DNA of 35,000 nucleotides, taken from IMG/VR virus record IMGVR_UViG_3300033145_002376, positions 1 through 35,000 of that record, one strand, 5' to 3'. Below the pieces are notes generated by a model that saw only the letters and a list, made by a program, of their open reading frames with translations, made no database searches and had not been told where the DNA came from. Positions 1 through 35,000 of the stretch are shown here, piece by piece (the first letter of the stretch is position 1; every line of letters starts with the position of its first letter). The DNA comes from a virus. The position numbers were made by a program, and so were the translations under genes.

Positions 1-1
1 G

Positions 2-1467
<1,466 letters not shown>

Positions 1468-1519
1468 TTAAAGAAGAAAGATTAATGAGAAGTTTAGAAG
1501 TTAAAGGAGGTTAAAAGCA

Positions 1520-1846
1520 GTGATTCCTGTAAAAGGTAAATATCCAGAAAATTGGAACGAGATAGCTCGCCGAATAAAAGAAAGATACAATTGGAAATGT
1601 GAGAGATGTGGTGTTTCTCACAATCCAAATCCTAAAACTGGTAATACGCTTACTATTCACCATCTTGATGGCGATAAGTCTAACTGTGCTGACTGGAACT
1701 TGGCTTGTCTTTGCCAGAGATGTCATCTTCATATGCAACACATTAATATTTTTCAAGGTTGGCTACTTGACCACTCAGATTGGTTTAAGCCACACCTGAA
1801 AGGATTTTTGGAAAGTATAAAAAGAAAGGAGGCTAACAATGTTTAA
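1520..1846 (+). CDS. HNH endonuclease family protein
   Basis: 108 residues starting at GTG 1520 behind a strong AAAGGAGGT box at 1503-1511. It has the zinc-finger HNH layout: CERCG, then LTIHHLDGDKSN (the catalytic His strand), then NLACLCQRCHLHMQ. HNH proteins of this size are common near phage packaging genes, where they may assist terminase or act as selfish nucleases. Nothing here distinguishes these roles. The four cysteines and the HH pair are intact, so activity is plausible. Confidence 0.85.
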   Translation: MIPVKGKYPENWNEIARRIKERYNWKCERCGVSHNPNPKTGNTLTIHHLDGDKSNCADWNLACLCQRCHLHMQHINIFQGWLLDHSDWFKPHLKGFLESIKRKEANNV

Positions 1847-1866
1847 ATACATAGTTGGAGGAGAAA

Positions 1867-2070
1867 ATGAAATCTGAAATTGGGAAATTAATTAAAGGGA
1901 GATTTGCAGGGGCAACGGTGGAACTTGATGATGGAACCATAGTAATGCTTAATGGCCAGATTATCGGCCCACGGGGCGAGAAGTGGTGGAAGGAAAAGAT
2001 GGAAAAACATAAAAAATGGAGAAGGTCTAATAAAAACAAGGCCAGAACACGCCTTATTTTGCGAAGTTAG
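1867..2070 (+). CDS. small hypothetical protein
   Basis: 67 residues from ATG 1867, preceded by GGAGGAG at 1857-1863; a TTG at 1855 is a weaker alternative. The N-terminal half looks like a small beta-barrel-like segment (ATVELDDGTIVMLNGQII); the C-terminal half is strongly basic and Trp/Lys-rich (EKWWKEKMEKHKKWRR), suggesting nucleic acid contact. I do not recognise a family. It is closely packed between the HNH gene and a radical SAM gene. Confidence 0.6.
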   Translation: MKSEIGKLIKGRFAGATVELDDGTIVMLNGQIIGPRGEKWWKEKMEKHKKWRRSNKNKARTRLILRS

Positions 2071-2087
2071 GAGTGGAGGCAAACTAT

Positions 2088-2924
2088 ATGCCTTTTAAAA
2101 TATTGAGAATATTTCCAAGGCGAACGAGTTTCACCCCGCGGGATAATTTAGTGAGAATTGGTTCTCCAGATTTATTCCGGCCGGATGTGGATGAAGTTCA
2201 TATTTCCTGTTCATTTAGTTGGGATATAGAACGCTGTCAGCAGTTAGTATATGAATGGTCGGAGTATTATCCCGTGGTGAAACTTGGGGGTCCGGCTTGG
2301 TGGAACGGAGACAGCGAGTTTGTAGCAGGTAGATATGTCAAAAAAGGGATTACTTTCACTTCGAGAGGTTGTGATTTCAATTGCCCTTGGTGCCTCGTTC
2401 CTAAAAAGGAGGGGAAATTTAGAGAACTTCCAAATATCGCAATCGGTAATGTAATTCAGGATAATAATATTCTTTTTTCTAACGATAACCATTTGAGAAA
2501 GGTATTCTCGATGCTAAAAACTCAACGGGCAATTCGATTTTTGGGTGGTTTAGATTGTCGTTTATTGAAAGATTGGCATATTGAAGAATTGCAAGGATTG
2601 AGGATTAGGGAACTATGGTTGTCTTTCGATTCTTGGGATCGTAGAAAACACATCATTAAGGCTGTTGAGAAATTGAGGAAAGTGGGGTTCAATAGGAATA
2701 AAATTAGATGTTATGTTCTCGCTGGATTCAATGAACCGATACAAAAAGCTGAAGGAAGACTACGACTTGCATATGAGGTGGGAGCATTGCCTTTTATCCA
2801 AGTTTATCAACCTATTGACAATAAAAAGAGAATGGCTGGCGAGAAGTTAAGGCAGGATAATCTATTTGTAAGGCAATGGTCAAGACCAGCGATAATTAAA
2901 AGTAGGATGGAGAAAAGTAATTGA
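2088..2924 (+). CDS. radical SAM protein (stand-alone)
   Basis: 278 residues. The [4Fe-4S] motif is C95-x3-C99-x2-C102 in SRGCDFNCPWC, the CxxxCxxC signature of the radical SAM superfamily. The cluster sits unusually far from the N-terminus, after about 90 residues that could be a reduced version of the domain seen before the radical SAM core in B12-type or methylthiotransferase-like enzymes. A GLD/LSFD strand pattern follows, as in a TIM-barrel core. I chose ATG 2088 (GGAGG at 2075-2079, spacing 8) over GTG 2073. There is no SPASM cysteine cluster at the C-terminus, unlike the enzyme at 33493. The substrate is unknown; base or tRNA modification are options but unsupported. Confidence 0.85.
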   Translation: MPFKILRIFPRRTSFTPRDNLVRIGSPDLFRPDVDEVHISCSFSWDIERCQQLVYEWSEYYPVVKLGGPAWWNGDSEFVAGRYVKKGITFTSRGCDFNCPWCLVPKKEGKFRELPNIAIGNVIQDNNILFSNDNHLRKVFSMLKTQRAIRFLGGLDCRLLKDWHIEELQGLRIRELWLSFDSWDRRKHIIKAVEKLRKVGFNRNKIRCYVLAGFNEPIQKAEGRLRLAYEVGALPFIQVYQPIDNKKRMAGEKLRQDNLFVRQWSRPAIIKSRMEKSN

Positions 2925-3103
2925 AAGATATAGTTTTACAATTCAAAAATTTTCTGTACCGGGAAAGAAAAACTGAAGATGAGAAGAGGGAATTTTTACG
3001 TGATTTAGAGGAGTTGCCTAATTGGGGGCGAATTATTCCTGAAATTGTAGAAGGCAAAATTAAAGGAATTAAAATTGATTTGGAGATTAGATTTGGAAAA
3101 TAG
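2921..3103 (+). CDS. small hypothetical protein
   Basis: 60 residues from TTG 2921, whose bases overlap the TGA of the radical SAM gene, so translation is probably coupled. An AGGATGGAG stretch lies about 8 bases upstream. It is mainly helical and charged (RERKTEDEKREFLRDLEELPNW) with a basic tail. No family recognised. Its stop codon forms the foot of the first of three tandem hairpins. Confidence 0.5.
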   Translation: MKDIVLQFKNFLYRERKTEDEKREFLRDLEELPNWGRIIPEIVEGKIKGIKIDLEIRFGK

Positions 3104-3268
3104 GCGAGGAATGCTATGGGAAGTATACTTGCCTTTACTTTGCTTCCTTGCCTGAATAAAAAATGGGGAGAGATGCTGAAAGAACAGTGATTGCATTTGG
3201 TTTGCTTTCTCCCTTCACTTGGCGGGAATGCTAATAAATGTATAGTTAAATGGAAATTGCTTCCCGCC
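3102..3268 (+). ncRNA. Three tandem hairpins of one architecture (putative structured RNA array)
   Basis: Seen directly: hairpin A pairs 3102-3111 with 3144-3153; B pairs 3165-3173 with 3206-3214; C pairs 3221-3228 with 3261-3268. In all three the stem is followed on the 5' side by a single bulged T (3112, 3174, 3229), then a GC/GC two-pair step, then a loop of exactly 27 nt (3115-3141, 3177-3203, 3232-3258). Stem sequences differ but keep pairing (for example GGCGAGG/CCTTGCC, GGGAGAG/TTCTCCC, GGCGGGA/TCCCGCC), so changes are compensated. Loops begin with T and end with TT. This is the main content of the gene-poor stretch 3104-3425. Function unknown; ncRNA and DNA-level protein-binding array are both possible. 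Confidence 0.6.
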
Positions 3269-3325
3269 AAAATTGAAAATTAGTGAAATAGCTAACAACT
3301 TAGCTACAGCGGAAGAACCGAATCT

Positions 3326-3381
3326 GGCGAGTTGTATCAATTCTCTTGAGAGAGAGATATTGGTATAGCTCGCCTTTTTTT
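3326..3381 (+). terminator. Strong Rho-independent terminator
   Basis: 3326-3339 pairs with 3361-3374 over 14 continuous base pairs (GGCGAG... with ...CTCGCC, including four G:U pairs); A-T pairs and a TCTCT/AGAGA inner helix extend it, and seven T follow at 3375-3381. It closes the transcript carrying the methyltransferase/radical SAM genes and the hairpin array, and lies just before the sigma-like gene. Confidence 0.85.
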
Positions 3382-3425
3382 ATGAATATGGTTAAAAAGT
3401 GGTTACCAAGAAGTATAAGTAGGGG

Positions 3426-3746
3426 ATGATGAAAAATTTTTCCGAATTAGATAAGTGGGATGATGAGGGTAATATTTTGCCCTTTGAGGAAACCATTACA
3501 GAAGAAGATAATGTTTTTTTTGATAATGGAATATCCGCAAATTTTACCGATGGACAAAAACTTTTGTTACGATTTGGATTTTCAAAACTAACTCAAAAAC
3601 AAAAAGAGGTTATTGAAAAAATTTACTTTAAGGGAAAAAGCGATACTGAAATAGCGGAAGAATTACATATTACACGAGTAGCAGTTACTAAACATCATCA
3701 GTTAGCACTTAAAAAATTAAGAAAAATTTGTCTTGGCAATAATTAG
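3426..3746 (+). CDS. sigma-70 region 4-like transcription regulator
   Basis: 106 residues. The C-terminal 50 residues read LTQKQKEVIEKIYFKGKSDTEI... then EELHITRVAVTKHHQLALKK, the helix-turn-helix of sigma-70 region 4 that contacts the -35 element. The N-terminal part is acidic and has no region 2, so it cannot be a complete sigma factor; phage late regulators of the ArpU or sigma-like type have this form. It follows a strong terminator and precedes the packaging genes, which suits a late-gene activator (inference). The start is uncertain: ATG 3426 or ATG 3429, with only AGGGG immediately upstream. Confidence 0.75.
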   Translation: MMKNFSELDKWDDEGNILPFEETITEEDNVFFDNGISANFTDGQKLLLRFGFSKLTQKQKEVIEKIYFKGKSDTEIAEELHITRVAVTKHHQLALKKLRKICLGNN

Positions 3747-3769
3747 GAGCGTGGGCTGTGACCGCCTAA

Positions 3770-3781
3770 ACGATATATCGT
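3770..3781. other. 12-bp perfect palindrome ACGATATATCGT
   Basis: A perfect palindrome in the 57-bp gap between the sigma-like gene and the second HNH gene. It could be an operator for a dimeric repressor or a chance AT-rich palindrome; only one copy was noticed. Confidence 0.3.
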
Positions 3782-3803
3782 ATGAAGGGGATTAAAGTGG
3801 GAA

Positions 3804-4055
3804 ATGAAAAAATGGCAAGCAAGGAGACGAGAGGATAAATTAAAACAATACGCGTATTATCTTGACCATCCGAAATGTGAGGTATGTGGGAGGCCTGCTA
3901 TTCAAGTGCACGAGATAAAATATAGGTCGCAATGCGGAAAATGTATTGAAAATAATATGATTGCATTATGTCTAAATTGTCATCTCCGGGCTCATTTCAG
4001 GAAAAAGCCCTGGCTAACAAAAAATGAATTATTAAGGATCAAAAATGCCCGATGA
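3804..4055 (+). CDS. HNH endonuclease-like protein
   Basis: 83 residues: a basic N-terminal helix (KKWQARRREDKLKQY), then CEVCG, VHEIKYRSQCG, and NMIALCLNCHLRAHF. These give the paired CxxC zinc ligands and the His of the HNH strand. This short form is typical of phage HNH proteins next to terminase, where HK97 gp74-like enzymes stimulate packaging; that role is inferred from family and location. The next gene overlaps its 3' end by 11 bases. Confidence 0.8.
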   Translation: MKKWQARRREDKLKQYAYYLDHPKCEVCGRPAIQVHEIKYRSQCGKCIENNMIALCLNCHLRAHFRKKPWLTKNELLRIKNAR

Positions 4056-4242
4056 ATGGATAACATTTAAATGCAGAATGCCCATTGGAGCTTTCAGGTT
4101 ATTGGAGAATGAGTTGGAAAGAATTAGATTGTTAGCTGACATAGACCCTGAGGATAGGTTATCCCAGGAGGTCAAGGATGGGCTTTGCCTAGAATATATT
4201 ATAGCTGAAAGCAGTAATACGCCTGATGAGAGTGTAGTATGA
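4045..4242 (+). CDS. small acidic hypothetical protein
   Basis: 65 residues from ATG 4045, overlapping the HNH gene upstream and the ParB-methyltransferase gene downstream (ATG 4239), so it is part of a tightly coupled operon. It is acidic, with a predicted helix FRLLENELERIRLLADI. No domain recognised. Confidence 0.6.
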   Translation: MPDEWITFKCRMPIGAFRLLENELERIRLLADIDPEDRLSQEVKDGLCLEYIIAESSNTPDESVV

Positions 4243-5429
4243 AAATAGTAAAGATGAAATTAGCTGACATTCAGCCAGCTTTATATAATCCTCGTAAGGA
4301 TTTAAAGCCTAGTGATCCTGAATATGAGAAGCTAAAGAGGAGTATTGAGGAATTTGATTGTGTGGAACCGCTTATATGGAACCGAAGATCCCATAGGTTA
4401 ATCGGGGGGCACCAGAGATTAAAAATTTTAAAAGAGAAAGGAATTAGGGAATTTGAGGTCTCAGTCGTTGACCTCAATGAGCAAAAAGAGAAGGCTTTAA
4501 ATTTAGCTCTCAATAAGATTCAGGGAGACTGGGATTTTGGCAAATTAGCCGATTTATTGGTTGAGCTGGACGATGGGCAATTTGATATGGAGCTTACGGG
4601 ATTTGATGAGAAGGAATTGGAGGAGATAGCCAACTGGACACCAGAGGAAGTTAAGGAAGATGATTTTGATGCGGGGGAAGAAGCGGAGAAGATAAAAGAG
4701 CCGAAAAGCAAGAGAGGAGAAATTTATAAGTTAGGCAGGCATAGATTGATGTGCGGAGATGCAACGAGCAGGGAAGATGTGGAGAGACTCATGGACGGGA
4801 AGAAGGCGGATTTATTGCTAACAGACCCGCCTTATGGAGTGGACTATGGAATGACTAATAATAAAAGATATAAAAAGAGAAGCATAGAAGGAGATAAACC
4901 AATAGACTACCAAAACATTCTTAAATTTATTCCATTAATCAAATTTTATCTTAAAAATTCTTTCTATATTTGCGGGTCTGATAAAACTATAGAGAAACTT
5001 ATATTAGCTTTGAGGAGTGCTGGTGCTCACATAAGTTGCTTGATTATATGGGCAAAAGACCATCCTGTGTTGGGAATGGGTGATTATAATAGCCAGCACG
5101 AAATTTTAGTTTATGGATGGTTTTGTGATAAGCATAAATTTTACGGAGATCATACGCAAAAAACATTATGGGAAATTCAGCGGCCTATTAAATCAGAATT
5201 ACATCCCACTCAAAAACCAATCGAGCTATGCAGCCGAGCAATAAAAAACAGTAGCAAAAGAGATGATATAGTATTAGACTTATTTAGTGGTTCAGGGTCA
5301 GTGTTGATAGCAGCGGAAGGGCTAAATAGACGCTGTTTTATGATGGAAATAGACCCCATTTATATTGATGTAATTATAAATCGTTGGGAAAAATTTACAG
5401 GAAATAAGGCAAGGTTAATTGAAAATTAA
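4239..5429 (+). CDS. ParB-like domain fused to DNA methyltransferase
   Basis: 396 residues. Residues 1-90 are a ParB/Srx-type domain: an IQPALYNPRKD-like opening and the phosphate-binding GGHQR at 56-60. Residues from about 160 are a beta-class amino-methyltransferase: DPPYG at 196-200, HPTQKP, and FSGSG at 349-353 followed by a CFMMEIDPIY strand. The fusion is known from phages and mobile elements; the ParB-like part probably gives DNA binding or nicking and the second part methylates adenine or cytosine. It is the third DNA methyltransferase in the window. The start overlaps the previous gene's stop region. Confidence 0.92.
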   Translation: MKIVKMKLADIQPALYNPRKDLKPSDPEYEKLKRSIEEFDCVEPLIWNRRSHRLIGGHQRLKILKEKGIREFEVSVVDLNEQKEKALNLALNKIQGDWDFGKLADLLVELDDGQFDMELTGFDEKELEEIANWTPEEVKEDDFDAGEEAEKIKEPKSKRGEIYKLGRHRLMCGDATSREDVERLMDGKKADLLLTDPPYGVDYGMTNNKRYKKRSIEGDKPIDYQNILKFIPLIKFYLKNSFYICGSDKTIEKLILALRSAGAHISCLIIWAKDHPVLGMGDYNSQHEILVYGWFCDKHKFYGDHTQKTLWEIQRPIKSELHPTQKPIELCSRAIKNSSKRDDIVLDLFSGSGSVLIAAEGLNRRCFMMEIDPIYIDVIINRWEKFTGNKARLIEN

Positions 5430-5928
5430 GCAAAGTAGATATGGTAAACTAGGAATAGTAATTTACAGTTTATATAAAGGAGATAGGGAATTCTCCAAGT
5501 GGTTGAAAAGCCGAAAGCATAGATTGGTAAATCATAAAAAATTAGACGAGGAAGAATTGCAGTGGATAATTATAGATAGAGTAGCTTTATTATTAAAAGG
5601 AATGAATTTTAACATTATAACTATTCCTCCGTGTAAGCATAGGAGACGACCAAGAGAGGCGTTTATTGGCCATATAGCGAAAATGCTATCTGCCAAATTA
5701 GATATAGATTTTGTTATTACTTTAAAAGACCATATTGAGCAGATGCGAACTTTAAAAGATAGATTGAGAAGGCCACTGAAGAATTACTTTGTAAAGCAGG
5801 AAGTTACCGGTAAAAAGATACTCTTGCTTGATGATTTTGTTTACACGGGAATAACAATGTATAGAGCAAAGAAAACATTAGAGGAAATGGGGAACGAGGT
5901 ATATCCTTTAGCATTAACGCAGAGATGA
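5419..5928 (+). CDS. phosphoribosyltransferase-like protein
   Basis: 169 residues from TTG 5419, overlapping the methyltransferase end by 11 bases. The segment KKILLLDDFVYTGITM (132-147) matches the PRPP-binding loop of type I phosphoribosyltransferases (hydrophobic strand, DD, TG-T), close to ComF-like proteins. PPCKHRRR at 70-77 could be the catalytic-loop region. The product might salvage a base for nucleotide synthesis or DNA modification, but substrate residues cannot be assigned. Its place between a DNA-modification gene and terminase is notable. Confidence 0.75.
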   Translation: MKIKQSRYGKLGIVIYSLYKGDREFSKWLKSRKHRLVNHKKLDEEELQWIIIDRVALLLKGMNFNIITIPPCKHRRRPREAFIGHIAKMLSAKLDIDFVITLKDHIEQMRTLKDRLRRPLKNYFVKQEVTGKKILLLDDFVYTGITMYRAKKTLEEMGNEVYPLALTQR

Positions 5929-5935
5929 AATAGAG

Positions 5936-6388
5936 ATGGCTAAACTAATTCATAAAGAAACTTTAAGGCATAGAGAAGCGTTTGAGTATTTCTACAGTTT
6001 AGGAGACAAAAGAAGTTTAGCTCAGGTTGAGAATAAGTTTAGGATTTCTGAGCAAACCGCGATTAACTGGAGTTATTCTTTTAATTGGAAAGAACGGGTA
6101 GAGCAACGAGACATAGAGAATGCTAAAAAGCTCGCTCAAAAGACCGATATGTCAATTGTGAATACCAAAGCTAACTACCGAAAGGAAATAAAAGACAGTT
6201 TGAGGATTATCCGAGCCGCAATAGGGACAGCAATCCTAAAGCTTAAAAGTGGGGAATTAACGGTATATAGTATGGCAGATTTGAATCAGCTGATTACGGC
6301 ACAGGATAAGCTAATGAAACTTGATTTACTTATGATGGGCGAAGCAACTGAGAAAGAAGAGCATAAGATTACTTTTGAAGATGTCTGA
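5936..6388 (+). CDS. terS: terminase small subunit
   Basis: 150 residues, next to the large terminase. Residues 27-51 form a helix-turn-helix-like segment (SLAQVENKFRISEQTAINWS) as expected for the DNA-recognition domain; helical oligomerisation segments follow and the tail is acidic. It recognises the packaging site and loads DNA onto the large subunit. The call rests on HTH, length and position rather than a diagnostic signature. Confidence 0.8.
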   Translation: MAKLIHKETLRHREAFEYFYSLGDKRSLAQVENKFRISEQTAINWSYSFNWKERVEQRDIENAKKLAQKTDMSIVNTKANYRKEIKDSLRIIRAAIGTAILKLKSGELTVYSMADLNQLITAQDKLMKLDLLMMGEATEKEEHKITFEDV

Positions 6389-7559
6389 AATAAGAGTTAA
6401 ACGAATTGGCAAGTTTACTCGCTTTTTGAAAATCAGCAAGAAGAGAATAAATATAATCTATGGAGGAGCAGGCTCCGGTAAAAGCTATGCAATGGCTCAA
6501 TTCTTTATCAGGGAATTCTATGAAGGTCAAAATGAGCGATTCCTTGTTCTTCGAAAAACATTACCATCCCTGCGGATCACTGCTTATAAGCTCATTCTTG
6601 ATTTGATACGAGAATATAATTTACCACGGAAATTAAACAAGAGTGAGATGGTTCTTTCTTATGGTAACAATGAGATGTTGTTCAAAAGTCTTGATGACCC
6701 TGAGAAAATAAAATCTTTTGAAGCCTCAAAGATATGGGTAGAGGAAGCAAACGAGATAAGCTACGATGACTTTTTACAGTTGAATTTAAGGCTTCGTTGG
6801 CGAGGTGGGAGAGAACATAAAATCTATCTTACTTTTAATCCTATTTCAAAACTTCATTGGCTTTATACTAAAATGATTGAAGGTAACAGAAATGATGTAG
6901 CAATTCATCAAAGCAACTATAAAGACAATCCTTTTCTTTCTCAAGATTATATAGATGAACTGGAAGACCTAAAAAATCAGGATGAGAATTATTACAAGAT
7001 TTACACGCTTGGGGAGTGGGGAGTCTTAAAAAACATCATTTACAGTAATTATGACCTCATTGATGAATGGCCCGGAGGAATTGACGAGGTTATATATGGT
7101 TTAGATTTTGGCTACAATAATGAATCAGCTCTTTTAAAAATCGGCATCTGGGATAATGAGCCTTACTTACGAGAACTTCTCTACGAGACACACTTAACAA
7201 ATGAGGATTTAATTGAAAAATTAAAGAGGCTAATCCCGAATAAAAGTAGCTATATTTACGCAGACTCAGCCGAACCCGCAAGGATCGAGGAGATACACAG
7301 AGCCGGGTTTAACATTTACCCAGCGGATAAATCAGTAAAAGACGGGATTGATTTTGTTAAGAGACAGAAATGCCATATTCTAAAAAGTAGTGTTAATTTG
7401 ATAAAAGAAGTTGGGGGGTATAAGTATAAAGAGGATAAAGATGGTAATGTTCTGGAGGAGCCGTTAAAATTTAGAGATCATTTGATGGATTGCTTAAGGT
7501 ATGGACTATATACTCATCTAAAAGACAAAAACAGAGGCTCATTGTTTTATCCATTATAG
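6381..7559 (+). CDS. terL: terminase large subunit, PBSX/XtmB-like
   Basis: 392 residues from ATG 6381 (TTG 6375 is possible). Walker A is GGAGSGKS at 28-35, Walker B KIWVEEAN at 117-124, and a TFNP coupling motif follows. The C-terminal nuclease domain begins with YGLDFGYNNES near residue 237, carries a YADSAEPARI strand, and ends with a DHLMDCLRYG motif. This is the packaging motor ATPase and headful or cos nuclease. The length and short N-terminus fit the PBSX family. The start overlaps terS, so the two are translationally coupled. Confidence 0.95.
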   Translation: MSEIRVKRIGKFTRFLKISKKRINIIYGGAGSGKSYAMAQFFIREFYEGQNERFLVLRKTLPSLRITAYKLILDLIREYNLPRKLNKSEMVLSYGNNEMLFKSLDDPEKIKSFEASKIWVEEANEISYDDFLQLNLRLRWRGGREHKIYLTFNPISKLHWLYTKMIEGNRNDVAIHQSNYKDNPFLSQDYIDELEDLKNQDENYYKIYTLGEWGVLKNIIYSNYDLIDEWPGGIDEVIYGLDFGYNNESALLKIGIWDNEPYLRELLYETHLTNEDLIEKLKRLIPNKSSYIYADSAEPARIEEIHRAGFNIYPADKSVKDGIDFVKRQKCHILKSSVNLIKEVGGYKYKEDKDGNVLEEPLKFRDHLMDCLRYGLYTHLKDKNRGSLFYPL

Positions 7560-7570
7560 GTGAAAAATCA

Positions 7571-8839
7571 ATGTCAATAATATCAAAGTTTACAGGATTA
7601 TTCAAGAAAAATGATAATCGTTATATATCCTCTATGGGGGGCTCTATGGGATTTTACTCTTCTTTGGGTGAGATGCAGCCTACTGATTTTGAGGCTCAAG
7701 TAAGGGCTTATCGTAGTTGGGTATTTGCGTGTGTCTCAAAGATTGCGGGGGGAGTAGCTCAATGTTCCTTAAGATTATATCACAAAAAGGGGGAGAAAAT
7801 AGAGGAGATAACCGAGCATCCATTTCTTGATTTAATGAAGAATGTTAATCCTTTTATGAATGAGTATGAGCTGAAAGAGAATACGGTTATATTTCTGAAG
7901 CTTACCGGGAATTGCTATTGGTATCCAGTAAGCAATGGATTAGGAGTACCAGCCGAGCTCTGGGTTATACCGGCCCAGCAAATGAAGATTATCCCGGATA
8001 AAGAGAAATTCATAAAAGGTTATATGTATCAAAGGGGAATGAATAAAATAGCATTTGATGAGACCGAGATAATTCATTTCAAAGAACCTAATCCCCATAA
8101 TTTATACTATGGAATGGGGCCTCTTGTGGCTGCTGCTTATGCCTACGATATAAACAGGTCGATGAAAAAATATGAAAAGGGGTTGTTTAAGAATTTAGCC
8201 CGGCCAGACGCGGTATTAAAAACAGAACAAAATTTAAACGAAGAAGAAATTAAAAAACTTCGTGAGCAGTGGCATCAGGTATATGGCGGAGTAAAAAATG
8301 TGGGCAAGGTGGGAATATTAACTCAGGGAACTGATATTAAGCCACTTTCCTTCTCTCCCCGCGAGATAGCTTTTTTACAGGGGAGTAAGGTTACTCGTGA
8401 TGAGATTGCAGCAATATTTGGCGTGCCCAAAAGTATGCTTACTACTGATGATGTGAATCGCGCCAACGCGCAAGCCGGGGAGCATTCATTTGCTAAAAAT
8501 ACTGTTTTACCGGTTCTGCGGAGAATTCAGGAAAAAATAAATGAGAAACTATTACCTCGATACGACAAAAATTTGTTTTGTAAGTTTGACTCGCCCGTTC
8601 CTGAAGATGAGGAATTGCGATTGAAGACTATCGATACTCATCTAAGGACGGGATATTCCTCGATAAATGAAGAGAGGCAGATAGACGGGCAGGAAGAGGT
8701 TGAGTGGGGGAAAACGCCTTATTTGCCCCTTAATCTTATGCCTATAGGTTCTACTCCTGAAAAGGAGATAAATGAGGTATCTCAAAAAATTGCAGAGAGA
8801 GTTAGGGAAAAATTAAATGCTGCATCTGCTACAAAGTAA
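7571..8839 (+). CDS. portal protein, HK97-type
   Basis: 422 residues. SWVFACVSKIAGGVAQCSLRL near the N-terminus, the IPAQQM/DEIIHFKEPNP region and IAAIFGVPKSML near the centre are characteristic of HK97-family portals, which form the dodecameric DNA channel at one capsid vertex. I chose ATG 7571, 11 bases after the terL stop with AGGTG 8 bases upstream, instead of an upstream TTG at 7490 that would lie inside terL. No truncation is apparent. Confidence 0.93.
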   Translation: MSIISKFTGLFKKNDNRYISSMGGSMGFYSSLGEMQPTDFEAQVRAYRSWVFACVSKIAGGVAQCSLRLYHKKGEKIEEITEHPFLDLMKNVNPFMNEYELKENTVIFLKLTGNCYWYPVSNGLGVPAELWVIPAQQMKIIPDKEKFIKGYMYQRGMNKIAFDETEIIHFKEPNPHNLYYGMGPLVAAAYAYDINRSMKKYEKGLFKNLARPDAVLKTEQNLNEEEIKKLREQWHQVYGGVKNVGKVGILTQGTDIKPLSFSPREIAFLQGSKVTRDEIAAIFGVPKSMLTTDDVNRANAQAGEHSFAKNTVLPVLRRIQEKINEKLLPRYDKNLFCKFDSPVPEDEELRLKTIDTHLRTGYSSINEERQIDGQEEVEWGKTPYLPLNLMPIGSTPEKEINEVSQKIAERVREKLNAASATK

Positions 8840-9665
8840 TAATTTTATCGAGAAAATATCCGATAAAATTGTAAACATGATTAAAGGCTCACAATTAAGC
8901 GAAAAAGACAAAGAAGCTCGCTGGTATTATTTCATTAAAAGAACTGCTCCCCAGGAGAAGCGATTTGCAGGTGAGTTAACAAAACTTTTCCGTGATCAGG
9001 AGGGGGTGGTTTTAGCTAATCTTAAAAAAACTCCCAAAAGCCTTGTCAAGGGTGGTAGCGAGGATTTAATTAATCATTGGTTGCCACCCCGCAGGCAATG
9101 GGAATTGAAGTTCCAAGTAATAGGCGAGCCTTTTATTAGCCAAGCAGTAAAAACTACCGGGGAAGATGAGCTGGCAAGGTTAATCACTGGAGTAAGTTTT
9201 GATATGGAGAATCCCCGGGTTCAGAATTTCATTAAAAAACACACTTTTAAATTTAGCTTTGAGGTAAATGATACAACAATAAAACTTCTTAAAAAGGAAT
9301 TCAAAGAGGGGCTGGCAGCAGGCGAGGGGATACCCGATCTTCGCAAGCGAGTGCAAAAGGTATTTGGATTCTCGGAGAAATATAGGAATACAAGGATTGC
9401 GAGGACTGAAATTATTCGGGCTTCTAATTCGGGGGCAGAGGAAGCATATAGGCAATCGGGAGTAGTTGAGGGGAAAGAGTGGCTTGCAGAAATTGATCCG
9501 AGATGTTGTCCTCAATGTGAGGCAATGAATGGGAGGACAGCGGGGCTTGGTAAGTCTTTTAATATTACTGATATAGATTTAAATTTTGATTATACTGAGG
9601 GCGAGATGCCTTATCCGCCTCTCCATGTGCAATGCAGGTGTACCCTTCTCCCAATAGTAAGATAG
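8817..9665 (+). CDS. MuF-like head morphogenesis protein
   Basis: 282 residues, overlapping the portal gene by 23 bases. The C-terminal 90 residues hold the SPP1 gp7/Mu F signature: ARTEIIRASNSGAEEAY, then DPRCCPQCEAMNGRT, then YPPLHVQCRCTLLP, with paired Cys that may bind zinc. Such minor head proteins bind the portal and aid assembly or DNA exit. No toxin domain is fused C-terminally, unlike some MuF proteins. The gene order portal, MuF, protease, capsid is the standard one. Confidence 0.9.
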   Translation: MLHLLQSNNFIEKISDKIVNMIKGSQLSEKDKEARWYYFIKRTAPQEKRFAGELTKLFRDQEGVVLANLKKTPKSLVKGGSEDLINHWLPPRRQWELKFQVIGEPFISQAVKTTGEDELARLITGVSFDMENPRVQNFIKKHTFKFSFEVNDTTIKLLKKEFKEGLAAGEGIPDLRKRVQKVFGFSEKYRNTRIARTEIIRASNSGAEEAYRQSGVVEGKEWLAEIDPRCCPQCEAMNGRTAGLGKSFNITDIDLNFDYTEGEMPYPPLHVQCRCTLLPIVR

Positions 9666-9689
9666 CAATATTATAGAGGTGAAATTTAT

Positions 9690-11336
9690 ATGGATAAAAT
9701 AGTGAAAGATTTAGTAACTCAGCGATTAAGGCTTAAAGACATATATCCCGAAAAAGCTGATAGTCTAGCTAGGGAATATAATCTTAAGGCTGACGAGGTA
9801 GAGCTAATTCGTAAGGGAGTAATTGCGGAGAAATCAGAGGTAGATAAAGATGAGAGAGCAATAATCAATTACATCTCAACTGATGTAAAAGATAGGGATA
9901 ATGAGATATTGGAACACAATGGAGTTATCTTGTCAGATTATAGGAAAAATCCTATCGTTCCCTGGGCACATGATTACAGGGGATTACCTATCGGGAAGAA
10001 TATTTGGATAAAGAAAGATAAAAAGGGATTAATTGCGAAAACAGTATTCCTTAAACATCAATTTGCTGATGAGGTTTATCAACTATACACCGAAGATGTG
10101 GCTGGAACGGGCCCGGCAATGAAGGCATGGTCGGTGGGATTTATTCCGCTGGAGTGGGAAGGTGATATAGATGAAGATGAGCCTAAACGAGGAGAAAGGG
10201 ATACAAGACTGAAACGAAGATATAAAAAATGGCTATTGCTTGAGTATTCGGCTGTACCAGTTCCTTCTAATCCTGAAGCTCTGACGCTAATGATAGAGAA
10301 GGGCTTAATCAAGTCAACCAAACTCAAAGATATGTTAGCGGATATTATCCATAAGCCCGAGGAGACTGAAACTACTATTCGAATCCCGGTAAGAAAATGC
10401 GATGTAACAGCTACCATTACTATATCCGAAAAAGAAGGGATAAAGGCTTTATATTGTGGCAAAATAAAGAAAGTGCGGACATACATATTTGATAAGAAGA
10501 AAGGGTGGACCCTTGAGAGGGCTAAAAAGTGGGTAGCTGAACACGATAGTGGCAAATCTATAAAACTAATAGGTGAAGATGAAATGATAAAAGGTGTAAT
10601 TCCATATCGCGATACCGGTAAGGCTCCCGAGGATACTCCCTGGGATGGCCCAAAGGAAGTCAGAGAAGCCAAAGTTAGTGATCTTAAAATAATGTGTGCT
10701 TGGGTGGATCCTGAACACACTGACATTAAAGGTGGATATAAATTGCCACATCACCAGGCGAAGGGACATAAAGTTGTGTGGCGTGGCGTAGCTAATTCTA
10801 TGGCGGTATTATTCGGTGCAAGGGGTGGAGTAGATGTACCGGGCGGAGATAGAAGGGGAATTTATAATCATCTTTCAAAACACTATAAGCAATTTGATAA
10901 AACTCCTCCTGAGTTCAGAGAATATACAACGGAGGAATTAAAAGAGATGTTCCCTGAGGTGTATGCAGAACAAAGATTAGCAGAAGTACATAATAATATA
11001 CTTCTCGAAAGAATAGATGAGCTTGCTAATGAGGTTAAAGCCCTCAAGGAAGGCCGAGTCCTCTCCGAGAAGAACCGCAAACTGGTAAAGCAGTGTGCTG
11101 ATATGCTTATAGAACTTTATAATGCGACCGAGCCAGAACCTAAGGAGGGTGTGGGATTAGAGAATATTGATATGAGAGAACTCAAGAAAGAAGAAATAGA
11201 TATAGACCCCGAGGAATTAACTAAAGTCATTAAAGGGGCTATAACCGAAATAATTGAGAAAATAAAACCCGAGCCTATCAATTATAAGAAAATTGCTCAG
11301 GAGATGATAGATAAAGCTAAAGGGAAAGTTGGTTAA
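9690..11336 (+). CDS. prohead protease with extra C-terminal domains
   Basis: 548 residues, far longer than a stand-alone HK97-type prohead protease (about 200). Residues 45-210 form the protease: His94 in VPWAHDYRG and Ser148 in AWSVGFIP are the likely catalytic pair, and LEYSAVPVPSNPEAL closes the domain. Residues about 234-290 are a small alpha/beta domain (GWTLERAKKWVAEH). Residues about 310-405 are a third domain with DTPWDGP, KLPHH and GGDRRGIYNHLSKHY, seen in other phage proteases. Residues from about 425 are helical and charged, plausibly an internal scaffold. It matures the procapsid by cleaving the capsid N-terminus. Confidence 0.9.
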   Translation: MDKIVKDLVTQRLRLKDIYPEKADSLAREYNLKADEVELIRKGVIAEKSEVDKDERAIINYISTDVKDRDNEILEHNGVILSDYRKNPIVPWAHDYRGLPIGKNIWIKKDKKGLIAKTVFLKHQFADEVYQLYTEDVAGTGPAMKAWSVGFIPLEWEGDIDEDEPKRGERDTRLKRRYKKWLLLEYSAVPVPSNPEALTLMIEKGLIKSTKLKDMLADIIHKPEETETTIRIPVRKCDVTATITISEKEGIKALYCGKIKKVRTYIFDKKKGWTLERAKKWVAEHDSGKSIKLIGEDEMIKGVIPYRDTGKAPEDTPWDGPKEVREAKVSDLKIMCAWVDPEHTDIKGGYKLPHHQAKGHKVVWRGVANSMAVLFGARGGVDVPGGDRRGIYNHLSKHYKQFDKTPPEFREYTTEELKEMFPEVYAEQRLAEVHNNILLERIDELANEVKALKEGRVLSEKNRKLVKQCADMLIELYNATEPEPKEGVGLENIDMRELKKEEIDIDPEELTKVIKGAITEIIEKIKPEPINYKKIAQEMIDKAKGKVG

Positions 11337-11487
11337 GATACACAAGGAACTACAAAAGAATCAGTCATCAGGTAATGTAAAGTAGTCGTAAGGAGATAGA
11401 TTTCAGAGCTATCAGGCGGGGAAATCATTACCGGAGATGTCGAGGAAATTGTAGTTACTTCTAAAATAAATATGAGGTGTAATAATA

Positions 11488-12744
11488 ATGACAGTAGAAG
11501 AGCTTAAAATTCTATTAGAAGATACTATTAAAACCGCTACCGATGCTATTGTTGCCGAGCAGGATAAAAAGAGAAAGGAAGAGCTGGAGAAATATAAGGG
11601 TGAAATGGAAGACCAGCTTGCCGAACTCAAAAAACCCGTTGGGAATAAACCAATCGGTGGGAATGATGGCGATGGTAGCGATCCGAAAGGCGGATTTTAT
11701 AATTTTGCCGAGTTTGCCCAGGCAGTCGCTAGAGCTGAGAGAAATCCGAGAAATATCGATAAGAGGTTGGTAGCACTTGAGAGGAAGGCTGCTGGAGATG
11801 GATTAACGGAGCTGGTGGATAGTGAGGGAGGCTTCATAGTCCCTACCGAGTTCCGAGCCCAGTTGCTCAAATTGGCAGAGGAAAAATCCAACCTTATGGC
11901 TCGCTGTATGGATGTTCCTATGGCGACCAATTCTATCCAGATGCCTTATATTAAGGGAGTGGATAGGAGTGGCGGATATATCCACGGAGCAATTAAGCTT
12001 TACTGGATAGCCGAGGAGGGAGTGAAAACTGAAACCAAACCCAAATTTGGGATGGTTACTTTGAATTTACATGAGTTAGCAGGTCTTGCTTATACTTCAA
12101 ATCAGATATTAGAGGACTCTCCTGTTAGTTTGGAGCCTCTTTTAACCGATTGTTTCAGTGATGCTTTTGCCTGGACGATGGATAATGTTCTTTTGAATGG
12201 GACGGGTGCGGGCCAGCCCCTTGGGATATTGAATGCTCCTTGTCTTGTAACTGTAGCAGCAGAAGCTGAGCAGGCAGCTAATACCATTATTTACGAGAAT
12301 ATCGTAAAGATGGAGGCTCGCTTACTTGCTGAATCTGAGAAAAATGCCATTTATTTGGCTAATAAGGATACGTTCCCTCAACTCGCAACTATGAGCTTGG
12401 CAGTTGGAACTGGTGGAGTGCCCGTTTATCTTCCCGCTGGTGCAGCTTCAGGTAAACCTTATAAGACTCTTATGGGACGACCCTTAATCTTCACCGAGCA
12501 TTGCCAGACACTGGGAACTAAAGGTGATATTTACTTGGCTGATTTCTCTCAGTATTTGCTTGGCCAGAAGAAAGGAAGAGGAATTAAGGCTGATTCCAGT
12601 ATACATTTGAAATTTGATTACGATCAAACGGCATTCCGTTTTACATTTCGTGTAGATGGACAACCCTGGCTACCGAGTGCAATAACTCCTCGGTATAGCT
12701 CAGATACTTTGAGTCCGTTTATCGCTATCGCTGCTCGTACATAA
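11488..12744 (+). CDS. major capsid protein, HK97 fold
   Basis: 418 residues. Residues 1-50 form a charged coiled-coil delta domain removed by the protease in relatives; a Gly-rich linker follows. SEGGFIVPTEFR at 112-123 opens the mature HK97-fold body, and VLLNGTGAGQPLGILN is the family's P-domain motif. A good SD (GAGGTG) precedes ATG 11488. The 150-bp gap upstream (11337-11487) holds no gene I can support. A GC-rich hairpin follows the stop. Confidence 0.95.
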   Translation: MTVEELKILLEDTIKTATDAIVAEQDKKRKEELEKYKGEMEDQLAELKKPVGNKPIGGNDGDGSDPKGGFYNFAEFAQAVARAERNPRNIDKRLVALERKAAGDGLTELVDSEGGFIVPTEFRAQLLKLAEEKSNLMARCMDVPMATNSIQMPYIKGVDRSGGYIHGAIKLYWIAEEGVKTETKPKFGMVTLNLHELAGLAYTSNQILEDSPVSLEPLLTDCFSDAFAWTMDNVLLNGTGAGQPLGILNAPCLVTVAAEAEQAANTIIYENIVKMEARLLAESEKNAIYLANKDTFPQLATMSLAVGTGGVPVYLPAGAASGKPYKTLMGRPLIFTEHCQTLGTKGDIYLADFSQYLLGQKKGRGIKADSSIHLKFDYDQTAFRFTFRVDGQPWLPSAITPRYSSDTLSPFIAIAART

Positions 12745-12754
12745 GGATAATGTC

Positions 12755-12784
12755 GTGGGGATATAGCTTTGGTTATATCCCCAC
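12755..12784 (+). terminator. 11-bp hairpin after the capsid gene
   Basis: GTGGGGATATA (12755-12765) pairs perfectly with TATATCCCCAC (12774-12784), loop 8 nt. There is no T-run (ATAAAA follows), so it is more likely a weak terminator or mRNA 3'-end stabiliser for the abundant capsid transcript. Confidence 0.6.
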
Positions 12785-12811
12785 ATAAAAACTAAATTGA
12801 GGTGAATTTAA

Positions 12812-13300
12812 ATGATCTTAAGTGAGAGGTTGAAAGTTGTAAATGGATTGCCACCTAAGGCAGATGCTTTTGCAGCGGCAGCTAACCTGACCGATATAGT
12901 CAGTTTGAAGAACTACAAGTATGCCACATTTATCATCCTGACTGGAGCTTCGGTAAACAACGATTCAGTGTTTTCAGTAGTGGCAGGGGAAACGGTTGAT
13001 GGGACAGTAGACCAAACAGTTCCGTTTAAATATCGGAAATGTGTATCGGGTGATACCTTCGGAGATTTGACTGATGTAGCGGCGGGTGGCACGGTGGCTT
13101 TAACTGCTTCCAAAGCCAATGAAATGCTGATTATCGAGGTGGACGCCGACGCAGTGGAAGAGGCACATCCTGGGTATGATTGTGTTGGGTTGAAAGTGGC
13201 TGATGGAAGTAATGTAGCTGCACAATATGGAGCTATTGCTATAGTTCTGAGTGGAGCACGACACGCTGATGCGGCTCAACCCAGTAGTATTATAGACTGA
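12812..13300 (+). CDS. putative head decoration/minor structural protein
   Basis: 162 residues directly after the capsid gene, with its own SD (GAGGTG). The composition is typical of a beta-rich virion protein: Ala/Val/Thr/Gly-rich, few charged helices. The position between major capsid and head-fibre-like genes suggests a decoration or capsid-stabilising role, but I recognise no definite family. It is flanked by hairpins on both sides, as expected for a separately tuned, abundant product. Confidence 0.55.
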   Translation: MILSERLKVVNGLPPKADAFAAAANLTDIVSLKNYKYATFIILTGASVNNDSVFSVVAGETVDGTVDQTVPFKYRKCVSGDTFGDLTDVAAGGTVALTASKANEMLIIEVDADAVEEAHPGYDCVGLKVADGSNVAAQYGAIAIVLSGARHADAAQPSSIID

Positions 13301-13309
13301 TAAAACCCG

Positions 13310-13345
13310 GAGGGGGGGAGCGTAGATTTCCTCCCCCTCTTTAAA
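13310..13345 (+). terminator. GC-rich hairpin with short T stretch
   Basis: GAGGGGG (13310-13316) pairs with CCCCCTC (13333-13339), with partial pairing inside, followed by TTTAAATT. It is a probable intrinsic terminator or attenuator after the putative decoration gene. Confidence 0.6.
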
Positions 13346-13358
13346 TTAGGAAACAATA

Positions 13359-14045
13359 ATGTTTGAAAAAGGGCATCCACAATATAATACAGGAAGAACC
13401 CATTTTAAGAAAGGCCACAATCCTTGGAACGGGGGACTTTCTAAAGAATTGGATGAAAGGATAGCAAAAATTGGCAATAGGACAAAAGGCCGAATTGCTT
13501 GGAACAAAGGATTAACCAAAGAAAAGGATATAAGGATAAAAGGGTATAGTGAAAGTTGTAGTAAGACTAAAAAGGGGACTCATTTAGGTAAGGATAATCC
13601 TTTCTTTGGTAAGCACCATACGGAGAAAACAAAGGAAAAGATGAGGGAGGCTCTTAAAGGACGTTCTGCTTGGAATAAAGGGTTAAAGGGAAATTATCCA
13701 TCAGAATATTCTAAGAAAAGTTTACGACGTAGAATTCCAAGTTCCCTTGAGGAAAAATTCCAGGATATAGTTGATAAATATAGTTTGCCTTACAGGTATG
13801 TTGGTAATGGAAAGTTTTTTATAGAAAACCTTAATCCAGACTTTATTAACACCAACAGCGAAAAGATAGCGATTGAGGTTTACGCCAGATATTACAAATT
13901 AAGAAATAGTGTAAGCATAAAGGAATGGAAAGAAAAAAGAAGTAAGATATTCGGAGAATATGGTTGGAAAGTTATTTACTTTGATGAGACAGAAGTCACT
14001 GAAAGTAATGTCTTAAAATGCTTAGGAGTGAGAATTGAAAATTAA
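13359..14045 (+). CDS. probable homing endonuclease (NUMOD3 repeats + Vsr/PD-(D/E)XK-like domain)
   Basis: 228 residues. The N-terminal half has repeated NUMOD3-like DNA-binding motifs: NPWNGGLSKE, AWNKGLTKE, NPFFGKHHTEKTKEKM and SAWNKGL. The C-terminal half has a nuclease-like core with NPDFIN and then KIAIEVYA, resembling the acidic residues of Vsr-like or PD-(D/E)XK enzymes, and ends YGWKVIYFDE. It sits alone between virion genes, as free-standing homing endonuclease genes do. The ribosome binding site of the next small gene lies in its 3' end. Catalytic assignment is inferred. Confidence 0.75.
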   Translation: MFEKGHPQYNTGRTHFKKGHNPWNGGLSKELDERIAKIGNRTKGRIAWNKGLTKEKDIRIKGYSESCSKTKKGTHLGKDNPFFGKHHTEKTKEKMREALKGRSAWNKGLKGNYPSEYSKKSLRRRIPSSLEEKFQDIVDKYSLPYRYVGNGKFFIENLNPDFINTNSEKIAIEVYARYYKLRNSVSIKEWKEKRSKIFGEYGWKVIYFDETEVTESNVLKCLGVRIEN

Positions 14046-14202
14046 ACTTTTACACGAGTGGATGTCTAACAAAAAAGGGGCTACGCTGAATTTGATTGAT
14101 AGCGTAGCCCAAACCCTCATAGATAGAGGAATAGCTAAAAAAGTTAAGGAGGTTGGAAGACCTCCAAAAGATAAAATGATTAAACGAGCAAAAAATAAAT
14201 AG
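14035..14202 (+). CDS. small phage protein, 55 aa
   Basis: TTG 14035, AGGAG at 14024-14028 (spacing 6), ends at TAG 14200-14202. The protein opens MKIKLLHEWMSNKKGATLNL and continues with AQTLIDRGIAKKV. This is the pattern of short phage structural-region proteins with a KxGD-type turn followed by an 'A..LI..GIA' helix. The C-terminus is basic with GRPPKDK. It overlaps the endonuclease gene by 11 bases and contains a 10-bp inverted repeat. Function unknown. Confidence 0.6.
   Translation: MKIKLLHEWMSNKKGATLNLIDSVAQTLIDRGIAKKVKEVGRPPKDKMIKRAKNK
14078..14110 (-). terminator. 10-bp inverted repeat; terminator-like on the minus strand
   Basis: GGGCTACGCT (14078-14087) pairs perfectly with AGCGTAGCCC (14101-14110), loop 13 nt. 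Six A precede it on the + strand, so on the minus strand the hairpin is followed by a T-run, as in an intrinsic terminator. It lies inside the 55-aa gene. It may block antisense transcription or be part of a recombination or homing target. Confidence 0.45.
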
Positions 14203-14250
14203 CAGAACCACTGCTAAATTAAACGCTATAAGCGTATGGAGGTGGAATAA

Positions 14251-14505
14251 ATGCCAGTAACAAAAATAAAATCAAAATGGGTAAGTGGAAATTTAGTATT
14301 TTATCACGGAACTACTGACATTTTATCTATTGAGTCAGACGGGACAATAGATATTAAAGTAGCAGGAAAATTTAAACTTGAAGGAGCCACATTTAAACAG
14401 GCAGCACAGGCAGATTCAACAGCGGCTGATGTAGATGGATTGAAAACTGACTTCAATTCCTTATTAGCAAAATTGAGGTTAGCTAAAATATTAGCAACAG
14501 AATAA
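14251..14505 (+). CDS. head fibre-like protein
   Basis: 84 residues with SD GGAGG before ATG 14251. The N-terminal part is a short beta repeat (GNLVFYHGTTDILSIESDG). The C-terminal segment FKQAAQADSTAADVDGLKTD then NSLLAKLRLAKI matches the trimerising C-terminal motif of phage head fibre proteins (Phage_fiber_2-like). It probably decorates the capsid surface. Position after capsid genes agrees. Confidence 0.65.
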   Translation: MPVTKIKSKWVSGNLVFYHGTTDILSIESDGTIDIKVAGKFKLEGATFKQAAQADSTAADVDGLKTDFNSLLAKLRLAKILATE

Positions 14506-14511
14506 CTTATA

Positions 14512-14534
14512 GGGCGGGCCGATAAGACCCGCCC
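14512..14534 (+). terminator. GC hairpin after head fibre-like gene
   Basis: GGGCGGG (14512-14518) pairs with CCCGCCC (14528-14534), 9-nt loop, followed by ATTAAGGAGG, so only a very short T/A stretch. It probably tunes transcript levels rather than stopping transcription fully; the SD of the next gene follows at once. Confidence 0.55.
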
Positions 14535-14552
14535 ATTAAGGAGGAATAAATT

Positions 14553-15341
14553 ATGGCAGGTTCACTTAGTGATTTTGCGGAATTAGAGTTATTAGACCAC
14601 GTTCTTAAGGTAGGAGAATATACTCCCCCCACTCACATTTATGTTGCACTTTCAACTGCTGACCCAGGGGAAAGTGGAGCTGGTATATCTGAACCAGGAG
14701 TTGGAGGTTATGCGCGGGTTCAACATGATAGCTGGGATGCTGCAACGGGCAGAGCAACAGAAAACACAGGGACAGTTACATTTCCGGAGGCAACGGCAAA
14801 CTGGGGAACAATAACACATTTTGCTCTGTTTGACGATCCCAATGCAGGAAATATGCTTGCCTATGGAGAGCTCGTAGCAAGCAAAACTATCAATACGGGA
14901 GATAATGCTTCCTTTGCTGATGGGGCTATAAATGCTTCGTTTAGTGCTGGAGGAATAAGTGATTATTTAGCTAACAAATTACTCGACCATTTATTCAAAG
15001 TTGGTGCTTATGATGTGCCAGCAAATATTTATGTAGCTTTGTGTACTGCAGCTATTAGTGATTCCGATACTGGAACTACCATTACAGAGCCAGCTTCTAA
15101 TTATGCAAGAAAGCAGTTTAACACTTGGAATACAGCTGCAGCAGGGGCAACTTCTAATAATGGGGCGATTACTTTCGTTCAAGCGACTGATTCCTGGGGC
15201 ACAATTACGCATTTCTGTTTGGTAGATGCTTCAACCGCTGGAAATCTCCTTTTGTATGCAGAAGCGGAAACCCCAAAGGCAGTGGGGAATGGTGATACGG
15301 TAGAGTTTGCTGATACTGCTTTAGCCATTACTTTGACATAG
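14553..15341 (+). CDS. virion protein with internal tandem duplication
   Basis: 262 residues in two homologous halves. Half 1 begins LSDFAELELLDHVLKVG and half 2 (from about residue 134) begins ISDYLANKLLDHLFKVG; each continues with HIYVALSTA or NIYVALCTA, a YAR segment, and WGTITHFALFDD or WGTITHFCLVDA. This domain occurs as a single copy in many phage structural proteins found near head and tail genes. Here it is fused head to tail. The exact place in the virion is unknown; a surface or tail-associated role is likely. Confidence 0.7.
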   Translation: MAGSLSDFAELELLDHVLKVGEYTPPTHIYVALSTADPGESGAGISEPGVGGYARVQHDSWDAATGRATENTGTVTFPEATANWGTITHFALFDDPNAGNMLAYGELVASKTINTGDNASFADGAINASFSAGGISDYLANKLLDHLFKVGAYDVPANIYVALCTAAISDSDTGTTITEPASNYARKQFNTWNTAAAGATSNNGAITFVQATDSWGTITHFCLVDASTAGNLLLYAEAETPKAVGNGDTVEFADTALAITLT

Positions 15342-15350
15342 GAGTAGATA

Positions 15351-15635
15351 ATGATAGCAAAAATTAAGATACAACGCAATCAAATTCATCACTGGATAGA
15401 TGTCCTGGTTGAGGGCGGAGGGACTAAGGAAGTTTTGGAATTTGGAATGAGTCTTCCTGATTATCCAGATTTACCCACTTATGGAATGAGGGTTGATTTT
15501 CCTATAACCAAGGATAAAGTTCTTTCTCAGATAAAGGATAGATTATCAGTAATAAAAGCACAAATACAGCGAGATGCCCAAATTAGGCAACAGATTGAGG
15601 ATATGGGATACTTAGAATTCAGCGTTGAGGTGTAG
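15351..15635 (+). CDS. hypothetical protein
   Basis: 94 residues from ATG 15351. The N-terminal half is beta-like (HHWIDVLVEGG) and the C-terminal half a charged helix (SQIKDRLSVIKAQIQRDAQI). It is short, soluble and in the operon of accessory virion genes. No family recognised; an assembly factor or small tail-associated protein is possible. Confidence 0.55.
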   Translation: MIAKIKIQRNQIHHWIDVLVEGGGTKEVLEFGMSLPDYPDLPTYGMRVDFPITKDKVLSQIKDRLSVIKAQIQRDAQIRQQIEDMGYLEFSVEV

Positions 15636-15637
15636 AA

Positions 15638-16602
15638 ATGGGATGGGCATCTCCGACTGGACATAACGACCCTGATAACAAGTGGAAAGATGAGGCCAAT
15701 GCATATGATGGACAATTAGATACCTACGCTTACACACTGGTAGATGGCTATTATCTTGAATTACTTATAACCCAATAAACTGTGATAAAGTTCGAATATA
15801 TGTTCATCGGTATGTAAGCGATTGTGATTTGGCTATTGGTGTTTTTTATAGTGATGGTTGGCATGAAAAGTATAGTGGCACATTGGCAAATGATACCTGG
15901 ATAGAGATAGAAATTGGATCTACTGAAAATGTTTCAAAGGCTCGTATCAAAAGCAATTCAGGTGCGGGCACGTGGGCCCCTCATATTAAAGAATTTGAAT
16001 TTAACGAAGTCGCTGTTGGAGAAACTATTAACTTATCCGGGACATCGGCGGTTGCTTCTACTACTTCTGGCTCTTTAACAAGGGATAGAACTGAAACTTT
16101 ATCTGGAACAGTTACTATAACCTCATTAACTGCTGGTTCACTAACTCGTGGGAAAACTGAGGCACTAATTGGAACATCAGTCTTAATTACCACAACAAGT
16201 GGCTCTTTAACAAGGGGCAAAATAGAAATTCTGTCGGGGACATCGACTATTATAACAACAACAAGTGGTTCTTTAATTGTAACTTGGAATTTATCAGGGA
16301 CATCTGTCGTTGTATTATCAACAAGCAGTTCTTTGACCTGTGGTAAAATTGAGACTTTAGCTGGAACATTAAATTTAGTTACAGTAACCAGCGCTTCTTT
16401 AAGGCTTGCTAAATTATTAGCAGGGACAGTAAATGTAATTTCTATTTCATCGGGGGCCTTAACTCTCGGCAGAATTGAAATATTAGTTGGGACAATCCCT
16501 TTGATTACTACAGCTGGGGGTTCGCTTTCAATAGCAGGGAAAGGTCAGCCTTTTGCTTTACGAAAACGAGGTAGAGTTATTACTTTTGGAGGTTTAAATT
16601 AA
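15638..16602 (+). pseudogene. repeat-containing virion protein, split by a -1 frameshift
   Basis: Two frames encode one protein. ATG 15638 opens MGWASPTGHNDPDNKWKDEA and stops at TAA 15776-15778 after 46 residues. The continuation is in the -1 frame (INCDKVRIYVHRY...) and runs to 16602; a TTG at 15829 is only an internal codon. The join lies in ATAACCCAATAAAC: one extra C in the CCC run (15771-15773) restores a single frame. No canonical slippery heptamer is present, so a one-base deletion or sequence error is likelier than programmed shifting. The first part resembles a jelly-roll module of phage surface proteins; the second has eight 20-22-residue repeats. Confidence 0.7.
16033..16548 (+). 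repeat. Eight tandem 20-22-residue coding repeats
   Basis: The protein repeats are 22, 22, 22, 20, 22, 20, 22 and 22 residues long with consensus LSGTs-hydrophobic-TTTSGSLTRGKxEx. The alternating pattern suggests a beta-structural, possibly solenoid or fibrous, stalk. The copies have diverged at the DNA level, so the array is not newly expanded. Confidence 0.8.
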
Positions 16603-17238
16603 GTGGCATTTACAGGAGGTCAACCAGTCAAGAAGAATGTAGAGTTCTTATTGATAATTCCTATTTATGATAACGACGGGGATTTGGTAACTGGGGCGGC
16701 AGACTTGGACAGTAAGGTCTCAAAGAACGGTGGAGCTTTCATTGATTGCACCAACGAGGCGGTAGAGATAGGCTCAAGTGGAGTTTATAAATTAACTTTG
16801 ACAGCAACGGAAATGAATGCCGATGTAGTAGCAGTGATAACCAAAACTTCAACTGGGGACGCAAAGACAACTCTAACAGTTATCTACACTTCGGCATATC
16901 AGGTTGAGGCAATGAGAGGAACAGATAATGCGGCTACGGAAACCAAACAAGACATTATAGATACAGTGGTTGATGCGATAAAAGTTAAAACTGATACTTT
17001 GGGTGGAGCTGGAGCGATAATTTGGATTTACACCTTAACCGATGCTGATACGGGAAATCCAATTGCCGATGCGGATGTCTGGATAACGAGTGATTTGGCT
17101 GGAACTAATATAATAGCATCGGGTAAAACAAATCAAGAGGGTAAAGTTACGTTCTATTTAGATGCAGGTACAGTTTACGTTTGGCGACAAAAAAGTGGCT
17201 GGGATTTTGACAATCCAGATGTGGAGGTGATTTCATAA
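16603..17238 (+). CDS. virion-associated protein with Ig/CarD-like C-terminal domain
   Basis: 211 residues from GTG 16603 with GGAGG about 10 bases upstream. Residues 1-95 form a beta domain (VSKNGGAFIDCTN, GVYKLTLTATEM) common in phage structural proteins. A helical segment follows (ATETKQDIIDTVVDAIKVKTD). Residues 140-211 resemble a carboxypeptidase-regulatory-like beta sandwich (TDADTGNPIADADVWITSD, GKVTFYLDAGTVYVW). It probably belongs to a fibre or adhesive structure on the virion surface. Confidence 0.65.
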   Translation: MAFTGGQPVKKNVEFLLIIPIYDNDGDLVTGAADLDSKVSKNGGAFIDCTNEAVEIGSSGVYKLTLTATEMNADVVAVITKTSTGDAKTTLTVIYTSAYQVEAMRGTDNAATETKQDIIDTVVDAIKVKTDTLGGAGAIIWIYTLTDADTGNPIADADVWITSDLAGTNIIASGKTNQEGKVTFYLDAGTVYVWRQKSGWDFDNPDVEVIS

Positions 17239-18155
17239 TGGGAGGAGCAGGGACAGGAACTAAATCAGCAGCGGCAACTGTAGGTGCAGGTGGCATAGTT
17301 TCCTTACAAGATATGTTGGATTTTTTAGATATATCCTCAAAAGGGATATTTGAAATTACTGCTTCCAATGATGTCTTGAAATTAACCAGTAGCGAAGGTG
17401 GGCCTTGTGATATTGATGTGGACGACGGAACTTATGAGGGCTCAGAATTAGCAACCGAACTTACCTCAAAAATGAATGCTAATGATACTCTAACGGGTGG
17501 AGTGATAACTTTTGCTGTTACTTATGATACTACAACCTCGAAATTTACAATAGATGCTACGGCAGGGCATACGATAGCTTTTGCATTAGCGGGAAGCGAT
17601 GCTGGATTAACTTTTGGATTTAGTAAAGACCATTCAGCAGTTCAAACAATTACCAGCGATAATGCCGTGCCCGGAGATCCATCAGATATAGTTCAAGTGA
17701 TTTTGGATTCAGTGGAAAAATGGATTAAGGAATATTGCCACAGGGATTTTATTCAGACTACATATACAAATGAACTCTATGATGGGCAAGGTTATCAAAC
17801 TTTATTTCTCAAGCACTATCCTATAATAGAGGTTACCGAACTCAAGATAAATGATGAGGCAATTGATCCTGATGACCTTATAACCTATGAGAATGGAACT
17901 CTTTATTATCCGTCAGGATTTCCCCAAGGACACCAAAACATTTCTGTAACTTATAGTGCTGGTTACACTACTATGCCCGAAGACCTTAAGTTTGCAGTTC
18001 TGACTGCGGTATCTTATCTTTACAATAAGAAAGACAAGGAAGGATTCGGATTGGTAGAATATAGTTTAGGACATATAAGAGAAAAATTTGTTGATATTTT
18101 GCCACCAGAGACAATGGAGATTTTGCAAAGGTATAAGAAGGTAATAATTGCGTGA
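17238..18155 (+). CDS. head-tail connector (gp6-like) with inserted beta domain
   Basis: 305 residues. Residues 20-35 (IVSLQDMLDFLDISSK) and 147-305 (DPSDIVQVILDSVEKWIKEYCHRDF, ... LKFAVLTAVSYLYNKKD) form a helical connector like HK97 gp6, which binds under the portal. Between them, residues 37-146 are a separate beta-rich domain (FEITASNDVLKL, DDGTYEGSELATEL, SKFTIDATAGHT) of a kind seen in phage fibre proteins. The connector family is normally about 100-190 residues, so the insertion explains the extra length. The ATG overlaps the previous TAA. Confidence 0.75.
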   Translation: MGGAGTGTKSAAATVGAGGIVSLQDMLDFLDISSKGIFEITASNDVLKLTSSEGGPCDIDVDDGTYEGSELATELTSKMNANDTLTGGVITFAVTYDTTTSKFTIDATAGHTIAFALAGSDAGLTFGFSKDHSAVQTITSDNAVPGDPSDIVQVILDSVEKWIKEYCHRDFIQTTYTNELYDGQGYQTLFLKHYPIIEVTELKINDEAIDPDDLITYENGTLYYPSGFPQGHQNISVTYSAGYTTMPEDLKFAVLTAVSYLYNKKDKEGFGLVEYSLGHIREKFVDILPPETMEILQRYKKVIIA

Positions 18156-18166
18156 GGAGTAGTTAG

Positions 18167-18496
18167 ATGGTTGCCGGACCGAAGATAGATACAATTCTTC
18201 AGGAAAAAGTTGAGGTCTCGGATGGAATGGGAAATACGACAGTAGAATGGAAGGATTTGGTTTCTTTTAAGGCGGTATTAGTTCCCTTAACTACGAAAGA
18301 AATGATATTTTTCGATAAAGATACTGTCTTCGCAACTTATCGGCTTCTATGTGATTACAAAGCAGTTAACTTAAAAAATATAGATAAGGTTAAGGAGAAG
18401 AACCGTATAAGGATAGGAGAGCAGTTTTTTGGCATTAAGGGAGTGAGAAATTTTTATAACAGGCATTGGGAATTGGATTTATTGGAGGTCAAGTAG
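18167..18496 (+). CDS. head-tail joining / head closure protein
   Basis: 109 residues. The pattern ILQEKVEVSDGMGNTTVEWK, then a beta barrel ending in RIRIGEQFFGIKGVRNFYN, is that of SPP1 gp16-like head closure (Phage_H_T_join) proteins, which sit between connector and tail. Position after the connector agrees. The next gene's GTG overlaps its TAG. Confidence 0.75.
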   Translation: MVAGPKIDTILQEKVEVSDGMGNTTVEWKDLVSFKAVLVPLTTKEMIFFDKDTVFATYRLLCDYKAVNLKNIDKVKEKNRIRIGEQFFGIKGVRNFYNRHWELDLLEVK

Positions 18497-18798
18497 TGTT
18501 AGTGAAGTGGTATGAAAAACAGGTAAAACAAGAGATGTTTGACAGAGCAGAACGAGCTTTGACTAAAGCTTGCTTACTTACAGAAGGGGATACAAAAAGG
18601 CAGTGCCCGGTAGATACAGGCAGACTTCGGGCATCTTATACCCACGAAATTACAAAAGGTAGTAATTTTATTCAGGGTAAAGTGGGAACAAATGTCAAAT
18701 ATTCTCGGTATGTGGAACTTGGGACTTGTAAGATGAGCGCAAGACCACATCTCATTCCGGCATTCGAGCGGAATCGTGACTGGAGAAAATTTTTATGA
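18496..18798 (+). CDS. HK97 gp10-like neck/tail protein
   Basis: 100 residues from GTG 18496, which overlaps the preceding stop and has GGAGG at 18484-18488; a TTG at 18466 is less likely. CPVDTGRLRASYTHEI followed by KYSRYVELGT and RPHLIPAFE is the signature of the HK97 gp10 family, proteins that join tail to neck. Complete. Confidence 0.88.
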   Translation: MLVKWYEKQVKQEMFDRAERALTKACLLTEGDTKRQCPVDTGRLRASYTHEITKGSNFIQGKVGTNVKYSRYVELGTCKMSARPHLIPAFERNRDWRKFL

Positions 18799-18829
18799 TA
18801 AAAGGCACACATCATATGAGGATGAGATA

Positions 18830-19252
18830 ATGCAGGTGATTCAGCAGGCCATTTATGATTTTGCTAAGGCAGACAGCGGAGCAAGTGGTCTTTGGCCTGC
18901 CATCGGAGGGACAGCAGCTACTAACAATGGACGATTATACTTTACCGAGGCACCACAAGAGACAATTTTCCCATATATTGTATTCTCAAAACCCAGCGGA
19001 ATTCCCGAATATACTTTTACGACCAAGCTTGAGAATACTTTATATCAATTTACTATTTTTAGTGATAAATCCTCGGCGAGTGAAATTAACGATATATTCA
19101 CTAAACTGGTAGATTTGTTTGATTTAGCGACTCTCTCACCTACTGGCTGGGTAAATTTTCAGTGCATAAGAGAAATTGATTTTTTGGAGAGGATAGAAGG
19201 AATCTGGACGTGGTATGTGCAATACCGTATCAGGATAGAGGCAAATAGATGA
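18830..19252 (+). CDS. tail completion protein (DUF3168-like)
   Basis: 140 residues from ATG 18830 (GAGG about 10 bases upstream); GTG 18776 would give 158 residues overlapping the previous gene. The core has FPYIVFSKPSG, LYQFTIFSDKSSASEINDIF and a C-terminal YVQYRIRIE strand, the usual layout of DUF3168-type tail terminator proteins that cap the tail tube. In most related phages the tail tube gene follows directly; here 4.4 kb of cargo intervenes. Confidence 0.72.
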   Translation: MQVIQQAIYDFAKADSGASGLWPAIGGTAATNNGRLYFTEAPQETIFPYIVFSKPSGIPEYTFTTKLENTLYQFTIFSDKSSASEINDIFTKLVDLFDLATLSPTGWVNFQCIREIDFLERIEGIWTWYVQYRIRIEANR

Positions 19253-19443
19253 TTTGCATAAAGGTCTGGGGAGATAATGAACATTCTCTTTTACAAGCAA
19301 TTGAAAAATTCAAAGAGCAGAGAACGGCCACGAGGATTGTATCCGATATTAGAAAGCACAGTGAATATGAGAAACCCTGTATTAGGCGGAGAAAAAAGCA
19401 CTTAAAAGCTATCTTGAGAAAAAATAAACATAAGAAAAAATAG
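19249..19443 (+). CDS. rpsU-like: bS21-like ribosomal protein
   Basis: 64 residues; ATG 19249 overlaps the previous TGA. The layout is that of small-subunit protein bS21: an N-terminal strand (ICIKVWGDNEHSLLQAI), a helix (EKFKEQ), then RKHSEYEKPCIRRRKKHLKA, where YEKP followed by a basic helix is the family hallmark. bS21 sits near the mRNA exit/anti-Shine-Dalgarno site. Phage bS21 homologues are known and are thought to bias host ribosomes toward phage mRNA. Cys44 replaces the usual Ser. The tRNA-like element begins one base after its stop. Confidence 0.75.
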   Translation: MICIKVWGDNEHSLLQAIEKFKEQRTATRIVSDIRKHSEYEKPCIRRRKKHLKAILRKNKHKKK

Positions 19444-19444
19444 T

Positions 19445-19516
19445 GGGGACGGAATGAGGTCGATTCTGGATAGCAATATTCAGAAAACACGGGTTCGATT
19501 CCCGTCGTCTCCACCA
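19445..19516 (+). tRNA. 72-nt tRNA/tmRNA-like element with G3:U70, no normal D arm
   Basis: Acceptor: 19445-19451 (GGGGACG) pairs with 19506-19512 (CGTCTCC), with G19447:T19510 at position 3:70, the alanine identity pair. A19513 is the discriminator and CCA is encoded (19514-19516). T arm: ACGGG-TTCGATT-CCCGT (19489-19505), fully canonical. The middle (37 nt) has no D stem but a GG at 19458-19459; an 8-bp hairpin 19464-19471/19478-19485 has loop AGCAAT, which contains AGC after a T. The acceptor is identical, from memory, to that of Bacillus tmRNA. It could be a degenerate tRNA-Ala, a tmRNA-like domain without its reading frame, or an attachment-site remnant. Confidence 0.65.
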
Positions 19517-19528
19517 AAGGAGATAAAA

Positions 19529-19693
19529 TTGAATATAAGCACCCTAACAAAACACCGAGGAAATAAGGGAAAACTTCAGCATATAGATAATATGTTATTA
19601 AGAAAATTTGGGTGGAATAGAAAGAAAAGAAGGGAATACTGGAAGAAATTTAAGGGAGAAAATGATGGGTTCGAGGAAAAGGAAAAGAGCTAA
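19529..19693 (+). CDS. small basic protein, 54 aa
   Basis: TTG 19529, with AAAGGAG (19516-19522) beginning on the last base of the tRNA-like CCA end, spacing 6. The protein is very basic (HRGNKGK, RKFGWNRKKRREYWKKFKG) with an acidic tail. Its composition and place beside the bS21-like gene suggest RNA or ribosome binding; no family recognised. It overlaps the next gene by about 30 bases. Confidence 0.55.
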   Translation: MNISTLTKHRGNKGKLQHIDNMLLRKFGWNRKKRREYWKKFKGENDGFEEKEKS

Positions 19694-19757
19694 ATTAAGA
19701 TGGAAAAGTAAACGGGCTAATCACGGGAAAGGTCCGGGGATGGGAGGAAAGAAATAA
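19662..19757 (+). CDS. arginine/lysine-rich mini-protein, 31 aa
   Basis: ATG 19662 (or 19665), GGGAG immediately upstream, ends at TAA 19755-19757. The sequence opens MMGSRKRKRAKLRWKSKRAN and ends GPGMGGKK. It has no acidic residue. Such peptides resemble ribosomal-protein tails or nucleic acid-condensing peptides. It is too short for standard gene callers; reading frame, SD and overlap with the previous gene support it. Confidence 0.5.
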   Translation: MMGSRKRKRAKLRWKSKRANHGKGPGMGGKK

Positions 19758-19768
19758 GGGGGGATTAA

Positions 19769-20368
19769 TTGATAATAGCTTGTATCATAGTATTTAATGA
19801 GGAAAAATTTATTGAGAGATGTCTTCGCTCTTTGAAAAATAAAGCTGATAGAATAATTGTGGTAGATGGAGTATATAAAGATTTTCCCCATGAAATCCCT
19901 CACTCTACCGATAGAACAATTCAGATAATTCAAGATATAACTCCTGAGGCTTCTATCATACAGACACTTAATCCCTGGCATTCGCAGGTGGAGAAACGCA
20001 ATTTCTATTTGGGTGGAGAAAAAGGCGATTGGTATTTCCATATTGATGCCGATGAGGAACTTGTTGGAAAGCTACCCAATACAGCAAGGCTTAATCGAGA
20101 AGCATATAATATTCAGATTAGAGGCAAGCATTCTATTTTAGGGTTGCGATTATTTAAGCATCAGGATGGTATTCATTATGAGGGAGCTCATAATGCTCTT
20201 TGGGTAAGAGACCGATTGCTTAGATTTTATAATTATCCCATACTTTCTTTATGCTATCTCAAGCATCATTCAGAAGAAAGAGATGAGGAAAGAAAAAAAG
20301 CCCAACAAATTTATTATGGCAGGCAATATGAAGCCGAAAAAGAATTCAGGAAACAATATGTCTTTTGA
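19769..20368 (+). CDS. family 2-like glycosyltransferase
   Basis: 199 residues from TTG 19769. The GT-A fold signature is IIACIIVFNEEKFIERCLRS at the N-terminus, VDG for the nucleotide-binding strand, and HIDADEE for the metal-binding DxD. It transfers a sugar from a nucleotide-sugar donor to an unknown acceptor. It starts the sugar part of the cargo cassette. The next gene starts within its 3' end. Confidence 0.85.
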   Translation: MIIACIIVFNEEKFIERCLRSLKNKADRIIVVDGVYKDFPHEIPHSTDRTIQIIQDITPEASIIQTLNPWHSQVEKRNFYLGGEKGDWYFHIDADEELVGKLPNTARLNREAYNIQIRGKHSILGLRLFKHQDGIHYEGAHNALWVRDRLLRFYNYPILSLCYLKHHSEERDEERKKAQQIYYGRQYEAEKEFRKQYVF

Positions 20369-20909
20369 ATGGGATAGAAGGGCGATAAAGGAAAAAGGAT
20401 TGAGGAAGGTTATGTCTATTGGAGCTCCGCTGGATCAATTAGAGGCAAGGTCAAAAAAAGAAATAAAAAATATAACTAATATAATCAAGAATTTAGATGT
20501 GAGAACGATTCTTGATTATGGTTGTGGGATTGGCCGTTTAACTGGATCCCTATCAAAAAAATGGGATATAATCGGGGCAGACATTAGTAGGGAAATGCTA
20601 AAAATAGCAAAGAAGACATATCCTGATGTGCAATTTCTACCTATTGAGAAAATTCAAGGAATATTTGATTTGGTTCTTACTTATACGGTTCTTCAGCATA
20701 TCCCTGATAGCGAAATTGACAAGGTATTACAGAATATTCAAAAATTTAGTGGGAAATATGTTCTTTTTGTAGAGTCATTAGGAAAGCGGTATCAAGGACA
20801 TATTTATTTGAGACCTCTCGAAAAATATATTCTACCAGGATTTACTTTGATTCAAACAATTATTTATGGAGCACATACGATAATATTGGAGAAAAGGAAA
20901 GGTTTCTAA
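20358..20909 (+). CDS. class I SAM-dependent methyltransferase
   Basis: 183 residues from ATG 20358 (AGGAAAC upstream); an earlier ATG at 20283 lies within the glycosyltransferase gene. Motif I is ILDYGCGIGRLTGSL, then GADISREML and FDLVLTYTVLQHI, the standard Rossmann methyltransferase pattern. The small-molecule or sugar-type fold and glycosyltransferase neighbours suggest glycan methylation; DNA-type DPPY motifs are absent. Confidence 0.85.
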   Translation: MSFEWDRRAIKEKGLRKVMSIGAPLDQLEARSKKEIKNITNIIKNLDVRTILDYGCGIGRLTGSLSKKWDIIGADISREMLKIAKKTYPDVQFLPIEKIQGIFDLVLTYTVLQHIPDSEIDKVLQNIQKFSGKYVLFVESLGKRYQGHIYLRPLEKYILPGFTLIQTIIYGAHTIILEKRKGF

Positions 20910-21806
20910 TTGAGGATTTTATTTGTAGGGCAATTTGAAACTAAAGGTTCACGGCAAAGAAATGAGGAACTCGTATATTACGCTCTTTCAAAATTAGTTA
21001 AGGTTGATAAATATTTTTTAACCTTGAGAACTTACAGGGAACTTCCCCGGCTTTCTAAAAAATACGATTGGATACTTTTTTCTACTCCTTGTATTTTCTC
21101 TATTTTCCCCGACACACTCAAAAAACTAAAGTGTAAAGCCTGTGTGTGGACTTACGATTGGATGTGGATACAGGGAAGGCAAAAAAAGTTTATCCCCTTT
21201 GCTCGGAGCTGCGATATAGCCCTTACTACTGATGATATGATTGATTGGAAAAGCTATGGAATAAATCATTATTGTTTAAGACAGGGGGTGGATTCGAGGG
21301 TTCATTATCGAGATTCTTTTGATCCAGCTTATCAAGCTGATGTTGCTTTTACCGGGACTATAAGATCCAAAAAAAGGCAAATATTAGCTACAAAATTGAG
21401 AAATGAATTTGGAGATGATTTCAGAATCTGGGATACCGTAACTTATAGAAATAAAGGAACGGCAGGGGAAAGCCGTAGAATATTTCGCAAGATTTGTGCC
21501 TCGACAAGAGTTCTCATCGGACCGGGAAAGCTATTTGATAGGGTTAAGGAATATTGGAGCAACCGGGTTTATATTACTCTTGGCTGTGGAGGGTTCTTTA
21601 TCAACGAACACATCCCTGGGTTGGAGAAGGAATTCTGTAATGGTAAGCATCTTGTATTGACAGATCACCCTATAGATTCTATTCGGTATTATCTTAATCA
21701 TCCCGGGGAACGAAAGAAAATAGCAGATGCCGGATGTAAATGGGTGCATAAAAATCATACCTACAATTTGAGGGTTAAAAGATTACTTGAAATTTTGAAG
21801 GTATAA
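20910..21806 (+). CDS. GT-B glycosyltransferase, CgeB-like
   Basis: 298 residues from TTG 20910, directly after the previous stop. MRILFVGQFETKGSRQRNEE is the N-terminal Rossmann half; VWTYDW and TTDDMIDWKSYG fit CgeB/DUF3880-type proteins. The C-terminal VKEYWSNRVYITLGCGGFF and the helix ending ADAGCKWVHKNHTY are the donor-binding half of Glyco_trans_1_2. Acceptor unknown. The following 79 bp hold only the SD of the next gene. Confidence 0.78.
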   Translation: MRILFVGQFETKGSRQRNEELVYYALSKLVKVDKYFLTLRTYRELPRLSKKYDWILFSTPCIFSIFPDTLKKLKCKACVWTYDWMWIQGRQKKFIPFARSCDIALTTDDMIDWKSYGINHYCLRQGVDSRVHYRDSFDPAYQADVAFTGTIRSKKRQILATKLRNEFGDDFRIWDTVTYRNKGTAGESRRIFRKICASTRVLIGPGKLFDRVKEYWSNRVYITLGCGGFFINEHIPGLEKEFCNGKHLVLTDHPIDSIRYYLNHPGERKKIADAGCKWVHKNHTYNLRVKRLLEILKV

Positions 21807-21885
21807 GTTTAAGCCTTACTTCTTGAACTCGCAAATTTGGGCTATGTATGGAGGCGTTTTAAGATAATCTGAAAGGAGATAAGGG

Positions 21886-22572
21886 GTGAAATCTTTAATA
21901 ATTGGTAAGGGTATCGTTGGAGGAGCTCTTAAAAACAAAATAATTGATGCAGATATTGTGGATAAAGATTATACAGTTCTTGATATATGTTTTTCTTATA
22001 GTGAAAAATTTGTAGATACCGTGGTAAGTTATGCCAAAAGATATAACCCGGAAATAGTGATAATCCATTCAACGGTTTTACCGGGCACTACAAAGAAGAT
22101 ATATGAGAAAGGAATTCCTGTTGTATATTCTCCAACCATTGGGAGGCATGATAATCTGGAAATTAAAAGTAAACTTATAGCGAGCTACGAGGAAGAAGCT
22201 CTACAAAAAGCAATAGAATATTTTGATGAATATGGTATAGAGCAATGGCTTTATATTGAATCTGTCGAAGCTCTGGAGCTGGGCAAATTATTATCAACTC
22301 TTTATTATGGTTGGTGTATAGCATTTGAAAAGGAAGTTTATGTTCTTTGCGAAAAACTGGGAATTGATTTTAAACAGGCCTATCAAAAATTTAATGTTTA
22401 TTATAATGAGCAATATCGGGAAACTAATTTTGTTAGGCCAATTTTAAAGCAAAAAAGGGGAGGAATTGGAGGAACCTGTGTTATTCCAAATGCAGAATTA
22501 TTGAAAAAATTTATCCCAAATATTCTTTGTCAATTTTTATTAGAAAGGAATAAGAAATGGAAATCGGAGTGA
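21886..22572 (+). CDS. UDP-sugar dehydrogenase-like protein, short form
   Basis: 228 residues from GTG 21886 (AAGGAG at 21873-21878). The N-terminus has an NAD-binding IIGKGIVGGAL loop and IIHSTVLPGTT, as in UDP-glucose/GDP-mannose dehydrogenases. The helical middle ends GGIGGTCVIPNAEL, with Cys198 at the place of the family's catalytic Cys, though the usual PKD is PNA. The C-terminal UDP-binding domain is missing (full enzymes exceed 400 residues). It may be a reduced dehydrogenase acting with a partner or on another substrate. Confidence 0.7.
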   Translation: MKSLIIGKGIVGGALKNKIIDADIVDKDYTVLDICFSYSEKFVDTVVSYAKRYNPEIVIIHSTVLPGTTKKIYEKGIPVVYSPTIGRHDNLEIKSKLIASYEEEALQKAIEYFDEYGIEQWLYIESVEALELGKLLSTLYYGWCIAFEKEVYVLCEKLGIDFKQAYQKFNVYYNEQYRETNFVRPILKQKRGGIGGTCVIPNAELLKKFIPNILCQFLLERNKKWKSE

Positions 22573-23639
22573 TTTCGTGGGCGACTAACTGCGGATTATC
22601 CACTATAGTAGATAGCTGGAGAAAAAATCTCCCTATACAGCACTATCTATCGGTTTTATCTCCGGGAAGAGGTATTAGGGAAGACTGGACAAAAGAGGCC
22701 GATATAGTTACGGCAACCCCCATCACGGTAAATACCCTCAAGGCATTCTATAAGAAAATTGATCTCTTATTAGTATGTGAGAATCCATTATGTCCTTTTG
22801 CATATAAACTTGCTAAAAATATGGGAATAAAAACTGTTCTTATTCCACGCTGGGAATGGGTATATTGGGGGCTCTGGCAAGATGTGGACTGGTTTATAGC
22901 GGATACGAAATGTTGTTATGATTTTCTAACTCGTAATCTTGGTTTTGATAATGTTTCTTATATTCCCCATCCCGTTGATACAGAATTGTTTAGATTTGCG
23001 AACCGAGAGAATGCGAACCTTTTTCTTCATAATGCAGGCTGGGGAGGAATTGAGGAACGAAAGAATACACGAGCAGTGATTGAAGCATTTAACGGGACTG
23101 ATATTCCACTTTTAATCAGGACTCAGAAGAAACTCTCTTTTAATGTTACAAAGAATATTCTCATCCAAACGGGAAATGATGATAATCCACTTTATTGTTA
23201 CCGGTATGGAGAAGTGGCCGTGCAACCTTCTAAATTTGAGGGATTAGGATTGACGATACTTGAGGCGATGTCTTGTGGAATTCCCGTGATAACAACTGAT
23301 GCTCCACCGATGAATGAGTATTTCTCTGACAAGAATTTTTTGGTTCAAGCGAAAACGGTAAGAGGCCGACGAATGCAGAATCCCTCTGCTCCAAAATGGG
23401 AAATAAATATCGAGGATCTACGAAGGAAAGTTAGGAATTTATATGGGCAGAATATTAGAGAAAAATCAGAGCAAGTTAGACAAATTATTGAAAAAACTTA
23501 TTCCTGGAAAGCTCAAGGGGAGAAGTTTTTAGATATTCTGGAAAAAGTTTATAAAGAAGAACTTAAAAAGGAAAGAGAAATAACAGTAGATGACCTAAAT
23601 GAAGGGAAACTACCTTTCAAAATAAAAAATGAGGTGTAA
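22557..23639 (+). CDS. family 4-like glycosyltransferase (GT-B)
   Basis: 360 residues; ATG 22557 overlaps the previous gene by 16 bases. The C-terminal half contains QPSKFEGLGLTILEAMSCG with the EX7E motif and GIPVITTDAPPMNEY, defining GT4-type retaining glycosyltransferases. IPHPVDTELF marks the domain junction. It is the last gene of the sugar cassette; the major tail protein starts five bases later. Confidence 0.88.
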   Translation: MEIGVISWATNCGLSTIVDSWRKNLPIQHYLSVLSPGRGIREDWTKEADIVTATPITVNTLKAFYKKIDLLLVCENPLCPFAYKLAKNMGIKTVLIPRWEWVYWGLWQDVDWFIADTKCCYDFLTRNLGFDNVSYIPHPVDTELFRFANRENANLFLHNAGWGGIEERKNTRAVIEAFNGTDIPLLIRTQKKLSFNVTKNILIQTGNDDNPLYCYRYGEVAVQPSKFEGLGLTILEAMSCGIPVITTDAPPMNEYFSDKNFLVQAKTVRGRRMQNPSAPKWEINIEDLRRKVRNLYGQNIREKSEQVRQIIEKTYSWKAQGEKFLDILEKVYKEELKKEREITVDDLNEGKLPFKIKNEV

Positions 23640-23644
23640 TAATT

Positions 23645-24043
23645 ATGGGAAGCAATGCACGGTCAGGACAAGACGGAGACGTCTTAGTAGGAACTCACGT
23701 TGTAGCCGAAATTGATACCTGGAGTATGGACGAGTCGGCAGATGTGCTTGATGCTACTGATTATGGGAGTGGCGGGGACGCCGAGATGCTCCCTGGGATT
23801 AGAACCAGAACGGGCTCTTTTGAAGGCAACTGGTATTATGGTGATACGGAAGGGCAGGCAGCCTTACAAACTGCTTTTAGTGGAGGACAATCTGTTACTT
23901 TGAGACTGCAAGAGCACAGTGGTTCTACTGTTTACGGAACTGCTTACATTGTTGGGATCAGTAAATCCGTCCCCGTAAGAGATAAGATTCGAGCTACTTT
24001 CAGTTTTCAGTTTACTGGTGCACCCACTGAGAGCTATGCCTAA
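23645..24043 (+). CDS. major tail (tube) protein
   Basis: 132 residues. MGSNARSGQDGDVLVGTHVV, AEIDTWSMDESADVLDATDY and RTRTGSFEGNWYYGDTEGQ match the small tail tube proteins of siphoviruses (DATDYGS...G..S.EG pattern). It polymerises around the tape measure. Location before the chaperone and tape measure genes supports this. Confidence 0.82.
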   Translation: MGSNARSGQDGDVLVGTHVVAEIDTWSMDESADVLDATDYGSGGDAEMLPGIRTRTGSFEGNWYYGDTEGQAALQTAFSGGQSVTLRLQEHSGSTVYGTAYIVGISKSVPVRDKIRATFSFQFTGAPTESYA

Positions 24044-24387
24044 TGAGACAAGGAACATTGGGGGGGATTTACGATGGCGGAAAACAAATAGGTGGCTTTC
24101 TTTACTGGCAAATTGAAGCAAAGCCACCCCTTCCCTCTGCTTCTTCAGCTGTATTTACAGACAAAAACTTAAACTGGAAAGCCAATGCCGAACAGTTCTG
24201 GTTATTGGGGAAAATGATTGAACGACCTTTGATTAAGTTTTTCTCTGATTTTGAACATAGGAAAATTTATTATGAGGCAAAGGGAAAAATTGAGGGTATA
24301 CAAGAGAATGATTATCTTAATACACTCATTGCAAGAGAAATAAAAATTAAAGGGGATAAAATAAGTTTGAAGAAGGAGAAAATATGA
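24043..24387 (+). CDS. tail-associated hypothetical protein
   Basis: 114 residues; ATG 24043 overlaps the last base of the tail tube stop, and its own end overlaps the chaperone start. IGGFLYWQIEAKPPLP and FWLLGKMIE hint at a small tail protein related to the tube or an initiator. No firm family; the position between tube and chaperone genes makes a tail assembly role likely. Confidence 0.55.
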   Translation: MRQGTLGGIYDGGKQIGGFLYWQIEAKPPLPSASSAVFTDKNLNWKANAEQFWLLGKMIERPLIKFFSDFEHRKIYYEAKGKIEGIQENDYLNTLIAREIKIKGDKISLKKEKI

Positions 24388-24686
24388 GTGTTAGAATTAT
24401 AAAAGAGATAGAAATAGATGGGGAAACTTATAAAATAGCTGCCTTGAATCTTAATGATATGGTTGATCTTGAAGAGGAGTATGGTGAGGATAATCTCCAA
24501 AAGAAACTCTCCACCATGAAAGGCAGTCGGCATATTCTCTGGAAGTCCTTAAAGAAAAGTCATCCTGATATTACGGAAGAGAAGGTGGGGGAAATGTTCG
24601 ATATGTCTATTATCGGTGAGCTGGGAAGCCTGATTGAGAGTCAATCAAAAAATTTTCCCAGAGGAAAAAAGAAGGTAAAAAAGTAA
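24384..24686 (+). CDS. tail assembly chaperone, zero-frame product
   Basis: 100 residues. It is small and acidic with a hydrophobic N-terminal strand and a helical body (LNDMVDLEEEYG, ILWKSLKKSHP), placed directly before the tape measure, where the lambda gpG equivalent lies. The stop is preceded by two A AAA AAG heptamers in the correct phase, which would let part of the ribosomes shift -1 into the 24710-24904 frame and make the long G-T form. Confidence 0.8.
   Translation: MSVRIIKEIEIDGETYKIAALNLNDMVDLEEEYGEDNLQKKLSTMKGSRHILWKSLKKSHPDITEEKVGEMFDMSIIGELGSLIESQSKNFPRGKKKVKK
24665..24683 (+). promoter_or_regulatory. Tandem A AAA AAG slippery heptamers (-1 frameshift site)
   Basis: 24665-24671 and 24677-24683 both read A AAA AAG in zero frame, the dnaX-type canonical -1 slippery sequence. 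The zero-frame stop TAA is at 24684-24686. The -1 frame is open through the site and continues to 24904. Confidence 0.82.
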
Positions 24687-24709
24687 GTTTCTCCTTTATC
24701 TATGCTACA

Positions 24710-24904
24710 TTGATTTACTTCTACCATCTTGGATATGAAGATTTCAAGGAGATGCCTTTTAGAAGAGTTTGGACACTGTGGAATAATATCCCGGGAATTT
24801 GGGATACATTCTGGGGTGGAAAGGAAAGCAAAGAAGAGGTAAAAGAGCCGAATATTAAAGAATTAGCAAGGAAATTTAAGATTAAATTACCGAGAGGTTT
24901 ATAA
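24710..24904 (+). CDS. tail assembly chaperone C-terminal (T) part, made by -1 frameshift
   Basis: The frame is open from upstream of the slippery heptamers, so the TTG at 24710 is probably not a start. After shifting at the second heptamer the protein continues VSFSFIYATLIYFYHLGYED and FRRVWTLWNNIPGIW to the stop at 24904. The fusion would be about 173 residues. This matches the conserved lambda G/GT logic in which the T part binds the tape measure. No convincing SD precedes the TTG. Confidence 0.75.
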   Translation: MIYFYHLGYEDFKEMPFRRVWTLWNNIPGIWDTFWGGKESKEEVKEPNIKELARKFKIKLPRGL

Positions 24905-27762
24905 TGGCAGAACTTGGTGAAGCATATGTCCGGATTAGAGCTGATTTAACGGGATTAACGGCTGGTCTTGTGACAGCTAAAGCTCAAGTTGCAAGTGGCG
25001 TAGCCGGCATGGGCAAAAAGATAACGACTTTGGGTCCACAAATTAGACAAGTAGGTATGGCTATGACAGGAGCTGGAGCTGTTATTACTGGAGCTTTAGG
25101 TTTAGCGATTAAAACCACAGGTGATTTTCAGCAATCAATGGCGAATGTTCAATCGGTTGCTGGAGCAACATCAGAGGAACTTACCAAGCTAACTGATTAT
25201 GCAAGAGTGATGGGAGAAAAATCAGTATTTTCAGCATCCGAAGCTGCTGATGCTATGTATTATCTTGCTTCCGCTGGTATGAACACTAACCAAATTATGG
25301 ATTCTTTAAAAGGAACATTGGATTTAGCAGCAGCAACTCAATCTGATCTTGCTTTTACATCTGAAACTGTTGCAGCTACATTATCAGCTTATTCATTGAA
25401 AGCTGAAGAAGCTGAAAGAGTATCAAATGTATTCGCTGCTACAGTCTCAGCATCACAGGCTACGATGGAAAAACTCTCAACTTCTATGTCTTATGTTGGG
25501 CCCGTAGCAAAGAGCGTGGGAATGTCATTGGAAGAAACAACTGGAATTTTAGGAAATTTATATAATGCTGGACTTGATGGTTCTATGGCAGGCACTGCAT
25601 TAAGAGGAAGTATCTCAAGGTTATTGAATCCGTCTGAAAAAGCAGCAGCAATTCTTAATAAGTTAAATATTAATGTAACAGAATTTACAGGTGCAAGTGA
25701 GGAACAAAGAGCAAAACTTGAAGCTCTTTCTGATGCTATGGATGAATTAGAGACTGCGGGAAAGGAAACTTCAGAGGAATATGGAGCGTTAAATAATCAA
25801 TTTGTTGAATTAGTTAGTGAAATGACAAAAAGTGGAACAAAAATGATAGATTTTTCTGAAATTGTAGACCAGCTTCACGATAGTGGTATGTCGACTGCTG
25901 AAGCGATGCAAGTCTTTGGTTTGAGGGCTGGTCCTGCTATGATTGCTCTTACCTCCAAAGGTGGGCAGGCAATAAAAGATATGACTGATAAGGTAACAGG
26001 AACTCAAAAGGCTACGGAGATGGCAGCTATTCAGATAAATACTTTTGAAGGTTCAATGAAATTATTAAAGTCAGCAGCCCAAGAGTTACAGATTGCTCTT
26101 GGCACTACTCTTATGCCCATCCTTACAGATTTGGTAGGGCAGGTGACAGAAGTAGTGAAAAAGGTCTCAGCTTGGTCAGAGAAACACCCAGTTCTTACGG
26201 AAACACTTTTGAAGTTTGCCTTAGTTCTTGGCCCCTTAATGCTTGCTGGAGGTCCACTTTTAATGTTAGCTCCTACAATAGCTGGTATTACAGCAGCCTT
26301 ACCTGCTTTGATAGCTGGATTTGCTCCTCTTCTTGGGCCAGCAGGAATTATTTTAGGAATCGCTACAGTAGTAGCTCTTCTTTACACAGCTTGGACTAAA
26401 AATTGGGGGGGAATTCAAGAAAAAACTAAAGCTGTAATAGATTGGTTTAAAGATATACCCGAAAAGTTTAGGACATTTGGAAATGATATTATGGCTAACT
26501 TTAAAAAAGGGCTTTCTGGTTGGAAAGATTCAATAATGAAAATTGTAGAAGGTATTGGAAATGCAATTATAGATTTTGTAAAAAGTATTCCTAAGAAAGT
26601 ATATCAAGCGGGGATGGATATCATAACAAAGTGGACAGATGGAATCAAGGCTGGAGTAAATAAAGTAAAAGAAGCTGGGGGTTGGATAGCTGGAAAAATG
26701 GCAGACTTTTTGGGTAAATCGCTACCCAAGAAAGGACCATTGGCAACTGTTTTCAAAGGAGGAAAATCAATTACTCTCGAATGGCTAAAGGGAATGCTCT
26801 CAAATTTAGCTACCCTTGAGGGAATAGGAAAAACGTTAGCCAAAAGGATTACAGAATATCTTTTGGGTCCCCTCGATGAACTTAAGGACAATCTTGGAAA
26901 ATCTGAAGATTCTTGGCAAGGTTTTTGGGATAGTATTAGTGATGGATTAGAAGCTGTAACTGATAAGATTCTTGAAAGCACTACAAATTGGTATGATATC
27001 TTTATGGGTTTCTTTGATGATATGAAATCAGGATTTGCTTCTACAATTGAGGAATGGATGAAGGGAGCAACTACATTTGGTCAATTTTTTCAAGAGCTTG
27101 GTCAAGATATAGTTGATGCTTTCGTAAAACAAATAGCAAATATGGCAGCGGAATGGTTAGCAAAGGAGACAATGATGACTATTGCTACTATTACGGGAGC
27201 GAAGACTCGGAAGGCAGCAGAGGAAAAATCTCTTTTATGGCGAGTAGCAAAACACGCTTGGGTAATAGCAGCAATGATAGCTAAAGAAATTGCCTATACA
27301 CTAAAAGTAATAGCCGAGTCGGTAGCCCGTTGTGCTCAGTATGCAATTGAGGCAGCGGCAAGAGCAGCGGCAGGTCTTTTTGGATTTGTAGGTGGAATTA
27401 TAGGGGGAATACTGGGGATATTTGGGTTGGAGAAGGGAGGCAAGGTTCCCGGACATCTAATCCCCATTGCTACCGCTCAGGCTGGGAAGAAATTCTCCCG
27501 ACCCACTTTAGCAATGGTGGCTGAAGGGGGCCCCGAGCGAGTATTAAATGCACGAGAGACAAGAGCATATGAGCGGGGAGGAAGAATGAGTAATTTCGGG
27601 CCCGTTAATGTAAACGTTATATTCCCAAATGCAAACCTTGAAAATATGGACCAAGGAAGACTTGAGCGAATATTTAGAATGAAATTTATTCCTGCAATTA
27701 AGGATGCAGTAAAATCAGGTCTACTTTCTCCAGAACTTGTGGAAATAAGGGGGGCCCGATGA
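24904..27762 (+). CDS. tail tape measure protein
   Basis: 952 residues; ATG 24904 overlaps the previous stop. Residues about 75-250 carry the TP901-type core (FQQSMANVQSVAG, EAADAMYYLASAGM, GTALRGSISRLLNP). Residues 434-495 are hydrophobic, including LPALIAGFAPLLGPAGIILG; a second Gly-rich hydrophobic segment lies near 817-842 (FGFVGGIIGGILGIFG). These may help DNA pass the cell membrane. No peptidase or lysozyme motif was seen. At roughly 1.5 angstrom per residue the tail would be near 140 nm (inference). Confidence 0.95.
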   Translation: MAELGEAYVRIRADLTGLTAGLVTAKAQVASGVAGMGKKITTLGPQIRQVGMAMTGAGAVITGALGLAIKTTGDFQQSMANVQSVAGATSEELTKLTDYARVMGEKSVFSASEAADAMYYLASAGMNTNQIMDSLKGTLDLAAATQSDLAFTSETVAATLSAYSLKAEEAERVSNVFAATVSASQATMEKLSTSMSYVGPVAKSVGMSLEETTGILGNLYNAGLDGSMAGTALRGSISRLLNPSEKAAAILNKLNINVTEFTGASEEQRAKLEALSDAMDELETAGKETSEEYGALNNQFVELVSEMTKSGTKMIDFSEIVDQLHDSGMSTAEAMQVFGLRAGPAMIALTSKGGQAIKDMTDKVTGTQKATEMAAIQINTFEGSMKLLKSAAQELQIALGTTLMPILTDLVGQVTEVVKKVSAWSEKHPVLTETLLKFALVLGPLMLAGGPLLMLAPTIAGITAALPALIAGFAPLLGPAGIILGIATVVALLYTAWTKNWGGIQEKTKAVIDWFKDIPEKFRTFGNDIMANFKKGLSGWKDSIMKIVEGIGNAIIDFVKSIPKKVYQAGMDIITKWTDGIKAGVNKVKEAGGWIAGKMADFLGKSLPKKGPLATVFKGGKSITLEWLKGMLSNLATLEGIGKTLAKRITEYLLGPLDELKDNLGKSEDSWQGFWDSISDGLEAVTDKILESTTNWYDIFMGFFDDMKSGFASTIEEWMKGATTFGQFFQELGQDIVDAFVKQIANMAAEWLAKETMMTIATITGAKTRKAAEEKSLLWRVAKHAWVIAAMIAKEIAYTLKVIAESVARCAQYAIEAAARAAAGLFGFVGGIIGGILGIFGLEKGGKVPGHLIPIATAQAGKKFSRPTLAMVAEGGPERVLNARETRAYERGGRMSNFGPVNVNVIFPNANLENMDQGRLERIFRMKFIPAIKDAVKSGLLSPELVEIRGAR

Positions 27763-28136
27763 TGGCAAATAATCCCACAATGAGTTTAACGGATGGTGTA
27801 GATACGGTGAACTTTTCTCCTCGTGAAGGGTATGAAGTTCCCGAGGAGAGAAAACGAAGCATTCATCGTACATTAGACGATACTCTCTATATATATGAAT
27901 GGGGACATAAGGGAAGATATGAAATTCCTGTATTTAATATTAGCTCTACGGATAAGGAGCACATCGAAACTTGGTGGCAAGGTATGACTAAATTAACCTT
28001 TGTGCCCGATAAAATAAATGCCCCCGGAACTTCAATTTCGGTAAGGATTATTAATGAGGATAAACCCCTACAAATGATATATCCAAAGTGGGCTGATATA
28101 TATGAAGGTAATTTAATTTTGAGGCAGGTTGTATGA
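27759..28136 (+). CDS. distal tail-like protein
   Basis: 125 residues; ATGATG at 27759 overlaps the tape measure stop. It is beta-rich (MSLTDGVDTVNFSPREGYEV, LYIYEWGHKGRYEIPVFNIS, IETWWQGMTKLTFVPD), of the size and place of a small distal tail (Dit-like) or tail-tip adaptor protein. It overlaps the hub gene by 4 bases, so the two are coupled. Confidence 0.65.
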   Translation: MMANNPTMSLTDGVDTVNFSPREGYEVPEERKRSIHRTLDDTLYIYEWGHKGRYEIPVFNISSTDKEHIETWWQGMTKLTFVPDKINAPGTSISVRIINEDKPLQMIYPKWADIYEGNLILRQVV

Positions 28137-29821
28137 TAAGTGTATCTGATGCTTTTGAGACAAAGTTAAAGGCTAAAACAAATAATCCTCGAATTAGATT
28201 AGTTCTGGGGGCGGAGCGAATAACTCTTGGTGATTTAGACGATGATAATGGGGATTTCGAAGGAGCGGGAGCAGATGGTACTGATATAGAAACGGGGACA
28301 GATTGGAGTAAGATTAACTGCTCTGCCGAGGTTGATGATGAGGCTGGCTCAGGTGTTAACACTTACAATGGCTCTGATTTCTGCTGTAAGATTCACAGCG
28401 TAACTCTCGGTAAGGGACGAATAGTCTTACAGGGGGCTAATCTTGATGCGGTGTGGACTATTGGCCAGCGATATAGAATACAATTTGACTATAAAGTAGC
28501 TTCTACCACAAAAGCAGTAATTCGTGTTAGTAACGATGGGGCAACCCTTGACGAAGAGTATTCCTTGACAAGCACTACTTGGGCAACTGCGGGCTTTAAT
28601 TTCACAGTTATAAATAACACCGATATAGTCATAGAGGTGTCTCCTTACTGGGCTATTAGTGGAGAGACGGGCAACGAAATTGTCTGGATTGATAACATGT
28701 CAATCAAATGGGTTGCTGATGATTTTCTGATGGGGATATCTCAGGTCTCACGAAAGGCAAATTTAACTTCAGGATTTGCATCTATAAAATTAAGCAATAC
28801 TGAAAAAACTTGGAATATATTTTTATCTGATAAAACTAATTTAGGTGAGACAGCTCAATTAAATTTCTATTTCCATGGTGACACCGAACTTTTACCCTTA
28901 TTCACTGGCACAATCGAGGAAGCACAATATCGAAAAGCTGAAGTAACTTTGAAAATTCGCGACAAGATGCTTCCTATGTTAGAAAAAAGAATAGGAAGTG
29001 GGCAGGGCCCAGTAAGCTATTATGCAGCGGATCATAACCCAGCGGATTTAGTCTGGGATATCCTTACTGTTTATGGTGAACTTGACGATACAGCAAGCAC
29101 GGCAAATACGGATATCGATTATACCAGCTGGGAGCAGTGGCAAACCGATTGTGATACTTTAAGTTTCGTATTGAGGGCAAGGTTTACGGGACACTATATT
29201 AAAACAGCTCTTCTAAAAATAGCTGAACTTACAAATACTTACATTTGGGTGGGAGGAGATGGCAAGTTCCATTTCGAGAGGCCTATTCCTCCGTTTCCTC
29301 CTGGCGGTTTGACTAACTTTACCTGTTCAAATTGTTTAAAAATAGATACTTCTTTATCGAAAGATACGCTTTGCAATAAAGCTAAGTGCTACTATGGTTA
29401 CTCTCCTGACACAGATACTTGGGCGGGGAGCTATACATCGGAAGATAGTTCTTCTCAAACGGAGTATGGATTAAGAGAAGATGTAAATGAGGATAAGGTT
29501 ATCTGGCATCAAACAGAAGGAAGTGCAAAAAGCTACACTGATAGGGTGATTGACAAGAATAAAACCCCTTTTGAATTGATAGACGTTACATCGACTATGC
29601 TTGGTTATCTTCAACAATTGGGCGACACAATAACGATTACCGAGCTACTGAAAGGCTATAATTTTAGTCCAGCAAGGATAATTGAGATTTCTTCATTTAA
29701 TCTTGAGAATGGCACAATGGATTTTAAGGCAAGGGAAATATCGGATGAGCAGTTGGCAGCATTTTATTTGGATGATCCAGTCTATGGTGTTTTGGACTGG
29801 GATGGAAATCCTTTATATTGA
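28133..29821 (+). CDS. tail hub protein with inserted carbohydrate-binding-like domain
   Basis: 562 residues. The hub part resembles tail-tip proteins: FETKLKAKTNNPRIRLVLG at the start, then FTGTIEEAQYRKAEVTLKIRD, IAELTNTYIWVGGDGKFHFER and a C-terminal YLQQLGDTITI, ARIIEISSFNLENGTMDF. Residues about 35-195 are an insertion with a CBM4/9-like jelly-roll pattern: NGDFEGAG at the start, GRIVLQGANL, YRIQFDYKVAS and WIDNMSIKW at the end. The insert probably binds host surface glycans at the tail tip. Confidence 0.75.
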   Translation: MISVSDAFETKLKAKTNNPRIRLVLGAERITLGDLDDDNGDFEGAGADGTDIETGTDWSKINCSAEVDDEAGSGVNTYNGSDFCCKIHSVTLGKGRIVLQGANLDAVWTIGQRYRIQFDYKVASTTKAVIRVSNDGATLDEEYSLTSTTWATAGFNFTVINNTDIVIEVSPYWAISGETGNEIVWIDNMSIKWVADDFLMGISQVSRKANLTSGFASIKLSNTEKTWNIFLSDKTNLGETAQLNFYFHGDTELLPLFTGTIEEAQYRKAEVTLKIRDKMLPMLEKRIGSGQGPVSYYAADHNPADLVWDILTVYGELDDTASTANTDIDYTSWEQWQTDCDTLSFVLRARFTGHYIKTALLKIAELTNTYIWVGGDGKFHFERPIPPFPPGGLTNFTCSNCLKIDTSLSKDTLCNKAKCYYGYSPDTDTWAGSYTSEDSSSQTEYGLREDVNEDKVIWHQTEGSAKSYTDRVIDKNKTPFELIDVTSTMLGYLQQLGDTITITELLKGYNFSPARIIEISSFNLENGTMDFKAREISDEQLAAFYLDDPVYGVLDWDGNPLY

Positions 29822-29830
29822 GGTGAAACA

Positions 29831-30049
29831 ATGGCTTTGATAGATTTTCTGGCACATATTAAAGATCCAAATGCACATCATAAAAAGTTTCCTACTGCAT
29901 TCCTTAAGGCTCCTCCGGGGGAAGGAACTTGGGAGAGGGGGGATGTAATTTGGAACACAGAGCCAATAGCCGGAGGACCGCCTGGTTGGGTCTGCGTGGC
30001 AGCAGGAACACCCGGGACTTGGAAAGCAATGGCAAATCTAGCAGCTTAA
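29831..30049 (+). CDS. small tail-tip/fibre protein
   Basis: 72 residues with GAGGTG upstream. GDVIWNTEPIAGGPPGWVCV and GTPGTWKAMA match a short module usually found at the C-terminus of phage tail spikes and fibres. Here it stands alone after a short N-terminal segment, perhaps a tip cap or a reduced fibre. Confidence 0.65.
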   Translation: MALIDFLAHIKDPNAHHKKFPTAFLKAPPGEGTWERGDVIWNTEPIAGGPPGWVCVAAGTPGTWKAMANLAA

Positions 30050-30069
30050 GGCAAGGAGGGACCAAGATT

Positions 30070-31134
30070 ATGGTTAATAAAAAAGTAATCCAAGCTTTAA
30101 TTCAGGATAAGTGGAAAGAATGGCAAGTTAAGTTCGAGAAGAAACCTCTTCGTTGGGATAAAGAGTATTTACGCACTGTTAAATGCCACTTCTGCGGTAA
30201 GGAAGCTAAAGAGAGGTATCCAAATGAGGGATTTTTCGGTTGGTCAATTTTATCGCTAGCAATAGATAGAGAAGGTAAATCACCTGAGGTATGTCCTGAT
30301 TGCTTAAAAAAAGTTGGAGAAAAATTGACTGTTAAAGAGCCTCGTGTAGAGAGATGCTCTAAGTGTGGTACTGTTCAGAAGGAGAAAATATTTGGTATAG
30401 GATTTCCTGGGTGGATTTACATTCAATCCCTACAGACTCTCGGCAGTAAGAAAACTCCAATTGTCTGTCCTGATTGCTATCTTAAATTAGGATTAAAACT
30501 CGGGCCAAAGTTTATTAGAGGAACATGGACATCTTTAACCTACCCTGCTGACTCACTTTTAACGTCAACTAAGATGACTCAAAACCAAGCTAACTTTACT
30601 GCAGTTGCAGAAGGACACACAGATGCACCGGTTATTTCAGGTGATATACAAACCGCTAAAGGTAAACTGATTAAAAAGATAGCCGTTGATGATAATACTT
30701 ACACAATTATAGATGACGATGCGAAAGTTTGGAGAGCAGTTTTTAATGATCTTGCAGAGTTAATGCCGGTTAGGGGAGAAACAAAACCTGGTGATGTTCT
30801 GATTTGGGTTGATGGTAAAGTTGAGAAATCTAAATTTGCTAACGATAAGAGAGTGATTGGGGTTCACTCGGATACATACGGATTCCTGTTAGGAGGTTCT
30901 AATCAGAAATCTATTAAAGAGGCAATCAAAAAAGGTTTCGTTCCGGTAGCAATTTCAGGAAAAGTTAAAGTGAAAGTAGTCGGGCCTGTAACTGTAGGAG
31001 ACATGTTAATGACAAGCAATATTGAAGGTGTAGCAATGCGAGGAAATGTTTTGGGAGGCATTGTAGGCAAAGCATTGGAGGACTTATTGCCTGCGGAACA
31101 GAAAAAAATTGAAATGTTGATTACGGTGAGGTGA
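30070..31134 (+). CDS. tail fibre-type protein with two zinc ribbons
   Basis: 354 residues from ATG 30070 (AAGGAGG at 30052-30058). Residues 39-78 and 96-136 are two homologous modules, each CxxCG, then GFxGW, then CPDC with a K.G tail (C39, C42, C75, C78 and C96, C99, C133, C136). A fibre linker follows (SLTYPADSLLTSTKMTQNQA). Residues from about 225 form the fibre C-terminal domain found in many tail fibres (DLAELMPVRGETKPGDVLIW, GFVPVAISGKVKVKV, GKALEDLLPAEQ). It is likely a tail-tip host-binding protein; zinc ribbons in such a protein are unusual. Confidence 0.75.
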   Translation: MVNKKVIQALIQDKWKEWQVKFEKKPLRWDKEYLRTVKCHFCGKEAKERYPNEGFFGWSILSLAIDREGKSPEVCPDCLKKVGEKLTVKEPRVERCSKCGTVQKEKIFGIGFPGWIYIQSLQTLGSKKTPIVCPDCYLKLGLKLGPKFIRGTWTSLTYPADSLLTSTKMTQNQANFTAVAEGHTDAPVISGDIQTAKGKLIKKIAVDDNTYTIIDDDAKVWRAVFNDLAELMPVRGETKPGDVLIWVDGKVEKSKFANDKRVIGVHSDTYGFLLGGSNQKSIKEAIKKGFVPVAISGKVKVKVVGPVTVGDMLMTSNIEGVAMRGNVLGGIVGKALEDLLPAEQKKIEMLITVR

Positions 31135-31141
31135 AGCAAAA

Positions 31142-31645
31142 ATGGGTTTTGATTGGGCACCTGTTTTGGCGGGTGATATTTCTCTTGACGACTTCGTCGA
31201 TGGGGTTCAAGTAAACATTGGAACAGTATATTCTGACCTGGAATTATCTGCACCTTCTTGGACTTATTTGCCTGTGGATGCTGGTGATTTTGACAAGCAT
31301 GACCAGTTCCAAGAAGTAAGAGACAAAGTTGATTACGCAGATGATATGAATTACTGTAGAAGTCACGATGCAACCTATTATGTAACATACTATAATGATG
31401 AGCACACAACTTATCGCAATGACCATCATACATCAGTTTTAACCTCGGAAAAAAGTGGATATGATGCAACTTATAACAGTGGTGTGCAATCGGGAGCAGA
31501 TGCAACTATTCATGCAACTGCTGACTCAGGTTATAAAGACAACGATCATGGCACCTACGACTCTGGAGATGATGGGTCTCATTATAGTTTTGATAATGGA
31601 AATGTTCATGGGACTAATAATGCTTCTGTAAAGAGTGGTTACTGA
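31142..31645 (+). CDS. Tyr/Asp-rich repetitive protein 1 (candidate radical SAM substrate)
   Basis: 167 residues, seven bases after the tail-fibre-like gene. Residues 1-75 hold two copies of a helical module with pattern W..PV.AGD..; the second reads FQEVRDKVDYADDMNYC. The rest is low-complexity, rich in Tyr, Asp, Ser, Asn, Gly and His: ATYYVTYYNDEHTTYRND, KSGYDATYNSG, GTYDSGDDGSHYS, ending KSGY; 15 Tyr in all. It shares TYYNDxHxTY and the EVR..VD...D...C module with the next protein. No enzyme motif. Position beside tail genes suggests a virion tail protein; position before two radical SAM genes suggests it is modified. Confidence 0.8.
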   Translation: MGFDWAPVLAGDISLDDFVDGVQVNIGTVYSDLELSAPSWTYLPVDAGDFDKHDQFQEVRDKVDYADDMNYCRSHDATYYVTYYNDEHTTYRNDHHTSVLTSEKSGYDATYNSGVQSGADATIHATADSGYKDNDHGTYDSGDDGSHYSFDNGNVHGTNNASVKSGY

Positions 31646-31662
31646 AAACACTGGAGTTAAAA

Positions 31663-32166
31663 ATGGCATTTACTTGGGTAAAAAATATAAATGTTGGTGC
31701 AGAAATAAAACTGGAGTGTCTTACTGAAATAAGGAATAATATTGACAGTATAAAGGATAATGAAGCTTGCATTACAGATAAGGGAACTTATCAATCAAGC
31801 TACGATGCTGGGGTTGATGCTAATTATGATGCGGGGATCGATGCTACATACAACTCTACTTATTATAATGACCAACATAGCACATATAACTCAACAGTTA
31901 GAATTTCAGAAGACTCAGTTCAATATACTACAGTTGATGATGGACAGAAGTCAGGATATGATAGCAATAAGGACTCTGCTTATAATAGCTCAGATGAAGG
32001 GGGATATGACTCAACTGATTACGGGACTTTCAAGCAATCTTATGAGAGCACGGTCTATAGCGGTCACGATTCCAGCTATGATAGCTCATACGATTCCTCA
32101 TATGATGCCTCAGACGATTCCTCATATGATGCCTCAGACTATTTCGGAGAATATGCCTTCGACTAG
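31663..32166 (+). CDS. Tyr/Asp/Ser repeat protein 2 (candidate radical SAM substrate)
   Basis: 167 residues with GGAG about 7 bases upstream of ATG 31663. The N-terminal module has W5 and EIRNNIDSIKDNEAC, aligning without gaps to EVRDKVDYADDMNYC of protein 1. After it come 20 Tyr mostly in Y-[DN]-[SA] triplets: SSYDAGVDANYDAGIDATYN, AYNSSDEGGYDSTDY, and a terminal array DSSYDSSY, DSSYDASD, DSSYDASD. It is very acidic with few Lys or Arg. The leader-like module plus repetitive aromatic core resembles a RiPP precursor, but it is much larger than typical ones. It ends 11 bases before the first radical SAM gene. Confidence 0.82.
   Translation: MAFTWVKNINVGAEIKLECLTEIRNNIDSIKDNEACITDKGTYQSSYDAGVDANYDAGIDATYNSTYYNDQHSTYNSTVRISEDSVQYTTVDDGQKSGYDSNKDSAYNSSDEGGYDSTDYGTFKQSYESTVYSGHDSSYDSSYDSSYDASDDSSYDASDYFGEYAFD
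32068..32139 (+). repeat. 24-bp tandem repeat encoding DSSYDxS units
   Basis: 32092-32115 and 32116-32139 are identical 24-mers; 32068-32091 is a diverged third unit. Each encodes eight residues (DSSYDSSY, DSSYDASD, DSSYDASD). The perfect copies point to recent slippage and a core whose length can change quickly. Confidence 0.85.
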
Positions 32167-32177
32167 GTCAGAAATAA

Positions 32178-33506
32178 ATGAAAAATTTAGTTGCTTCAGA
32201 AATTTTTTCCTCCGGCGTTTGCAATTTAAACTGTAAATATTGCTATATTCCAAAAACACGAATGATGCAGGGATTGCAGGAAGCTATTGTATCAGGGTTA
32301 AAGTCTGGCAATTTTATCGAAGATTTATGCAAGATATACGGTCAGAATCTGGAGAGCTTGTCTTTTTGGGGTGCGGAGCCAACTTTGACTCTGAGATACA
32401 TCGAACCACATTTGACTAAGTTATTCCAAGCTTTTCCAAAACTGAAGGAGATAGACTTCTCAACAAATTTGCTGACCTCTCGTGAGTTGTTATTTAGTTT
32501 TATAAAAGCTTTAAGTAAGCAAAAGAGAAAATTCAAACTCAAGATTCAAATCTCATTGGACGGGCCTGATTTTATAACAGATGTCAATCGAATGGCTGGA
32601 GCAACCAAGAAAATATGCGAAAACTTTACCTTTCTCATCATGAAGTTAAATGATCTACCACTTGAAAATTTGCGAGTGGAATTCAGAGTTAAGCCAACCC
32701 TGACAATAGATAATGTTAGACTATTTGATGAGGACCATAGTAAGATTAAGCAGTATTTCGATTTCTTCAATATTGTAGAATCCAATTTCAAGAAGTTGAA
32801 CGAGAGTGAGCTATTGAGTTTCAACAATTCTTGCTCTCCGACTATGTGTGTGCCAGGAAAATATACCAGTGAAGATGGAAGAGAATTTGCGTTGTTTCTC
32901 AAGAATTTAAGAGAATTGGGGTATAAAAGCACTTATAGTTATCGTTTGGATAGACTATTTAACTATGAGGATGAGCTTTTCACCAAACCCTCAATGTTCA
33001 CGTGTTCTGGTGGCAGAAGTAATGCTGGTCTTGGTATCAAGAACGATTTGCATATTTGTCATCGCTCATTTTTCCTTAATCATGACGAATACTTAAAAAG
33101 TATCCTCAAACAGGATAAGATGAAAAACTGGGATGTATCTCTATTTGAACAAGGTAAAATTGGACTAATAAATGATAGATTTATAGTAGATGCAACAGAC
33201 AAAAATGAAAGAATACGATGGCAGTATGTGCTGAGGAACTATCACGACTTTACAAGACTAAGGAATAGTTATGTAATCGCTATGCTTAAGGAATTAGCTC
33301 TATGTGGTCAAGCAGATAAGCGATATCTAAAAGATGATAACTTATGTATGGTGTTCGCCATCTTTATGAATTCGGCAAACAGTTGTCCTGTAGAGGCACT
33401 GATTAACACAGGCTGTGTTCATTTTACACCAGTAAGTATGCTACGGTTATGGGGCAATGGAGCTTTTCAGGAATTGTTGAAAGAGAGAGAAAATGAGAGC
33501 AGCTAA
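32178..33506 (+). CDS. radical SAM protein 1 with auxiliary cysteines
   Basis: 442 residues. C15-x3-C19-x2-C22 in GVCNLNCKYCYIPK binds the radical SAM [4Fe-4S] cluster; SFWGAEPTL takes the place of the SAM-binding GGEP motif, and KIQISLDGPD follows the usual order. Further Cys at 219, 224, 276, 294, 403 and 413 could hold an auxiliary cluster, but the canonical CxxCxxxxxCxxxC SPASM motif is absent. FTCSGGRSNAGLGIKNDLHI then CHR resembles the first part of a SPASM/anSME-like domain. It probably modifies the Tyr-rich proteins encoded just upstream (inference). The next gene overlaps by 14 bases. Confidence 0.85.
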   Translation: MKNLVASEIFSSGVCNLNCKYCYIPKTRMMQGLQEAIVSGLKSGNFIEDLCKIYGQNLESLSFWGAEPTLTLRYIEPHLTKLFQAFPKLKEIDFSTNLLTSRELLFSFIKALSKQKRKFKLKIQISLDGPDFITDVNRMAGATKKICENFTFLIMKLNDLPLENLRVEFRVKPTLTIDNVRLFDEDHSKIKQYFDFFNIVESNFKKLNESELLSFNNSCSPTMCVPGKYTSEDGREFALFLKNLRELGYKSTYSYRLDRLFNYEDELFTKPSMFTCSGGRSNAGLGIKNDLHICHRSFFLNHDEYLKSILKQDKMKNWDVSLFEQGKIGLINDRFIVDATDKNERIRWQYVLRNYHDFTRLRNSYVIAMLKELALCGQADKRYLKDDNLCMVFAIFMNSANSCPVEALINTGCVHFTPVSMLRLWGNGAFQELLKERENESS

Positions 33507-34773
33507 TTTCCAAGAAGAAAATGACCAGTTATTCAATTCAGTTCTTTCTCATACATTTTACAAAGAGATAGAGAATTTTGACAGAATTGAATTCTACTTG
33601 GGAGCAAGCTGTAACCAGGATTGTAAATACTGTTACCTCACTCGATACGGCAAAAAACTTTATCCCCCAGAAATAGAAAAGAAAAATTTAATGCTTCACA
33701 ATCTTGAACTGCTTTGCAATTGGATGATCGAAAACAATTACAGCTGGGGAATTGATTATTTTGCTGGAGAGAACTACTCAATCCTGCTTTCTGCACTGGA
33801 ACTAATTCTGCACAAGTTTGAAAAGATAGAAAAGAAACCCAAATGTATTGTTATCCCAACTAACTACAGTTTTATCCTAAACTATAGATTAACAGATGAG
33901 ATGGAAGGTTTGCTTAAGGAGTCAAGAAAGATTGGAATCCCCATTTCACTGTCAGCAAGTTTTGACGGTAAGTATTGTGATTGTGCAAGAATGGAGCATG
34001 GAGATGAATTCTATGATAGGTGTTTTAACTTTAACAAGCGATGGAGTTTTGGTTTCCACCCTATGATTGCACCTCAGAATATAGAGCATTGGAAGAAGAA
34101 CTGGATTTGGTTTCAAGAAAACTTTTCACGATTTGGGCTTCCTCTCGATAATATCTACTTACTTGAGGTTCGTAATCCTGAGTGGAGTAAAACACAAACG
34201 AAAGAGTTTAGCAAGTTTATTGAGTTTCTAATTGAATGGACGTTCAACTATGCCTGCTCAAAAAATAAGGATTTATTTCTCGATTTAATATTTAACAGAC
34301 GAGGCTACAACATTCTATCTAATACTCTTTCAATGGTTGGCAGAGGTTTAGGTTGCTCTTTTCAATCTTGTCTGTATGTCAGAATAGGAGATTTATCGAT
34401 AGTTCCTTGTCACAGAACGAGTTATGAACCTTTTATCTTGGGGAAATTTAAGGTATCTGATAACAAGATTGTGGGGATTGAAGCAAAGAATCCTGAATTA
34501 TTTATAGGTGGAATTTCCTTTGATTTTAAGAATCAACCACAATGCGAAGTTTGTATAATAAAACATTTATGCTCGGGAGGTTGTCTTGGTTCTCAATTTG
34601 AGACTACGGGAGATATGTTTTCACCTATTCCAACAGTTTGCCGATTAGAACATTTTAAGATTGCATCGATGATTAGAGCTTATCAAAAAATCGGAGTTTA
34701 TAAAATGATAAAGGAAAGAGTGAATAAAGAAAAACAAGCCTCCCTTAAGGCAATAGAGGAGAATTTATTATGA
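33493..34773 (+). CDS. radical SAM/SPASM protein 2
   Basis: 426 residues; ATG 33493 overlaps radical SAM gene 1. C40-x3-C44-x2-C47 in GASCNQDCKYCYLTR is the radical SAM motif; YFAGEN sits where GGEP would be. The C-terminal region has C288, C293 and C306 (IVPCHR), then C351-x2-C354-x5-C360-x3-C364 (CEVCIIKHLCSGGC) and C383, a full SPASM arrangement for two auxiliary clusters, as in peptide-modifying enzymes. Paired with the other enzyme and two repetitive substrates, it is the best evidence for peptide maturation in this cassette. Confidence 0.9.
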   Translation: MRAANFQEENDQLFNSVLSHTFYKEIENFDRIEFYLGASCNQDCKYCYLTRYGKKLYPPEIEKKNLMLHNLELLCNWMIENNYSWGIDYFAGENYSILLSALELILHKFEKIEKKPKCIVIPTNYSFILNYRLTDEMEGLLKESRKIGIPISLSASFDGKYCDCARMEHGDEFYDRCFNFNKRWSFGFHPMIAPQNIEHWKKNWIWFQENFSRFGLPLDNIYLLEVRNPEWSKTQTKEFSKFIEFLIEWTFNYACSKNKDLFLDLIFNRRGYNILSNTLSMVGRGLGCSFQSCLYVRIGDLSIVPCHRTSYEPFILGKFKVSDNKIVGIEAKNPELFIGGISFDFKNQPQCEVCIIKHLCSGGCLGSQFETTGDMFSPIPTVCRLEHFKIASMIRAYQKIGVYKMIKERVNKEKQASLKAIEENLL

Positions 34774-35000
34774 AAGAGAATGATATCAAAGCATATCAAA
34801 GGAATGTAAAAGAAATAAAGCGTATTCTTGGATTCAAGAGAGAGCTTCACAAGGTCTTTAATGATAAGAATATAGAGAAGATTGAGAAGGTTTTTGATTT
34901 GATAACCGATGATATGGATTTTTTGGTTCAAGATAAGAAAGTTGGGGTAACTAGTGAGAAGAAGTCTCAAGTTAAGGAAATAGTTAACCTCTTTCTAAAT
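34770..35000 (+). CDS. helical protein, 3'-truncated by window edge
   Basis: ATG 34770 overlaps the TGA of radical SAM gene 2 (ATGA), with AGAGGAG upstream. The 77 visible residues are charged and helical (NVKEIKRILGFKRELHKVF, NIEKIEKVFDLITDDMDFL). Translational coupling suggests it works with the radical SAM enzymes, perhaps as an accessory or substrate-binding protein. No domain recognised. Confidence 0.6.
   Translation, partial: MKENDIKAYQRNVKEIKRILGFKRELHKVFNDKNIEKIEKVFDLITDDMDFLVQDKKVGVTSEKKSQVKEIVNLFLN

Follow-up and report, generated by a model that had tools for sequence, protein, structure and literature searches.

The window analysed here is a 35,000-nt stretch of viral DNA, one strand of positions 1 to 35,000 of IMG/VR virus record IMGVR_UViG_3300033145_002376; the 35 kb record is probably a fragment. 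Its genes encode, in order, a large terminase, a portal protein, a Mu F-like protein, a weakly matched prohead protease, a capsid protein and a tape measure protein (PF10145; 24904-27762). A hub-like protein with a weak match to a tail-fibre PHROG is encoded at 28133-29821, and a tail-associated protein with a C-terminal 'NDLAE..PGDV' domain at 30073..31134 on the plus strand. Directly 3' of these tail-type genes, the right end of the window is occupied by a co-directional five-gene cassette: P1, P2, rSAM1, rSAM2 and HEL. The initial annotation had described these five open reading frames as directly following the genes for tail hub and fibre, and re-checking reproduces its coordinates, its overlaps (14 nt for rSAM1/rSAM2 and 4 nt for rSAM2/HEL), its Tyr counts (15 in P1, 20 in P2) and the tape measure, hub-like and 30073-31134 genes upstream. 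A profile search places the 'NDLAE..PGDV' domain 5' of the cassette in 13 of 38 loci; together with the terminase, portal, capsid and tape measure genes of the window, it marks a tailed-phage structural setting. None of the five cassette proteins scores at or above any curated family cut-off, and no leader peptidase or transporter is recognised within the cassette.

P1 (REPa, 31142..31645) and P2 (REPb, 31663..32166) are plus-strand repeat proteins (REPs) of 167 residues each. Both consist of an N-terminal domain that ends in Cys and an unbroken run of tetrapeptides that extends to the C-terminus. The domain, with the profile consensus 'FxW..I..Gd.I....inEiR.NiD', is present in two copies in P1 and in one copy in P2 (E=2e-19). 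The tails span 95 residues in P1 (31358..31642) and 131 in P2 (31771..32163), corresponding to 24 and 32 tetrads of the form bulky-polar-small-small, and the junction Cys itself is in register at position 2. The fraction of Gly, Ala, Ser and Thr at tetrad positions 1-4 is 0.08/0/0.83/0.78 for P1 and 0/0/0.84/0.84 for P2. Period 4 stands out with z=18.4 (P1) and z=37.0 (P2) against 1000 shuffles, none of which reaches either value, and periods 3, 5, 6, 7 and 9 are not raised in either tail. This comparison rules out a chance pattern or a misread reading frame. It also replaces the Y-[DN]-[SA] triplet originally taken as the repeat unit with a strict tetrad, in which Tyr is the commonest of several residues at position 1. 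Searches of Pfam and PHROGs for a known repeat fold give only isolated weak matches. AlphaFold2 models of the REP monomer are confident for the N-terminal segment, and the P2 tail has no confident fold (pLDDT about 41-67 by block). A tail that is predicted to be unfolded and yet keeps perfect register fits either a repeatedly modified substrate or a fibre that needs oligomerisation to fold.

The next two genes encode radical SAM enzymes, and both proteins carry the CxxxCxxC motif within a radical SAM core that characterises the superfamily. rSAM1 (442 residues, 32178..33506, plus strand) scores 26.8 bits against PF04055 (E=6.7e-6), just under the cut-off of 29.5. Its motif, C15xxxC19xxC22 (32220..32243), is preceded by 14 residues. 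rSAM2 (426 residues, 33493..34773, plus strand) is weak in Pfam and clear in the NCBIfam radical SAM models, and 39 residues precede its motif, C40xxxC44xxC47 (33610..33633). The three cysteines are kept in 35/35 rSAM1 and 37/37 rSAM2 homologues. Seven further invariant cysteines of rSAM2 (C288, C306, C351, C354, C360, C364 and C383; 34354..34641) have the spacing of a SPASM domain and include CxxCx5Cx3C, which is present in 37/37 homologues; the score against SPASM model TIGR04085 is 26.8 bits, for a cut-off of 27. The rSAM1 alignment contains only three invariant cysteines beyond CxxxCxxC. Both enzymes are nearest to peptide or protein maturases (PapB, QhpD-type, sulfatase maturases, SCIFF and GrrM), all far under the respective cut-offs. 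The best family similarity is to the NCBIfam PapB model, with 41.4 and 45.5 bits for the two enzymes, roughly an eighth of the curated cut-off of 340. Sequence comparison with the PDB yields few relatives (8vpo, 5wgg and 9gm3). Scores under the cut-offs rule out membership in the Hxs, PapB or QhpD families. Judged by sequence, rSAM1 and rSAM2 represent two uncatalogued families of radical SAM enzymes that probably modify peptides or proteins.

HEL begins at 34770 and is cut by the window end at 35000 (plus strand; profile match E=5e-15), leaving 77 residues within the window; its relatives are about 145-190 residues long. The full-length HEL of a related locus (L017) is predicted to be all-helical, with no strands and a pLDDT of 91.8, and the predicted fold has no match at E<=0.001 in the PDB or BFVD. 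The HxsD model matches none of 32 HEL proteins. Assignment of HEL as an RRE, as HxsD or as a known fold is therefore unsupported. The winged-helix RRE is likewise not found in the enzymes, where few residues precede the first Cys.

About 34 relatives of the cassette, mostly very different from the window phage, were collected by enzyme-alignment scans of viral contigs (about 30 contigs) and from four MAG contigs of a genome collection. A scan with the single rSAM2 sequence gave no match, and alignments of both enzymes did. The MAG contigs are labelled Nanohalarchaeota, Thermoplasmata, Clostridia and Peptococcaceae, and may be virus contigs binned with their hosts. In five loci (L040, L043, L044, L045 and L009) the enzyme genes contain in-frame TAG codons that read through cleanly when TAG is taken as a residue; the cassette therefore also occurs in recoded phages. 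Among cultured phages, tblastn finds no rSAM1 or REP and, for rSAM2, only distant Campylobacter-phage genes.

The initial annotation had proposed a conserved substrate-plus-maturase cassette beside phage tail genes, and co-occurrence across the loci agrees well with this proposal. Both radical SAM genes are found in 34 of 35 loci, the exception (L038) being a 5 kb contig truncated short of rSAM1. Repeat proteins adjoin the enzymes in 34 of 35 loci as well; 28 were detected with the N-terminal domain profile and six from their periodicity or by visual inspection (L021, L040, L041, L044, L065 and L009), and in L066 no repeat protein was found beside the enzymes. HEL is detected by profile in 31 of 35 loci. 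The genes are arranged in three ways, namely REP-REP-rSAM1-rSAM2-HEL, rSAM1-rSAM2-HEL-REP-REP and rSAM1-HEL-REP-REP-rSAM2-HEL, so the genes have remained associated despite rearrangement. The last, split order is confined to a single clade of the rSAM2 tree (L030, L031, L033, L035 and L038; support 100/100), in which the REPs lie between the enzymes and, in the four complete members, a HEL gene follows each radical SAM gene. This placement suggests that HEL is a working partner of the enzymes. Pairwise distances of rSAM1 and rSAM2 are correlated (r=0.88, reached by 0/2000 permutations), as would in part be the case for any phage genes that are linked. The aromatic content of the repeats also tracks rSAM2 distance (r=0.42, 4/2000 permutations), and shared ancestry and genome composition could account for part of this. 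Conversely, no repeat-protein homologue lacking the radical SAM genes appears in two limited scans, which recovered only the seed contigs and so exclude such homologues among close relatives only. A further converse scan with a codon-level tetrad pattern is uninformative, with mainly short-unit DNA repeats among the matches listed.

Across the relatives, the N-terminal part of the REPs is conserved and the repeat tail varies, a precursor-like anatomy next to the enzymes. A set of 1578 in-register tetrads, drawn from 43 REP proteins of 23 loci, has mostly Y, V, D, H, E and N at position 1; D, N and Y, and hardly ever small residues, at position 2; S, A, T and G at position 3; and T, S and G at position 4. 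Cys, where it occurs, is at position 2 in 78 of 82 cases, counting the junction Cys. All clades share the register and the presence of small residues at positions 3 and 4, and no single side chain is common to them. Some tails depart from this scheme, with triads instead of tetrads in L063 and L041 and irregular tails in L044 and L043. The repeats of L041 are H-x-S triads.

From the directly observed genes, tetrad register, catalytic motifs, co-occurrence and tracking of enzyme divergence by repeat composition, we infer, with a probability of roughly 0.7, that the cassette produces two tetrad-repeat proteins whose tails are modified by the radical SAM pair, with the help of HEL, before or during tail assembly. 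REPa and REPb, each a domain with a strict tetrapeptide tail, would be the substrates; rSAM1 and rSAM2 would work along the repeats more or less one tetrad at a time, with the N-terminal domain possibly serving for recognition or anchoring and HEL perhaps as a delivery or partner protein. On this reading the enzyme pair most likely matures phage repeat proteins, probably those of the virion tail. A tail location of the products is suggested by the neighbouring tail genes, by a long lectin-like insert in the REPa of L027, and by two REPs of L031 and L038 that end in SDxRLKKxIxYI, an S74-like C-terminal motif. Once modified, a hydrophilic fibre that is otherwise unfolded would become ordered or stiffer, and candidate outcomes are a crosslink, epimerisation or another change. 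The fullest version of this scheme, a two-enzyme phage machine that, with a helical partner, converts an unfolded repeat protein tetrad after tetrad into a regular, polymer-like tail fibre, we regard as an even bet.

Two more specific forms of this chemistry can be considered. In the first, a C-alpha at a fixed tetrad position, most plausibly the small residue at position 3 or 4, would be epimerised or activated irrespective of residue type, giving a regular non-natural backbone. What all clades have in common, register and small residues rather than one side chain, is in keeping with such residue-neutral chemistry. The radical SAM enzymes that epimerise peptides accept more than one type of residue. 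The known ones act, to our knowledge, on short peptides, however, and the work would have to be split between two different radical SAM enzymes; we consider this form unlikely.

The second form follows the initial annotation, which had envisaged Tyr-to-side-chain crosslinks on the repeats. Here a triceptide-like cyclophane would join a position-1 aromatic (Tyr or His) to the C-beta of Ser, Ala, Asp or Asn at position 3 and so stiffen the fibre. Tetrad positions 1-3 do fit an aromatic-X-X motif, and about 44% of P1 and P2 tetrads have an aromatic at position 1. Over the 1578 tetrads, those that begin with Tyr have Ser at position 3 more often (0.443 vs 0.275, p=2e-8), and rSAM1 is weakly similar to the cyclophane-forming enzymes GrrM, YhhB and AmcB. 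The thioether-type PapB model is matched at least as well by the enzymes, however. Gly has no C-beta and cannot take such a crosslink; universal joining of aromatics to a C-beta should therefore lead to avoidance of Gly at position 3. Its frequency there is 0.109 after aromatics and 0.108 after other residues, and 55 cases after aromatics compare with 59.2 expected from within-protein permutation. Furthermore, position-1 aromatics range from 2% to 64% per protein. They are scarce in the whole split-order clade (0.02-0.26 per locus, against a median of 0.38 in the others; p=0.0025), four members of which (L030, L031, L035 and L038) have 2-18% per protein and V, D, Q or K instead. The aromatic-poor clade and the undepleted Gly speak against a universal Tyr chemistry, which is rejected here, and the crosslink lacks support as a general rule; as a reading of the cassette, the cyclophane is quite unlikely. 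The tracking of enzyme clade by aromatic content supports a general enzyme-substrate link and argues against one Tyr-specific reaction.

It is unlikely that the REPs are instead leader-core precursors of a RiPP-like peptide, secreted or intracellular, directed against the host or competing phages. A conserved N-terminal part, a variable repetitive C-terminal part, two precursors and two radical SAM enzymes do recall the anatomy of a RiPP cluster, but the cassette has no recognised protease or transporter and sits among tail genes, the repeat proteins of L021 and L027 reach 400-500 residues with long extra parts, and the S74-like motif of L031 and L038 points to virion proteins. A merely coincidental proximity of auxiliary metabolic or nucleic-acid-modifying radical SAM enzymes to ordinary low-complexity tail fibres, for which the 11-12 radical SAM genes of Campylobacter phages CP220 and CPt10, read as metabolic (PMC2853527), and a weak match of rSAM2 to one such gene could be cited, is improbable given that enzymes, REPs and HEL have stayed together through rearrangement, in archaeal and bacterial MAGs and in recoded phages, and that repeat composition tracks the enzymes. 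Radical SAM genes of late operons could nevertheless have other substrates.

Maturation by radical SAM enzymes has precedents in bacterial peptides and in a few enzymes. Our search of mostly non-subscription literature found no account of such maturation for a repeat protein of a phage. Taken singly, a radical SAM/SPASM maturase and a repeat precursor are of known kind. What is new is the setting in a viral tail, the pairing of the enzyme families, a substrate made of tetrads, and HEL. If the enzyme pair does mature the REPs, tail assembly in phages gains a chemical step, one set of phage radical SAM genes elsewhere labelled metabolic finds an explanation, and enzymes become available that work repeat after repeat on simple tetrads. 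With 1578 tetrads in strict register and many divergent enzyme pairs, the chemistry is directly testable.

Among known systems, Campylobacter phages CP220, CPt10 and IBB_35 carry multiple radical SAM genes, which their authors read as metabolic or DNA-related (PMC2853527, PMC3322345). They resemble the window phage in combining several such genes with a tailed-phage genome, and the distant match to rSAM2 is at about 25% identity. The region immediately upstream of the rSAM2-matching gene yielded no repeat protein. QhpD, a radical SAM/SPASM enzyme, does not make a small peptide but introduces crosslinks into a structural protein subunit. The quinohemoprotein amine dehydrogenase maturase model (TIGR03906) shows similarity to rSAM2 at 3e-9, but the score is 36 bits for a cut-off of 453, and QhpD is a single enzyme with a non-repetitive substrate. 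The PapB-type ranthipeptide maturases give the best family similarity, have the SPASM layout of rSAM2 and include the solved structure 5wgg among the nearest sequences. Their substrates are Cys-rich, whereas the REP repeats are mostly Cys-poor, and the window enzymes fall far under the PapB cut-off.

The His-Xaa-Ser system (hxsABCD) comprises the radical SAM maturases HxsB and HxsC, the repeat protein HxsA and the small protein HxsD. Both systems thus combine two paired radical SAM enzymes with a protein of short repeats and one further small protein; in addition, L041 has H-x-S triads and one member of the rSAM2 family matches HxsB at 1e-11. The window cassette differs in its tetrads and its phage tail context. 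rSAM1 scores 19.6 bits against HxsB, for a cut-off of 370, with HxsC absent from the best 25 of 31 families listed; for rSAM2 neither HxsB nor HxsC is shown among the NCBIfam models, and P1 and P2 have no HxsA or HxsD match there. In the bacterial TvgA/TvgB system, a radical SAM enzyme converts Val of a TVGG tetrapeptide-repeat precursor into cyclopropylglycine (PMC9062424). Here too, a tetrapeptide-repeat substrate adjoins a radical SAM enzyme, and TvgA is modified repeat by repeat. The system has its own single radical SAM enzyme with an oxidase and transporters, however, as well as a Gly-Gly repeat, a peptide product and no phage link. By the tests made, the cassette is a member of neither system, and it appears to work most like the two of them, His-Xaa-Ser and TvgA/TvgB.

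Position 2 of the tetrad holds 78 of the 82 Cys residues found in the tetrapeptide tails of the repeat proteins (REPs), counting the junction Cys. None of our explanations covers this bias. On other phage contigs, Cys-rich short-repeat proteins adjoin clusters of several radical SAM genes (L010, 12543-13046; L012, 5265-6305; L014, 10008-10430; L044, 4381-5133), with repeat units of CHSN, CDCNYCTC, CNCDRC, and CTGxC. The cassette pairs REPs with two radical SAM enzymes (rSAM1 and rSAM2) and a helical protein (HEL); these clusters and their Cys-rich partners may represent another class of this scheme, one based on Cys. In-frame TAG codons are read through inside conserved enzymes of L040, L042, L043, L044, L045, and L009, which are recoded phages with the cassette.

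The repeat proteins of L031 (8502-9059) and L038 (284-1075) end exactly with SDxRLKKxIxYI. This terminus resembles the start of an S74 intramolecular chaperone domain, the remainder of which is absent from both proteins.

Elsewhere in the window, two glycosyltransferase-type genes and adjoining small enzyme-like genes (19769-23639) lie within the structural gene block, and an additional small radical SAM protein of 283 residues is encoded at 2073-2924, distant from the cassette.

The L063 repeat protein (1689-2102), from a Nanohalarchaeota MAG contig, repeats as DYTDYTDDADYYDNSD with period 3, not 4. Proteins with strong period 3, possibly collagen-like, are encoded upstream of the cassette in two phages of 169-223 kb (L032, 1210-2118; L036, 2013-5236). 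A 158 kb phage, L041, encodes a His-x-Ser triad-repeat protein (5590-6330) near an rSAM1-rSAM2-HEL cassette and additional radical SAM genes, an arrangement that possibly forms a bridge to the bacterial His-Xaa-Ser system (hxsABCD).
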